This document shows positions 1-48,008 of a stretch of DNA of 48,008 bases, piece after piece. How positions within the stretch are numbered: position 1 is the first letter of the stretch; the number at the start of each line of letters is the position of its first letter. Both the position numbers and the translations under genes were made by a program. The DNA lies in IMG/VR virus record IMGVR_UViG_3300006224_000013, positions 1 through 48,008 of that record; one strand, written 5' to 3'. The notes beneath the pieces were generated by a model, which was not told the DNA's origin, made no database searches, and was given only the letters and a program-made list of their open reading frames with translations. The DNA is from a virus.

Positions 1-465
1 GATCATGCCCGGATTGCCATTCATCGTGGCGACGACGATGAGACGTTCCGGAGCCGGACGAATGGTTTCGCCGGTTGGAAGATCCAGTCTGGCGAACTCA
101 GGATCGTCCAACGCGTTGTGGAGGAAGACTTCGACGTCGGCGCCCGCTTCCACAATCTCGTTGATCTCGATCAGGACGTTGAGGCCTTCCTGGGTTTTCC
201 GCCACGCTCTCGTGACGACGCCATCGTGCCAGACGAAGTCGGAGCCCTTGAGGATGAAGTGCCCTCGCAGCTCTGAGGCTGGCGTCTGGTCTGTCAGCGT
301 GACGCTCATGAACTCCCAGCGGTTCTTCGCGGCCCATTTCGCTGGGCCGTAGGACTTTCCGATTCCGGGAGGGCCGTAGGTCAGCATCCGTGGGACGTGC
401 GCGGAGAGCATGTGATCGTGGATCTGCCATGCTGTGAGCGAGGAAATGGGTGTGGACTTCGCCAT
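1..465 (-). CDS. MoxR/AAA_5-type AAA+ ATPase, partial (runs off left edge)
   Basis: The reading frame is open from an ATG at 465 to the window edge, giving the first 155 residues. A clean Walker A motif GPPGIGKS lies at residues 31-38 and a sensor-1-like segment IVVATMNG at 143-150, the pattern of MoxR/AAA_5 ATPases, which use ATP to remodel partner proteins. The Walker B region (VLIEINEI, 97-104) departs from the usual hydrophobic-stretch-plus-DE pattern, so the acidic residues may be shifted. The ATG overlaps the stop of the upstream gene by one base (TAATG), so it is the last visible gene of a coupled operon. In phages such ATPases often sit beside small partner proteins; the substrate here is unknown. 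The family is fairly secure, the function is not. Confidence 0.8.
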   Translation of the reverse strand, partial: MAKSTPISSLTAWQIHDHMLSAHVPRMLTYGPPGIGKSYGPAKWAAKNRWEFMSVTLTDQTPASELRGHFILKGSDFVWHDGVVTRAWRKTQEGLNVLIEINEIVEAGADVEVFLHNALDDPEFARLDLPTGETIRPAPERLIVVATMNGNPGMI

Positions 466-818
466 TAGTGCGTCACTCCGTTGGAAGGCAGAGCTGTTGG
501 AAAGCTCCGCAGTTCAAAGTTCTTGCGGATGATCGCGGTGAACATCTGGCGGAGATATTCTTCCGGCAGATCCATGCGGTTGACCATCATGCCCACGGCG
601 GCAGAGCCCAGCAGCGAGGCGACCGTGGCGTTCAGCAGTGGGCCGTGCGCTTCGACGTCGTTGTTGATGATGTTCTCGATCTCCACCGCGAGTTCCACGC
701 CCAGGTTGATCTCGCGTGAAGAGGCTTCCTGCAAGCCTTGCGTCTCGTCTTTCACGGTGATGGCTTGCTGGAGCAGGTACGCCTTGTAGCGCTTGAGTTC
801 GTCCTTGGTGGTGGGCAT
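465..818 (-). CDS. Hypothetical protein, coupled to the AAA+ ATPase gene
   Basis: A 117-residue protein with a lysine/glutamine-rich helical N-terminus, an acidic middle (EIENIINND) and a small glycine/alanine segment (LLGSAAVGMM) around residues 69-78. I recognise no family. It starts on an ATG that overlaps the previous stop (TAATG) and ends on a stop that overlaps the ATPase start, so the three genes are translated as one coupled unit. Being directly upstream of a MoxR-like ATPase makes it a candidate partner or adaptor, which is inference from position only. Confidence 0.65.
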   Translation of the reverse strand: MPTTKDELKRYKAYLLQQAITVKDETQGLQEASSREINLGVELAVEIENIINNDVEAHGPLLNATVASLLGSAAVGMMVNRMDLPEEYLRQMFTAIIRKNFELRSFPTALPSNGVTH

Positions 819-1060
819 TACGCCGTCTCCTCAGGCTTGGGCGGATAGACCCCAAGCATGTAATACAGGTCAAAGAGAGTCCGCCACTCGATGGCGGTGA
901 GGTTGATGCTGTCGGCACATTCCCGATCCGTGCGATCGACGATCTGCAGCTGGACGTTCTGCAGATCATTGCTGCTCTTCGACACACGAATGTCGAAGCC
1001 GCATTCCAGGGCGACGGTGTACGTGGTCTTCACGGCAATCGGGGCTTTCTCTTCGGTCAA
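818..1060 (-). CDS. Hypothetical protein with TTG start, first gene after the strong promoter
   Basis: I place the start at a TTG (1060), giving 80 residues beginning LTEEKAPIAV. A ribosome site AGGAGG lies five bases upstream, whereas the in-frame ATG at 1132 lies upstream of the promoter -35 box and could not be on that transcript. The C-terminal half (LTAIEWRTLFDLYYMLGVYP) looks helical and the middle contains alternating beta-like residues. No family recognised. It is the first gene of the three-gene unit ending in the AAA+ ATPase. Confidence 0.65.
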   Translation of the reverse strand: MTEEKAPIAVKTTYTVALECGFDIRVSKSSNDLQNVQLQIVDRTDRECADSINLTAIEWRTLFDLYYMLGVYPPKPEETA

Positions 1061-1091
1061 GGGCTCCTCCTTCCCTTGGGCGGGGACGGAC

Positions 1092-1120
1092 AGTATACAC
1101 GAGGCTAACGCCGTTGTCAA
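1092..1120 (-). promoter_or_regulatory. Sigma-70 type promoter for the leftward 1060-to-1 operon
   Basis: Reading the minus strand, TTGACA (1120-1115) and TATACT (1097-1092) are separated by exactly 17 bases. This matches consensus at 11 of 12 positions. The predicted start of transcription is near 1085, leaving a short leader before the AGGAGG ribosome site of the TTG-started gene. Confidence 0.85.
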
Positions 1121-1154
1121 ATTCGAGGTCAATGCCTAGAACCTTGACAACGGC
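1110..1154. repeat. Perfect 11-bp inverted repeat spanning the promoter -35 box (candidate operator)
   Basis: GCCGTTGTCAA at 1110-1120 and its exact reverse complement TTGACAACGGC at 1144-1154 are separated by 23 bases. The left arm contains the whole -35 hexamer, so a protein bound to both arms would block RNA polymerase. The spacer is too long for a simple hairpin terminator, and no T-run follows. Confidence 0.6.
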
Positions 1155-1204
1155 TATGGAGGCGGCTTTCCCTACGGGCTCTTATTTACTGGTGGGCGAT
1201 ATGG

Positions 1205-1384
1205 TCATGAGTGTCTGAATCTCCTGTCTGCTGAGCGCAGGTCTTCACGGATGACTGAGATTTCGGAGCTGAGGTGGCGCAGCGACCGGATGATCTCGTA
1301 CAGCGCTTCCATGGCGAGGAGCTGGCCTGCGATCAGGGCCACGGCGATCACGGCAAGGGCGATGATGCATGGGAGTGGCATCAT
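1205..1384 (-). CDS. Small single-span membrane protein with coiled-coil tail
   Basis: This 59-residue frame begins at an ATG that overlaps the upstream stop (ATGA at 1384-1381). Residues about 5-24 are strongly hydrophobic (CIIALAVIAVALIAGQLLAM), a clear membrane helix near the N-terminus. They are followed by an amphipathic, charged helix (LRHLSSEISVIREDL). This is the layout of small phage membrane proteins such as Rz/holin accessories, but it lies in the leftward region, away from the lysis genes, so I do not assign a lysis role. It is the last gene of its run; about 85 bases with no gene follow before the next promoter. Confidence 0.7.
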   Translation of the reverse strand: MMPLPCIIALAVIAVALIAGQLLAMEALYEIIRSLRHLSSEISVIREDLRSADRRFRHS

Positions 1385-1611
1385 CCGTGGACTCCGCTGA
1401 GCGTGAGCATTCGGAGTTCGACGGTCCAGTCGGCGACTGCGCTGAGTTGCTCTAGGGTGACGGCGGCACCGCAGTTCCAGCGCAGCTCATGGGTGAGCGG
1501 ATTGTACGAGCCTTCTAACACAGCTTTCGTACTCGGATCCTGGTACCGGATGATGTACGGGATCCTCGTAATCTCTGCGAAGATCCGCGGAGCTACTCGA
1601 GTCTGAGCCAT
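1381..1611 (-). CDS. Hypothetical protein
   Basis: A 76-residue protein with a beta-rich look (IPYIIRYQDP, GSYNPLTHELRWNCG). It overlaps the 3' end of the upstream gene by 19 bases, and its stop overlaps the start of the small membrane protein (ATGA). The overlap on both sides and the absence of a competing frame support it. No family recognised. Confidence 0.6.
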   Translation of the reverse strand: MAQTRVAPRIFAEITRIPYIIRYQDPSTKAVLEGSYNPLTHELRWNCGAAVTLEQLSAVADWTVELRMLTLSGVHG

Positions 1612-1943
1612 TGTTCCAGTTCCTCAGCGGAGGGTACTTCGGAGGCAGGCTCTGCTGCCTTGAGTTCCGCCTTCAGTCCGGGATACGTATACTCGCACTC
1701 CTTGATGTGCGCGATGACCGCATTGGGGAAGTCGGCGTACAGCTTGCGCATGTCTTCGAGCTGTTCCCTTGTGGTGATGCTGTGGGCGAGGGCCTTGATG
1801 AGCACTTTCGTGATCGCCGCGGTGATCACTGTGGGGTGCTCATTTGTGCCCATCAGGAAGACGACCAGCATGTCGTAGAGCGCATCCGCGCGCTTTTCGA
1901 ACTCTGCCATGTTCGGCTCTTCGCCTTCAGGCTCTTCCTTCAT
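1593..1943 (-). CDS. Hypothetical helical protein
   Basis: A 116-residue, mostly helical acidic protein. The start at 1943 overlaps the upstream stop (ATGA). An alternative ATG at 1910 would remove eleven acidic residues (KEEPEGEEPN region). The core (KRADALYDMLVVFLMG, VLIKALAHSITTREQL) is predicted all-helical, and the C-terminus is rich in Glu/Ala. No family recognised; it sits in the middle of the leftward coupled run. Confidence 0.6.
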   Translation of the reverse strand: MKEEPEGEEPNMAEFEKRADALYDMLVVFLMGTNEHPTVITAAITKVLIKALAHSITTREQLEDMRKLYADFPNAVIAHIKECEYTYPGLKAELKAAEPASEVPSAEELEQWLRLE

Positions 1944-2392
1944 TTCTTGGTCTCCTTATCACGCGTGTCGAGCTGGGCCATGAATTCGAGGATGGCGTTG
2001 GCCGTGTTCGGATCTTTCAGCGTGGCGCGGATCTCCAGCTCTGTCAGGCGCTTGATCCACTGGGCTTCCTCGTCTTCGAGGGTCTGTTCTTCTGGGCTCT
2101 TGGCGGCACGTGGCGGGTTCCGCCGCATCTCACTGGGCACGACTGGTGCTTCCGTGTCAGCCAGCCAGTAGGGCGTGGCTTCCCAGCCCAGCTTGTCGAG
2201 GTCTCGGGCGAGTGTCAGCTTCTGGTCTTCGAGGGCTTGGATTTCCCTCTGGATTCGGACAGCTTTCCTGTAGTCCTTGTGCTTTCTGATGAGCTTGGCT
2301 CTCTGTGCGTTGCTGACGCGGGAGCGCAACTGGGAGAACAGCGCACGGATGCGGTCGCCTAGCTGCTGGAAGATGCTGGCTTTTCCTCTCAT
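1940..2392 (-). CDS. Hypothetical helical protein, basic N-terminus and acidic C-terminus
   Basis: The start is placed at the ATG at 2392, which has a GGAGGAG ribosome site six bases upstream; the frame stays open further upstream, but that stretch is the shadow of the neighbouring gene. The 150-residue product has a strongly basic helical first half (residues 1-60, RIRALFSQLRSR, RAKLIRKHKDYRKAVR), a coiled-coil-like segment (IQREIQALEDQKLTLARDL), a linker, then an acidic half. The charge asymmetry could suit nucleic acid binding, but that is only a guess. Confidence 0.65.
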   Translation of the reverse strand: MRGKASIFQQLGDRIRALFSQLRSRVSNAQRAKLIRKHKDYRKAVRIQREIQALEDQKLTLARDLDKLGWEATPYWLADTEAPVVPSEMRRNPPRAAKSPEEQTLEDEEAQWIKRLTELEIRATLKDPNTANAILEFMAQLDTRDKETKK

Positions 2393-2432
2393 GTCTTTCT
2401 CCTCCTCGCCACTTGGTGAGCATGCTGAAGGC

Positions 2433-2639
2433 TTACGCCTTCTTCTCCAGCCGATCGAGGATGCGTTCGTTGCCGTAGATGGCGCGGTAGCCGGTGGGGA
2501 TGGCGTCGCCAACGAGCACGGCTGCGGGGCCCATATCGTTTCGGTTGTACGTCGAGACCTGGGTCCATCCGGACTGTGCGAGCACTCGGTGGCTCGCTCC
2601 ATTCTCTGTCACGTGCATGACGCGCTGGTTTTTGATCAT
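2433..2639 (-). CDS. Small hypothetical protein
   Basis: A 68-residue frame starting at an ATG (2639) that overlaps the stop of the upstream gene (ATGA). The sequence (RVMHVTENGASHRVLAQSGW, then a Tyr/Asn-containing region) appears beta-rich with a helical end (NERILDRLEKKA). No family recognised. A 40-base gap separates it from the next gene, which has its own ribosome site. Confidence 0.55.
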   Translation of the reverse strand: MIKNQRVMHVTENGASHRVLAQSGWTQVSTYNRNDMGPAAVLVGDAIPTGYRAIYGNERILDRLEKKA

Positions 2640-2851
2640 TGGGCACTTCGCTTGGCTCGGATGAGCCTCGGTTCGAGGTCGTATCCTTTGGCGAGTGCCA
2701 GCGCTGGCGACGACGATGAGAACCGGTAGTGATCGCGATCCCACGAACCTCGACGGCGACCAGCGCTGGTCGCGACGTACGCCGCGGTTTCTGCGATTGC
2801 GCGCCATGAGGTCAGCGTTACTCGGGGTTGCATGGTGAATCTCAGGGCCAT
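2636..2851 (-). CDS. Small basic hypothetical protein
   Basis: A 71-residue arginine-rich protein (SAGRRRGSWDRDHYRF, EPRLIRAKRSAQ). The ATG at 2851 has GGAG a few bases upstream, and the stop overlaps the next start (ATGA). No domain recognised; the net positive charge would fit nucleic acid contact, but nothing specific shows it. No promoter is visible in the 60 bases upstream, so it is probably transcribed by readthrough of the terminator at 2915-2964 or from an unrecognised promoter. Confidence 0.55.
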   Translation of the reverse strand: MALRFTMQPRVTLTSWRAIAETAAYVATSAGRRRGSWDRDHYRFSSSSPALALAKGYDLEPRLIRAKRSAQ

Positions 2852-2914
2852 TAGGGTCTCCGTTTCTCCGCCACTGCAGGCTCTAGGAAGAAGCTCGAGG
2901 GCTACCCCCGCGCC

Positions 2915-2964
2915 TGCGAAAAAGGGGGCCTGGAGATCGCGCGGTCTCAGCGCGATCCCCAGGC
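2915..2964 (-). terminator. Strong intrinsic terminator after the SSB-tip gene
   Basis: On the minus strand, about nine bases after the stop at 2974, a 15-bp stem (2964-2950 pairing with 2942-2928, one mismatch, seven-base loop) is followed by CCCCCTTTTTCGC. This is a textbook rho-independent terminator in the direction of the 2974-3375 gene. It has no equivalent T-run on the plus strand. Confidence 0.85.
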
Positions 2965-2973
2965 GGTAGCCGG

Positions 2974-3375
2974 TTAGTAGGGGATGTCGTCGGGCAGGTC
3001 GATTGCCGTGCTGTCCACCGCTGCGAGGTCGGCAGCGAGGTCGTCGGCGGTTGTCGTCCAGATGGGCTTGCGTGATACCCCGATTCCCAACGTCGTCTCG
3101 CCGTAGACGTTGGTGAAGTTGCGGACGGTGAGCCCGTGGTTCTCCAAGACGGTCGCGTTGGCAATGAGCTGGCGCACCAGCTCTGCCCGTGCATCGCTGG
3201 GGCTCAACTTGTTGGCGGCAGCGAAGTACTCCGCCATGCTGGCGAAGCGGCGGCTCAGTGGCGTCCGGTCAGCGCTCTGGGTGTCACCCCAGGTCACGTC
3301 CCTGAGGACTCGCGCGTACCCGGTACGCTCGACTCGTAGGCTCCAGAAGCGGAGAACGAACTCGACGAAACCCAT
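2974..3375 (-). CDS. Hypothetical protein with SSB-like acidic C-terminal tip
   Basis: A 133-residue protein whose last residues read AAVDSTAIDLPDDIPY. Bacterial single-stranded DNA-binding proteins end in an acidic tail closing with D-D-I-P-F, which recruits repair and replication proteins, and this tail matches it apart from Phe to Tyr. The body (residues 1-105) is not an obvious OB-fold by eye, though segments such as HGLTVRNFTNVYGETTLGIG look like paired strands. The gene has an excellent ribosome site (AAGGAAGGAG), stands alone, and is closed by a strong terminator, as expected for an abundant DNA-binding protein. It borders the repeat-rich control region. SSB or SSB-mimic is an inference. 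Confidence 0.6.
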   Translation of the reverse strand: MGFVEFVLRFWSLRVERTGYARVLRDVTWGDTQSADRTPLSRRFASMAEYFAAANKLSPSDARAELVRQLIANATVLENHGLTVRNFTNVYGETTLGIGVSRKPIWTTTADDLAADLAAVDSTAIDLPDDIPY

Positions 3376-3426
3376 GGCTCACTCCTTCCTTCGGGCGGAG
3401 GAACTCTCCTCCCGGGCCAGGTGGTC

Positions 3427-4103
3427 TGAACCCCTGAACCACAAAAGAATCAGGTAAGAAAATAAGGCAGCAGGAAGAACTGAAAACCCCAAAGGATGAA
3501 GGTGGTGGCGTTAGGCTCTATGATTACGCTGGAGCTGTCTCGCAATGCTGTACTTTTGCTGCCCTGGCGGACGTGCGGAGGATCAGCGTCTGACTATCAT
3601 CGCGGGGTGGACGGGTCCCCTACCCCCCGGATCCTTGTCTGACTCCCCCGCCCCCTATTGACACTGCAGAACTCTAAAAAATTTTTGGAAAAATGAAAGC
3701 CCTTTTCCTCACCCCGCCACTGGAGAGGAGCGGTTAGACCGTTCCGTGCGCGGGAGCCCCCCAAAGAGGGGCTCTTCAGCAGAGCGGAAAACGCGCCATT
3801 TCTTAATGGTTCACGTGGTTGAACCAGCTGAGGAAATTTTCTCCTCCTAAGTCCTTTCTTTTCAATGTCTTTCTCCCTGGTTCACTCGTTTGAACCAGTA
3901 TGAACCACCCTTTGGGTTCATCTGGGTGGTGCACTTCTTGGTATAAGGCGGAATGAACCACCTGAACCAGGGGCAGAGCCCAATTCCCGGAACTCCTTTA
4001 TTTCCAACGCGTTCCCAACTGGTTCATCTGGTTCACCCCGATGAACCACTTTGAACCAGTGCCCCGCGAAAAGGGCGAACCAGGGGGCTGCAGACGCGAA
4101 CCA
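3427..4103. repeat. TGAACCA / TGGTTCA heptamer array with 20-bp dyads
   Basis: Exact heptamers in either orientation start at 3435, 3807, 3820, 3878, 3891, 3901, 3954, 3963, 4020, 4029, 4042 and 4052; one-mismatch copies start at 3427, 3914, 4076 and 4097. Three pairs form TGGTTCA-N6-TGAACCA dyads (3807-3826, 3878-3897, 4029-4048) and one forms the everted version (3901-3920). Tandem copies are spaced 9 or 10 bases start to start. Constant spacing implies a dimeric or multimeric binding protein. Candidates are a repressor, a replication initiator or the adjacent TerS. Confidence 0.85.
3939..3947 (+). promoter_or_regulatory. Possible extended -10 promoter within the heptamer array
   Basis: TGGTATAAG matches the extended -10 pattern TG-n-TATAAT with one mismatch and points rightward. 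There is no good -35 box, which extended -10 promoters can lack. The predicted start would fall near 3954, exactly on two heptamer copies (3954, 3963), so bound protein would occlude it. Confidence 0.35.
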
Positions 4104-4211
4104 GGAAAACGAGCCCCTTTTGCCGCTTGTCTCTGGTATCTTCGCTTCCGGCATGGGGGGAACCGCGCTTCCTCTTGCATCCTACCCCCTCCTCCACCAT
4201 GCAGGGGGGAG

Positions 4212-4240
4212 TTGTGCGTTTCCTCCATGCCGAGTATTCT
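4212..4240 (+). promoter_or_regulatory. Possible promoter for a leaderless terS transcript
   Basis: TTGTGC (4212-4217) and TATTCT (4235-4240) are 17 bases apart; the match to consensus is modest (3/6 and 4/6). The predicted start of transcription coincides with the ATG at 4247, and that ATG has no ribosome site upstream. Spacing and missing ribosome site agree, but the boxes are weak. Confidence 0.35.
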
Positions 4241-4246
4241 TCTCCC

Positions 4247-4687
4247 ATGGCTGAGGAAAAACCCCCTCCTTCCCAACAACAGCAGAAGAAGGTCGCGGAA
4301 CTGCGCACAGCGCTGATCGCCATTGAAAAGGCGATGGGCCGGAGCGTGAAGGAAATCAGCGAGAAATACCGCGTTTCTCCGGAGGGCGTGAAAAGGGCGC
4401 TGGAACTCGCGACGGAAACCGGCTTCATCGATCACTACCGGGCGTTGCTGTATGACAATCTCGCTCCCAAGGTCCTTGCCGTGTACGAAGCGCATCTGAC
4501 CATGGGATCTTTAGAAGCGGCGCGGGATCTCGCGTTTGGCCTTGGGATTCTCCAGAAGAATGGGGATGCCCAGAAAGTAAAAGGCCGTATAATCGACACG
4601 TTGGACGCGTATCGAGCGGAACGGGCGCGGAAACTGCCCCCGTCTCGTCCAACGGAGGAGATCTCCGATGCTACGGTCATCCAATGA
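4247..4687 (+). CDS. terS: Putative terminase small subunit
   Basis: 146 residues from the ATG at 4247 (MAEEKPPP). The frame is open upstream to 4127, but that stretch looks like the tail of the control region. Small terminases recognise the phage DNA end and regulate the large subunit. Here residues about 34-55 (VKEISEKYRVSPEGVKRALE) look like a helix-turn-helix, followed by a helical segment (LEAARDLAFGLGILQKN) and a basic stretch typical of oligomerising TerS proteins. It is the first gene of the late operon, shortly before the large subunit, the usual place. No signature proves it; a transcription regulator is the alternative. Confidence 0.6.
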   Translation: MAEEKPPPSQQQQKKVAELRTALIAIEKAMGRSVKEISEKYRVSPEGVKRALELATETGFIDHYRALLYDNLAPKVLAVYEAHLTMGSLEAARDLAFGLGILQKNGDAQKVKGRIIDTLDAYRAERARKLPPSRPTEEISDATVIQ

Positions 4688-4862
4688 TCTGACGAGCCAG
4701 CAGAATTTCACGATTCGAGTGCGAAAGCAGCCGGATGGCTCTTTCCACGCCACCACCCCGAACTACCCGAAACTTCCGGCAATCAAGGCTTCCTCAGAGC
4801 AACTCGCGGCAGCGCAGTTGGGAGACCAGCTGCATAAGCTCCACGCGGAAGGAAAGCTCTAA
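4668..4862 (+). CDS. Small protein with HicB-like fold signature
   Basis: A 64-residue protein overlapping the end of the preceding gene by 20 bases, with its stop overlapping the next start. The pattern FTIRVRKQPDGSFHATTPNY followed by a helix (SSEQLAAAQLGDQLHKLHAE) resembles the small alpha/beta HicB antitoxin fold (two strands, a D-G turn, strands, then a helix). No HicA toxin gene is next to it and no DNA-binding domain is attached, so it is probably a structural relative with a phage-specific job rather than a toxin-antitoxin half. Confidence 0.55.
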   Translation: MLRSSNDLTSQQNFTIRVRKQPDGSFHATTPNYPKLPAIKASSEQLAAAQLGDQLHKLHAEGKL

Positions 4863-5440
4863 TGGCGGGGCCACGGACGAAAATTAAAGTCCCATCAGTG
4901 CCAAAAGGCGGCTTCCGTCCGAAATCCCCGGAAGAATCCGCGATCGAACAGCTGACGCTGCCATTTATCGACATCGATCCAGCGCTGCTCCCCCCGGATA
5001 GCCCCTTGCTGAAGGCCGCGGCAGGAGCAGCGCCTCCAGTAGCCCCGCCGACCGTCAGCGCTGGCGCAGGCATTCCTCCAAAGCCTGAGGTATTCATTAA
5101 ACCTGGGCGGAAGAGCATTGGGGCTGTTGGCGCACTCACGCTTGCGGGGCTTGGCGGCTACGGAGGCTATCAGCTTGGAAAGCTCGCTGGGCCTGCAGCC
5201 CCGCCCACCGCGGTCGAGCAGGCAGTTGAGCCGGTTGAGCCGCTCCCAACGCAGGCGAACCCCGCTGGCGGCTACGAAGGGACGTCAGCTGCGCAGGAGC
5301 GGGATCCGTGGGTCATGGAACGCGTGCAGAAAATGCTGGAGATCGCCTCGCAGATGGAGCAGCAACAGCAGGCATTTGCGCTGCAACAGGCGCTCGCGAA
5401 CAGGTCGGCATTCCATGCGTATAAGGGTCAAGCGCGTTGA
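4862..5440 (+). CDS. Hypothetical protein with glycine-rich hydrophobic centre and Gln-rich helix
   Basis: 192 residues beginning MAGPRTKIKVPSVPKG, which strikingly resembles the start of the 1929-residue protein at 37517. A proline/alanine-rich linker leads to a glycine-rich hydrophobic segment at residues 85-109 (GAVGALTLAGLGGYGGYQLG), then a second linker, then a glutamine-rich helix (MLEIASQMEQQQQAFALQQA). This domain plan is seen in phage ejection proteins. It lies between terminase genes, so a packaged or membrane-active virion protein is possible. No family recognised. Confidence 0.65.
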   Translation: MAGPRTKIKVPSVPKGGFRPKSPEESAIEQLTLPFIDIDPALLPPDSPLLKAAAGAAPPVAPPTVSAGAGIPPKPEVFIKPGRKSIGAVGALTLAGLGGYGGYQLGKLAGPAAPPTAVEQAVEPVEPLPTQANPAGGYEGTSAAQERDPWVMERVQKMLEIASQMEQQQQAFALQQALANRSAFHAYKGQAR

Positions 5441-5567
5441 GGATCTGGTGGTCTTACAGATCAAGGATGACCCACAACGGTGCGGGAAGCGGGACCTGCA
5501 AATTGTTCTGAATAAGGAACAAGTCAAAGACCTTCTCGCCCAGCTGACGGTGGTGGCAGCAGCCTGA
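5415..5567 (+). CDS. Small hypothetical protein
   Basis: 50 residues from an ATG at 5415, overlapping the end of the previous gene by 26 bases, with its stop overlapping the next start (TGATG). The sequence has alternating strand-like hydrophobics (MRIRVKRVEDLVVLQIKDD) and an amphipathic helix (LNKEQVKDLLAQLTVV). No family recognised; the coupling on the 3' side supports translation. Confidence 0.5.
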   Translation: MRIRVKRVEDLVVLQIKDDPQRCGKRDLQIVLNKEQVKDLLAQLTVVAAA

Positions 5568-5749
5568 TGGAAAAGAAGTGGATTGGGAAGGCGATTCAGC
5601 ACCCAGGGGCGTTGCACCGTCAGCTGGGGATCCCGCATGGAGAGAAAATCCCCAAAGAAGCGCTGATGCGGGCTCTCCGCGGGGAATACGGGCCGCTCGC
5701 CGCGAAGAGAGCCAGGCTGGCAAAAACCCTGAAGAAGATCTCCCGATGA
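5567..5749 (+). CDS. Small basic phage protein of the 'KWIxKAIxxPGALxRxLG' type
   Basis: 60 residues. The N-terminal pattern KKWIGKAIQHPGALHRQLGI, a lysine-rich middle and an arginine/alanine-rich end with KRARLAKTL is one I have seen repeatedly in small proteins encoded near packaging and virion genes of tailed phages; the role is unknown. Both ends overlap neighbouring genes (TGATG, ATGA). The high positive charge would suit contact with DNA. Confidence 0.65.
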   Translation: MEKKWIGKAIQHPGALHRQLGIPHGEKIPKEALMRALRGEYGPLAAKRARLAKTLKKISR

Positions 5750-5853
5750 AAAAGCCTTTGCTGCCGAAGCCACGGGTCCTCCCTCAGCGTTTCGTGGAAA
5801 ACGCCGCCCTGAAGAAGACGCTCCAGAAAGACTCCACGAAGAAACTGCGCTGA
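5746..5853 (+). CDS. Very small basic protein (35 aa) before terL
   Basis: Starts at an ATG overlapping the previous stop (ATGA at 5746-5749) and ends on a TGA that overlaps the terL start. The composition is basic (KKPLLPKPRVLPQRF, KKTLQKDSTKKLR). Its existence rests on perfect coupling at both ends; it may serve mainly to pass ribosomes on to terL. No function assigned. Confidence 0.5.
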   Translation: MKKPLLPKPRVLPQRFVENAALKKTLQKDSTKKLR

Positions 5854-7487
5854 TGACAGGGAGAGACCGGATTTCTTTCGAAGAAGCCATCAGCGAGCGG
5901 GCGCTCTTGCGCGTGAGGTTTGAGGAACTCGCCTTCCCGCAGAGGGTCGCGCTGAAGCTCATGTATGGCGTCCCGCTCTCCGCGCGGAACACCGACGAGA
6001 AAACCGGCTTCACGGAGATGGATTTGTGGCGGATCTTCCATGGCGCCTGCGATCGCGATGACCACGGCTTCATCACGAAGATCCATGACACCGGATTCCC
6101 GGAATACAGGCCCAAGGAATATCGGGAAGCGTGGCTGATTGTCGGACGAAGAGCTGGGAAAACCGATGCCTTCGCGGCGACGATCGTGGCCTATGAGGCG
6201 ACCTGCGGCGGGCACGAGCGATTCCTGCGCCCCCGACAGCAAGGCATCTGCTTTCAGATTGCCCAGGATCTCCGGATGGCGCGGAACAGCCTGCATTTCG
6301 TGCGCGCTGTCCTGGAATCCTCGCCCCTCCTCGAAAAGGAGATGGTGCAGATCACGGCGGATCGGATTGACCTGAAAAACCGCTTCACGATCTCCTGCGT
6401 GCCGGCAACGTTGAAGAGCGTTCGTGGCTTCGCGTCTCCGGTCTCCGTCTTGGACGAAGTGGGCGTCTGGTATCAGGAAGCGGAAAGCGCGAATCCGGAC
6501 TATGAAATTTACCGCGCGTTGAGCCCAGGGCAAGTCCAGTTCCCCGATCGCAAGATCGTAGGCATCTCCACTCCTTGGAACAAGGCGGGCCTCCTGTATC
6601 AGTATGCAGAGGCTGGCACTGAAGGATGGAAGCTCTACCACGACGCGCAACGCGAGCAATACCGTGAAGTCCTCGTGATCGTCGGCTCTACTGCGGTCAT
6701 GGGGAATCCCCTCGTCACCAGGGAATTCCTCGTCAGGGAGCGGGAACGCGATGAACGCGCCTTTGAGCGCGAGATCCTCGCGGAGTTCCAGGATTCGATC
6801 TCCGGCTTCATTCCCACTGTGCTCGTGGAGCAGGCCCGCGATCACGACGTGTTCGAACGCCCGTACAACCCCAAGTGGACGTATTACCCCGCGATCGACC
6901 CCGCATTCCGCCGCGACGCCTTTGCGTTCACGATTGTGCACAATGAACAAGGAGTCGTTGTGCAGGATGCCGTGCGGCGATTCATCGCCCGTTCCGGAGA
7001 GGTCCTTTCTCCCGCGGCGATCCTGGATATCCTCGTGCCGCTGCTCTTGGAATACCGTTCCTCTGTGGTCTATTCCGATCAATACCACCTGGAATCCTTG
7101 GGCCAGCTTCTGAGGATGAGAGGAATTGAAATCATTCCTGTCACCTTCACGTCCAAGAGTAAGAGCCAGCTCTTCGGCAACCTCCAGCAGCTCTTCCTGC
7201 AGAAGAAGATCCGCCTTGTTGACGATGGAGAAACGATCCGAGAGCTGAAGAGCCTTGAACGCACGCTCACGGGAGGCGGTTCCGTCCAGATTTCCGCGCC
7301 GCAAGGGCTCCACGATGACATGGCCAGCGTCTTGGCGTTGGCGGTTTCCCAGGCCATGTTCGATGGAGATGGACGGATGCTTCAGGATGTGGCAGGATCC
7401 GCGAAGGAACCGACAGTGCATGAGCGCTGTCTGGAACAAGTCCAGCAGAAGTGGACGGGATTAGGGGCGCTCTCCGCATGGGATTAA
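5853..7487 (+). CDS. terL: Terminase large subunit (ATPase-nuclease)
   Basis: 544 residues, typical for the family. The packaging ATPase has Walker A GRRAGKT at 98-104, Walker B VSVLDEV at 197-203 (D201, E202) and the coupling motif ISTPWNKAG at 238-246. The C-terminal RNase H-like nuclease, which cuts concatemeric DNA, shows its three acidic positions in AIDP (D349), YSDQY (D409) and LHDDMA (D488/D489). All catalytic residues appear present, so the protein should be active. It works at the portal vertex with TerS. The start at 5853 overlaps the preceding stop (TGATG). Confidence 0.95.
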   Translation: MTGRDRISFEEAISERALLRVRFEELAFPQRVALKLMYGVPLSARNTDEKTGFTEMDLWRIFHGACDRDDHGFITKIHDTGFPEYRPKEYREAWLIVGRRAGKTDAFAATIVAYEATCGGHERFLRPRQQGICFQIAQDLRMARNSLHFVRAVLESSPLLEKEMVQITADRIDLKNRFTISCVPATLKSVRGFASPVSVLDEVGVWYQEAESANPDYEIYRALSPGQVQFPDRKIVGISTPWNKAGLLYQYAEAGTEGWKLYHDAQREQYREVLVIVGSTAVMGNPLVTREFLVRERERDERAFEREILAEFQDSISGFIPTVLVEQARDHDVFERPYNPKWTYYPAIDPAFRRDAFAFTIVHNEQGVVVQDAVRRFIARSGEVLSPAAILDILVPLLLEYRSSVVYSDQYHLESLGQLLRMRGIEIIPVTFTSKSKSQLFGNLQQLFLQKKIRLVDDGETIRELKSLERTLTGGGSVQISAPQGLHDDMASVLALAVSQAMFDGDGRMLQDVAGSAKEPTVHERCLEQVQQKWTGLGALSAWD

Positions 7488-7750
7488 CCTCGAAGATCCG
7501 TGATATTCTTGGCTTCAGCGTGATCCTGGAGGAAATGCAGGCGGATCGACGAAGCATGCGGGAGCTGATCGGAGAAATCCTTCGCGTCTCGTCGCTCCAG
7601 GCGGAAACCTCCCTCCGGATGACGTCGGCGCTCGAGCGGATGGTGGGCGCTTATGAAACGGACGGGTCTCCTCCTGAAGGACGGCATATGACCGACGCCA
7701 TGGAAGTGGTCATCCTGGAGCAGGCTGATGAACGGTGGCGAGGAAATTAA
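7478..7750 (+). CDS. Small helical protein between terL and portal
   Basis: 90 residues from the ATG at 7478, overlapping the terL end by ten bases and the portal start by 23. After a short hydrophobic start (LTSKIRDILGFSVIL) it is a long amphipathic, probably coiled-coil helix (MRELIGEILRVSSLQAETSL). The final part (TDAMEVVILEQADERW) is acidic. Unknown family; position suggests a role in packaging or portal assembly. Confidence 0.6.
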   Translation: MGLTSKIRDILGFSVILEEMQADRRSMRELIGEILRVSSLQAETSLRMTSALERMVGAYETDGSPPEGRHMTDAMEVVILEQADERWRGN

Positions 7751-9824
7751 CGAGCTAGCTGAGGAATCGCTCGGCATGCCGCTACCGGACGAGCTTTCCG
7801 AACAGCTCGATTACGAGGCGCTCGCCGCCGAGACGAAGGAAAAGCGTTCCCGCTGGCGAACAGAACGCCAGGTGCATGAACAGGAATGGTTCATCAACGC
7901 GGCGATGTTCCGCGGGAACCAGTACGTGGAATGGGACGACCGGTACAACCGGCTGACCGTGCCGAAGGCGCCACCGCATAGAGTGCGCCTGAAAATCAAT
8001 CGTCTGCAAGCGAAGATCCGTGCCCGACTCTCGAAATTCCTCAAAAACCGGCCGAAGCCCTTCGTGGTTCCTGCCACGAACGAGTATGCGGACTACCAGA
8101 ACGCGAAGGCCACACAGAAGGTCCTCGACTACCTGTGGCGAAAGCTGCGCCTGGAACACAAATACAAGGATGCCCTCCTGTGGGCCATGGTCGCCGGAAA
8201 AGGCTTCTGGTGGTTCCATTGGGACCCGACCGCCATCGCCAGAGTCGTCACCGAGGGAGAAGCTGGTCTGCCCGTGTATACGGATGAACCTCTTGGAGAT
8301 CCTGCCATAGAGGTGGGCAGCCCGTTTGAGGTGCTCGTGGCAGATCCTGGCATCCCCGATATCGGGGATCAGCCTGAGATCATGAGGATCAAGATTCGGG
8401 ATGTGGAGGAGATGCGGCAGCGCTACCCTCAGATTGCGGAGGATATCTCTGCCTCAAAGGGTGAAGAGAGCTATTTCACCTATGAACGCCAGATTGCCGG
8501 GCTGAATCCGTATTCCTACTCCACTGGAGGAAAGGAAGATCAGCAGGATTCTGTGCTCGTGACGGAGCATTTCCTGGCTCCGTGCGGGAAATACCCGAAA
8601 GGGCAATATCGGGTGCTCGTCGGGGACGTGGTGGCCAAGATTGAAAACCAACTGCCCTACGGCTTTGCCGATCTCCCCAATCCATTTCCGGTTGTTGAGT
8701 TCTTCGATATCAAGGTCGCCGGGCAGTACTGGTGCCCCACGGTCTGTGCGCAGCTCATCGACCTGCAAAAAGAATACAACCTCATGCGGTCGAAGCTGGC
8801 GGAGAACCTCCGGCTGATGGCGCACCCGAAGATCATTGTTGCCAAGCAGCATCAGCTGCCGAAGAGCAGCTGGACGTCGGAGGCGGGCGAAATCATCGAA
8901 TACGTGGCGATTCCGAACCTGCCGCCTCCGCAGCCCTGGGTCCCCCCGAACGTGGCGGCAGACCTCTGGCGCAATGTCGAGCTGCTGCAGAAGGAATTCG
9001 ACGACGTCACGCAGATCTTTCCGGCTTCAGAGGGGAAAGTCGGAACCGCCACGAGCGGGTTCCAGACGAATCTCCTGCAGGAAGCCACGGATTCCGTTCA
9101 CGCGCCAGACATTCGCCAGGCAGAGATCACCGTTGAAGAGGCTGCCTTCAAGCTGCGGAGGATGGCCAAGCTCGGCTATGACGTGCCGCGCCTGATTTCC
9201 GCCACGGGGAAGGACTACGCGGCAGAGGTCTTTGAGTTCGTCAACGATCAGATTGATGAAATGGCTGATGTCATCGTGGAGGTGGGCAGCGCCCTCCCCA
9301 CGCTGAAAGCCGCGAAGCAAGACGCGGTGATGAATTTGTTCAAGGTTGGGATGCTTGGGGATCCGGCGGATCCGGCCGTGAGGGCGCGAGGAATGAGCCT
9401 CCTGGAGATGGGTTCTCTGGAAGAAGGCTTTAACTTCGCGAAGACGGATGAAAACCAAGCTCGAATGGAAAACAAGACTCTCGGCACGGGTGCGCCGATT
9501 GACGTCCCGCACTTCTGGGAAAACCACCAGATCCACTACGACGTCCATACGAACATCCTGAAGAGCCCGGAGTCGCAAGCGTGGCCCCCGGAAATCCGGC
9601 GGGCCCTGGTCGCGCACACAATTCTGCATGCGCGATTCATCAACCCCCAGTCTGCGATGCAGGTCGCGATGGAGGAAGGCATTCAAGAGGTGGTCCCAGC
9701 CATTCAGGCGATGCTCCCACCGCCGATGCCTCAAATGCCCGGAGGACCGCCGCAAGGGCCTCCTCCGCCTCCTCCCGGCCCGCCTCCTCCTGACCAAGGG
9801 GGACCACAAGGACCACCCGTATGA
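7728..9824 (+). CDS. Portal protein
   Basis: 698 residues, close to the size of P22-type portals, which form the dodecameric ring at the head vertex through which DNA is packaged and ejected. Recognisable features are the N-terminal helical region with FRGNQYVEW, a conserved GKGFWWFHWDP segment, the LIDLQKEYNLMRSKL helix typical of the stem/crown junction, and ASEGKVGTATSG followed by a long helix. The C-terminus is an unusual proline-rich tail (about residues 655-698, including PPPPPPGPPPP) that is probably disordered. It follows terL and its stop overlaps the scaffold start (ATGA), both expected for a portal. Confidence 0.9.
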   Translation: MNGGEEINELAEESLGMPLPDELSEQLDYEALAAETKEKRSRWRTERQVHEQEWFINAAMFRGNQYVEWDDRYNRLTVPKAPPHRVRLKINRLQAKIRARLSKFLKNRPKPFVVPATNEYADYQNAKATQKVLDYLWRKLRLEHKYKDALLWAMVAGKGFWWFHWDPTAIARVVTEGEAGLPVYTDEPLGDPAIEVGSPFEVLVADPGIPDIGDQPEIMRIKIRDVEEMRQRYPQIAEDISASKGEESYFTYERQIAGLNPYSYSTGGKEDQQDSVLVTEHFLAPCGKYPKGQYRVLVGDVVAKIENQLPYGFADLPNPFPVVEFFDIKVAGQYWCPTVCAQLIDLQKEYNLMRSKLAENLRLMAHPKIIVAKQHQLPKSSWTSEAGEIIEYVAIPNLPPPQPWVPPNVAADLWRNVELLQKEFDDVTQIFPASEGKVGTATSGFQTNLLQEATDSVHAPDIRQAEITVEEAAFKLRRMAKLGYDVPRLISATGKDYAAEVFEFVNDQIDEMADVIVEVGSALPTLKAAKQDAVMNLFKVGMLGDPADPAVRARGMSLLEMGSLEEGFNFAKTDENQARMENKTLGTGAPIDVPHFWENHQIHYDVHTNILKSPESQAWPPEIRRALVAHTILHARFINPQSAMQVAMEEGIQEVVPAIQAMLPPPMPQMPGGPPQGPPPPPPGPPPPDQGGPQGPPV

Positions 9825-10714
9825 GCGACACATTTGACAGTGGCAGCGGCGGAGCACCGGCAGCTGATCAGGGAACACCGGCACAGCCGACTTCCCCCGG
9901 CACCGTCCCGGCAGGCTCTTCCACGCCGAGTGGCGATTTCCTGGAGATCAAGTGGAACAACCGTGTGGAACGGCTTCCCCGCGATCGGGCAGTGGAATTC
10001 GCCCAAAAAGGGTATGACTATACCCAGAAAATGCAGGAATTGGCGCGGCAACGACAGGAATTCGAATCGACCCGCCAGCAGTACGACCGCGCCCTGGGCG
10101 AGGTCCGAGGCTTCCTGCAGGACCCTGGGAAAGTGGAGCAGTACCTCCATGCCCTTCGACAGCAGACAGGACAGGCGATTCAAGCCGCGCAGCAACCCGG
10201 AGCGACTGAGGACGAACTCATCACCGCGAGGGAGATGCAGGCGCAGCTCCAGCAAGCGCTGGCCCAACAGGGGCAGTACACGCAGCAGCAAATCTCTGCG
10301 ATGCGCGCCCAGTTCGAGATTGATCAGCTCGCCTCCCGGTATACGGGGGAACTCGATTCCCACATCAAAGGCTTGACGGAGCAGTTCGCGGAATTGAAAG
10401 CCATTCCACGGATTCAGCAGATCCTCAAGGAAGAGGTGGCGGAAATGGGGCCCCGGACCATCGAAGAGGCGAAGACCTTCATGATCGATGTGGCCAAGCA
10501 GCATGCGGGTGAAGTGCGGAACTTCATCATGGCGCAGCGCAAGCAGCAAGCCACGGCCGGATCGCCGCTCTCCAACGGCATCGAACCTCCGGCGGGGGCA
10601 GCCCCCATGCCGCCCGCGTCCGGGAATTTCAAGTCCGTCAATGAACCGGGATTCAAGGATAGTGTGCTCAATGACTTCCTCCGGATCTCGGAGAGGATGG
10701 GCAATCGAGGGTAA
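9821..10714 (+). CDS. Capsid scaffolding protein
   Basis: 297 residues: a disordered Gly/Ala/Pro/Ser start (1-38), a short beta-like segment (LEIKWNNRVERLP), then long glutamine-rich coiled-coil helices (residues about 55-240, for example QKMQELARQRQEFESTRQQY) and a Pro/Ala linker before a final helix (DSVLNDFLRISERMG). Scaffolds organise capsid subunits during head assembly and are removed before packaging. Composition and the position between portal and major capsid make the call, not a sequence signature. There is no protease gene nearby, so the scaffold probably exits intact, as in P22. Confidence 0.82.
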   Translation: MSDTFDSGSGGAPAADQGTPAQPTSPGTVPAGSSTPSGDFLEIKWNNRVERLPRDRAVEFAQKGYDYTQKMQELARQRQEFESTRQQYDRALGEVRGFLQDPGKVEQYLHALRQQTGQAIQAAQQPGATEDELITAREMQAQLQQALAQQGQYTQQQISAMRAQFEIDQLASRYTGELDSHIKGLTEQFAELKAIPRIQQILKEEVAEMGPRTIEEAKTFMIDVAKQHAGEVRNFIMAQRKQQATAGSPLSNGIEPPAGAAPMPPASGNFKSVNEPGFKDSVLNDFLRISERMGNRG

Positions 10715-10719
10715 GGACC

Positions 10720-11970
10720 ATGGCGTTGAATATTGCAGCGGCCTCAGAGATCCTGAAGGTCCGCTACATCGGAACCATTCGTGAGCAGCTGAACAATGCA
10801 ACCGTGCTGCTCGCGAAGATCGGGCGCCAGGACCAGATGGTCTCTGGCAAAGACTTCACCGTTCCGCTTCACACGGGGCGGAATACCAGCGCTGGTACGG
10901 GCCTGAGCGACGGCGGCACGCTGCCGACCGCCGGACAGCAAACGTACCAGACCACGATCGTCCCGAATAAGTATCTGTATGGGTCGATCCAGGTCACGGG
11001 GCCGACAATTGCCGCGACTCGCGACAACGCGGGCGCGTTCGTCGAGGCGCTGAACTCGGAAGTGGACGGGCTCATGCGCGACTTCAAGCGCGATATGAAC
11101 CGTCAGCTGAATGGCAATGGCACCGGATGGCTCGCGTTCCTCTCGGCCTCGATTGATACGGCCGTGGGATCGAGCGTGTCCAGCCGCGTGGACGATGGCA
11201 TTGGCAATCCGTTCGTGCATCTGCCGACCACGGCCCTCTCCGTGGACGTGCTCGATGCGACAACCGCGACCACACAGGGCACGTTCAGTGTGACCTTGGG
11301 CGCGGCCGACAGCACCTCCTACGCCATCACCAGCTCGTCGGTGACCGTGGCGATCAGCGGCTCCGGCGACGGGGACATGCTCATTCGTGCAGGCTCGATG
11401 GGCCTGGAAATGATGGGCATCGAGGGGATCATCGACGACGGCAACCCGCACCCCAGCGTGAACGCCACGGGGCTGCAGGGCTTGGCTGTTGCCTCACATC
11501 CCTACTGGAAGGCGCAAGTGGTGGGCAGCTATTCGTCGCCTGCCGCGCTGGCCTTCGAAGACCTCCAGCAGGTCATCGACCAGATCGCGACCACGAGCGA
11601 CTACAGTGAATCCGACATCGGGTTCATCTTCTCGAACTACGCGTGCCGCCGGGCGTACTACAAGCTCTGCATTGCAGAGCGGCGCCACGTGAACACCATG
11701 GAACTCGACGGCGGCTTCAAGGCCGTGGACTTCAATGGGATCGGCTGGGTCGTGGACTCGCAGGCGAAGCGGGAGTCGATCTTCTTCATCGTGCCGGATA
11801 CGATGAAGATCTTCCGAACTTCAGACTTCGACTGGATGGACAAGGATGGCTCGTATCTCAGCCGCGTCGCGAACAAGGACGCGTATGAGGCCGTGCTCTT
11901 CCACTATGGCAACCTGGCGTGCCTGAGCCGCAACGGCAACGGCATCCTCAAGGGCGTCATCGAGGCGTAA
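10720..11970 (+). CDS. Major capsid protein (HK97-like fold)
   Basis: 416 residues starting just after the scaffold gene. The plan fits an HK97-type coat protein: helical N-arm (ASEILKVRYIGTIREQLNNA), E-loop-like strand region (SGKDFTVPLHTG), spine helix (FVEALNSEVDGLMRDFKRDMNRQLNG), and A-domain ending in IFRTSDFDWMDKDGSYL. An insertion around residues 165-220 (threonine/serine-rich strands, SSSVTVAISGSGDGD) looks like an extra beta domain comparable to the surface domains of some podoviral coats. It has no proteolytic delta domain of its own. The intrinsic terminator that follows suits high expression. Confidence 0.9.
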   Translation: MALNIAAASEILKVRYIGTIREQLNNATVLLAKIGRQDQMVSGKDFTVPLHTGRNTSAGTGLSDGGTLPTAGQQTYQTTIVPNKYLYGSIQVTGPTIAATRDNAGAFVEALNSEVDGLMRDFKRDMNRQLNGNGTGWLAFLSASIDTAVGSSVSSRVDDGIGNPFVHLPTTALSVDVLDATTATTQGTFSVTLGAADSTSYAITSSSVTVAISGSGDGDMLIRAGSMGLEMMGIEGIIDDGNPHPSVNATGLQGLAVASHPYWKAQVVGSYSSPAALAFEDLQQVIDQIATTSDYSESDIGFIFSNYACRRAYYKLCIAERRHVNTMELDGGFKAVDFNGIGWVVDSQAKRESIFFIVPDTMKIFRTSDFDWMDKDGSYLSRVANKDAYEAVLFHYGNLACLSRNGNGILKGVIEA

Positions 11971-11974
11971 GACC

Positions 11975-12004
11975 ATGGCTTGCAAGAAAAAGGGTAAGAA
12001 GTAG
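11975..12004 (+). CDS. Possible nonapeptide ORF MACKKKGKK
   Basis: A nine-codon reading frame four bases after the capsid stop. Its start context (AAGACCATGGC) is close to that of the capsid gene itself (AAGGACCATGGC). The product would be six lysines, a cysteine and a glycine after MA. Short lysine-rich peptides occur next to capsid genes in other phages, so it may be translated, but no independent ribosome site is visible. Low confidence as a real gene. Confidence 0.35.
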   Translation: MACKKKGKK

Positions 12005-12016
12005 GCAGGCGCTCAG

Positions 12017-12048
12017 GGTGGGGGCGGGTTCGTCCCCACCTGTTTTCC
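12017..12048 (+). terminator. Intrinsic terminator/attenuator after the capsid gene
   Basis: GGTGGGG (12017-12023) pairs with CCCCACC (12034-12040) across a ten-base loop, followed by TGTTTTCC. The T-run is short, so partial termination is likely: capsid transcripts would exceed those of downstream tail genes. Confidence 0.6.
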
Positions 12049-12064
12049 AAAGGAACCACTGATC

Positions 12065-12580
12065 ATGGCTACACGATTCATTCACTCGTTCGTAGACGTC
12101 CCTGACGGGCTGGGCAATGCCGCGGGCTTTGCCGTGGACACCGACGGGGCGCTGAAAATCAACCGCGGAGAGGACGCGAAGGGGTCGCTCAGCGCGGATC
12201 CTGGGAAGGAAGCGGTTCCGGTCAACCGGGTGGTGGCGATTGCCGCCTCCGCGACGACGCACACGGCAACGCCTGCCGATAGCGGGGCGCTGTTCGCGTT
12301 CAGCAGCTCAACATCGCAGACCTTGGTGCTGCCGCTAGCGGCAACTGCTGGCAAAGGCTATGAGGTCACGGCCGTGGTGGGCGTGCTCACCTCTTCGGGT
12401 GGGCACACCGTTCGTCCGAATGCTTCGGACACCATCCTCTTCACCAGCGCGGCAGCGTCGAGTGCGATGCAGTGCTCGGCGGCATCCGACGTCTTGGGCG
12501 ACTCCCTCACTGTCCGGTCGAACGGCTCAACCACGTGGTATATCGCGGGGAAAGTCGGGACCTGGGCGGCGATCGCCTAA
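12065..12580 (+). CDS. Beta-rich virion protein (possible capsid decoration)
   Basis: 171 residues after the capsid terminator, with a purine-rich AAAGGA upstream. The first 40 residues contain GNAAGFAVDTDGALKINRGED; the rest is alanine/serine/threonine-rich strand sequence with a conserved-looking end (DSLTVRSNGSTTWYIAGKVG). Such end motifs occur in phage surface and fibre proteins. Position directly after the capsid gene favours a head decoration role; this is inferred. Confidence 0.55.
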   Translation: MATRFIHSFVDVPDGLGNAAGFAVDTDGALKINRGEDAKGSLSADPGKEAVPVNRVVAIAASATTHTATPADSGALFAFSSSTSQTLVLPLAATAGKGYEVTAVVGVLTSSGGHTVRPNASDTILFTSAAASSAMQCSAASDVLGDSLTVRSNGSTTWYIAGKVGTWAAIA

Positions 12581-12584
12581 GCCC

Positions 12585-13130
12585 ATGCAAATCCCGGCAT
12601 GGTTTTCAACGCAGCTGGCCGTGGAATCGGACGGCCGACTCCGCGTACGGTGGAGCGAGAAAACCCACCGGTTTCAGGTGGAATCCCGGTCGGGAAGGGC
12701 GATCATCCCTTCCCGGCCGATTTCGCCGCTTGACGATGAAGCCATCCGCGCGCGGGACGGCTTTAATCTCGTCCTCGAAGTAACCCCGGGCGACCATACG
12801 GATTGCCCGAAATGCGGGGAGGAAGTCCGGCTCATTCCGCGGAGAATCGGGGATATTCGCTGCCCCCGGTGTTCCGCGTCTTTCCGGGCCTGTTTCTTCC
12901 CTCTTTCTGAGGATCTCCTCCTCTACCTGCGGTATAGTGATCCTGATCGGGGCGGAATTGAACGGGTCTTCCGGGATGCAGACCTGGAAACCGAACGTCT
13001 CGAAGCGCGAATGCGGCGCGAACGGCACAATCGGACTGAGGATATCTGGAAGGACGACTGGAACAAGGTCGTCGGGATTCCCTCAGTCGGGTATGCGGGA
13101 CGGAGGCCAGCTCTCCCCGCGGGAAGGTAG
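12585..13130 (+). CDS. Zinc-ribbon phage protein
   Basis: 181 residues from the ATG at 12585. Two CxxC knuckles, CPKCGEEVRL at about residue 72 and CPRCSASF at about residue 92, form a zinc ribbon. The N-terminal part has strand-like segments (FSTQLAVESDGRLRVRWSE) and the C-terminal part is charged and helical (DADLETERLEARMRRERHNR), ending in a low-complexity tail. Zinc ribbons bind nucleic acid or proteins. Lying amid head genes, it could be a virion or morphogenesis factor. Family name unknown to me. Confidence 0.6.
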   Translation: MQIPAWFSTQLAVESDGRLRVRWSEKTHRFQVESRSGRAIIPSRPISPLDDEAIRARDGFNLVLEVTPGDHTDCPKCGEEVRLIPRRIGDIRCPRCSASFRACFFPLSEDLLLYLRYSDPDRGGIERVFRDADLETERLEARMRRERHNRTEDIWKDDWNKVVGIPSVGYAGRRPALPAGR

Positions 13131-13136
13131 GGATCG

Positions 13137-13496
13137 ATGCATAAGACCTTGTATGCGAGTGCAGCCCGGACCACAGGCCTGCATACCAGCGCAGAAATCT
13201 CGGCGGCTGGGTTCTCCGGGGCAAAGTTTTATCTGGTCGTTCCGGCCGCAGCGACCGGCACCGTGCAGCCCAGGATTCAAAGCTACGACAAGACCGGGAG
13301 CGTCTGGGTAGACGTTCCGGGGGCGATTTACGCCGCGACCGGGACGAGCGCTGGAGCCGTCTTGGTCGTCCATCCGGCGATCACCTCCACGGTGAACGCG
13401 GCTGTTCCCACGGTCTTGGGTGATACCCTCCGGGCGATCAGCACGGTCGCCACGACCACGGTGACCTTCTCTCTTGGCGTCGATCTCATCAGATAG
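13137..13496 (+). CDS. Beta-sandwich virion protein (common phage head/decoration family)
   Basis: 119 residues. The pattern TLYASAARTTGLHTSAEI, a central GTVQPRIQSYDKTGSVWVDV, and the ending TVTFSLGVDLI match a widespread type of phage structural protein in which a strand-rich domain begins with 'LxxSAARTxT' and ends with 'xxFSxGxxLI'. Those proteins are typically encoded just after the major capsid gene. A capsid-surface or joining role is likely, not shown. Confidence 0.6.
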   Translation: MHKTLYASAARTTGLHTSAEISAAGFSGAKFYLVVPAAATGTVQPRIQSYDKTGSVWVDVPGAIYAATGTSAGAVLVVHPAITSTVNAAVPTVLGDTLRAISTVATTTVTFSLGVDLIR

Positions 13497-13509
13497 GAGT
13501 GGCTGAACC

Positions 13510-13935
13510 ATGGCACTGACGTTCCTCAATCAGGCTGACACGATTGCCCTGAAGGCACTCCTGAACACCACGGCAGGGCAGGATCTGTATCTCAAGCTCT
13601 ACACCAATGCCGTGACGATCGACCAGGCCAAAACCGAGGCGGACTTCACGGAAGCCACCGGCGGCGGGTATACGCACAAGTCCATCGCCGGCGGGACGTG
13701 GTCCTACAGCGAAGGGGCGACGACCGTGGCTCCCTGCACCGCCTCCTACACGACGCAAACCTGGACGTTCACGGGGGCGCTGAGCGGCACCGCGACCATT
13801 CGCGGGTATTACCTGACGCAGCAGAGCAGCGGGAAGGCGTTGTGGGCGGAAGCGGCCTCGTCGCCGTTCACCCCGGCCAATAACGGCGATACGTTTTCGG
13901 TCACCCTGAACATCACGGCGAACAACGCGGCGTAG
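13510..13935 (+). CDS. Virion protein, 'LYLKLYTN' family
   Basis: 141 residues, predicted all-beta. The N-terminal DLYLKLYTNAVTIDQAKTEA and the central FTEATGGGYTHKSI resemble small phage structural proteins near tail and fibre genes; the C-terminal half contains GTATIRGYYLTQQSSGKALW, a pattern of strand pairs. It has its own start context (GAACCATGGC) and a short upstream gap. Likely a surface or fibre-associated component. Confidence 0.55.
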   Translation: MALTFLNQADTIALKALLNTTAGQDLYLKLYTNAVTIDQAKTEADFTEATGGGYTHKSIAGGTWSYSEGATTVAPCTASYTTQTWTFTGALSGTATIRGYYLTQQSSGKALWAEAASSPFTPANNGDTFSVTLNITANNAA

Positions 13936-13939
13936 GCCC

Positions 13940-14974
13940 ATGGCCCTGCTGTTCATGGACGGGTTCGACCATTACGGGTCGGCCACGGATCTGCTAACGA
14001 ATTGGACATCGAAGTCGTCGGGGGGGCTGACGCTCGGCGGCAGCTACGCCCGATCCGGGGCCCAGGGGCTGTTCTGCAACGGCACCGGCTATGTCACGAA
14101 AACGCTGAGCCCCTCGACGACGGCCAGCGGCGTTGCCGGCATGGCCCTTCGTCGATCCGGGCCGATGTACACGTTCTTCCGGGTGGAGAATGGGGACGGG
14201 TCGCAGCTGCTCCTGACGTTCAACGGATCGTATCAGATCGAACTCAGGCGCGGCGGGGTCAGCCCGACGTTGCTGGCCACCTCGACGCTCGCGCTCAACG
14301 ACGCGACATGGTATTACATTGAGTGTAAGTGGACGATTGCGAATTCCGGCGGCACAGTAGAGGTCCGGGTCAACGGGGATACGTGGATCACCTACACGGG
14401 GGATACGCAGCAGCAGTCAGCGGCGACGTGGAACCTGATCTTCATGGGGTCGCTGGTCAGCAACAACGACTGCTCCCTCGATGACGTGTATATCCTGGAT
14501 CAAACCGCGGAGAGCGCCGGGCCGGCGAACAACACCTTCCTGGGCCCCGTGAAAGTCGTGTATCTCACGCCGACCAGTGATGGGACGTACACGGAGTGGG
14601 CGTGTTCCACGGGGTCCACCACGTATACCTTGGTGGATGACAGCGATCCGGACACGGATGCCACAGATTATGTGGCGTCGTCAACGGTGGGGTCCACGGT
14701 GACCTGCGGACTCGGGGATCTCCCGACCGGGGTGACCACGGTGTATGGGGTGCAGCTGCTGGCGTCGCTGTCGCGCTCGGATGCCGGCGCCCGATCGGTG
14801 ACCGGCGCCCTCTACACGAGCGCGACCCTCTACACCAACGCGAGTCCCGTCACCCCATCCGACACTTCGTATACCTATGGGCGGTGGGTGTATGCCGCCA
14901 ACCCGGCGACGTCGTCGACATGGGCCACCAGTGCCGTGGATGGCCTGGAGGTCGGAGTCAAGGTGACCGCCTAG
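13940..14974 (+). CDS. Lectin-like (ConA/LamG jelly-roll) virion protein, copy A
   Basis: 344 residues. The first ~190 begin LLFMDGFDHYGS and contain TWYYIECKWTIANSGGTVEVRVNGDTW and DDVYILD-type strands, the pattern of a concanavalin/LamG jelly-roll that may bind glycans. The second half (from FLGPVKVVYLTPTSDGTYTEW) is a separate beta domain. It is a clear paralogue of the gene at 15834, sharing DGFDHY, the WYxIE(C/W)K segment, the FLG-V-start of domain two, the LVDD repeat, and a similar end. The duplication includes the following gene. Likely displayed on the virion for host contact. Confidence 0.72.
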   Translation: MALLFMDGFDHYGSATDLLTNWTSKSSGGLTLGGSYARSGAQGLFCNGTGYVTKTLSPSTTASGVAGMALRRSGPMYTFFRVENGDGSQLLLTFNGSYQIELRRGGVSPTLLATSTLALNDATWYYIECKWTIANSGGTVEVRVNGDTWITYTGDTQQQSAATWNLIFMGSLVSNNDCSLDDVYILDQTAESAGPANNTFLGPVKVVYLTPTSDGTYTEWACSTGSTTYTLVDDSDPDTDATDYVASSTVGSTVTCGLGDLPTGVTTVYGVQLLASLSRSDAGARSVTGALYTSATLYTNASPVTPSDTSYTYGRWVYAANPATSSTWATSAVDGLEVGVKVTA

Positions 14975-14984
14975 AGGGACCCCG

Positions 14985-15830
14985 GTGGCCGACGCCCGTC
15001 TGTCGCAGCTCGGCCTTGAAGCTCTCACCCAGAATACCGCCTCGGCGCTCCGGTTGGCGCAGCTGGGGGCGGAAAGCCTCGTCCAAAACTCCGGGGCGGA
15101 CCTGCGCCTGGCGCAGCTGGGCCTGGAAGTGCTGGTTCCATTCAACGGATCCGTGGATATGGGCGGATCCGGGGGTTGGACGATCACGGGAGCGGGGACT
15201 GCAGCGGGGACGAGCGCAGGATCCGCGGTTGGCGAAGGCGGATGGTGGATTGAAGGTGCCGGATCGGACGCGTGGAGCGCGGTGGGCGGCGGTGGAGGGG
15301 TGGTTTGGGAGGGATTCGGGGGGATTAGCGCGGCGAAGCGGGTCTCGGGGACTGGAGGACTCTGGCTGAACAGCGGATCGGGGTTCAGCGCTGGTGCCAC
15401 ATCCCCTGGATCGGGCGGAATGACAGTCGGTGGCGAAGGCACCACGGATACCACGGGGGGAATGAGCGGACGAGGAGGATGGCGGGTCGGGGGGACAAGC
15501 GGAACAGGGGCGGGGGTGGCCCTGAGCGCCTCTGGTGGGGTGATTGTTGGGGGAATCGCGGCAAAAGGCCCCGGATACACGGGAGTTGGTGGGTGGATCG
15601 CGGGGGGTGTGGCGGTGGACGCGGCCATTCCCATCCGGGGCATCGTCTTTGGCGGATCGGCGCTGATCGGCACGATCATCCGCAACGTTGGGTGTATCCT
15701 ATTTGAGGATTGTCCCCACGATCCGCTGATTGTGGACTGTCCGAACACCAGTGCCGAGCGTCCGACGTCCGGCACGCTGTGCGTCCCGGGGGCCTACGTG
15801 CTGGACGTGACATTCGAGGGGAGCCAGTAA
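14985..15830 (+). CDS. RLxQLGxExL-repeat / glycine-rich virion protein
   Basis: 281 residues from a GTG at 14985 with a weak GAGGGA upstream. Residues 5-52 carry three tandem copies of a motif A/L-R-L-x-Q-L-G-x-E-x-L separated by about 16 residues. The middle (60-215) is glycine-rich with repeats of the type GGWxxxGxG, and the end has several cysteines (CILFEDCPHDPLIVDC). The same glycine modules occur near the end of the fibre at 20777. Function unknown; the repeat structure suggests a rod or collar built from stacked short units. Confidence 0.62.
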   Translation: MADARLSQLGLEALTQNTASALRLAQLGAESLVQNSGADLRLAQLGLEVLVPFNGSVDMGGSGGWTITGAGTAAGTSAGSAVGEGGWWIEGAGSDAWSAVGGGGGVVWEGFGGISAAKRVSGTGGLWLNSGSGFSAGATSPGSGGMTVGGEGTTDTTGGMSGRGGWRVGGTSGTGAGVALSASGGVIVGGIAAKGPGYTGVGGWIAGGVAVDAAIPIRGIVFGGSALIGTIIRNVGCILFEDCPHDPLIVDCPNTSAERPTSGTLCVPGAYVLDVTFEGSQ

Positions 15831-15833
15831 CCC

Positions 15834-16955
15834 ATGAGCTTGCTGTTTCTCGACGGATTTGACCACTACGACATCACCGGAGTGGACGCGACCACGAAGG
15901 TCGTGGATAAATGGCAGCAGGTGGGGGCGGGTGGGCATTACGCGGATACGGGCCGACGGGCAGGATCGCTGGCGTTTCGGAGCACCAACGGGGCGTTGGG
16001 GCGGTCGTCGCTGGTCGGGGCCTCCGGGGTGACCACGGGGATCATGGGCTTTGCCTACAACCGGAGCGTCGGGAATGCAAGTCGGGTGATCGCCGGATTC
16101 ACGGATCAGTACGGGATTTCGATTCTGTCCTTGTTGGTGGCCCCCTCTGGCGTGTTGTATGTCGTACGGCCGACGTATTCCGGGGTCTATGCACCGCTCC
16201 CCTCGGTGGGGGGCTACTGGACCCTCCTGGGGCAGCCGACGGAAAACGCGATCCTCGGAGCCCAGTGGTACTTCATCGAGTGGAAGGCCTCGTTTGCCAA
16301 GGCGGCGACCGCCGAGGTGACCATCCGAGTGAACGAGGAGGTGTGGGCGGTGATTTCCGGGGTGCAGACACTGTCGACCAGCTGCCCCTTCGATAACTGG
16401 AATGGCGGGGTCGGCATTCAAGGGGCGAACTCCTCGACGGAGCAGGGGCTGTACGACGATTTGTACGTGGTGGACACCACGGGGGGTGCGCCGTTCAACG
16501 ATTTCCTCGGGGACGTCCGGATCGACCCGCATTACCCGACGCAGGACGGGGTGTACACGCAGTGGGCGACGTCAACAGGCAGCGATCACTATGCGCTGGT
16601 GGATGACGATCCGGCCGACAGCGTGGACCCCCAGCCGGATGACGACGTGACCTACAATGCGACGTCGACGGTGGGCGCCATCGACACCTTCGTGTGTGAG
16701 GATTTCAAGGCATCGGGGTTCTCCTTGTTGGCCCTGCAATACGTGGTGAGTCATAAGAAGCTCGATGCGGGATCGGCGGCACTGGCGCCGGTGATTCGCA
16801 TCGCCTCCACCGACACCTTTGGCACGGATTACTATCCGTCAGAGGGCAACTACTACTACGACCTGGCGATCTACACCACCAACCCGGTGTCAGGACTGGC
16901 ATGGAACGAGTCGGATTTCAACGCCATGGAGATCGGCTATAAGAAAACCATCTGA
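15834..16955 (+). CDS. Lectin-like virion protein, copy B
   Basis: 373 residues beginning LLFLDGFDHYDITG. The jelly-roll domain covers roughly residues 1-215, with the hallmark segment QWYFIEWKASFAKAATAEVT and the closing LYDDLYVVD. Domain two starts FLGDVRIDPHYPTQDGVY and ends NAMEIGYKKTI. It matches the gene at 13940 segment by segment, but has an extra loop (QPDDD) and different surface residues, as expected of a diverged duplicate. Its stop overlaps the next ATG (TGATG). Confidence 0.72.
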   Translation: MSLLFLDGFDHYDITGVDATTKVVDKWQQVGAGGHYADTGRRAGSLAFRSTNGALGRSSLVGASGVTTGIMGFAYNRSVGNASRVIAGFTDQYGISILSLLVAPSGVLYVVRPTYSGVYAPLPSVGGYWTLLGQPTENAILGAQWYFIEWKASFAKAATAEVTIRVNEEVWAVISGVQTLSTSCPFDNWNGGVGIQGANSSTEQGLYDDLYVVDTTGGAPFNDFLGDVRIDPHYPTQDGVYTQWATSTGSDHYALVDDDPADSVDPQPDDDVTYNATSTVGAIDTFVCEDFKASGFSLLALQYVVSHKKLDAGSAALAPVIRIASTDTFGTDYYPSEGNYYYDLAIYTTNPVSGLAWNESDFNAMEIGYKKTI

Positions 16956-17353
16956 TGCCCACGACGATCCGGACATCGCAGCTGGTGGGCGAGACGGCGG
17001 GCACCCTGGGGACGTCCCGCAGTGGGGTGTCGCAGCTCGTCGTCGAGGCCGCGTCGCAGACCGACGCCGATGGCCGCGTGTCGTCGCTGATGATCGAAAC
17101 GGTCGCGCACACGGCCTCCGACAGCCGGGTGAGCCAGGTCCTGGTGGAGGTGCTGTACAAAGTCACACCGCCCACCCCGCCCGAGTTGTTCGGCACCGGG
17201 GGGATCGTGTTCGCGGGTCCGGGGATCGCCACGGAAACGAGCATCCCCACGGATTGCATTGTCGTCGCGGTGGACGTCGCTGTGGGGGCCCCCTGTCCCC
17301 CCTCGGACTGCGTGACGATCTGCTTGTCAGTGGAACAGGAGTTTTTCGGGTGA
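16955..17353 (+). CDS. SQLxxE-repeat virion protein, shorter paralogue
   Basis: 132 residues. Four tandem copies of a motif related to R-x-S-Q-L-x-x-E occupy residues 5-67 (IRTSQLVGETA, SGVSQLVVEAA, GRVSSLMIETV, SRVSQVLVEVL), spaced about 18 residues, followed by a short proline-rich turn and a tail with four cysteines. It is the counterpart of the first 50 residues of the gene at 14985 and lies in the same place relative to the lectin copy. Confidence 0.6.
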   Translation: MPTTIRTSQLVGETAGTLGTSRSGVSQLVVEAASQTDADGRVSSLMIETVAHTASDSRVSQVLVEVLYKVTPPTPPELFGTGGIVFAGPGIATETSIPTDCIVVAVDVAVGAPCPPSDCVTICLSVEQEFFG

Positions 17354-17359
17354 CTCTCG

Positions 17360-17365
17360 TATAAT
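17360..17365 (+). promoter_or_regulatory. Isolated TATAAT -10 hexamer
   Basis: A perfect TATAAT lies in the 35-base gap before the gene at 17389, 11 bases ahead of its AAGGAG ribosome site. No acceptable -35 box occurs at 16-18 bases and there is no TGn extension, so activity is doubtful. An internal late promoter is possible. Confidence 0.3.
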
Positions 17366-17388
17366 TCGGGTGGACAAGGAGACGACCG

Positions 17389-17793
17389 ATGGCGAATGCG
17401 CTCTATCCCAAGTTCAAGCAGGCGCTCTTGAACAAGGAACACAACCTCGACACCGATTCCATCATCGTGAATCTGGTGGATCTCGCGGATTACAGCTATT
17501 CCGCGACGCACACGGCGGCGGCAGACGTGGCGGCAGCCGCCCGCGTCTCCACGTCCAGCGCCCTGGGATCGACCACGATCACGGATGGGGCGTTCGATTC
17601 CACGGATTTCAGCTTCACGGCGGTCAGCGGAGACCAGTCGGAAGCGCTGATCCTGTGGAACGACACGACCACCACCCCGACCGTGGATGCGCTGGTGGCA
17701 TTCTACGATACGGGCATGACCGGGATGCCCGTCACGCCGAACGGCGGCGACATCAACGTCACGGTGCACACGTCGGGCTGGTTCGCGCTGTGA
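17389..17793 (+). CDS. Virion structural protein, 'MANALYxKFKQAxL' type
   Basis: 134 residues with a good AAGGAG ribosome site seven bases upstream. The start ALYPKFKQALLNKEHNLDTD and the end GMPVTPNGGDINVTVHTSGW match a type of small beta-rich structural protein that recurs in phage tail or collar regions. The stop overlaps the GTG start of the next gene. Specific role unknown. Confidence 0.6.
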   Translation: MANALYPKFKQALLNKEHNLDTDSIIVNLVDLADYSYSATHTAAADVAAAARVSTSSALGSTTITDGAFDSTDFSFTAVSGDQSEALILWNDTTTTPTVDALVAFYDTGMTGMPVTPNGGDINVTVHTSGWFAL

Positions 17794-18245
17794 AGCCCTG
17801 GGGGGCCTGCGACCCCAATTCCGCCCATCAGCTGTGGACGGAGTGGGCGTGGGTGATTCAGGTCGTGGGGGGTGGGGCGGGTTGGACCGCCCCCGTGTTT
17901 CCGGCCGTGAAAGCCGGGCTGACGGCGTTTTTTGTCGAGATGGCCCACGGCCACGCGGCTGAGCTGAAAATCGAAGAGGAACGACGGGCGAAAGACCCGA
18001 CCTGGCTCCGCTATCTCGTCGCTTGGCGGGTGGAGGACGATCGGGGGCTGGAGCCGGCGTACCGCGGGTATGTCCATGGGGCGTTGGATCAGCTGGTCAG
18101 CCGGGCCCTCCGGCAGCCGGTGGTGATTTCGGCCCCCCAGGTGAAAGTGATTGCCGGGAATAGCGGGGAGGGGAAGCCGCCGGCGCAGCTGATCGTGCTG
18201 CCCGCGCCAGCTCCGCCCACGGCCACGATGTGGGGAGGCGCCTGA
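17790..18245 (+). CDS. Hypothetical protein (GTG start)
   Basis: 151 residues from a GTG that overlaps the preceding stop (GTGA). The N-terminal part is tryptophan-rich (KPWGACDPNSAHQLWTEWAW) and could be partly hydrophobic; the middle is helical and charged (HAAELKIEEERRAKDPTW); the C-terminal third is a proline/alanine-rich tail. The stop overlaps the following ATG (TGATG). No family recognised. Confidence 0.55.
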   Translation: MKPWGACDPNSAHQLWTEWAWVIQVVGGGAGWTAPVFPAVKAGLTAFFVEMAHGHAAELKIEEERRAKDPTWLRYLVAWRVEDDRGLEPAYRGYVHGALDQLVSRALRQPVVISAPQVKVIAGNSGEGKPPAQLIVLPAPAPPTATMWGGA

Positions 18246-18745
18246 TGCAGTTGACGGTCGCACAGCTCGCAGTGTTGCAGGCGGATCTGGCGGTGCGGCA
18301 TCCGAACGCGCCGCAGACCCCGGATGGGGCGTTCGCCGTCGCCGAGGCGTATAACCAGGAGGCGGTGCCGCCGTGGATCGTCTGGCGGACCGCGGTGCCC
18401 GAAGCGGATTGCACGGATCTCACCAGCGCCGAGGGCACCACGTGGAATTGGAGCGCCTTCATTGCCCGCTCGCAGGGGGAACGCGATGGCTGGGCCCGGT
18501 TGTTCTCCCGGGGTGAGATCGACGCGGCGAAGCCGAACGTGCGCCAGGCCATCGCAGATATCTTTTCGGGGGCGCAGAACAACGCGCCGGCGCAACGGAC
18601 GCACATCGCAGCCATTGGGAAGCGTCGGGCGACTGTGGCAGAGCAGCTGTTCTCCACGGGTGAAGGGTCGACGGCGGTGCCGGCCACACTCGGTGCCGAG
18701 GGGGACCTGGCCTACGCCGATGTCCTGCGGGCCTGGGGGCGGTGA
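18245..18745 (+). CDS. Conserved phage protein of the 'LxxLxADxxxxP..DGA..IAxAYN' type
   Basis: 166 residues. The segments LAVLQADLAVRHPN, DGAFAVAEAYNQEAVPPWIV, the WNWSAFIARSQGERDGW core, KPNVRQAIADIFSG, and the finish GSTAVPATLGAEGDLAY correspond block by block to a small protein I recognise from structural regions of many proteobacterial tailed phages. Those homologues have no established function. The protein is largely helical, unlike its beta-rich neighbours. It starts on an overlapping ATG (TGATG). Confidence 0.7.
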   Translation: MQLTVAQLAVLQADLAVRHPNAPQTPDGAFAVAEAYNQEAVPPWIVWRTAVPEADCTDLTSAEGTTWNWSAFIARSQGERDGWARLFSRGEIDAAKPNVRQAIADIFSGAQNNAPAQRTHIAAIGKRRATVAEQLFSTGEGSTAVPATLGAEGDLAYADVLRAWGR

Positions 18746-18748
18746 TCC

Positions 18749-19252
18749 ATGGCTGACGTGAAACTCGCGTATGCGGCGTCGAGCAATCTCACGGTGACGA
18801 ACCTCCATGGGCTGGCGGCTTCCACCACCCACGTCACGGGCTGGGAATCGGACGCGATCGACAACACCACGAACAAGTATCTGGACTATCTCATCAGTGG
18901 GAAGTTCACCGTGGAATCCACGGGGTTGTCCGCGGGGGATATCCGGGTGCGGATCGTAGCGATGCTCGATGATTCCACGTGGCCCGGAGGATTTGATGGG
19001 ACGGAGAGCGCGGAGACCACGCCGCTCGACGATGAAGGTGGCACGAACAGTGGCACGCGGCTCGGCGCCCTGATCCCCACCGACACCACCGCGAGCCAGG
19101 TGTACTACATGGCGCCGTTCAGCGTGGCAGCGTTGTTCGGCGGGGTCTGCCCCGCGAAGTTCGTCGTCTTCATCACGCAGAGCACGGGCACGACGCTGGA
19201 AACGACCGACAACCAGGTGACGATCAAGGGGATCTACCAGACGGTGGCGTAA
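18749..19252 (+). CDS. Beta-rich virion protein
   Basis: 167 residues. The opening MADVKLAYAASSNLTVTNLHGLA and the closing NQVTIKGIYQTVA frame a strand-rich sequence with an acidic DDEGGTNSGT loop near the middle. This start/finish pattern is shared with small structural proteins in fibre or decoration regions of other phages. The stop overlaps the next ATG (TAATG), so expression is coupled. Confidence 0.58.
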   Translation: MADVKLAYAASSNLTVTNLHGLAASTTHVTGWESDAIDNTTNKYLDYLISGKFTVESTGLSAGDIRVRIVAMLDDSTWPGGFDGTESAETTPLDDEGGTNSGTRLGALIPTDTTASQVYYMAPFSVAALFGGVCPAKFVVFITQSTGTTLETTDNQVTIKGIYQTVA

Positions 19253-20163
19253 TGCTGACCTGTTACACCCCCTCCCCGGTGAGCGGACCCCCGTTCCCGT
19301 GGCCACGGGGGGTGAACCACAACTCGGAGCAGGCGAATGGCCTGATCGGGTGGTGGCCGGATGGGAAGCATTCATTTTTCCCCGCTGTTCCGGATTTTGC
19401 CGTGACGGTAGACAACGGCGGCGGATCGGCGTTTATCCCCACCACGGCCATCGGAAAACTCGGGACGATTGGATCGGGGTATGACAACGACGCGGGGATG
19501 CAGTTGACTGGGCATCGCGTGACCGAGGCGTTGGTGCAGGCCCAGCACCCGCAGGATTTCACGATCAGCGGGTCGAAGCAGCTGCTGTTGTCGTACTGGC
19601 TGTACATCACCACGCAGACGTCACAGGCGTCAACAACCCCGTGGTCGTCGCCGGGCCCGCGCACCGCGTCGGTGAATCCTGGGCGCCTGACTCTGCACTA
19701 TAGCTCTGGGACCATCGCGCGGTTTTTCTCGGCGTCCGGGTATACCGGGTTGACCGGGATTCGCGGGGGCCGCTGGATTCATGTGCTCCACGGGGCCCGG
19801 GCGAATGCCAGCAACGCGACCCTGGGCGTTGGGGTGTGCAACGGACAGGAACTCCAGCCAGGGTCGAACTCGGCCTCGGCCTGGACCGTGAACGGATCGA
19901 CCACGATCGGCGGGAGCGACTACGCGTCCACGGTGCACTCCACGATCGACACGGTGGTCGCCGACGTCCGGTTGTACTACTTCACGTCGGACGCGATCCA
20001 GAACTATGGGCTGCCCTGCGCCCTGGAACGGGCGATGTTCCTCCCGGCGACCCGCTGGGATCTGTGGCAGGGGGCGAAGTGGTGGGTGATGCCCCAGGCC
20101 GTGGCCGGCGGATCCATCGTGCCTCGTAAGCAGCATGCCTACGCCTTGAGAAGGAGCCAGTAA
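19252..20163 (+). CDS. LamG-like jelly-roll virion protein
   Basis: 303 residues. The segment QANGLIGWWPDGKHSFFPA starts the domain, as in LamG-type sequences ('GLxGxWxxDG'), and IDTVVADVRLYYFTSDAIQ closes it ('DxRLYxxALS' pattern). Between them lie strands such as LLLSYWLYITT and WIHVLHGAR. The final 60 residues form a basic tail (VPRKQHAYALRRSQ). Such domains commonly bind carbohydrate or mediate adhesion. It differs in sequence from the two DGFDHY lectins, so it is a separate lineage in the same cassette. Confidence 0.62.
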   Translation: MLTCYTPSPVSGPPFPWPRGVNHNSEQANGLIGWWPDGKHSFFPAVPDFAVTVDNGGGSAFIPTTAIGKLGTIGSGYDNDAGMQLTGHRVTEALVQAQHPQDFTISGSKQLLLSYWLYITTQTSQASTTPWSSPGPRTASVNPGRLTLHYSSGTIARFFSASGYTGLTGIRGGRWIHVLHGARANASNATLGVGVCNGQELQPGSNSASAWTVNGSTTIGGSDYASTVHSTIDTVVADVRLYYFTSDAIQNYGLPCALERAMFLPATRWDLWQGAKWWVMPQAVAGGSIVPRKQHAYALRRSQ

Positions 20164-20166
20164 CCC

Positions 20167-20766
20167 ATGGCGACGCTGTTGAAGAAATCCACGAACGTCA
20201 CGGTGCGCCTGGGCCCCTTTCTCGATGCCACGGATGGCGTGACGCCGGAAACCGGGCTGACCCCGACCGTCCAGGTCTCGAAGAACCATGCGGCGTTTGC
20301 GGCGCGCAGCTCCGGGACGAGCGCGGCCCACGACGCTAACGGCTGGTACGCCGTCCCCCTGAACACCACCGACACCAGCGATGCCGGGCCGTTGGTCCTG
20401 GAATCCACGCAGTCCACCGTGCACCTGCCCGTGTGGCGGGAGTTCATCGTGGTGACGGCCAACGTCTACGACTCGCTGGTCAGCGGCACGGATTACCTCG
20501 ATGTGGCGACGGCGGAGGTGACGACCGCGGTGACCTCCACGGTCGCGGACGTGATCTTCACGCGGCCGACGAGCGCGTGGGAAACCGACGCCCCCGCGAA
20601 GTCCCTCGGCGGGGCGGTCATGCAGGGTGTCCACAAGACGGATATCAATGATTCCACCGGGAATCTGGATGTGTACAAGAGCGACGGCACGACCCTGAAA
20701 TACTCCAGGACGGTGACCACAGCCACTGGACGGGATCCGATTGATTCGATGAGCGGCGCCTCGTAG
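20167..20766 (+). CDS. Virion protein of the common 'LGPFxDxTDGxTxET' family
   Basis: 199 residues. KKSTNVTVRLGPFLDATDGVTPETGLTP, the strand block with VQVSKNHAAFAARSSG, and HLPVWREFIVVTANVYDSLV match a widespread phage structural family with the same order of blocks. Homologues usually lie just before or within fibre genes. The C-terminal 40 residues (DVYKSDGTTLKYSRTV) form a typical strand pair. An accessory fibre or collar role is likely. Confidence 0.65.
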   Translation: MATLLKKSTNVTVRLGPFLDATDGVTPETGLTPTVQVSKNHAAFAARSSGTSAAHDANGWYAVPLNTTDTSDAGPLVLESTQSTVHLPVWREFIVVTANVYDSLVSGTDYLDVATAEVTTAVTSTVADVIFTRPTSAWETDAPAKSLGGAVMQGVHKTDINDSTGNLDVYKSDGTTLKYSRTVTTATGRDPIDSMSGAS

Positions 20767-20776
20767 GAGGACTCCA

Positions 20777-23700
20777 GTGGCCGTTGGCTTCGGGTCATCG
20801 TCGAAAGCCGTTCGGACGGCAACGACCGATCCGTATACCTGGTCGCATACGGCCTCAGGGACGACGCGCGCCGTCGTGTTGGCGTGCATCAACTACACGA
20901 GCAACACCAACCAAGTCAGCACGGTCAAGTACGGGACGGCCGACGGGACTGGTGGCGTCAGCCTCACGCAAATCGTTACGGCGTCGGACTCCACGGGCGA
21001 GGCCACGCATGTGTCGCTGTGGTTCTACGGCGCGTCGGACGTGCCGACGGGGAACCAGAGCTGGTGGGTCGATCTGGCATCGGCGACCGCCGACGACATC
21101 GTGTTCATCGGCATGACATTCACGGGGAATGGCCCGTGCATGGTGGTGCACAGCGATAGTGTGTCGAATGACCAGACGAGCTCGGCCCAATGCGCGCTGC
21201 GGTATGGCGGCAAGTCCGCGATGGCCGTGTGTGCGTTTGCCGGGGGCCTGGCCGCGGTCGGGGACTACACGCTGACGGCGAACTGTTCGACGGTCGACAG
21301 CAACGACTCGGGGCAGGAGATCCAGCGAGTCGACCGGCAGACCACGGCTGGGACCAGCGATTTCACGATCGGCTACACGTTCACGGGGACGGATGACGTC
21401 GCGCTCGCCGCCCTGGCCCTCAGTGATGATCTCAGTCAAGCCGTGGCTGGGGCGACGATCACCACGGGCGCGCGGTATGAGCCGACGCTACGCTATGCCG
21501 CCACGGGCGCGACGATCAGCGCCGGATCGACGCTGACGGCCCCCACAATCGAGGCCTCCATCCCGGATCAGGAGGTAGGCGGGAGCGTCCTCACCTCCAC
21601 GGCCGCGCTGTTTGCGGCGGCGATCACCGTGGGCGCGGTCACGGTCGGTGGGGCGACGATTCCAAGCGGATCGACGCTCTATCCGGCGTCCGTTCCCCAG
21701 CGGATCACGGCGGGAACGATCACCGCGTCCACTGGGCACACGCTGTTCACGGATGGGTTCGAATCCGGGAGCGGATCCGCCTGGGACACGGGGCTGGATC
21801 AGGCCAGCGGAACGAAGTCCTACAGCAACTCCGAGGCCTACGCCGGCACCTATCGGCTCGTCTCGACCACGACAGGCAGCGCGACGGCCTACGCCGCCCT
21901 CTGGAACAATAACAACGCCAGCGCCACCGGGTATTGGGAGGGCGAGTGCTGGGTGAAGTTCACGACGGTCCCCGGGAGCGTTACGGGGAACTCCCCGTTC
22001 ATCACGGGGCGGATCGAGTCGCTGTCGACCACGCACTTTGCCGTGCGGCTGGGCACGACGGGCAAGGTCCAGTGGACGATCCGGCTGCGGGACGGCACGG
22101 GGGGATATGTCCTCCAGAGCGATCTCGGGGATCCGCCGACGGACTGGACCCGCGTGCGAGTCATTCGCGACACCACGGGGGCGAATCCCCAGTGGACGCT
22201 GCACTACGGCGCCAATAGCTACAGCTACACGGATACGACGTCCGGAACCATCCAAAGCATTGATGGTCTCGGGGTCGGGTGGTACAACGCGAACGTCGGG
22301 ACCACCGCGGTCTGCACGTTTGACCAGTGTGCGGAGTACGACGTCGCGGCGGTCACCGCGATCTACGCGCCGACGCTGCGGTACCGCGCGGAAGGCGCGA
22401 CGATCGGCAGTGGGAGCGCCCTCACGGCGCCCACGCTCAGCGCCAACGTGGCCGGCGCCACGATCAGCAGTGGGGCGGTGCTCACGGCCCCCACCCTCAC
22501 GGCGCAGGTGGTGGGGGCGACGATCGCGTCAGGGGCGACGCTCAGCGGCCCGACCGTGGCCCTCGTGACGAACAAGGCCCGGCTGATTCCCATCCCACTC
22601 AGCGGCTGGGCATTCCTGGGGATTGGGTATGGCCTGAGCACGGGAGCGGCGCAGAACGTCACGGGCGCCACGATCGCCGCTGGGGCCACGCTGACGGCGC
22701 CAACCCTACGCGCGGTGGTGCAGGGGGCCACGATCGCCTCGGCGTCCACGCTCACCGCGCCCACGCTGCGCGCGGGGGTCCAAGGGGCGACGATCAACAG
22801 TGGATCGGCGCTGACGGCCCCGACCCTTCGGGGGGTGGTGTCCGTGTCCGGGGCGAGCCTCCCCAGCGGATCGGCCCTCACCGCCCCTGCGCTGCGCTAT
22901 CGGGTCCAAGGCGCCACGATCAGCAGCGGGGCCACACTCACGGCCCCGACGCTACGCGCCCAGATCCTCACGGCGCTGATTCCCAGCGGATCCGCGCTCA
23001 CGGCGCCCAGCATCACCACCCGGGTGGTGGTAAGCGGCGCCACGATCGGGTCAACTGCGCAGATCACCGCGCCGTCGCTGCAGCATCGGATCGCCGGGAC
23101 GGTGATCCCGAGCGGATCCGCGCTGACAGCCCCGACCCTCCGCTATCGGGTCCAGCTCCCGACGATTCCGAGCGGATCCGCCCTCTACGGGCCGAGTATC
23201 ACCACGCAGGGCACGATCGGGGCGTCGACGATCGCCTCGGGATCGGCGCTCTTCGCGCCTACGCTGCGCTATCAGCTGCAGGGCGCCACGATCAGCAGTG
23301 GATCGGTGCTCACCGCACCGAGCCTCCGCGCCCAGGTGACCGGGGCCACGATCAGCAGTGGATCCGCCCTCTACGCCCCGACGCTGCGCGGACGAGTCCA
23401 GGGCGCGTTCCTCCCCAGCGGATCCGCCCTCTATGCGCCTTCCCTCACGGCCCGGGTGCAGGGCGCGACGATCGCGGCAGGCTCTGCCCTCTACCCCCCG
23501 ACGGTGGCGGTGGGGGCCTCGGCGGTGGGTGGGACCCACCGCGCGTCCACGGCCGTGCTCTACCCGCCCACGCTCACGGGCGAGGGCGCGGTCAGCGGGG
23601 CGTTCATCGCGTCCGGAGCCGTGCTCACGGCACCCACGGTCACCCCGGGGGCAGTGGCCGTGGGGCTGCCGTTCCTGGCCAGTGGCGTGACGCTCACGGC

Positions 23701-24076
23701 GCCGGCGGTCACGGTGGCCGGCGGGGCGACGGGCAGCGGTGGGTGGCAGATCGGGGGCGCGGGGACCACTGGCCAGACCGGGGCGGTCACGGGGACCGGG
23801 GGATGGGTGGTCGGTGGGGAGGGGGTGGCCCAACCCGATCACTATGTGCAGATCGCGACGGGAGGATGGGTGGTGGGCGGCAGTGGATCCACGGGGATCC
23901 TGGCGTTCGCCGATGGACCGTGTGCCTATCGCGTTCCCATTGGAGAGCTGGTACTCTGTACCGGAGCGGAACTCCTTCCCTTCCGGGATTGTTTCCCTCT
24001 CGCGATCGGAGAGCAGTTCTCCTCAGGATCGCTTGGATTTGGTGGGACTGCGACCACCGCTGGGGTGTCGGTATGA
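20777..24076 (+). CDS. Giant tandem-repeat fibre with embedded lectin domain
   Basis: 1099 residues from a GTG with a strong AGGAGG six bases upstream. Order of parts: N-terminal beta domain (1-215), about four diverged repeats (220-320), a jelly-roll domain starting TLFTDGFESGSGSAWD (about 320-525) that echoes the DGFDHY lectins of this cassette, then about 20 tandem repeats of roughly 20 residues (530-980) with core GATISSGSALTAPTL, then three GGWxxGGxG modules and a cysteine-containing end. Repeats of this kind usually fold as stacked beta-turns in an elongated shaft. The gene is likely the host-contact fibre or spike, the longest surface protein here. Confidence 0.75.
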   Translation: MAVGFGSSSKAVRTATTDPYTWSHTASGTTRAVVLACINYTSNTNQVSTVKYGTADGTGGVSLTQIVTASDSTGEATHVSLWFYGASDVPTGNQSWWVDLASATADDIVFIGMTFTGNGPCMVVHSDSVSNDQTSSAQCALRYGGKSAMAVCAFAGGLAAVGDYTLTANCSTVDSNDSGQEIQRVDRQTTAGTSDFTIGYTFTGTDDVALAALALSDDLSQAVAGATITTGARYEPTLRYAATGATISAGSTLTAPTIEASIPDQEVGGSVLTSTAALFAAAITVGAVTVGGATIPSGSTLYPASVPQRITAGTITASTGHTLFTDGFESGSGSAWDTGLDQASGTKSYSNSEAYAGTYRLVSTTTGSATAYAALWNNNNASATGYWEGECWVKFTTVPGSVTGNSPFITGRIESLSTTHFAVRLGTTGKVQWTIRLRDGTGGYVLQSDLGDPPTDWTRVRVIRDTTGANPQWTLHYGANSYSYTDTTSGTIQSIDGLGVGWYNANVGTTAVCTFDQCAEYDVAAVTAIYAPTLRYRAEGATIGSGSALTAPTLSANVAGATISSGAVLTAPTLTAQVVGATIASGATLSGPTVALVTNKARLIPIPLSGWAFLGIGYGLSTGAAQNVTGATIAAGATLTAPTLRAVVQGATIASASTLTAPTLRAGVQGATINSGSALTAPTLRGVVSVSGASLPSGSALTAPALRYRVQGATISSGATLTAPTLRAQILTALIPSGSALTAPSITTRVVVSGATIGSTAQITAPSLQHRIAGTVIPSGSALTAPTLRYRVQLPTIPSGSALYGPSITTQGTIGASTIASGSALFAPTLRYQLQGATISSGSVLTAPSLRAQVTGATISSGSALYAPTLRGRVQGAFLPSGSALYAPSLTARVQGATIAAGSALYPPTVAVGASAVGGTHRASTAVLYPPTLTGEGAVSGAFIASGAVLTAPTVTPGAVAVGLPFLASGVTLTAPAVTVAGGATGSGGWQIGGAGTTGQTGAVTGTGGWVVGGEGVAQPDHYVQIATGGWVVGGSGSTGILAFADGPCAYRVPIGELVLCTGAELLPFRDCFPLAIGEQFSSGSLGFGGTATTAGVSV
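22368..23720 (+). repeat. Coding tandem repeat, about 60-bp period, 20 copies
   Basis: DNA encoding the repeat core GATISSGSALTAPTL recurs about every 54-63 bases with a strongly conserved block for 'SGSAL-TAP'. Copies differ mainly by synonymous changes and one or two residues, indicating expansion by unequal recombination or slippage followed by drift. It is entirely coding and shows no spacers, so it is not a CRISPR. Confidence 0.8.
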
Positions 24077-25098
24077 GCGTGATTACGTTTAAGGGGCTCA
24101 GGGATGAGGTGTCGAGGATTCTGGATGAGGCGAATACGCCTGCCTCAGAAAGCACGACCACGAAGATCCTCATCAAGGATTTCCTGAACCAGTCGCATCA
24201 GCAGCGGGGTGGGGAGTTCCCCTGGCCCTTCATGCTGTGGCCCCAGGAAATGACGTTCTCGACGATTCTGGATCAGCACGTGTACATCCTGCATCCAGAG
24301 TTTCACAGGCCGTTGTACTTCCTGAATAAGACAACGGGGGAATACCTTCAGGAGGTGCCCTTCAGGGCTATCCCGCAGACGGGGAACAGGTGGACGGGGG
24401 TCACGGAAGACTTCGGGCATGCCAGGCATTTCTACTTCTGGTATCCCGGGCCGACCATCAGGCAACCAGCTAGCCCCACCACCCTCACCTTCGTCAGCTC
24501 TAGCCCGCTCGACAACACCACGACGTATGACGTGGTGGTGAAGGGAGAGGTGGTGGGGCCATCCGGTGGGCTGGGCTACGTCACGGCTGAGAAGATTACT
24601 CCCAACGGGGTAACCCCGGTCGTCACGGTGAATACGTATCGGACGATCCTCAGCATTACCAAGGCGGGTGCCTGGAATGGCACGATGACGGTCACAGATA
24701 CGACGACGGGGGACGTGCTCTATTCCCTACTCGACTGCGAGCTGGGGAGGCCGTATCGCGGGATTTTCATCAATGAGAATCCGACGTCCACAGGCCTTGA
24801 CGAGATTGAATACCGGTTCTATCGGCAGCCGATGGTCCTCGTGAATGACTATGACGTGCCGGATATCCCGTTCCCCCATACCCAGCTGATGGTGTATGAC
24901 GCGCTCGTGCACATGAGCGCGTATCTCACGGAGACCAATCCCCAGACGCTGGGGATCTGGCGCCAGAAACAGATGGAAGCGCAGCTTTCGTTGTATCAGG
25001 CGTACGGCACGGAAGGACAGACCCTGGAGGCTGTCCCCACGTATGTGCGCTATATCGACGATCGGGGACGGTCCATGCGTTCGCAGTGGGCGTGGTGA
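24073..25098 (+). CDS. Head-to-tail adaptor protein (gp4/tail-tubular-A-like)
   Basis: 341 residues; the ATG overlaps the fibre stop (ATGA). The frame is open far upstream, but that is the shadow of the repeat gene. N-terminal helices (FKGLRDEVSRILDEAN, KILIKDFLNQSHQQRGGEFPW) followed by a beta insertion (LTFVSSSPLDNTTTYDVVVK) and C-terminal helices (PFPHTQLMVYDALVHMSAYL) form the usual layout of adaptor proteins that dock under the portal. The nozzle-like gene follows at once, so the pair matches the P22 gp4-gp10 and T7 gp11-gp12 arrangements. Assignment rests on layout and order. Confidence 0.7.
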   Translation: MSVITFKGLRDEVSRILDEANTPASESTTTKILIKDFLNQSHQQRGGEFPWPFMLWPQEMTFSTILDQHVYILHPEFHRPLYFLNKTTGEYLQEVPFRAIPQTGNRWTGVTEDFGHARHFYFWYPGPTIRQPASPTTLTFVSSSPLDNTTTYDVVVKGEVVGPSGGLGYVTAEKITPNGVTPVVTVNTYRTILSITKAGAWNGTMTVTDTTTGDVLYSLLDCELGRPYRGIFINENPTSTGLDEIEYRFYRQPMVLVNDYDVPDIPFPHTQLMVYDALVHMSAYLTETNPQTLGIWRQKQMEAQLSLYQAYGTEGQTLEAVPTYVRYIDDRGRSMRSQWAW

Positions 25099-27203
25099 TG
25101 GCGGGCTGGGGTAAGGACTTCGAAACGATCGTGCCCTTCTTCCGGGAGGGCGTTCACACCTCGGCAGAAGGGGATCTGATCCCGGATGATGCGCTGAAGC
25201 GGGCGCGGAACGCCGCGTGGCAGTCGATTGGGGACTCCACGGCAGTGATCCGGAAGCGTCGCGGCTCACGGGTGATGAACACCACCGCCTGGGAAGGCGG
25301 AGCGATCATCGCCCAACACTGGTTTCGGAGACTGGAAGAGTCTGGGGTTTACACCTCTTACCACCTTGTTGTAGGGGAAACCGGGCTGGTGGGGCTGCTC
25401 CAGGGCGGGAATATCACGACGTATGCAGGGGTGACGCTCTCTCCGGGCGACCCGATGCTCCTCACGGCGAATAACCTGGCCTTTCTGATCAACGGGTCAG
25501 ACATTCTCCAGGGGATTCAATCGTATTCGGGCGTCAAGTTCGACGGCTCTACCTGGACGCGGATTGGGATTCTCCGCCCGGACGTGCCAACGGCGTCTGC
25601 TAGCGGCTCCGGAGAGATGACCGGGGAGTACGACGTTGCCCTCACGTACTACAACGAAGACACGGGCCATGAAAGCTCGCGAAGCGACGCGGTCACGGTC
25701 ACCGTTGCCTCGCAAAGTATTCTCGTCTCGTGGGCACCCCCGCCTGACCCGCAAGTTACGCACGTCCGGATCCAGCTCCGGAAAAACACGATCTCCATCA
25801 ATTTCTACCAAGCGGCGGAAATCCCGATAGGCACGTACTCAACCACGATTGACATCAATAACGATGAATACAATGCGTTGATCATCCTGTCGCCGGATAC
25901 GAACGATAATGACCCGCCTCCTTCCGGAATCAAGTTCCTTGCCTGGCATAGGGGGAGACTGTTCGTTGCCGACGACTCCACGCTGTACTACTCGCAGATT
26001 GCCCTTCCGGAAGGGTTCGATCCCGAGTCTTATGAGCTGATCAACCCGGATGATGGTCAGCGCATCACGGGGCTGTTCGTCGCCCATGACGTGTTGATTC
26101 TCCTCAAAGAGAACTCAACCTACGCCCTTATCGGGGATGGCCCCAATGACTGGGTGATCCGGTTGATCTCAAACTCAATCGGATGCGTCGCCCAGAAATC
26201 CGTGGTCTCCGCAGATGGCCGTACGTACTGGTGGAGCGAACGTGGCCCCATCACCTGGGATGGCCAGTTAGACCCAGAGCCCTTTGGCACGCCCCTGATT
26301 GCCGCGGATCTCACGGCTGACGCGCTGAACTACGCGAAGCTAGGACTGATCCACGCGGCGGTGGATGCTCAGCAAGAGCGGATCGTCTGGGCCGTGCCAG
26401 GGGTCGGGCATTCCCAAGCGAATCTGCTCTACCCCTATCACTTCCGGCTGGAACGCTGGGAGGGCATCTGGGACCCCTTCGACATTGCCTCGATGGTCGT
26501 TGCGGATGACACCAACGGCACGCCCTGGGTTTATCTGGGCGGCTACAACGGGAGGGTCTACCGGTTATGGGACGCCGACACGGACGGAGTCTATTCCGGC
26601 ACGACGAAGAGTGTGTTTGTGGCCTCAGCCACGACGATGCTCACCATTCCGATTGTCAGCTTGGACACCACGGTCGGCCTCGAAGGGCTCTACGCCGTGT
26701 TCGTGGACGTGATCACGGGGGAATATCTGGGACGTTACAGGATTGCGAGCAATACGGCGGTGGATTTCACCCTCACAAGCGCACTCGTGGGGATTGAAGT
26801 AGGACAGACACTGTACGTCTATATCGGATCTCCTGATTTCCAGGTGGACTGCAAATGGTTCGACGAGGGACGCCCATTCTGGAAGAAACGGTACGAGTAT
26901 TTCTACCTCCAGACGAAAACGCCTGGAACCTCTGATCTCTACGCGGACTTCGCGTATAATTTCGATGAGATTACGCTGGATACGCGGATCTTCGCGCTCG
27001 CTGGCGGAGGTTCGGCAGCGGTGTGGGACGAGTCCTTGTGGGACGTGGCAACGTGGACGGCCACGGTTCCTACGAACAAGCGGGTTCGGATGGGGCGAAC
27101 GGGGAGAGTTTGGCGAGTCAGGCTCCGCCACCACGAACCCAACCGCCCATTGATGCTCCACAAGGCGGGGATGCGTGGGGAGCTGCTGACGGATAAGAGG
27201 TAG
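25098..27203 (+). CDS. Tail nozzle protein (gp10/tail-tubular-B-like)
   Basis: 701 residues from the ATG at 25098 that overlaps the adaptor stop (TGATG). It opens with FETIVPFFREGVHTSAEGDLIPDDAL, then has repeated blade-like beta segments including HRGRLFVADDSTLYYSQI, ITGLFVAHDVLILLKENSTYAL, and ADGRTYWWSERGPITWDG. That periodic pattern is characteristic of beta-propeller nozzle proteins of short-tailed phages, which close the tail and retain DNA. The C-terminal quarter includes FNFDEITLD-type strands and a basic end (RMGRTGRVWRVRLRHHEP). Confidence 0.75.
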   Translation: MAGWGKDFETIVPFFREGVHTSAEGDLIPDDALKRARNAAWQSIGDSTAVIRKRRGSRVMNTTAWEGGAIIAQHWFRRLEESGVYTSYHLVVGETGLVGLLQGGNITTYAGVTLSPGDPMLLTANNLAFLINGSDILQGIQSYSGVKFDGSTWTRIGILRPDVPTASASGSGEMTGEYDVALTYYNEDTGHESSRSDAVTVTVASQSILVSWAPPPDPQVTHVRIQLRKNTISINFYQAAEIPIGTYSTTIDINNDEYNALIILSPDTNDNDPPPSGIKFLAWHRGRLFVADDSTLYYSQIALPEGFDPESYELINPDDGQRITGLFVAHDVLILLKENSTYALIGDGPNDWVIRLISNSIGCVAQKSVVSADGRTYWWSERGPITWDGQLDPEPFGTPLIAADLTADALNYAKLGLIHAAVDAQQERIVWAVPGVGHSQANLLYPYHFRLERWEGIWDPFDIASMVVADDTNGTPWVYLGGYNGRVYRLWDADTDGVYSGTTKSVFVASATTMLTIPIVSLDTTVGLEGLYAVFVDVITGEYLGRYRIASNTAVDFTLTSALVGIEVGQTLYVYIGSPDFQVDCKWFDEGRPFWKKRYEYFYLQTKTPGTSDLYADFAYNFDEITLDTRIFALAGGGSAAVWDESLWDVATWTATVPTNKRVRMGRTGRVWRVRLRHHEPNRPLMLHKAGMRGELLTDKR

Positions 27204-27205
27204 GC

Positions 27206-27577
27206 GTGGATTACCAGCGACAGCGGCAAAGCGAGCGGATTAACACGTCGGCTCTTCTTCAGGAGCTGAAGGCGCTCGCCCAGACGATCTCCAAGAGCGT
27301 TCCCACTGCCCAGTATGAATATGTCGATGTGACGTTCAACGCCACAGCGAATGGCGATACGGAAATCCGCCATTCCATGACGGGGATCCGTGATCCGGAG
27401 CAGGTCAGAGCCATCCCCGTGGAGTGGAGATTTCCCTCCCTGCCGTTGGACGCAGTGTTTATCTATAAGGATACGTCGGCAACCCGGAAGCTGTGGGGCG
27501 CTGGTTACATCATCCTCCGATGCAACGTGGCGAGTGCGCAAGCCCGCTTGATGCTCTTTGTGGAGCCCATCCGATGA
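27206..27577 (+). CDS. Small beta-rich tail-associated protein (GTG start)
   Basis: 123 residues from a GTG two bases after the nozzle stop. A basic helical start (QRQRQSERINTSALLQELKA) is followed by a compact beta domain (YEYVDVTFNATANGDTEIRH, GAGYIILRCNVASAQARLML). Proteins with this 'DVTFxxxxxxDTxIRH ... GYxxLRxxxA' organisation occur after nozzle genes in other short-tailed phages. Probable tail component with unassigned function. Confidence 0.58.
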   Translation: MDYQRQRQSERINTSALLQELKALAQTISKSVPTAQYEYVDVTFNATANGDTEIRHSMTGIRDPEQVRAIPVEWRFPSLPLDAVFIYKDTSATRKLWGAGYIILRCNVASAQARLMLFVEPIR

Positions 27578-28572
27578 GAAAAGCCTTCGTCCTCGGGATT
27601 GCCGCGCTGGTCCTGCGCACCGCCCTCTGGGGCCCCGTCGCACTGGCCCAGGTCAACTCCGGTGCCGCCCCTTATATCTTTGTTCCCGGCACGACCATCT
27701 CTTCCTCAGAGGTGAATACGAACTTCTCCCGGATCTACTCCGATGCGTTAGACCGCACGGGTGGATCGATGACGGGGGACCTGACAGCCAGAGCTATCGT
27801 TCCGGCTGCAGACAATACGTATGACCTGGGAACCACGCTGCTGAGGTGGCGAAATATCTACGTCGTCGGCTCAGTCGGGTCTGTCGGAGGGGCGCTCTCT
27901 GCCATTTCAACTGCCCCTCCGCAGTTCACGGTGGGCTACGACGGATCGAACAAGCTCGACCTTTCCGTCAGCAGCACAGGAGCGGTTTCCCTCAACGCCA
28001 CGGGCTCCGGCGCGGCCTTTACGTTCTCCGACAATGTCACGGCGGCAGGCACGCTGACCGTGAGCGGGGGCTTCATCGGCTCTGGCACAGGCTCTTTCGC
28101 GGATACCCTCACGATTTCCAAGGGCTCTGGAACGGGACTCTCGTTGACGGCGTCGAACGCCTCCATTGGGGGCACGCTCGCCGTCACGGGGACGTCAACG
28201 CTTTCCGGAGTGGCGACGGCATCGAGCGGATTGACCGTGACGACTGGCGGCGTCACCGTCTCTGCGGGCGGGTTGACCCTCAGTGCGGGTCCCCTGGTGC
28301 TGCCCATCCGGACAGAAACGACGTCCCCGCAGACTGCGGCCACGGCCAACGTGGTGATCATCGCGAACTCCGCGAGCGCATTCACGTTGAACCTCTACCA
28401 ATGTAGCGGGAACACCGGAAAGGTCCTGATCATCAAGGACCTGGGCGCGAACGATACCACCGTGGATCCGGATGGATCAGAACAGATTGATGGCTCTTCC
28501 ACGAAGACTGTGGCCACCACGACTCAGGCCCTCATCATCTGTGATGGCACGGCGTGGTACACCATCGGGTGA
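27574..28572 (+). CDS. Tail-fibre-like protein with N-terminal signal peptide
   Basis: 332 residues from the ATG at 27574, overlapping the preceding gene (ATGA). Residues 1-26 form a textbook signal peptide: MRKAFVLGIAALVLR, then a hydrophobic core and a VALAQ cleavage site. The rest looks like a fibre shaft: DRTGGSMTGDLTARAIVPAA and YDLGTTLLRWRNIYV, typical of phage tail fibres, then glycine/threonine/serine repeats and a beta-sandwich end (TLNLYQCSGNTGKVLIIKDLG). Virion fibres are normally assembled in the cytoplasm, so a secretion signal is odd. It may be surface displayed, or used after lysis. Confidence 0.68.
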   Translation: MRKAFVLGIAALVLRTALWGPVALAQVNSGAAPYIFVPGTTISSSEVNTNFSRIYSDALDRTGGSMTGDLTARAIVPAADNTYDLGTTLLRWRNIYVVGSVGSVGGALSAISTAPPQFTVGYDGSNKLDLSVSSTGAVSLNATGSGAAFTFSDNVTAAGTLTVSGGFIGSGTGSFADTLTISKGSGTGLSLTASNASIGGTLAVTGTSTLSGVATASSGLTVTTGGVTVSAGGLTLSAGPLVLPIRTETTSPQTAATANVVIIANSASAFTLNLYQCSGNTGKVLIIKDLGANDTTVDPDGSEQIDGSSTKTVATTTQALIICDGTAWYTIG

Positions 28573-28578
28573 GGACGT

Positions 28579-28971
28579 ATGGAAGACCCAACCGCCCACC
28601 CAATGGAAATGCTCCTTGCGCTGATCCACAAGGAGATGAACGCGGGCTTTGACCGCGTGACATCGAGGCTTGATCGGATCAACGGGACGGTGCAGGAACA
28701 AGGCAAGCAGATCGCGGTCTTAGAAACGGCGATGGATCTCAACGCCACGGCGGTGCAACAAACGGCGCAGGATCTTTCCCAAATGGCCACGGATTTCATC
28801 GATCATCGGGCCCGCTGCCCGTTTGACAAGAACGGCAACCCCACGGAGAACGCCCGGGATTACGTCAAGCTCCCGCGTAGCCACGTGATGGCCGCGGGCA
28901 GCCTCGGGGCCATCATCGCCACGACGCTCATTGAGATGCTTCCGCGGCTCTTCGCCAGGCTCGCCCCATGA
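28579..28971 (+). CDS. Coiled-coil protein with C-terminal membrane helix (XhlA/holin-like)
   Basis: 130 residues. A long coiled coil with a heptad of small and charged residues (MNAGFDRVTSRLDRINGTVQEQ...LETAMDLN) covers residues 18-78, followed by a polar linker and a hydrophobic helix at about 103-125 (VMAAGSLGAIIATTLIEMLP). This layout matches XhlA-like proteins, which help the holin in lysis, and some holins. Its stop overlaps the transglycosylase start (ATGA), supporting a lysis-group role. Confidence 0.62.
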   Translation: MEDPTAHPMEMLLALIHKEMNAGFDRVTSRLDRINGTVQEQGKQIAVLETAMDLNATAVQQTAQDLSQMATDFIDHRARCPFDKNGNPTENARDYVKLPRSHVMAAGSLGAIIATTLIEMLPRLFARLAP

Positions 28972-29453
28972 AGTCCCCCTACCGCGAAGAGATCGAAGTG
29001 GCCGCAGCGCGGTATCAGCTCGATCCGCTGCTTGTGGAGTCCGTGGTGTGGCAGGAATCTGCCGGGCACGCGGATGCCTTCCGCTTCGAGCCGGGCTACT
29101 GGGAGCGGTATTGCAAGGAACGCGCGAAGTGGAGAGACGAGGATCCCCGGAGGATCGCCAGTTCCTACGGGCTGATGCAGATTATGTATCCCACGGCGCT
29201 GGATTACGGGTATGCAGGGCCTCCGGAAGGGCTCTTCCACATTCCCAGAAACCTAGCGATAGGTTGTCAGATTCTCGCGGATTTGATCAAGCGAATGGAT
29301 GGAGACATTGAAAAGGCGTTAGCCGCGTACAACGGGGGCGTGGGCGGGGTGTTCCGCTCGTTCCCTCAAGCGTACGCCCGTCGAGTGGTCGATCGGTATG
29401 AACGGCTCACCGCCGCGCGTGAAGGTCGTGATCGCCAAGGTCAACGGACGTGA
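28968..29453 (+). CDS. Endolysin: lytic transglycosylase (SLT fold)
   Basis: 161 residues. The transglycosylase signature is complete: catalytic Glu30 in VVWQESAG, SYGLMQIM at 66-73, and AAYNGG at 119-124. The enzyme cleaves the glycan strand of peptidoglycan between MurNAc and GlcNAc. It lacks a signal peptide, so it would depend on a holin, and the coiled-coil/TM gene just upstream is the likely partner. It is a single-domain enzyme without a visible cell-wall-binding module. Confidence 0.85.
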   Translation: MKSPYREEIEVAAARYQLDPLLVESVVWQESAGHADAFRFEPGYWERYCKERAKWRDEDPRRIASSYGLMQIMYPTALDYGYAGPPEGLFHIPRNLAIGCQILADLIKRMDGDIEKALAAYNGGVGGVFRSFPQAYARRVVDRYERLTAAREGRDRQGQRT

Positions 29454-29583
29454 TGTGAGGACCAAGCTCGTCGTCATGGAGGAGGTTCCGTTCTGGGCGA
29501 AGGTGGGATGGCACTTCATCTGTGCCGATCCTGAGGATGAGTTCGCGTTGATCTACTGGCTGGAGACGGACGGGCGCCGATGA
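29398..29583 (+). CDS. Small hypothetical protein overlapping the endolysin
   Basis: 61 residues. The start is nested 56 bases inside the endolysin end, and its stop overlaps the hydrolase start (ATGA). Beta-rich (VKVVIAKVNGRDVRTKLVVM, a D/E-rich tail). The coupling into the next gene supports it. In lysis groups, nested small genes are often spanins, but this one has no signal peptide or lipobox, so I give no role. Confidence 0.55.
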   Translation: MNGSPPRVKVVIAKVNGRDVRTKLVVMEEVPFWAKVGWHFICADPEDEFALIYWLETDGRR

Positions 29584-30224
29584 AGATTCTGCCGATTGGC
29601 GGGACGTGGAGTTGGAAGGGTGAGCTGGAAGACCACAGTGGGGAATGGTGGCATCCACGGAATCCCTTCATGAAGTTCCTGGGCGACCGCGGATTCGAGC
29701 ATGTCTGCCCGGCAGAGCCATTCATCTGGTCTACCCAGGTCAATGGAAGCCTCTTCTGGGCGAAGAACCATACCGATTGGCAGGCAGGCGGCGCGGCCCT
29801 TTGTTACTATCTTGGGACTTCCCGGTATGGCCCGGCGGAAGTCCCCCTGGAAGACCGGAACATCATCGCCCATAGCCATGCCGGGCAGGTTGTCGCCTAT
29901 GCCGCGGCGTTCCGCGGGCTGCACATCAACAATCTCGTCACCATTGGCAGCCCCGTGCGGCATGACATGCGCCCGATTTACCGCGCCGCTCGCCCCCAAA
30001 TCAAGTTCTGGCTTCACATCGCGTCTGACTGGTCCGATCGGATGCAATGGTTCGGAGAGTGGTTTGACGGCTCCGTTGGGGTGCAGCGGAGGCAGCCCTT
30101 TGCGGATGTCAACGACCAGCTCCCCGGGATCGGCCATTCGAAGATCCTGAGAGATCCAGAGTACTTCCGCTGTTGGGATGAATTGGGCTGGCTTGAGATG
30201 CTCCAGCCACAGAACAAGGAATAA
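29580..30224 (+). CDS. Alpha/beta hydrolase (lipase/esterase-like) in the lysis group
   Basis: 214 residues. The nucleophile elbow IIAHSHAGQVV places Ser99 in an AHSHAG variant of GHSxGG; Asp150 or Asp153 (IASDWSDRM) and His186 (GIGHSKIL) complete a plausible triad, in the order Ser-Asp-His of this fold. The strand before the elbow and the GSPVRH loop after it are typical. Next to an endolysin, such a hydrolase recalls LysB esterases that detach the mycolate layer of mycobacteria, but family membership is not shown and the substrate is unknown. It may instead act on other ester-linked envelope lipids. Confidence 0.72.
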   Translation: MKILPIGGTWSWKGELEDHSGEWWHPRNPFMKFLGDRGFEHVCPAEPFIWSTQVNGSLFWAKNHTDWQAGGAALCYYLGTSRYGPAEVPLEDRNIIAHSHAGQVVAYAAAFRGLHINNLVTIGSPVRHDMRPIYRAARPQIKFWLHIASDWSDRMQWFGEWFDGSVGVQRRQPFADVNDQLPGIGHSKILRDPEYFRCWDELGWLEMLQPQNKE

Positions 30225-30227
30225 CCA

Positions 30228-31058
30228 ATGTCTATCCTGCCCATCAAGCCGAAGCCCGGATGGGGTCCTGACTCAGACCCGACGCCGGAAGACCCGTTCA
30301 GCTATTCGGACTACATCATCCAAGGGCAGTTTACGCCGGAGGAATGGGCCAAGCAGCAGGAATACCTCAAGGGGCTGCCGCCGAAAGAGCCTTGGAACCC
30401 GTTTCCGAATCCGCCGAGGCCCCCAGAAGACGAGGCCGCTCCACTGCCGATTCCACAGCTTCCGCGGCAGCCGGATCTGCAGGTTGCGCAGGGTCCGGCG
30501 CTCGAAACGGCCCTGGGCTCCAGCACCCCTCCGCAGAAGAAGCAGAGCTGGTGGGATCGCATTCAGGAGAAAGTCCAGGGTCTTCCGCGGAAGCCGACCT
30601 TCATGGAAGCCGTCCGATCGCTGGCGAGCACTGGGCGGATGCCTCAGGGCTTAACCTATCAGTCTCCACAACAGCCATCTCCTCAGGGCATTGGCCAGGC
30701 CGTGCCTCCTGGGCTCTTCCAACGAAAGAAGGCACTACCAATGCAGAATCCTTGGGCTTCCTACGTCAACAGGCTCCCTCAGGGCTCCCCACAGGTTCAG
30801 AATCTCATGCAGTATGGGCAGCTGGCCCCGGAGGGGCAGGACCCGTTTACGCCGTTCGGCGGAGGGCCTTCCCGCGGAGGTCCCGCCCAGTTCGGCTCGC
30901 AGGTCGGCGGAGGATTCGGGGGCGGTGAAAGCGATTTCTTCACCCGGCAGAGTCGGCAGTTCTCGCAAGCCGCGGCACCGAAGGAACAGGAAGCGCTGGG
31001 GCAGGCGCTGCGCCCCCGTCGACGGCCCCGCCTGGGTCTCGGAGGAGGAGGATTCTGA
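30228..31058 (+). CDS. Proline-rich probable internal virion protein
   Basis: 276 residues. Proline/glutamine-rich and largely disordered (residues 45-90 have many PP and PxP motifs), with a helical stretch around QSWWDRIQEKVQGLP and a glycine-rich end (GGGFGGGESDFF, then GLGGGGF). The final residues are arginine-rich. Its place at the head of a run of similar low-complexity proteins suggests ejection proteins delivered with DNA. No family recognised. Confidence 0.55.
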   Translation: MSILPIKPKPGWGPDSDPTPEDPFSYSDYIIQGQFTPEEWAKQQEYLKGLPPKEPWNPFPNPPRPPEDEAAPLPIPQLPRQPDLQVAQGPALETALGSSTPPQKKQSWWDRIQEKVQGLPRKPTFMEAVRSLASTGRMPQGLTYQSPQQPSPQGIGQAVPPGLFQRKKALPMQNPWASYVNRLPQGSPQVQNLMQYGQLAPEGQDPFTPFGGGPSRGGPAQFGSQVGGGFGGGESDFFTRQSRQFSQAAAPKEQEALGQALRPRRRPRLGLGGGGF

Positions 31059-31837
31059 TGCCGCGGTATGAAGATCCCTACCGTCAGTGGCAGGAGGACG
31101 AGCAGACGCAGGCAGGGGCCCCGCAGGAGCAGGCCGCGGTAGAAGAGGCGCTGTCCGCCCCCCGCAAAGGCCGGTTGATCTGGGACCCTGTGAACATGCG
31201 CTACACGCGTGAGGGTCAGGGGGCCACCCCGCTCACCCCGACGCAAGCCGCAGCTCAGGGCAAAGTCGCCACGTCCACCTCGTCCGGGTGGGGGTGGAGC
31301 CCGGAGGGCCAGAAGAAGACCTTCGATTTCTCGCTCCCAGCGAATTATTCCTACGCGCCCGCGCCGACCCGCGGCCAGTACATGGGCCAAGGCTGGATGT
31401 ACGACCGGATGGACAATACCGGCGACACAGCCATGAAATATCTGTTCGCCCGGGCCGCGGAGACCATCGATCCGACCCAGCCGGGAGCCGCACAGGCCGT
31501 CGCCCAGCGGATGAAGGAACTGTACGGACTGGATGTGCAGGTCAATGGCGATGTGATCACGTTTCCCCAGACGGGTGAGCGGATCGACGTCCTCAGAGGG
31601 GCGCAAGGCACGCCCTCTGGCTACGACGTCTGGCAATGGATGGATCTGAACGATATTGACAAGGAACAGGCACAGGCAGCGGCGACGTCTGCCGCAGGCG
31701 GTGGCCAGGTCTCCGCGCTCCTCCCGGAAGGCTACAACTGGGCAGGCCAGTCTCCTAACGATCTCCTCCGGATGGTGATGAGTCGGCTCGCATTGAATCG
31801 GGTCCTTTGGGATAATCCGATGAACATGAGGTTTTAG
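31058..31837 (+). CDS. Probable internal virion protein
   Basis: 259 residues. The N-terminal region is glutamine/glutamate-rich and probably disordered; a recognisable phrase GRLIWDPVNMRYTREG follows, then a domain containing AQRMKELYGLDVQVNGDVITF and a glycine/alanine segment (AAATSAAGGGQ). Start overlaps the preceding stop (TGATG). No database family comes to mind. The repeated use of similar composition with its neighbours argues for a shared job. Confidence 0.55.
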   Translation: MPRYEDPYRQWQEDEQTQAGAPQEQAAVEEALSAPRKGRLIWDPVNMRYTREGQGATPLTPTQAAAQGKVATSTSSGWGWSPEGQKKTFDFSLPANYSYAPAPTRGQYMGQGWMYDRMDNTGDTAMKYLFARAAETIDPTQPGAAQAVAQRMKELYGLDVQVNGDVITFPQTGERIDVLRGAQGTPSGYDVWQWMDLNDIDKEQAQAAATSAAGGGQVSALLPEGYNWAGQSPNDLLRMVMSRLALNRVLWDNPMNMRF

Positions 31838-31839
31838 CC

Positions 31840-32670
31840 ATGGCAGACTGGGGTGGCGCAGTTAAGCGGATCGGCGGCAGCCGCTGGTATGGCGTGGGAC
31901 CAGGGCAGGCCCCGAATGATTCCACGCAGACCGTGGAAGAGGCCTACGACGCCGGGTACGTCGATAAGGAGATGCTGGATCAGCCGACCCGGCCATCCAC
32001 CGGGGCAGGCGGATCCACGGGCTCTACCGCGCCTCCGCCAACCTCTGCTCCATCGAATCCTTCTCCCGTGACCTCCACGGGGCAGATTGCCCCGTATGTC
32101 CCGTCAGGCGCCTCGCCGCTGACGCCCTTCAGCTCTTCCTATGATTGGAAGCCGACAATCCAAATCCCTCCGGGAATGTATGAAGCAGAGGGCGAGCAGC
32201 TCGCTGCCTTGAGGAAGGCTCTTACAGAGGGCATGTGGACCCCGGAGAACGTCGCGGGGATGAAGGAGATCCAGAAGGAACAAGCGCTCTCCATGGCGGA
32301 GCAGATGGGCGGTGACGTCAATCAGCGCTTTGCCGCGATGAATCGAGTGCCCAGTGGCGCACGGCAAGCGGCGCTAGGCGACATTGATTCCGAGACCATG
32401 TCGCAGATCCTCGCGGCGTATCGCGATATTGATCTGGCGACCAGAGAGCAAAACGCGAATTACTTGCTCTCCACGTCAGGGGCGCTGGATCAGGCGTTGG
32501 GCGGGCAGTTCGGACGGCGCTACCAACAGGGCACTTTCGCGGAACAGCAGCGGGAGTTCGACCTGGCGCACTTCCTGGCCGCGCTGGAATACATGGAGAA
32601 ACAGCGGCAGTTCAATGAGGACCTGGGCTTCCGGTATGGCGCACTCAACAGCGCACTGGCCCTGGGCTAA
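31840..32670 (+). CDS. Probable internal virion protein, helical C-terminus
   Basis: 276 residues. A Ser/Thr/Pro/Gly-rich disordered region (residues 48-95) separates a short N-terminal part from a helical domain (110-270) containing LAALRKALTEGMWTPENVAG, QALSMAEQMGGDVNQRFAAM and LAHFLAALEYMEKQRQFNE. Long glutamine/alanine helices of this type occur in proteins that form the ejection conduit. Short three-base gap after the preceding gene. Confidence 0.55.
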   Translation: MADWGGAVKRIGGSRWYGVGPGQAPNDSTQTVEEAYDAGYVDKEMLDQPTRPSTGAGGSTGSTAPPPTSAPSNPSPVTSTGQIAPYVPSGASPLTPFSSSYDWKPTIQIPPGMYEAEGEQLAALRKALTEGMWTPENVAGMKEIQKEQALSMAEQMGGDVNQRFAAMNRVPSGARQAALGDIDSETMSQILAAYRDIDLATREQNANYLLSTSGALDQALGGQFGRRYQQGTFAEQQREFDLAHFLAALEYMEKQRQFNEDLGFRYGALNSALALG

Positions 32671-32682
32671 GCGAGTCTGATC

Positions 32683-33780
32683 ATGAATGACCTCACCAAG
32701 ATGTTGCTCTGGCAGGCGGGGATCCAAATCCCTGGCCTAATCATGGGGGCCAAGGGCTCCGGGGACGATGCCGCCGCGAATCGTGAGATTCAGATGGCGA
32801 ACGTCGGCACCGGGCAGGCGAACACCCTGGCGGGGTACTACGGGCAGCAAACGCCGGGGTATGCCGCGGCACTCGATTCCATCGGGGCGCCCCTGGGTCA
32901 CGCCCTGCAGCGCGCGGACTTCGCGAAAAAGCGGAGCTTCCTCTTCGACGGTCCTGGAGGCGGGCCCCAGTACATCCGCCCCCAAGGCTACATGAATGCC
33001 TATCTGCCGAGTCTGCCGCGGTTCGACTCAGCGAAGCCCTTCTTCTCTGACGAAGCGATGCTGGCCTCGGAGGTGCCCTACTGGCAGTCGATCAGTGCGC
33101 TGACGGGAGGAAAGGTCGGGCCGGGATTCCAGGCAGCGGGGTATTCCTCGCAACCGGCGTCGATGGCCCAGTACGCGGTGAATCAATCGTTGTGGCGGGA
33201 CGCGAACGAGAAGGCCCGGCAGGAGATGGAGATCAAGGCCTTGCTCAGCCCGCAGCAACAAGCCGTGCAGCAGGCGTTGCAGCCAGAGAAGAAGAAGGGC
33301 ACGCCATGGTGGAAGAAGGCCCTGGGCATTGCAGGCACGATCGGATCAATGTTCATTCCAGGGGGAACGGCACTGGCGGCGTTGGGCCGGATAGGACTGG
33401 GTGCGGCGAGCGGGGCCCTGGCAGGTGGAAAGAAGGGGGCGTTTATCGGTGGAGCGCTGGGCGGGGTCAGCTCGCTCCCGATTCCGGGCATCACCAATGT
33501 TCCAGGGATCGGCAGTGGGGCGAATGCCAAGGGCATGACCGGGCTGAAGAACCTCTTCACAGGGAACTTCATGAGCACGCCCTTCGGAGGCGGCGGCGGA
33601 GGCGGATACGGGTATCCGGGTGGCTATGGTGGCTGGCCCGGGACGCCGCCCTACTTCCCGCCTAACGGCGGGTTCTATCCGCCCCAGTGGCCACTGACGA
33701 ACGGGCAGTACAACCCGTTCGCTCCGTGGTGGAAGAACTATCCGGTCATGATGGATTACGGATCTGGGGGCCCGCAATGA
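32683..33780 (+). CDS. Internal virion protein with glycine-rich membrane-active segment
   Basis: 365 residues. Residues about 207-260 form an amphipathic/hydrophobic glycine-rich region (KKALGIAGTIGSMFIPGGTA, ALGRIGLGAASGALAGGKKG), the signature of membrane-penetrating ejection proteins. The C-terminus is a glycine/proline/tyrosine-rich tail (FGGGGGGGYGYPGGYGGWPG). The N-terminal region has MLLWQAGIQIPGLIMGAKG, a second hydrophobic stretch. The next gene starts on the overlapping ATG. Confidence 0.62.
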   Translation: MNDLTKMLLWQAGIQIPGLIMGAKGSGDDAAANREIQMANVGTGQANTLAGYYGQQTPGYAAALDSIGAPLGHALQRADFAKKRSFLFDGPGGGPQYIRPQGYMNAYLPSLPRFDSAKPFFSDEAMLASEVPYWQSISALTGGKVGPGFQAAGYSSQPASMAQYAVNQSLWRDANEKARQEMEIKALLSPQQQAVQQALQPEKKKGTPWWKKALGIAGTIGSMFIPGGTALAALGRIGLGAASGALAGGKKGAFIGGALGGVSSLPIPGITNVPGIGSGANAKGMTGLKNLFTGNFMSTPFGGGGGGGYGYPGGYGGWPGTPPYFPPNGGFYPPQWPLTNGQYNPFAPWWKNYPVMMDYGSGGPQ

Positions 33781-34571
33781 ACTGGAAGTACGCGCCGCAA
33801 GGCGGCACCAACTCGAACATGTGGGCCGCAGCCTTTCAAGGGCTGGCAGGCATCCCCGGAGCCATGCATCAGGGGAAGTTCGACGAGCAGCAATATGAAA
33901 CAGAGGCCTTGAGGCAGGCGCTCGCCCAGTCTGCGGATCAGCGCGCGTGGAGTCAGGAAGGCCGAGAGCAGATCAACGTGCTGAACCAGGCAGCGGAAGG
34001 CCTGCAAGGCAAGCCTGCTCCAGAGGGATTCTTCTCAGGCTTCCCGGATCCGTGGCGGAAGTACTGGGAACCGGATGAGGAAGGGATCGTCCCGAACCGC
34101 ACGAGCCCGAAGGACCAGTCGTATATCGACAATCTCAGTGCGCAAGGGCAGAGCATGCTCGCGAAGATTCTCGAGCGGGCTGCACTGGTGCCCAATGAAG
34201 CCGCGCAGAACATGATGGGTAGGGGAGGAGGCGCGAGCGCTGAAGAAGCCGCGTTGTTCGGGCTGGATCCGCTGGGGCTTGCCTTGCTCAACCTCGCGAT
34301 CAAGAGCACGCCGGATAGCCCGTTCAACCAAGGCGAGCGCATGCGCCTCATTCAGGAATTCATTCAGAAATTCCCTGACGTACGACGGACCATTGAGGAG
34401 ACGTTGACCAACAGCGCCTTGCAGAGCCAAGGACGTCGCATCCCCCTGCAAGGTGGGCAACAGCCTCCCCCGCAAGGAGGCCCGCCGTACGGCCAGCCGA
34501 TACCCGCGCCGCAGCCGCCTTCTCAGCCTGCCCAGCAATACCGGAAGCCGGGATACCTCGGCGGTTGGTAA
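33777..34571 (+). CDS. Probable internal virion protein
   Basis: 264 residues from the ATG at 33777 that overlaps the preceding stop (ATGA). The N-terminal part (NMWAAAFQGLAGIPGAMHQG) is hydrophobic; the middle is helical with many charged residues (MLAKILERAALVPNEAAQNM). The last 50 residues are a Pro/Gln/Gly tail (GGQQPPPQGGPPYGQPIPAP). Composition again matches the ejection-protein run. Confidence 0.55.
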   Translation: MNWKYAPQGGTNSNMWAAAFQGLAGIPGAMHQGKFDEQQYETEALRQALAQSADQRAWSQEGREQINVLNQAAEGLQGKPAPEGFFSGFPDPWRKYWEPDEEGIVPNRTSPKDQSYIDNLSAQGQSMLAKILERAALVPNEAAQNMMGRGGGASAEEAALFGLDPLGLALLNLAIKSTPDSPFNQGERMRLIQEFIQKFPDVRRTIEETLTNSALQSQGRRIPLQGGQQPPPQGGPPYGQPIPAPQPPSQPAQQYRKPGYLGGW

Positions 34572-34577
34572 GAGGCA

Positions 34578-37517
34578 ATGCCGCAACGGACGCAGGACAT
34601 CACGCTGAGCCCCCCAGCGACCTGGGATTCCCTGACGATCGAGCAGATCATCCAGGATGAGGCGCAGCGTCAGGGGGTAGACCCCAATCTCCTGCGTGCG
34701 CTGGTGATGCAGGAGAGCGGAGGGAAGCCGGAAGCCATTGGGCCGCGCACGCGCTCTGGAGAACGGGCCCAGGGGCTGATGCAGCTGATGCCTGGAACCG
34801 CGAAGGAACTGGGCGTGGAAGACCCCATGCATCCGATTCAGAACGTCCACGGGGGGACGAAGTATCTGAAGAAGATGCTGGATCGGTTCGAGGGGAATGA
34901 GGAACTGGCCCTGGCTGCATACAACGCAGGGCCAAGAGCGGTCGAACAGTATGGAGGCGTGCCTCCGTTCAAGGAAACCCAGAACTACGTTCGAACGATT
35001 CTCGCGAAAGCGCCTCCGAAGATGGCTGAAAACCTTCCTGAAATCACGAAGCCGTCCACCCCGCAAGGTGTTGCAGACTTCTTCATCCAATATTCGGAGG
35101 ATCCCACCCAGTGGGAGCCGGATTACCGCCAGCAACGGCGGGTCGGACGGGTGCTCGGCCAGCTGCTGAAAGACATTCCGGACCCGGATTTCCGGGCGAA
35201 GCGCCTGTATGAGCTGACGCAGGAGCTGGAGGCCGCACAGGAAGCCTGGAAGTGGACCCCGGAAGAGAAGCAGGATCTCCAGGAGATCCGCCAGAAGCAG
35301 CGCGGGATGTATGAGCAGGCGCCGGGGATGGGCTTCTTCGGATCGATGGGGAATGCCCTCAAGGGCTTCTCTGGTGGGGCCGTGGGGATGCGCCAGCGTC
35401 CATACACCCCACAGGAGACAGAATTCTCGCTGACAGACTGGAATACCTGGAACCTCCAAGGGGCGGGGAATCTCGCCGGGAACTTGATCGGAGGGGCAGG
35501 ACCGCCACTGGCTGCCGGGCTAGCCGGGCTTGTATCAGGGGGAGCCGCGATTCCGGCGCTGGCACTCGTCGGTGGGGGCCTTGGCTATGCTGGAGAGCGG
35601 AGCCGTCAGGATCTCGTCGATCGGGAGAAAGCCGCGCTTCGAACAGCCCTGGAGAAGCCAGGCGGGGTCTACGCCAAGTACTACCAGCAACAGCTGCCTT
35701 CCGTCCAGCAACGGTCGCCCGCATCCGGGGAGATGGCGAAGCTGGCTCAAGCCGGGATCAATGCCGTCAGCTATCCGCTGGGTGGAGCTGTTATTCCACG
35801 GATGGGCTTCCCCGTTGCGAAGGCGCTGGTTGGGAAGAAGGTGCTAGGGAAGGAAGTGGGTAAGCGGCTGGCCACAGCGATCGGGATTGAAGCTCCGCAG
35901 GCGGTCAGCAACACGGCGGATGCGCTCGCGAGCCTGAACGTCGTGAGCCAGGCGGAAGACGTTCCACTCACGAAGATTCTCCGCGAACAGCCGGAGATGA
36001 TGCTGGCCCCGCTGGCTGCCCAGGTGGCGATGCAGGGCACGATCGGCGGAGGGCTGAAGGGCTCTTATGAATCTGCCCAGCGGATGGCAGAGCCGCAAGC
36101 TGACCCATTAAAGCAGAAGGTCTATCCAAAGCCGGAAGCCAAGCCAACCGTTGCTGCCGCACAGGCCACAGGGCTCGTGAACGACCCGGCGATCGCGGCC
36201 AAGCCCATCTCCCCGCAGATCCGCGAGGGCTTGAAGGTCCGGGCCACAAGCGATCCAGGGCTCTTGGAATCTTTCCGGGCGGGGCTCACCGCCCAGATCC
36301 CGCAGGAGCGGCTGGCCACGGCCGTGAGCAACATCGCGTGGAACAGTCGAGTCCAAGGAGACGTGGATCTCGCGACGGACCCGGTGGCGAAGTCTGTCGG
36401 CGCGACCCGCGCAGCGTATCTGGGCGAGCTGCCAGAAGACATCATCAGCTACGAGCTGTTCCCGCCGACGCAGGGACGCCACCTCCTGGGGCTGATGAAT
36501 GAGGCGGGGGAGTTCGTGGGCTGGCGGCGCGTGAACGATGATGAACTGCGCGGATATCCGCGGTCGTTCACGGTGCCGGAAACCGGCACGGTGATGTCGT
36601 TCCTGCCCGGGGACGTTGTAGACCGGCGGCTCTGGGGGAAGCAGGGCGTCGCCCAGCCGATCGTGGTCAGGCGAGGAGACACGAAGGAACCGCTGGCAGA
36701 GACGATCCAAGGCGCGGCGTACGGCACCGATCGGCATGGCAAGGTCATTGTCATGTATCCCGACCCGATCACGGGCACGTGGCGACGGGCGACATTCCCG
36801 CCAACCGTGGCAAGAGCCTACGCCCTTCAAGTAGACCAGTGGAATCGCCAGCGGGATCTCCAAGCCAGGGAAGGCTCGACCGGGGTCACGCCTGCCGTGC
36901 ATGTGGCGACGTCGCGGAAGCAACAGGTCGTGCCTGCCCAGCAGAAGCCTCGTCCGACGAAGAAGAATCCGAATCCGCCTCCTGCGGCAGGAGCGCCAGC
37001 TCCGGCGCCAGCTCCGCCGCCACGGCGCCCGCCCCCAGCCGCTGCCGCCCCGATGCCCACGGAAGAAGAGCTGATTGACGCCAAGCAGCTGTTGAATGAG
37101 CTGGAGGGCGTCTCGCTGAAGGCTGCACCGCGGAAGGCGCCCCCGAAAGCTGCCGCACCAGCGCCAGCGCCGAAGGCGGCTCCAGCGCCGAAAGCCGCTC
37201 CGCCCGCGAAGCAGCAACCGTATCCTCGCCAAGTGGACACCAGGGCCGCTGCCGCTGAAGCCTCGATGAAGATGGCGCAGAAGCGGAAGGGAGTAGCCCC
37301 GAAAGCCCCCTCCGCGCCGACAGAACCCCAGCCGTATCTCGATCCTAGGGAAGCGGCGGAGTTCATTGCCAAGCAACGGGCAGGCACGGGAGGCCCCAAA
37401 TGGCGGCTGACCAAGGGCGCGGCCAAGCGGCTACAGGAAATGGGCTTTTCCGTACAGGAGATTAAGAAAATGACGGAGGAGCAGGCCAAGGCGATCCTGC
37501 AACAGGGGAAGCGGTAA
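34578..37517 (+). CDS. Virion transglycosylase/ejection protein (979 aa)
   Basis: Residues about 20-145 are an SLT lytic transglycosylase domain: catalytic Glu46 in ALVMQESGG, AQGLMQLMPGTAKE at 64-77, and ALAAYNAGP at 111-119. This domain opens peptidoglycan during DNA entry. It is followed by a helical region, a glycine/alanine membrane-like stretch (about 295-340: GAGNLAGNLIGGAGPPLAAG), further helices, and a proline/alanine-rich linker near residues 790-890. The organisation resembles the T7 gp16 transglycosylase and other ejection proteins. Start at 34578 has a weak GAGG upstream; the stop overlaps the next start (TAATG). Confidence 0.8.
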   Translation: MPQRTQDITLSPPATWDSLTIEQIIQDEAQRQGVDPNLLRALVMQESGGKPEAIGPRTRSGERAQGLMQLMPGTAKELGVEDPMHPIQNVHGGTKYLKKMLDRFEGNEELALAAYNAGPRAVEQYGGVPPFKETQNYVRTILAKAPPKMAENLPEITKPSTPQGVADFFIQYSEDPTQWEPDYRQQRRVGRVLGQLLKDIPDPDFRAKRLYELTQELEAAQEAWKWTPEEKQDLQEIRQKQRGMYEQAPGMGFFGSMGNALKGFSGGAVGMRQRPYTPQETEFSLTDWNTWNLQGAGNLAGNLIGGAGPPLAAGLAGLVSGGAAIPALALVGGGLGYAGERSRQDLVDREKAALRTALEKPGGVYAKYYQQQLPSVQQRSPASGEMAKLAQAGINAVSYPLGGAVIPRMGFPVAKALVGKKVLGKEVGKRLATAIGIEAPQAVSNTADALASLNVVSQAEDVPLTKILREQPEMMLAPLAAQVAMQGTIGGGLKGSYESAQRMAEPQADPLKQKVYPKPEAKPTVAAAQATGLVNDPAIAAKPISPQIREGLKVRATSDPGLLESFRAGLTAQIPQERLATAVSNIAWNSRVQGDVDLATDPVAKSVGATRAAYLGELPEDIISYELFPPTQGRHLLGLMNEAGEFVGWRRVNDDELRGYPRSFTVPETGTVMSFLPGDVVDRRLWGKQGVAQPIVVRRGDTKEPLAETIQGAAYGTDRHGKVIVMYPDPITGTWRRATFPPTVARAYALQVDQWNRQRDLQAREGSTGVTPAVHVATSRKQQVVPAQQKPRPTKKNPNPPPAAGAPAPAPAPPPRRPPPAAAAPMPTEEELIDAKQLLNELEGVSLKAAPRKAPPKAAAPAPAPKAAPAPKAAPPAKQQPYPRQVDTRAAAAEASMKMAQKRKGVAPKAPSAPTEPQPYLDPREAAEFIAKQRAGTGGPKWRLTKGAAKRLQEMGFSVQEIKKMTEEQAKAILQQGKR

Positions 37518-40500
37518 TGGCGGGTCCTCGCACCCCCATCCGCGTTCCGCAGCTCCTGCCGCGGCTCCTGCGGCAGGTCCATCCGCTGCCCCCACGGATC
37601 CAGCCCACCGTGGAGGATGAGATCCTCCGGGTCATCCAGGATCTCATGGAGGAGCCGCAGCCTAAGCCGCTTCGTCCGCTTCACGAACTGGCAATCCAGG
37701 CGTCTGAGACAACGCGACCGACTGCCTTGGAAGATCCCTTCGTGGATCTCCGGCCGGTTCAGCCGCAGCAACCGCCGCCCTCGCGGATGCTTGTAGACCC
37801 GAATCCTCCGGAAGCGACGCCGGAAATTCCTCCAGCCATCCAGTTCCTGCTCCCAGGGATGGGCCGTCCATACCAGAGGGTCCAACCGTTGGCAGAGCCG
37901 GAGCCGGAAATCCCTGCGCTTCCTCCGTTCGAACCGCTGGGCTCTTCCATTCAGCCCAACCTGTATCCACGCGACCCGCAGACGGGGCTGTCCCATCCGG
38001 GAATGCGGATTCAGGGGAGCCCGGTTGTGGAGCGGCCTGTGCCTCCCGGACAGTTCTCGCCTGCTGAAGTCCGGGCGCTCCGGACGCTCTGGAAGCCAGT
38101 TGCCGACGTCGAGCCGCCGGAACCCGGTCTTTCCTTCGAACAATACATCCCGTATTCGGGCGGAGCCAACAGGTTCCGCCTTCCCTCAGAAGAAGAGCTG
38201 GTCGTCGATCAGAAGGATCTCCGCGCCCGCTCTTCCGTGATCGGTGAACGCGAACGCACGGAAGTGCGGGAGCAGATGCAGAGGGAAAAGGAAGGGCTTC
38301 CAAAGTTCACAGGAACGTTTAAGAGCCCGCTTCCCAGCGACGCGCAGCTGGCCACTGGGAAGGCCATCAATACCAAGAAGGCCCGGGCCCTGATCGCACG
38401 GATTGAGCAGAAACGGGCACAGCAGACGACGTTCGAACAGCTCTCTTCGCTGAACCGCCCGCTGACGCCGACGGAAGCCGCGGAACTCGCGAGGCTGCAG
38501 GCGCGGCAACAGGAGTTCCAGCTTACACCGAGGGAACAGGAAGCCTGGCAACGGCTGCAGGCACGGTTGCAGGAAGGGCAGGGCGGGCGGGAAGCTACGC
38601 ATGCGCCGGTCATCCGGAATACCGAGGCGTGGCTGGAGCAAAAGCTCCATCCGGGCGCGAGGATGACGGATATCGAGCTGAGCAGCGTGGTCCCGCGGAT
38701 CATGGAGGAGGAACGGGGCCGGGTCTACGCGCAGAACAAGGCGCGTCCCGTAGCTGGACAGATTCTCAACGAAACGATTCAGCAGGAGCAGGCGCGGAAC
38801 CGGATCCAGCCGCTCCTGGCGCGGAAGTACGACGATGCCACCGCCCCTCCCTGGGATCGCGATGTGTTCAGCTCGATTAACCGGGTCTTCTCGGATGTCC
38901 CGGAGCTGGCGACCGCGCTGAAAGACCGGTATAAGTCCTACGCCATTCATCGGTCATGGCCGGAAGACCGGAGAGAACTCGCGCAGGAGATTCAGGAGAT
39001 CTTCGAGGAATACGCGCGGCTACAAGAAAAATATCCCGATATCCCGATCATGTGGGAAGCGGCGGATCTCGATCCGTCAGTGCCCGCGACAACGAGCGGC
39101 TTCCGCACGGCCTTCGGTGAAGTGCAGGATGCTATCAATGCTCGGCTTGCCACGGGGATGCGCAGCCAGGACGAGGGCGTGATCGACCCGCAGACGAATG
39201 AAGTGGTTAGACCGCCTGTGACGCCAGGAGCCCCGCCCATCGGCAGCATCGCCACCTACGGGGATCTCACGGGGGCGAACACGCTGGCCAACCCCCGTCG
39301 CTGGGATCTCGGCAAACAGCTGCAGTGGGCGAATGCCCAGCGAGCGAAGCGCTACCAGAGAATCAGCAAGCGAGGCGAGCCCTACCGGGAGCGGATGATT
39401 GCCCCGCCGGAATACCAGCTCGGAGACGTAGGACTGCTCCCGCGTCGCGTGACCGTCGAAGGCGAGCGGCCCTTCGCGGCCGTACCGCCTCCCGTCGGCT
39501 CTATCGGAGATCGGGTCAAACTCCGTGACGGACGGGAAGGCACGCTCGTCGCCGTGACGCCCAGCGATCGCATCGAATATCCGGAACTCCCAGAAGATCC
39601 CACGCAGATCTCCGCGAATCTGTCGGTGAACCCGACGGTGATCAAGCCGGATCCGACGATTCCGCGAATCGCCGCCGTTGAGCTAGATTCCGGGGAGACC
39701 ATTCGCGTTGACCAGCGCCAGCTCACGCGCGTGGCCACGGCGCAAGCGCCTGTCACCGAAGGCGACGTGCCCCTGGGTGGGCAGCTCCCCGTGGCGGAAG
39801 CCAAAGCGCAGATCCGCCAGTTCACGCCGGAGGAACAGGACCTCATTGATGAGGTGGAGGGGCTGGCCGGGCTGGCTCGTGGGGTCTCCGACGAGGAATG
39901 GAGCACGCTTGACGACGTGCGGCGGATGGCGGCTGGGCAGCTCCCAGTCAATCGTCTCCTCCCGAAGGGACTGCAGCTCCCGGAGTCGGCGGTAGCCAAG
40001 GCCCAGAGTGACCTCGCAGAGCTGCCTCCGGAGCTGGGCGCTTCGCGGAGCGCCGTTGACGAGCTGAAGGAACTGAAGCAGCGGCTCGCCGTCCCACGGG
40101 ATGATCCCGCACTGCAGACGACGATCGCGGCCGTACGCAGCGGGCGTCTTCCGAAGACGAGCCCAATTTACCCAGGCACCGGAACCGCCGGGACGCCCAC
40201 GGAAATTCCTCAGCGAAAGCCCAAGCTCCCCGGAAAGCACCTCGCCGCGCTGATCGGCACGGCAGGCGCCGGGCTGCTCACGGGGGCTGTCCCAGGGGAT
40301 GAACCGCAGGAAGCGGAAGCTGGAGTCCGGTCGTGGATTAAAGGCGTCACGGATCTTCCGGCACGGTTCAGGAATCTGGGAGCCAACCCGGAGATGGTCA
40401 AAACGCTGGAAGAGCAGCTGGCCCCAGAGGAAGGGCTCCACACGCAGACCTTGAAGACTCGTGCCGCCACCGCCGCGATCGACATGTATCACTACATCAA

Positions 40501-43306
40501 CTCAGCGACGGACGACGTCCGAAAGGCTGTCGGCCCCATCGACGAGGAGATTGCGCCGGATAACGTCTTAGCCACCCGGGTACGAGGAGGTCTTGGCCCG
40601 GCAGAGCACATGATTGCCCCGCTGGCGGAGGTCTACGAGGATATGCCCTCGTCGATCTTCGATGCGACTACCACGTATCTCAACCTGGATGGGTGGCTCT
40701 GGGAATGGCAGATCGTTAAGGAAAAGCTGGCCCAGGCGGAAGCCAAGGCTGCGGCGCTAGCCCATGCGGGAGATCGGGAAGGGGCAGAACGGGCATATCT
40801 GGAAGCGGGGGATCTTCGTCGGAACATCGAAGAAAAGACCGTCACCCCGCACGGATGGGATGAAGAAACCATCCTCAGGGTGCTGGAAGAGGAACGCGCC
40901 CGTCTTTCTCCGGAAGAGCTGCAGTGGGCGGAGATCGCAGCAAGCCGCACGAAAACCGCGATGCAGCAGGCGCTGGCGTTCGCGCGCGACGAAGGCAGCG
41001 TCATCACCCCTCAGCAGGACATGCTCTTCTCTGCGAGGGGCCCCGGCTATGTCCCCCTCCACCGGCTGATGGAAGACTACGATGAGGAGCTGAATCGGCG
41101 GCTCCTCCCGCAATACCTGATGGGCGACCGATCGGGGAGGGCCGCACGGGTGCGGCTCGGCATGGCGGATTTCACCATGCTGGACCCGGAGATCCGGGGG
41201 TCCGCGCGGATCAATCGCCATCCCATCCGGGGGGCGGTGAACGTCATCGAGGGCTTGGTCAACGATGGTCAGCGGAACCGGGCAGTCACAGAAATTCTGG
41301 ACTTCTTCCAGAAGTACCAGGATAAAGTCGATCCTCAGAAGCAGCTCTTCGTGCAGGACACCACCGCGGATCTGCCATCTCCTCCAGGATTCACCAAGGT
41401 TCCCTATCTGCAGCAGGGAGTCCCGGTTTACAAAGAGGTGAACCAGGATCTGGCGAACGTGCTCCAAGCGCTGGAACTGCCTGAGGCCATCCAATCCCTG
41501 AAGCTCTACACTACCGCCCGACAGGTTTATCACGGGGCTGCGGCGGGGGGCAACCTCCGCTTCATGCTCAGGCAGCTCTCCGGGATCGACTTCGCCGCCG
41601 GAGTCTTCCTCCCGGACTGGGGCAAGCGCGATAACAAGCATTGGCGGAACGTCGCCACGAAGTTCCTCCCAGAGTATTTCAAGGGGATGTTCGCGCTCTA
41701 CCCGGCGCGGATTGCCCGGGAGATGGGAGTGCCCGGGCTCTCAGCCTGGGCAGACGGGATCTACCAGCGGTATCAGAAGGATCTCCAGGATTCCGGGTTC
41801 ATGTGGTATGGCGCCGCCTCGCAGCCCCTGGGCCCCAGAGGCTCGTTGTATCAGGATGCGGTCGGGTTCAAGCAGGCGGAGCTGCGCGGAGGGCGGAGCA
41901 AGAAAACGCTTGCGGCGAAGGGCTTCGGCTATGCCGTGGAGGGGCTCCAGAAGAACATCCTGGAACCGAATGAACTCGCCATTAAAAAGGCGGTCTACAG
42001 TGGGCTGAAAAAGGCGGGCTACGGCGCGAGGGAATCCGCGGCGGAAACCCGGGAGTACGGCGGATCCCCGGATTGGAACAAATGGGGCTGGTTCACGAAG
42101 GCCATGCGTGACCACCTGATGTTCATTGGCCCGGCCGTGCAGTCGATCAACCGTGCGGCGAAGGCCATGAAGCGCCATCCGGAGAGCTTCCTGGAGTTCC
42201 TCCTGGCCGTCGCGGCAGTCGACTTCGCCATTGAGGAATGGAATAGCCAGTTCCGCACGGAGGAGGGGCTTCCGGCGATCACAAAGACCGACCGGAAAAA
42301 GCGGATGAACAACTTCGTGATCCTCACACCGGAAAAGGAACAGGTGTCGTCTGGGGAAATCCGCCACAAGACCATCATGATCCCGAAGGCATATGAGGCG
42401 ATTAGCTGGCTCACCCCGGTGATGAGCTTGAAATTCCTCATGGAAGACCAGGACTATCCGGCCCTGCAGGCGGTTGCCGACTCCCTGGAGAACTGGATTC
42501 CTGGAGGCGCGAGCCTGGAAGGGAAGAAAGGGGTCTCCGGGCTGGTTGGGAGCATCGGGCGACGGGTGGCCTCTGGCGGCAACCCGATTCCCAGGGGCAT
42601 TTATGAGCAGCTCTCCGACACGAACATCCTCACGGGAGCGCCCTTGTCAGGCACCCGTCGGGAAGGCCTCATCTCCCCCTTTGAGTTCACGTACTACACG
42701 GATCCCACGTTCATCGCCGCGGCCCAAGGAATCCACAAGGTCACGGGAGGTCAAGCCCCGCAGATCCTCACAAGCCCGGACAAGCTCCAGCATCTTTACA
42801 ACACGGTGCTGCCGGGGATGGGCGAGTCGCTGGTGGGAGTGGCTCGTCCGTTCGTGCCGCCCTCGCCGCAGTCCACGGCGGGCATCCAAAGCCCCACGGA
42901 ACAATCACTCCACCGCCCGGTGATCGGGCCGCTCGGCCGGGTCTTCGCGGATCCCGGCACGCAGAGCCAGGAACGATCGGATCTCATGGGACGCTTCATT
43001 CGAGCCCGGGATCTCACGGCTGAAGCCATCAAGAGCGTGAACTACGAAGGGCGGTCGCTGGACCCGCTCGCAAAGCAGTTCATGACCCCGAAGATGAAGG
43101 AGCTGGCCTCCCTCAATCACGAAGCGACGAAGATTAGCCAGGAACTCTCTACCATCAGCCAAACGCGGGACCGCGTGATCAATGACCCGGCCTACTCCCC
43201 AGCCGAACGGATCAAGCTCATTCGGGATCTGTGGAATCAGGAGATGGGCTACTTGCGCCGTGGGCGCCAGTTGGCGCTCGCGGTCGAAGAAATCCAAAGG
43301 CGCTAA
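37517..43306 (+). CDS. Giant internal virion protein with LPD38-like region (1929 aa)
   Basis: It starts MAGPRTPIRVPQLLPRL, echoing the protein at 4862. The first 1000 residues are mostly glutamine/proline/glutamate-rich helices; an SH3/KOW-like patch (SIGDRVKLRDGREGTLVAV) lies at about residues 658-676 and pairs with GETIRVDQRQLTRVA near 730. A short hydrophobic segment (LIGTAGAGLLTGAVPG) lies at about 910-925. The region 1320-1660, with LAIKKAVYSGLKKAG, AAETREYGGSPDWNKWGW and FIGPAVQSINRAAKAM, resembles the LPD38 domain of giant phage polyvalent proteins. It is the largest gene here, probably an ejected protein like P22 gp16/gp20 or T7 gp16, but this is not proven. Confidence 0.65.
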   Translation: MAGPRTPIRVPQLLPRLLRQVHPLPPRIQPTVEDEILRVIQDLMEEPQPKPLRPLHELAIQASETTRPTALEDPFVDLRPVQPQQPPPSRMLVDPNPPEATPEIPPAIQFLLPGMGRPYQRVQPLAEPEPEIPALPPFEPLGSSIQPNLYPRDPQTGLSHPGMRIQGSPVVERPVPPGQFSPAEVRALRTLWKPVADVEPPEPGLSFEQYIPYSGGANRFRLPSEEELVVDQKDLRARSSVIGERERTEVREQMQREKEGLPKFTGTFKSPLPSDAQLATGKAINTKKARALIARIEQKRAQQTTFEQLSSLNRPLTPTEAAELARLQARQQEFQLTPREQEAWQRLQARLQEGQGGREATHAPVIRNTEAWLEQKLHPGARMTDIELSSVVPRIMEEERGRVYAQNKARPVAGQILNETIQQEQARNRIQPLLARKYDDATAPPWDRDVFSSINRVFSDVPELATALKDRYKSYAIHRSWPEDRRELAQEIQEIFEEYARLQEKYPDIPIMWEAADLDPSVPATTSGFRTAFGEVQDAINARLATGMRSQDEGVIDPQTNEVVRPPVTPGAPPIGSIATYGDLTGANTLANPRRWDLGKQLQWANAQRAKRYQRISKRGEPYRERMIAPPEYQLGDVGLLPRRVTVEGERPFAAVPPPVGSIGDRVKLRDGREGTLVAVTPSDRIEYPELPEDPTQISANLSVNPTVIKPDPTIPRIAAVELDSGETIRVDQRQLTRVATAQAPVTEGDVPLGGQLPVAEAKAQIRQFTPEEQDLIDEVEGLAGLARGVSDEEWSTLDDVRRMAAGQLPVNRLLPKGLQLPESAVAKAQSDLAELPPELGASRSAVDELKELKQRLAVPRDDPALQTTIAAVRSGRLPKTSPIYPGTGTAGTPTEIPQRKPKLPGKHLAALIGTAGAGLLTGAVPGDEPQEAEAGVRSWIKGVTDLPARFRNLGANPEMVKTLEEQLAPEEGLHTQTLKTRAATAAIDMYHYINSATDDVRKAVGPIDEEIAPDNVLATRVRGGLGPAEHMIAPLAEVYEDMPSSIFDATTTYLNLDGWLWEWQIVKEKLAQAEAKAAALAHAGDREGAERAYLEAGDLRRNIEEKTVTPHGWDEETILRVLEEERARLSPEELQWAEIAASRTKTAMQQALAFARDEGSVITPQQDMLFSARGPGYVPLHRLMEDYDEELNRRLLPQYLMGDRSGRAARVRLGMADFTMLDPEIRGSARINRHPIRGAVNVIEGLVNDGQRNRAVTEILDFFQKYQDKVDPQKQLFVQDTTADLPSPPGFTKVPYLQQGVPVYKEVNQDLANVLQALELPEAIQSLKLYTTARQVYHGAAAGGNLRFMLRQLSGIDFAAGVFLPDWGKRDNKHWRNVATKFLPEYFKGMFALYPARIAREMGVPGLSAWADGIYQRYQKDLQDSGFMWYGAASQPLGPRGSLYQDAVGFKQAELRGGRSKKTLAAKGFGYAVEGLQKNILEPNELAIKKAVYSGLKKAGYGARESAAETREYGGSPDWNKWGWFTKAMRDHLMFIGPAVQSINRAAKAMKRHPESFLEFLLAVAAVDFAIEEWNSQFRTEEGLPAITKTDRKKRMNNFVILTPEKEQVSSGEIRHKTIMIPKAYEAISWLTPVMSLKFLMEDQDYPALQAVADSLENWIPGGASLEGKKGVSGLVGSIGRRVASGGNPIPRGIYEQLSDTNILTGAPLSGTRREGLISPFEFTYYTDPTFIAAAQGIHKVTGGQAPQILTSPDKLQHLYNTVLPGMGESLVGVARPFVPPSPQSTAGIQSPTEQSLHRPVIGPLGRVFADPGTQSQERSDLMGRFIRARDLTAEAIKSVNYEGRSLDPLAKQFMTPKMKELASLNHEATKISQELSTISQTRDRVINDPAYSPAERIKLIRDLWNQEMGYLRRGRQLALAVEEIQRR

Positions 43307-44082
43307 TGAGCGAGCAACGCTTCATTGCTTTTTTTGATTTGCATTTCGGCAACGAACGGCGTCATGGGAAACAGGTTGAGCTACACGATCCGAAGGCTTT
43401 CGCGGCGATGCTGGAGTTCGCGAAGGATTTCCGCCCTCACCAGATTGTGCTCGGCGGGGATATCCTCGATTGCGGCGCGGTGAGCCATCATTTAAAAGGC
43501 AAGCCGAGGAAACAGGACGGACTGAGACTGCTCCAGGATTTCGATCGCGCAAAGAAAGACCTGATCGGCCCGATCCAGGCGTTAGGCGCAACAAGGCATA
43601 TCTACCATATCGGCAACCATGAAGCCTGGATTGACCAGTTCCTTGATGAGAACCCGGGAGTCGAAGGGTTGGTCGAGATCTCCAAGGGGCTGGAGCTGCG
43701 CTACCCCCTCTGGAAGGTGGAAGAACAGGGAGCCATCAGCAAGGTGGGGAAGCTGCATTTCACGCATGGCGACCAGATCCGCAGCTCAATGCATCCCGCC
43801 AAGTGGGCCGTAGACACGTATGAACGGTCGATCCGGTTTGGGCATTTCCACAGGGCCCAGCTACATACGAAGATTTCTGCCCTCGATGCGACAGACATTC
43901 GAACGGGGATGGCCGTGCCTGCGCTGTGCCGGAGAGACCCGACCTACGGACGGGGCACCCCGAACCAATGGTCCCTGGGTTTTATCTGGGGCTACATCTT
44001 TCCAGACGGGTCTTTCTCGGATTACCTGACCTTCATTGTGAAGAACCGGTTTGCCGCGAACGGCAAGGTCTACAAGGGCTGA
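43306..44082 (+). CDS. Metallophosphoesterase (calcineurin-like)
   Basis: 258 residues from the ATG at 43306 that overlaps the preceding stop (TAATG). The metal-binding motifs occur in order: DLH (D11, H13), GGD (D52), GNHE (103-106), THGD (H154) and GHFH (179-182), a complete calcineurin-like phosphoesterase site for two metals. It could cleave phosphodiester or phosphomonoester bonds, such as nucleic acid, nucleotides or phospholipids. Its position at the end of the structural operon is unusual for a DNA-metabolism gene; it may be a virion enzyme. Substrate unknown. Confidence 0.85.
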   Translation: MSEQRFIAFFDLHFGNERRHGKQVELHDPKAFAAMLEFAKDFRPHQIVLGGDILDCGAVSHHLKGKPRKQDGLRLLQDFDRAKKDLIGPIQALGATRHIYHIGNHEAWIDQFLDENPGVEGLVEISKGLELRYPLWKVEEQGAISKVGKLHFTHGDQIRSSMHPAKWAVDTYERSIRFGHFHRAQLHTKISALDATDIRTGMAVPALCRRDPTYGRGTPNQWSLGFIWGYIFPDGSFSDYLTFIVKNRFAANGKVYKG

Positions 44083-44083
44083 A

Positions 44084-44425
44084 ATGCCCGCCCGGAAGCC
44101 CCAGAAACTGCTCTTGGAAATCCTTGCGAAGTTAGGCGAGGTTCGCGTTAAAGAGCGGTTCATCCCCGGGGACGCCGCCGGGGAAATCGTCTACGGGCAA
44201 TACCTGTCAGACGGGATTGTGGAGATCAATCCCGTTCCGGCGGTCGTGGATACCGTGATCCACGAGTGTTTGCATGCGCTCCGCCCGGAATGGGGCGAAA
44301 CTACGGTGAAGCGGTTCACGTCCCGCGTGTTCCACCGCCTCACCGAGGAAGAGATGCGCGTAATTTACGGGATTTATCTACGCAGAGCGAAGAAGGTCCG
44401 GGCGCCTAGCGCCAACGGATCTTAA
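44084..44425 (+). CDS. Small HExxH putative metalloprotease
   Basis: 113 residues starting two bases after the phosphoesterase stop. HECLHALRPEW gives the zincin motif HExxH (H60, E61, H64) on a predicted helix, followed by a long charged helix. Short, single-domain HExxH proteins with this 'HExxHxxxPxW' helix occur in other phages, with uncharacterised function. Glu72 in PEWGE is one possible extra metal ligand. It is the last gene of the rightward operon, and its 3' end overlaps a convergent gene by 20 bases. Proteolytic activity is unproven. Confidence 0.68.
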   Translation: MPARKPQKLLLEILAKLGEVRVKERFIPGDAAGEIVYGQYLSDGIVEINPVPAVVDTVIHECLHALRPEWGETTVKRFTSRVFHRLTEEEMRVIYGIYLRRAKKVRAPSANGS

Positions 44426-45071
44426 TCCCGTTCTGTTGAAGATCCCGCGCCACTGCGGTGAGCGCCTCGATCTGCGCGCGGAGAGGCGCCAAGGCCTCGA
44501 GGATCTCCGTCAGCTGCGGCAGCTCAATGACGATTGGCCCCTCCGGGTCATCCGGTCCCGGCGGCGGTTCATCCGGCGGTGGAGGAGGCGGCTCCTCTCC
44601 GACAGCCTCGCGCGCCAGGATGCCCCCGCCAATCCTCAGCCAGACGATGTCAGTGCGCTCCTGCACGGGAGCCCGTCCGTAACGAGCGCGGGTCGAGCAG
44701 AAGAGCCCCACGACCGATGCCACTGCCAGCGGTGGTCCCTCTGTGCCCCAGACGAGCGGTTCTCTCTCCTGTCCCCATTCGTTGATGGGGTAGGTCTTCT
44801 CGGTCTGCCCCGGGCGGATGTGATGCAGCGTCCGGGCATACCAGCGCCCCTGGTACAGCGCGATCCCCCAGAGGTTCCCTTCGGAGAGCGTCCCGTCATC
44901 AGCGATTGGGACTCGGGGCCATTGCCCCGTTTTGCTGTGCTGCATCCAGATCTTGCCATCCCCGTCATACCGGGTGAGGTCACTCATCCGGGCTGTCACC
45001 GGCCATGCCAGCACATCCGGGGCATTCATGCTGCCGATCACGGCGATCTCTCGCGGACTTGGTAATGTCAT
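44406..45071 (-). CDS. Hypothetical protein with proline-rich linker and coiled-coil end
   Basis: 221 residues from the ATG at 45071, with AAGGAG seven bases upstream. The N-terminal domain (1-145) has strand-like motifs (GNLWGIALYQGRWYARTLHH, IRPGQTEKTYPINEW) and an ERTDIVWLRIG finish; this 'GxxWYA ... RPGQxxK ... ERxxxV' order is one I have met in other phage proteins of unknown role. A proline-rich linker (PPPPPPDEPPPGPDDPEG) joins it to a C-terminal coiled coil (LTEILEALAPLRAQIEALTA). It is the last gene of the right-hand leftward cluster and converges on the late operon. Confidence 0.62.
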   Translation of the reverse strand: MTLPSPREIAVIGSMNAPDVLAWPVTARMSDLTRYDGDGKIWMQHSKTGQWPRVPIADDGTLSEGNLWGIALYQGRWYARTLHHIRPGQTEKTYPINEWGQEREPLVWGTEGPPLAVASVVGLFCSTRARYGRAPVQERTDIVWLRIGGGILAREAVGEEPPPPPPDEPPPGPDDPEGPIVIELPQLTEILEALAPLRAQIEALTAVARDLQQNGIKIRWR

Positions 45072-45092
45072 CACACGCTCCTTGGTAGTCGC

Positions 45093-45176
45093 TCATCGTC
45101 GTAGGCGCACCCGCATATCGAACCAGTTCAACAGGAGCACAATCCCGACCGCTAGGCCGATCAGGAATTCGATCAT
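45093..45176 (-). CDS. Micro-membrane protein (27 aa)
   Basis: The ATG at 45176 overlaps the upstream stop (ATGA at 45176-45173), and the short frame codes for one membrane helix (MIEFLIGLAVGIVLLLNWF) and a basic tail (MRVRLRR). Its first residues copy the start of the neighbouring Thivi_2564-like protein, which points to a truncated duplicate. Topology is likely N-out/C-in by the positive-inside rule. Confidence 0.55.
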   Translation of the reverse strand: MIEFLIGLAVGIVLLLNWFDMRVRLRR

Positions 45177-45349
45177 CGCAGACGCAGCGGAATATCCACC
45201 ACGCCGAACGCGCGCAGGAGCCACACGCACAGCAGCAGCACCACCACGACGCGAATCACGACCTTGATCGGCGGTGACAACGGGACGTAATTTTCCACAA
45301 GGTAAAGCACGAGGCCGACGACGACGAGCAGCACCAGTAATTCGATCAT
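45173..45349 (-). CDS. Thivi_2564-like two-helix membrane protein
   Basis: 58 residues. Two hydrophobic segments (LLVLLVVVGLVLYLVENYV and KVVIRVVVVLLLCVWLL) flank a short PLSPPIK loop, and the sequence matches the pattern of Thivi_2564-type small membrane proteins known from phage genomes, which often lie in lysis or accessory clusters. A GGAGACTG stretch precedes the ATG. Both neighbouring genes overlap or nearly touch it. Function of the family is unknown; a membrane-disturbing or regulatory role is plausible. Confidence 0.7.
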   Translation of the reverse strand: MIELLVLLVVVGLVLYLVENYVPLSPPIKVVIRVVVVLLLCVWLLRAFGVVDIPLRLR

Positions 45350-45350
45350 G

Positions 45351-45431
45351 TCAGTCTCCTTGGAACACCCAGCAGATGCTGCCGACCATGACGGCCACCA
45401 GCACCACGACCACCCACTCGCCGCCGGTCAT
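45351..45431 (-). CDS. Micro-membrane protein (26 aa) of the 'MTGGEW' type
   Basis: From the ATG at 45431, which overlaps the upstream stop (ATGA), to a TGA one base before the next gene. It is one hydrophobic helix (EWVVVVLVAVMVGSICWVF) with a short acidic end. A shortened copy of the same gene, missing the hydrophobic middle, lies at 45959-46003, so this is the intact version of a duplicated pair. Confidence 0.55.
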   Translation of the reverse strand: MTGGEWVVVVLVAVMVGSICWVFQGD

Positions 45432-45655
45432 TGATGGGCGCTGGTTTCAGCGCCTTCCCTCACGGGCACCACGGCTGACGTCACCGTGCTGGCTTCATGC
45501 ACCCACCCGCATTCAGGGCACATGGCCTTGTAGCTGACGTGAAATGCCTGCACGTCCGGTGGGTTATGCGGCACCGTCATGTAGGTGAAGTCGAAATACT
45601 GCTTCAAGCCATATTGATGGCAAGCAGGACACGTCGCGGTTCTGTCTGCACTCAT
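45428..45655 (-). CDS. Small zinc-ribbon protein
   Basis: 75 residues from the ATG at 45655 (upstream in-frame residues belong to the overlapping neighbour). Two CxxC pairs, TCPACHQYG and MCPECGWVH, about 40 residues apart, form a probable zinc ribbon; a strand block (YFDFTYMTV) lies between. Such small ribbons often mediate protein or nucleic acid contact. The start overlaps the preceding stop, and the end overlaps the micro-membrane gene start. Confidence 0.62.
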   Translation of the reverse strand: MSADRTATCPACHQYGLKQYFDFTYMTVPHNPPDVQAFHVSYKAMCPECGWVHEASTVTSAVVPVREGAETSAHQ

Positions 45656-45801
45656 CGCTCCTCCAGTGCCACCCAAATCTCTGCGAGTAACGTGTCGTCG
45701 CGCTCTTGGGTCAGCCGACAGACTGAGCATTGACACCACTCGCCGGGTGGTCGCGTGTCGGTGTCAACGAGATTTCCCGTCATAAGGCAGCGGTCATTCA
45801 T
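45652..45801 (-). CDS. Small cysteine-rich protein (49 aa)
   Basis: The ATG at 45801 and the TGA at 45652 overlap their neighbours (ATGA at both ends). It holds four cysteines (one near the start, then CQCSVC), compatible with a compact metal site, and an acidic C-terminal helix (LLAEIWVALEER). Too short for family assignment; coupling on both sides is the support. Confidence 0.55.
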   Translation of the reverse strand: MNDRCLMTGNLVDTDTRPPGEWCQCSVCRLTQERDDTLLAEIWVALEER

Positions 45802-45962
45802 CGTTCTCCCAACGCCGCTGCAAGTAGCGCACGAAGGCGCTCAGCCTCAGCCCGCGCCTCATCGCGCTCGCGGATCAAATCCTTCATTGGAGGCGACAAC
45901 GGAATGTAAGTCAGGTACAGCACCACTCCGGCGACGACGATCAGCGCCAGGAATTCGATCAT
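45798..45962 (-). CDS. Thivi_2564-like paralogue with coiled-coil tail
   Basis: 54 residues. The first 26 (MIEFLALIVVAGVVLYLTYI, then PLSPPMK) repeat the start of the gene at 45173-45349 almost residue by residue. The second membrane helix is replaced by a charged coiled coil (LIRERDEARAEAERLRALLA). It is a mosaic paralogue: one membrane anchor with a cytoplasmic or periplasmic stalk, an arrangement like some spanin and holin accessories. Confidence 0.65.
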   Translation of the reverse strand: MIEFLALIVVAGVVLYLTYIPLSPPMKDLIRERDEARAEAERLRALLAAALGER

Positions 45963-46003
45963 GGTCCAGTCTCCTTGCTCACCCAGCAGATGCCGCCGGT
46001 CAT
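45959..46003 (-). pseudogene. Deletion remnant of the 26-aa micro-membrane gene
   Basis: A 14-codon frame, MTGGICWVSKETGP, keeps the first four codons and the ICWV end of the gene at 45351-45431 but lacks the hydrophobic helix. It still has start and stop overlaps with both neighbours (ATGA), so it could act as a coupling leader. The surrounding DNA, including the GGAGACTG ribosome site, is also shared with the intact copy. Confidence 0.6.
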
Positions 46004-46218
46004 CCCAACCGACGGCGCACGCGGGCAACCGCCTCCCATGACTGATCCGCGTAATACCGGGCGTAGGCCCCGACCTCCCAGGGTCCCTTCGTCCAGTCCA
46101 CCTCCACGCTGAGGGCGGCAGTGCCCCCGGTCGTGCGCTCAGCCGCGAGGGCCACGGACGACCCCGGCTGCTGGTTGATCCGGTCCAGTTCCTTCTTCAC
46201 GCTCGCTGACAGGGACAT
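46000..46218 (-). CDS. Small beta-hairpin protein, unknown function
   Basis: 72 residues. A helical start (LSASVKKELDRINQQPGSSV) precedes alternating strands (TAALSVEVDWTKGPWEVGAY, then SWEAVARVRRRLG), which resemble a single beta-hairpin of barrel-type proteins but are far too short for a barrel. The start lies inside the end of the upstream gene (80-base overlap). Its stop overlaps the remnant start. No family recognised. Confidence 0.5.
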   Translation of the reverse strand: MSLSASVKKELDRINQQPGSSVALAAERTTGGTAALSVEVDWTKGPWEVGAYARYYADQSWEAVARVRRRLG

Positions 46219-46471
46219 GGTCGAAGTAACTCCCCCACAAACACGCGTAGTTGGCGAGATCCCGACGAGTGTCGAGGATCGATTCGTGGTTCGGACGCTT
46301 CCCGGAGGTGAGTTCCTGCAGGCGGGCCAGCTTCACCCCGATCAGCGTGGCAAACACCCGGTCCATTGGGTCAGTGAACCCGGCGCTGAGTTCCGCGGCG
46401 ATCTCAAAATTGCTATACGGACTCCCCGGCTTCGCGTAGTCGTGATTTTTGCTCGTATGCAGCTGCTGCAT
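46139..46471 (-). CDS. DUF1599-like nucleotide-metabolism protein
   Basis: 110 residues from the ATG at 46471. The pattern LHTSKNHDYAKPGSPYSNF, a middle helix GVKLARLQELTSG, and ILDTRRDLANYACLWG correspond to small all-alpha phage proteins of the DUF1599/NMAD1 type (K-x-x-D-Y, K-x-x-R, D-L-A-x-Y). These resemble MazG-like nucleotide hydrolases. The same frame reads AYDRFLQRM just before the ATG, which would complete the first helix, but no start codon lies there. See the finding about a possible frameshift. It overlaps the DUF4406-like gene by 59 bases. Confidence 0.6.
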   Translation of the reverse strand: MQQLHTSKNHDYAKPGSPYSNFEIAAELSAGFTDPMDRVFATLIGVKLARLQELTSGKRPNHESILDTRRDLANYACLWGSYFDHVPVSEREEGTGPDQPAAGVVRGPRG

Positions 46472-46823
46472 CCGCTGGAGAAAGCGGTCGTAGGCAGGGT
46501 TGCCGCTGGTCGTCGCCGGGGTCGAAGCGGCAGAGCGGGATCCCGCCGGTGGTAGCGAGTTTGAGCTCGCCCAGCGCTCCTGGGGATCGCTCCCATCCGT
46601 CGACGACCACGACCATGTCGGATCGACCAACCAGCTCTCGATAGCCATAGAGAAACACCTCCTCCGGGGCGGCGTTGTCAAACCAGCCACTGTTGGTATG
46701 GGGGCAGATCACCGCGTAGCCTTGGCCCCAGAGCCACCGGGCGGCTTCGCGGGCCCGGGCGATGTGCCGGATCTGCACTCGTGGCTCCCCCCGATACGGT
46801 CCGCACACGAACACGACGATCAT
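46413..46823 (-). CDS. DUF4406-like (deoxyribosyltransferase-related) protein
   Basis: 136 residues from the ATG at 46823, overlapping the upstream stop (ATGA). VFVCGPYRGEP at 5-14, CPHTNSG at 40-46, and VVVVDGWERSPGALGELKLA at 71-90 match the order of motifs in DUF4406, which is related to nucleoside 2-deoxyribosyltransferases and acts on nucleotides. After residue 100 the sequence becomes atypical (DPGDDQRQPCLRPLSPADAA), and the next frame carries the DUF1599-like protein. Phages use such genes in nucleotide pools or DNA modification. Confidence 0.68.
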   Translation of the reverse strand: MIVVFVCGPYRGEPRVQIRHIARAREAARWLWGQGYAVICPHTNSGWFDNAAPEEVFLYGYRELVGRSDMVVVVDGWERSPGALGELKLATTGGIPLCRFDPGDDQRQPCLRPLSPADAAAAYEQKSRLREAGESV

Positions 46824-47521
46824 ACGCGGATCCCGATGAGGACCTGACGCCACAGCCATTGCAGCGTCCCGCCCGGGGTTTGCCGATAGCCCGCCGAGCC
46901 CACGGGAATCATCCCGAGCGCGGCATCCTTGACGAAGAACCACTCCTCGCGCCAGACGTCGGCGGAATTCCCTTCGAACAGCGTGACCTCGTCCAGCCGC
47001 CAGCCCTTCCGCGATCCGTAATACGGGGAGTGGGTGATCACGGCGTACACCGCATGCCAGATCTCAGCGGTGCCGGTCCACGTGATCGGGCCGGGTGCAG
47101 CGTCACACTGGCCGACCGGCAGCGACCTGAACACGCGTGTCGTCGCCCGGTGCGTCGCCAGCCCCAGCGTTTCCGGGTCGGTCAGCCACCAGTGCCCTTC
47201 TGGGTAGTCCGTGGCGTGCCCGCTGTAGTAGTCCCGGGTGGAATGGTAGAGCAGCTCTGAGCCGCGCCATTCGAACCGATCCTCGATGCGCGGGCAGGTG
47301 GTCGGGCAGGTCGCACCCCGGTGATAGACCCGTTGGAGCACGATCGCCGTCGACGACACCCGCACGAGGGTGGTGTCTTCGAGCACCCCCGTGGGCACCC
47401 CCTGGGCATCAAGCAGCTGATATGTGAGCGTCCGGGGGGTGCGGTAGGCGCCCCCCAACGTCACGGTCTGCGCCGACCCTGAGGTGCTGAGCAGCAGGAT
47501 CAGGAGCGTGAGCCATGCCAT
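46820..47521 (-). CDS. Secreted or envelope protein of unknown function
   Basis: 233 residues. A clear signal peptide (residues 1-18: MAWLTLLILLLSTSGSAQ, with SAQ at the cut) leads to a mature domain with strand-rich sequence, three cysteines (two in TCPTTCPR), and tryptophan-rich segments (YYSGHATDYPEGHWWL, WREEWFF). No lipobox is seen. The stop overlaps the DUF4406-like start. It may act in the envelope of the infected cell. Confidence 0.65.
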   Translation of the reverse strand: MAWLTLLILLLSTSGSAQTVTLGGAYRTPRTLTYQLLDAQGVPTGVLEDTTLVRVSSTAIVLQRVYHRGATCPTTCPRIEDRFEWRGSELLYHSTRDYYSGHATDYPEGHWWLTDPETLGLATHRATTRVFRSLPVGQCDAAPGPITWTGTAEIWHAVYAVITHSPYYGSRKGWRLDEVTLFEGNSADVWREEWFFVKDAALGMIPVGSAGYRQTPGGTLQWLWRQVLIGIRV

Positions 47522-47524
47522 GGA

Positions 47525-48008
47525 TCACCTCGGGGCCACAAAGACCGTCGTGTCGTCTTCCGGCCGCGCCGGGAGCGGGTAGTTCCGCAGCACGACGACG
47601 TTGCGCCCGTAGCCGATGAGCGGTCCCGTCAGCGCCATGCCAGACGTCGACGTGTTGAACTCGTACTCGAACGAGCTGATCCGCACGGGTGCGCCCGTCG
47701 AATCGACGGCGTCGACCGGCACGCGCCACCACAACCGCGTGGGCGGCAGCGACTCCTGCGCCATCCACAGCGAGAACGCCATCCACGTCCCGCTAAGGTT
47801 CGCGCTCGACCGCCCCAGCGCGTCGATGGAGTTCTGCGCCTTCCAGTCGGCCCAGATGGGGTCGGATGCAGGCCGCGCCATCTCGTAGCGCACCCAGTAA
47901 CGGGTCCACTCTTTCACGCGAGTGCGCGGGCCGTCGTAGCCCAGTGCGCCCCCACCACCGGGAGGCTTGTAGGGGTCGCCTGCGGTCAGCCCTTCCGGAT
48001 TCGGCGTG
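47525..48008 (-). CDS. Hypothetical protein, partial (runs off right edge)
   Basis: The frame is open from the right edge to a stop at 47525, giving at least 161 residues. A GTG at 47917 is possible, but it has no ribosome site, and the upstream in-frame sequence (GLTAGDPYKPPGGGGALGYD) reads as coding, so I treat the gene as truncated by the window. The visible part is beta-rich (RVPVDAVDSTGAPVRISSFE, GPLIGYGRNVVVLRNY). Three bases separate it from the secreted-protein gene, implying one operon. Confidence 0.55.
   Translation of the reverse strand, partial: TPNPEGLTAGDPYKPPGGGGALGYDGPRTRVKEWTRYWVRYEMARPASDPIWADWKAQNSIDALGRSSANLSGTWMAFSLWMAQESLPPTRLWWRVPVDAVDSTGAPVRISSFEYEFNTSTSGMALTGPLIGYGRNVVVLRNYPLPARPEDDTTVFVAPR

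Follow-up and report, generated by a model that had tools for sequence, protein, structure and literature searches.

A small phage protein with an SSB-type C-terminal tip and no detectable SSB domain

Our question was whether a small phage protein that ends much like a bacterial SSB is itself an SSB, or carries the tip of one on a domain of another kind. The E. coli SSB tip (SSB-Ct) is DDDIPF, and the SSB tail serves bacterial DNA metabolism as its common docking signal, calling in repair and replication enzymes. A preliminary description of this DNA had read the protein either as a divergent phage SSB or as a decoy displaying the tip to host partners.

The gene and its signals

The window, by which we mean the whole 48,008-base stretch of DNA analysed here, is a virus record of 62.5% GC from an uncultured tailed phage. 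It holds terminase, portal and capsid genes, and the relatives of the capsid among named phages are distant (Arthrobacter, Microbacterium and Cellulosimicrobium phages, at 26-29% identity). The gene of the SSB-Ct-like protein (P0001) lies on the minus strand at 2974-3375 and encodes 133 amino acids from an ATG start; the plus strand reading of the same interval contains internal stops. It is a real gene, as seen from its translation, its ribosome-binding site, its codon-position GC and its identity in two further contigs. The ribosome site GGAAGGAG stands ahead of the ATG (the sequence upstream of the start is CCGAAGGAAGGAGTGAGCC-ATG, and the site is placed at 3376-3392 on the minus strand as AAGGAAGGAG), while GC at the three codon positions (0.61/0.49/0.84) follows the pattern of the phage's sure genes such as that of the capsid (0.56/0.46/0.84). 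The two further copies come from the same virus, being 99.8-99.9% identical over 8-11 kb, and have 0 substitutions within the gene, so they give no evidence of selection. Elsewhere, in the terminase gene, contigs L004 and L006 share five substitutions relative to the window within the 25 bases at 6236-6260, all at third codon positions; a small tract recombined between strains is the probable origin.

Past the end of the gene and on the same strand, positions 2928-2964 hold an intrinsic-terminator-like hairpin of 15 pairs, 11 of them GC pairs, followed by the T run CCCCTTTTTC. The very strong ribosome site and the strong terminator that had been described for this gene are thus both present. 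Its description as stand-alone needs to be narrowed, as the gene is bounded by its own terminator, which separates it from the rest, but it is the first of a leftward block. A first gene that is followed by a terminator could also suggest a lambda N-like antiterminator, a candidate we rejected given that the protein is not basic (14 Lys plus Arg against 17 Asp plus Glu).

The C-terminal tip and its other carriers

All three parts of the protein are encoded on the minus strand. Residues 1-105 (3061-3375) make up the putative N-terminal domain, which is drawn from predicted helices, a hairpin and a DUF7742-like stretch at 52-110, a basis that is weak in all its parts. This is followed by an acidic, Ala/Asp-rich linker at about residues 106-125 (3001-3060), delimited by its composition and by a model confidence (pLDDT) mostly under 50, and then by the codons of the tip DLPDDIPY and the stop (2974-3000). 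The C-terminus reads ...ADDLAADLAAVDSTAIDLPDDIPY-stop and ends in STAIDLPDDIPY, with DSTAIDLPDDIPY as the tip peptide up to Tyr133. From residue 106 to 133 there are seven Asp or Glu and 0 Lys or Arg.

We scanned 2.9 million viral contigs for the codon pattern D[LF]PDDIP[FY]-stop and found 39 stretches, against 0 in the same contigs for the permuted control DPLDIDP[FY]-stop of equal degeneracy. Collapsed to distinct sequences, the 39 stretches give 35, and two of these are the 133-residue protein itself (one shortened by its contig piece). Among the 33 others, at least 17 keep a match to the SSB profile after their last 25 residues are removed, and further carriers belong to phage families that are OB-like or unknown (phrog_862, phrog_21613, phrog_993 and phrog_18154, the last of these having a single-strand DNA binding annotation). 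One carrier, at 3800-5875 of contig L135, is a DnaB-like primase-helicase (phrog_19, 1.5e-42) without any SSB domain, an example of the tip on a replication protein other than an SSB. Apart from the 133-residue protein itself, every carrier to which a function could be assigned is an ssDNA-metabolism protein.

The terminal residue of the tip is Tyr instead of Phe. This is also seen on carriers from L117 and L129, and DFPDDIPY ends the protein of L144, which is a Pfam SSB (PF00436, E=3.2e-14), so the Tyr can be taken as a natural variant. Given the 39 stretches against none, the SSB-type carriers and the Tyr on a confirmed SSB, the tip is, as judged from sequence, more than chance and a real SSB-type tip. 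The SSB-like end noted in the preliminary description is strongly supported by these statistics and by the other carriers.

The N-terminal domain and its relatives

The resemblance to bacterial and phage SSBs (PF00436) lies in the acidic linker and the terminal D-D-I-P-aromatic end, including the Tyr ending of L144. The rest is different, since this is a 133-residue protein with no detectable SSB or OB domain and no Gly/Gln/Pro-rich linker. Searches of Pfam and PHROGs returned no SSB family at E<=10 for the protein and no OB match for residues 1-118; they gave no helix-turn-helix family either, and a sequence search of the PDB gave no match. In a profile comparison with the SSB alignment, 21 of 60 shuffles scored as well as the real protein, and profiles of three other tip-bearing families compared with it no better than with shuffled sequence. 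The tip is therefore found here on a domain without an SSB profile match, as would be expected of a mimic or adaptor of the SSB tip.

A single-sequence AlphaFold2 model (pLDDT 59) has helices at 39-55, 59-72 and 74-79 and a hairpin at 82-88/94-100, with no barrel. Confidence is about 72-81 over residues 41-80 and falls below 50 in the tail and much of residues 13-35. Foldseek of the model against BFVD and PDB found nothing significant. When the top chains were aligned structurally they were mostly winged-helix domains (IRF, MarR/PadR/PurR/CtsR, MukE/JetB) with Z up to 5.2, a value that means little alone and comes from a poor model; the absence of OB chains from this neighbor list is weak evidence for the same reason. 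The model shares its helix-helix-helix-hairpin order with winged-helix DNA-binding domains, but the scores are weak and there is no sequence match. An OB-fold for residues 1-105 is thus unsupported, if still conceivable with so poor a model. The preliminary description was right to see no evident OB-fold in the N-terminal domain. Its suggestion of a divergent phage SSB finds no support, given the missing SSB and OB profile matches, the shuffle-level SSB comparison and the low-confidence model without a barrel. The half of that reading concerning display of the tip is likely.

Homologues, sought with the whole protein and with residues 45-106 in viral contigs, were found in the same virus only, the searches covering viral contigs, species genomes, phage records and plasmid records. 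In the phages related by TerL and capsid (L007, L010, L011 and L013) the region is not reached or the gene is absent. A related phage of 65 kb (G001) lacks a tip-bearing gene of this type; its match to the tip pattern falls within a structural region and was not accepted as a tip. The nearest family match is to DUF7742 (PF24891), with E=6e-4 and 20.3 bits (19.1 bits in another search), below the curated cut-off of 27. The score against this profile, 22.0, exceeded those of 60/60 shuffles and is nevertheless weak, and a second comparison gave 12.9 bits against at most 7.0 among 1000 shuffles. DUF7742 is a small gene adjoining a cysE-like gene in Pseudomonadota, where 14 of the 398 sampled genomes have it above the cut-off, and a search of phage records with one member found nothing. 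The similarity is weak, covers about residues 50-110 and falls below the cut-off, and the DUF7742 proteins lack both the tip and residues 1-45, so we regard the link, seen at the sequence level, as a weak one.

Genomic context and possible roles

The replication and recombination genes of the virus are seen in a second contig (L015), which reaches about 16 kb beyond the left end of the window. This added part encodes a PD-(D/E)XK exonuclease (Pfam 3e-9), a Sak4-like ATPase (PHROG 4e-8, a partial match over residues 160-249) and, at L015 9569-12250, a uracil-DNA-glycosylase domain fused ahead of a family A DNA polymerase (Pfam 4.9e-27 and 4.5e-28). These lie roughly 8-15 kb from the 133-residue gene, which is therefore outside this block, where an SSB gene is usually, though not by strict definition, found. 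At L015 7844-9413 the Sak4-like gene is followed by an ORF that overlaps it, at most 241 residues long and with no family match (8688-9413; about 210 residues from the more likely internal ATG). It has no acidic tip, gives no match to OB profiles and is beta-rich in a very poor model (pLDDT 34). By its place and strand content only, we infer that it is a better SSB candidate of this virus than the 133-residue protein, as a candidate only.

The repeat-rich region that the gene had been said to face is indeed there. The upstream intergenic stretch 3435-4058 contains 12 of the 19 TGAACCA heptamers of the window, against 3.9 expected in the whole window. They include three perfect TGGTTCA-N6-TGAACCA palindromes (3807-3826, 3878-3897 and 4029-4048; 20 bp, TGGTTCACTCGTTTGAACCA), and the array also holds direct-repeat pairs 9-10 bp apart. 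It begins 60 bp from the start codon and ends before a small-terminase-like gene at 4127-4687, named so from its placement and from weak helix-turn-helix matches. A role in packaging, in transcription as an operator or in replication as an origin is possible, and GC skew at the array gave no origin signal. Neither the gene nor TGAACCA is present at the matching place of the related phage L007. Its intergenic sequence there (4345-4468) has five copies of another heptamer, TGACCAA, so that the two phages may share the position of the array but not its motif.

We tentatively favor, at a little under an even chance, the view that the 133-residue protein is an accessory protein of the early phase, in which a small non-OB domain bears a docking tip of the SSB type. 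The gene, its tip, the non-random occurrence of the tip, its association with ssDNA metabolism and the missing SSB profile match are observed. The folded N-terminal domain would be non-OB and perhaps a winged-helix-like alpha/beta domain, and a short acidic disordered linker would carry the tip DLPDDIPY. The terminal aromatic residue and carboxylate would then enter the pocket in which SSB-partner proteins receive the SSB tail, and the docked partner would be brought to wherever the N-terminal domain is bound, with recruitment rather than inhibition as the presumed effect. Likely partners would be host enzymes of the SSB interactome, which includes RecO, PriA, RecQ, RecG, Exo I and HolC, or the phage's own Sak4-like recombinase. 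The latter may be the most economical choice, since the Sak4 of phage HK620 requires the six C-terminal residues of its cognate SSB (tail NDYPPF) on SSB-covered DNA (PMC5928155). The two phages are alike in that each encodes both a Sak4-like ATPase and a protein bearing such a tip, the HK620 tail being needed for Sak4 stimulation; they differ in that the HK620 SSB is bona fide and encoded beside sak4, while our gene, at a distance of about 10 kb, shows no SSB domain. Against the accessory protein stand the lack of any homologue among the searches to show the tip conserved in its family, a model built from one sequence, the partial Sak4 match and the absence of such a gene from G001.

The other readings each account for some of these data. 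It is unlikely that the protein is a phage SSB whose OB-fold, or other ssDNA-binding fold, has diverged past recognition, with the tip as its tail. The length and order of parts (a domain of about 105 residues, an acidic linker and a tip) would fit, SSBs make up most of the tip carriers that can be assigned, and the poor model leaves room for strands in the first 30 residues; but no SSB or OB profile matches, the model has three helices and one hairpin in place of a barrel, the structural list is (as weak evidence) free of OB-folds, and the gene is apart from the replication genes, which have their own small beta-rich protein beside Sak4. We give rather little weight to a decoy, whereby the protein would act early as an inhibitor, occupying the SSB-tip pockets of host RecO, RecQ, PriA or Exo I and so blocking repair or defence. 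The tip copies the docking end almost perfectly, and the early-type position, the strong ribosome site and a single unit bounded by a terminator would give high expression. However, a single SSB tip binds with modest affinity and would face plentiful host SSB; to compete, a monomeric decoy would have to reach high levels or make a further contact. The literature searched contained no phage protein of such kind.

Coincidence, with a function unrelated to SSB partners such as a DUF7742-like one, fits the weak match to that tipless family and the want of a homologue showing the tip under selection. It appears highly improbable, as an equally specific permuted tip is absent from the same viral collection and the other carriers of assignable function all belong to ssDNA metabolism. 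We also doubt strongly that a winged-helix protein binds the TGGTTCA-N6-TGAACCA array as a regulator or origin binder and that the tip recruits the replication machinery there. The model's neighbors are mostly winged-helix domains, the 12 sites start so close to the gene, and L007 lacks gene and TGAACCA alike; but Z is at most 5.2 on a poor model with no helix-turn-helix family match, the array is equally near the small-terminase-like gene and may be a packaging site, and L007 has its own array in the matching place. A bolder form, very doubtful, has such a protein sitting on its own palindromes and using the SSB-type tip to recruit replication or recombination machinery to a dsDNA site. If true, machinery would be called to dsDNA by a signal that normally marks single-stranded DNA.

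Should the accessory protein we favor be borne out, a docking signal would have been borrowed by a phage protein that is not an SSB, and viruses would be seen to lift this signal off SSB onto another domain, steering or blocking the same partners. The primase-helicases of L135 (3800-5875) and L138, which end in DLPDDIPF, are alike in having the SSB-type tip on a non-SSB protein and different in being large enzymes. The tip pattern could thus be a means to find more non-SSB carriers, L135 among them. Small phage proteins at L127 2578-2994, L149 9164-9478, L115 4347-4748 and L147 469-735, with no SSB profile match, end in FPDDIPF or LPDDIPF and are further candidates for display of the SSB tip.

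Follow-up and report, generated by a model that had tools for sequence, protein, structure and literature searches.

The window, meaning the whole 48,008-nt stretch of viral DNA analysed here (positions 1 to 48,008 of IMG/VR record IMGVR_UViG_3300006224_000013), carries an intergenic array of short repeated sites at 3807–4103, followed by a TerS-like gene that starts at 4247 and by the gene for the terminase large subunit (TerL). Most relatives have a small ORF of about 60–80 amino acids between terS and TerL (4668–4862 in the window and L014:2021–2236). The window does not represent the whole genome, because the contig L004, near-identical to it (99.8% across 9.1 kb), extends past its left end. 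The features of the locus are as follows.

3427–3441, plus strand: isolated tandem TGAACCC-N1-TGAACCA, upstream of a leftward gene, membership uncertain (sequence reading and heptamer count)
3807–3826, no strand: dyad 1, TGGTTCA-N6-TGAACCA (heptamer and dyad scan)
3848–3872, no strand: copy 1 of the 25-bp family element, TAAGTCCTTTCTTTTCAATGTCTTT (profile score 20.8, threshold 8.9; two mismatches to WATCAANNNNTTR)
3878–3897, no strand: dyad 2, TGGTTCA-N6-TGAACCA, beginning 5 bp past element 1 (dyad scan)
3901–3907, plus strand: tandem half-site TGAACCA, 10 bases from the preceding start (heptamer count)
3914–3920, minus strand: near-exact half-site GGGTTCA, everted partner (N6) to 3901–3907 (sequence reading)
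3954–3969, plus strand: tandem half-sites TGAACCA-N2-TGAACCA (heptamer count)
3990–4014, no strand: copy 2 of the 25-bp family element, GAACTCCTTTATTTCCAACGCGTTC, degenerate relative to the IHF consensus (profile score 19.6)
4020–4026, minus strand: half-site TGGTTCA, beginning 5 bp past element 2 (heptamer count)
4029–4048, no strand: dyad 3, TGGTTCA-N6-TGAACCA (dyad scan)
4052–4058, plus strand: tandem half-site TGAACCA, 10 bases from the preceding start (heptamer count)
4076–4103, plus strand: two near-exact half-sites CGAACCA, at 4076–4082 and 4097–4103 (sequence reading)
4247–4687, plus strand: TerS-like gene with an N-terminal HTH, candidate half-site binder (place before TerL in relatives)
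5853–7487, plus strand: terminase large subunit (phrog_2, E = 3.9e-19)

The exact heptamer, TGAACCA or TGGTTCA, occurs 19 times across the window against 3.9 expected, a count reached in 0 of 100 shuffles, and 12 of the 19 copies fall within the 624 bp from 3435 to 4058. The crowding in the 1 kb preceding terS corresponds to a Poisson p of about 2e-19. Reading of the sequence adds four near-exact copies, namely the GGGTTCA and the two CGAACCA listed above and the TGAACCC at 3427–3433. The first-pass annotation had described these twelve exact and four near-exact heptamers, three dyads with an N6 spacer and a tandem spacing of 9 or 10 bases (start to start: 3954/3963, 4020/4029, 3891/3901 and 4042/4052), and all were confirmed; the everted N6 form that it also reported (3901–3920) has one arm that is only near-exact. 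About 370 bases separate the pair at 3427–3441 from the main cluster, and its occurrence may be due to chance. It had been considered that the heptamer might be equally frequent elsewhere or absent in close relatives. The clustering of the copies speaks against the former, and the same array is found in the near-identical contigs L004 and L005, as well as in L006, which is cut at its end. A search of Rfam over 3300–4800 of the window provided no match.

Relatives were gathered by TerL-alignment scans that yielded 37, 23 and 42 mostly overlapping loci, or about 20 distinct relatives; the initial search with TerL had found L007 and three contigs near-identical to the window. The identity of TerL to that of the window falls to about 40% in the family, and the array is located ahead of terS in most relatives with sufficient upstream DNA. 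One relative, L014/L031, was found by the pattern TGGTTCA-N6-TGAACCA-N3-TGAACCA alone, with no protein used for choosing it, and exhibits the gene order of the window (terS, small ORF, TerL and portal), with the TerL of L014 being 41% identical. The array is real and is a family trait. A lone 20-bp dyad was rejected as a marker, as a scan of viral contigs returned at least 120 stretches, those listed with one dyad each; with 14 bases fixed, single-dyad matches are at chance level, and it is the composite pattern alone that carries information. Among cultured phages, S-CBS4 was rejected: its TerL is 27% identical, the genes around its terL are ordered differently, and the gene ahead of terL is preceded by only about 70 bases. 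No relatives were found in genome_contigs, searched as a prophage or host lead.

The words that form the half-sites were taken from enrichment in the 1 kb ahead of terS. The top word is TGAACCA in L031 as in the window, TGTACAA in L020, TGACACA in L021 and L026, TGACAGA in L042, GTGAAAA in L038, TGTCAAA (equivalent to TTTGACA) in L023 and L024, GTGAACAT in L044, TGACAG in L050 and TGACCAA in L019. TGACACA is also the word of L073 by reading, and copies of it are located farther upstream in L029. TGACAC in L037 and TGAAAAG in L041 are enriched without being top-ranked, while the weaker words of L033 and L034 were assigned by eye. No clear word was seen within this 1 kb in L022, L039 and L043, and an array like that of the window is not clearly present in L022 and L043. 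The majority of the words start with TGA. As read from these sequences, distant relatives keep the layout in the same place and differ in the 7-base word. The exact heptamer is thus phage-specific.

The second component of the array, which is constant in the family and was overlooked in the first reading, is a 25-bp symmetric element, TAACTCCTTGATnATCAAGGACTTA. A profile seeded with 16 sites spotted by eye and then refined identified 47 sites, spread over 20 of the 21 upstream regions, compared with 9 matches in the 184 kb that follow terS starts and 1.25 loci in shuffles. Overlap of the regions used for training and for testing makes the upstream count somewhat too high, an excess that is limited by the downstream and shuffle controls. 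Both halves of the profile match the IHF consensus, WATCAANNNNTTR; 19 of the 47 elements match it exactly and 35 with at most one mismatch, the better-matching half being the right one in 22 elements and the left one in 20. Adjacent elements are mostly spaced 69–92 bases apart. The two window elements start 142 bases apart, at 3848 and 3990, and each has two mismatches to the consensus and lies 5 bp ahead of a half-site. The element reads as IHF-like in its family consensus and as degenerate in the window copies.

The half-sites and elements exhibit a fixed geometry, which was examined with half-sites set by enriched words rather than by offsets. A half-site starts 2–6 bp after the element in 23 of 32 cases (null 4.1), 19 of these 23 being in reverse orientation (null 1.4), and a forward, opposite-facing half-site ends 16–21 bp before the element in 15 of the 32 (null 2.1). 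These counts were reached by 0 of 2000 random shifts. Inverted gaps of N6 or N7 and a tandem gap of N3 recur across phages despite the different words. At the level of sequence only, the recurrent layout is a forward half-site, 16–21 bp, the element, 2–6 bp and a reverse half-site. Several relatives also contain a palindromic CCCCTATA...TATAAGGGG or a C-run/G-run stem of about 19–24 bases inside the first half-site pair (L031:1098–1135, L050 and the first unit of L026).

Between a sigma70-like -10 and terS, the window contains a hairpin at 4149–4232 (dG -51.7, z -8.3) with an apical loop that has CCTCCTCC, like an anti-Shine-Dalgarno sequence. A hairpin occupies the same place in most relatives (e.g. 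L031:1364–1447) and is absent in L019. Among L031, L034, L033 and L050, 9 of 27 pairs are changed on both sides with pairing kept, and alignment of the leader hairpin from 12 phages gave no consensus structure. The hairpin may act as an RNA leader element, or it may belong to the DNA site.

The array sits between divergent operons, a sigma70-like -10 follows it in most relatives, L019, L023 and L024 have half-sites in contact with the promoter, and HMM comparison finds the HTH similar to regulators and sigma factors. These features would suit a transcription switch, in which the HTH protein as an autoregulator, or another phage regulator, acts with IHF on the half-sites to control divergent early (left) and terS/late (right) promoters. 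This is unlikely, however, as the distance from the last half-site to the -10 varies (about 30–85 bases by reading), and the many copies over hundreds of base pairs with fixed element phasing are more than one promoter needs. A purely promoter-bound role is further disfavoured because a whole ORF or several hundred bases part the array from terS in L044 and L029. In SPP1 the pac spans the terS promoter (PMC4737164), and a composite site of this kind would combine packaging with terS autoregulation. The terS promoter and leader immediately adjoin the array in most relatives, but insertions occur between array and terS, and a composite site is considered improbable.

The early region to the left of the array encodes a DNA polymerase and AAA ATPases. 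Plasmid origins commonly combine IHF with repeated initiator sites, and a replication origin, with the half-sites as iteron-like sites of a phage initiator and IHF assisting, would agree with both of these points. The half-sites, however, do not have the form of long direct iterons, being short, irregular and inverted, no initiator gene was recognised adjoining the array, and the constant partner of the array is terS. In a 65-kb relative the cumulative GC skew turns at 33 kb whereas the array is at 61–62 kb, and an origin is considered quite unlikely. In the near-identical contig L052, one early-region protein (6469–9150) has uracil-DNA-glycosylase and DNA polymerase A domains, and a Dam-family methylase is encoded at 1882–2379.

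The product of 4247–4687 is called TerS-like mainly because of its position, as the gene directly before TerL encodes an HTH protein in the relatives with enough sequence. Some relatives' TerS proteins match PHROG terminase small subunit families weakly (best E about 1e-4). The window TerS model has a predicted HTH and long helices (monomer pLDDT 72); a Foldseek structure search with it gave no significant match, and an HMM search gave no strong family match for the HTH protein. Left-flank genes were considered as alternative binders and rejected, since none is common consistently to phages of one word.

The group of L031, L034, L033 and L050, with TerL proteins 93–99% identical, bears on the reader of the half-sites. 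In a stretch that starts at the end of terS and continues past TerL, the DNA of L031 and L050 is 95.7% identical, compared with 76% in terS, with no blastn match across the array, and both the array word and the TerS HTH differ. L034 and L033 are similarly diverged from L031 (86.8 vs 85.8%); L031 and L034 have a common helix, AKSTVAKAMS, and a common word, while in L033 (APSTVSRAMS) and L050 (SANTVNRAMS) helix and word both differ from L031. The divergent tract spans array and terS jointly, so either selection for matching or simple linkage may account for the joint change. Across 15 phages, word and TerS helix showed no correlation (Mantel r 0.09, p 0.22), and no residue-base association by mutual information survived permutation (p 0.56). 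A post hoc link between an A in position 4 of the site and an acidic residue in position 3 of the helix (Fisher 0.026, uncorrected) was not relied on, and L041 and L044 have an identical recognition helix with the words TGAAAA and TGAACA. TerS is the most likely candidate for the reader of the half-sites.

The array lies upstream of terS-terL throughout the family, and a layout kept in place by distant relatives, each with its own word, is probably the start site of genome packaging. Phage-specific and IHF-like sites alternate beside terS as in P1 pac and lambda cosB, which makes a packaging-initiation site bound by TerS the best reading. The array at 3.8–4.1 kb is on balance judged to be such a site, be it a pac or the cosB portion of a cos site. 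The first-pass annotation had named a TerS-bound packaging site, an origin and repressor operators as options; packaging fits best, with TerS as binder only a candidate and the IHF-like element having been missed. We infer that the product of the neighbouring terS would use its N-terminal HTH domains to read the phage-specific half-sites (TGAACCA in the window), arranged as inverted N6 pairs and as tandem pairs stepped by 9–10 bases, and that the 25-bp elements between them would be bound by IHF or a related DNA-bending factor. Bending would bring the flanking half-sites together to be held by a TerS oligomer, from which TerL would be delivered. Two weak hints of headful packaging are that several large contigs run through the array and that the portal matches the P22 family.

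It is conceivable, and proposed tentatively, that the array word and the TerS DNA-reading domain are exchanged as a unit between near-identical phages with the IHF-like scaffold kept, perhaps avoiding the packaging of DNA from co-infecting relatives. If true, nature would have supplied in this family matched pairs of TerS and site for studying how the small terminase reads DNA. TerS DNA recognition is still called an unanswered question, and the in vitro binding of TerS proteins from pac phages is mostly weak and shows no sequence preference (PMC9611059). If the array is as it seems, many TerS/site pairs on a conserved scaffold with many repeats per site would make recognition testable by swaps, and packaging specificity may diversify rapidly in uncultured phages.

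Iteron origins and stoperator-type operator arrays consist of repeated initiator or repressor sites. The array differs from them in geometry and in its position at terS, with no initiator or repressor gene associated; in place of the long direct iterons and neighbouring initiator of an iteron origin, it has 7-mers in mixed orientation and a TerS-like neighbour. The SPP1/SF6 pac is similar in having repeats across the small-terminase promoter and gene start, and differs in that the SF6 TerS DNA-binding domain has little sequence preference and that the available part of the source mentions no IHF element (PMC4737164). P1 pac has seven TGATCA/G hexamers and IHF, for which a bent complex was proposed (PMC10028697). 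The array resembles it in several short TGA-type sites in two groups, an IHF-like site and a location at the small-terminase gene, a likeness of layout. P1 pac, however, places its seven hexamers in 161 bp inside pacA and they contain GATC under Dam methylation control, whereas the family has repeated 25-bp elements, often in steps of about 80 bp, and a word that differs between relatives. The array is not classed as a P1-type pac because its half-sites lack GATC and it is outside the gene. Lambda cosB is arranged as R3-IHF-R2, and the specificity of R site and helix differs between phages (PMC4669245). In lambda-type cosB (R3-I1-R2-R1; lambda, 21 and N15) a single IHF site is accompanied within 120 bp by three R sites, longer than the half-sites seen here, and cosN and cosQ belong to the site as well, whereas the family has many 7-base half-sites and usually two or more elements, and no cosN-like or cosQ motif was recognised. 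By inference the array would be likened in its working to P1 pac and lambda cos and filed under neither. With lambda-type cosB it shares, at the sequence level, multiple opposite-facing TerS-type sites inverted around an IHF-like site, directly before the small-terminase gene.
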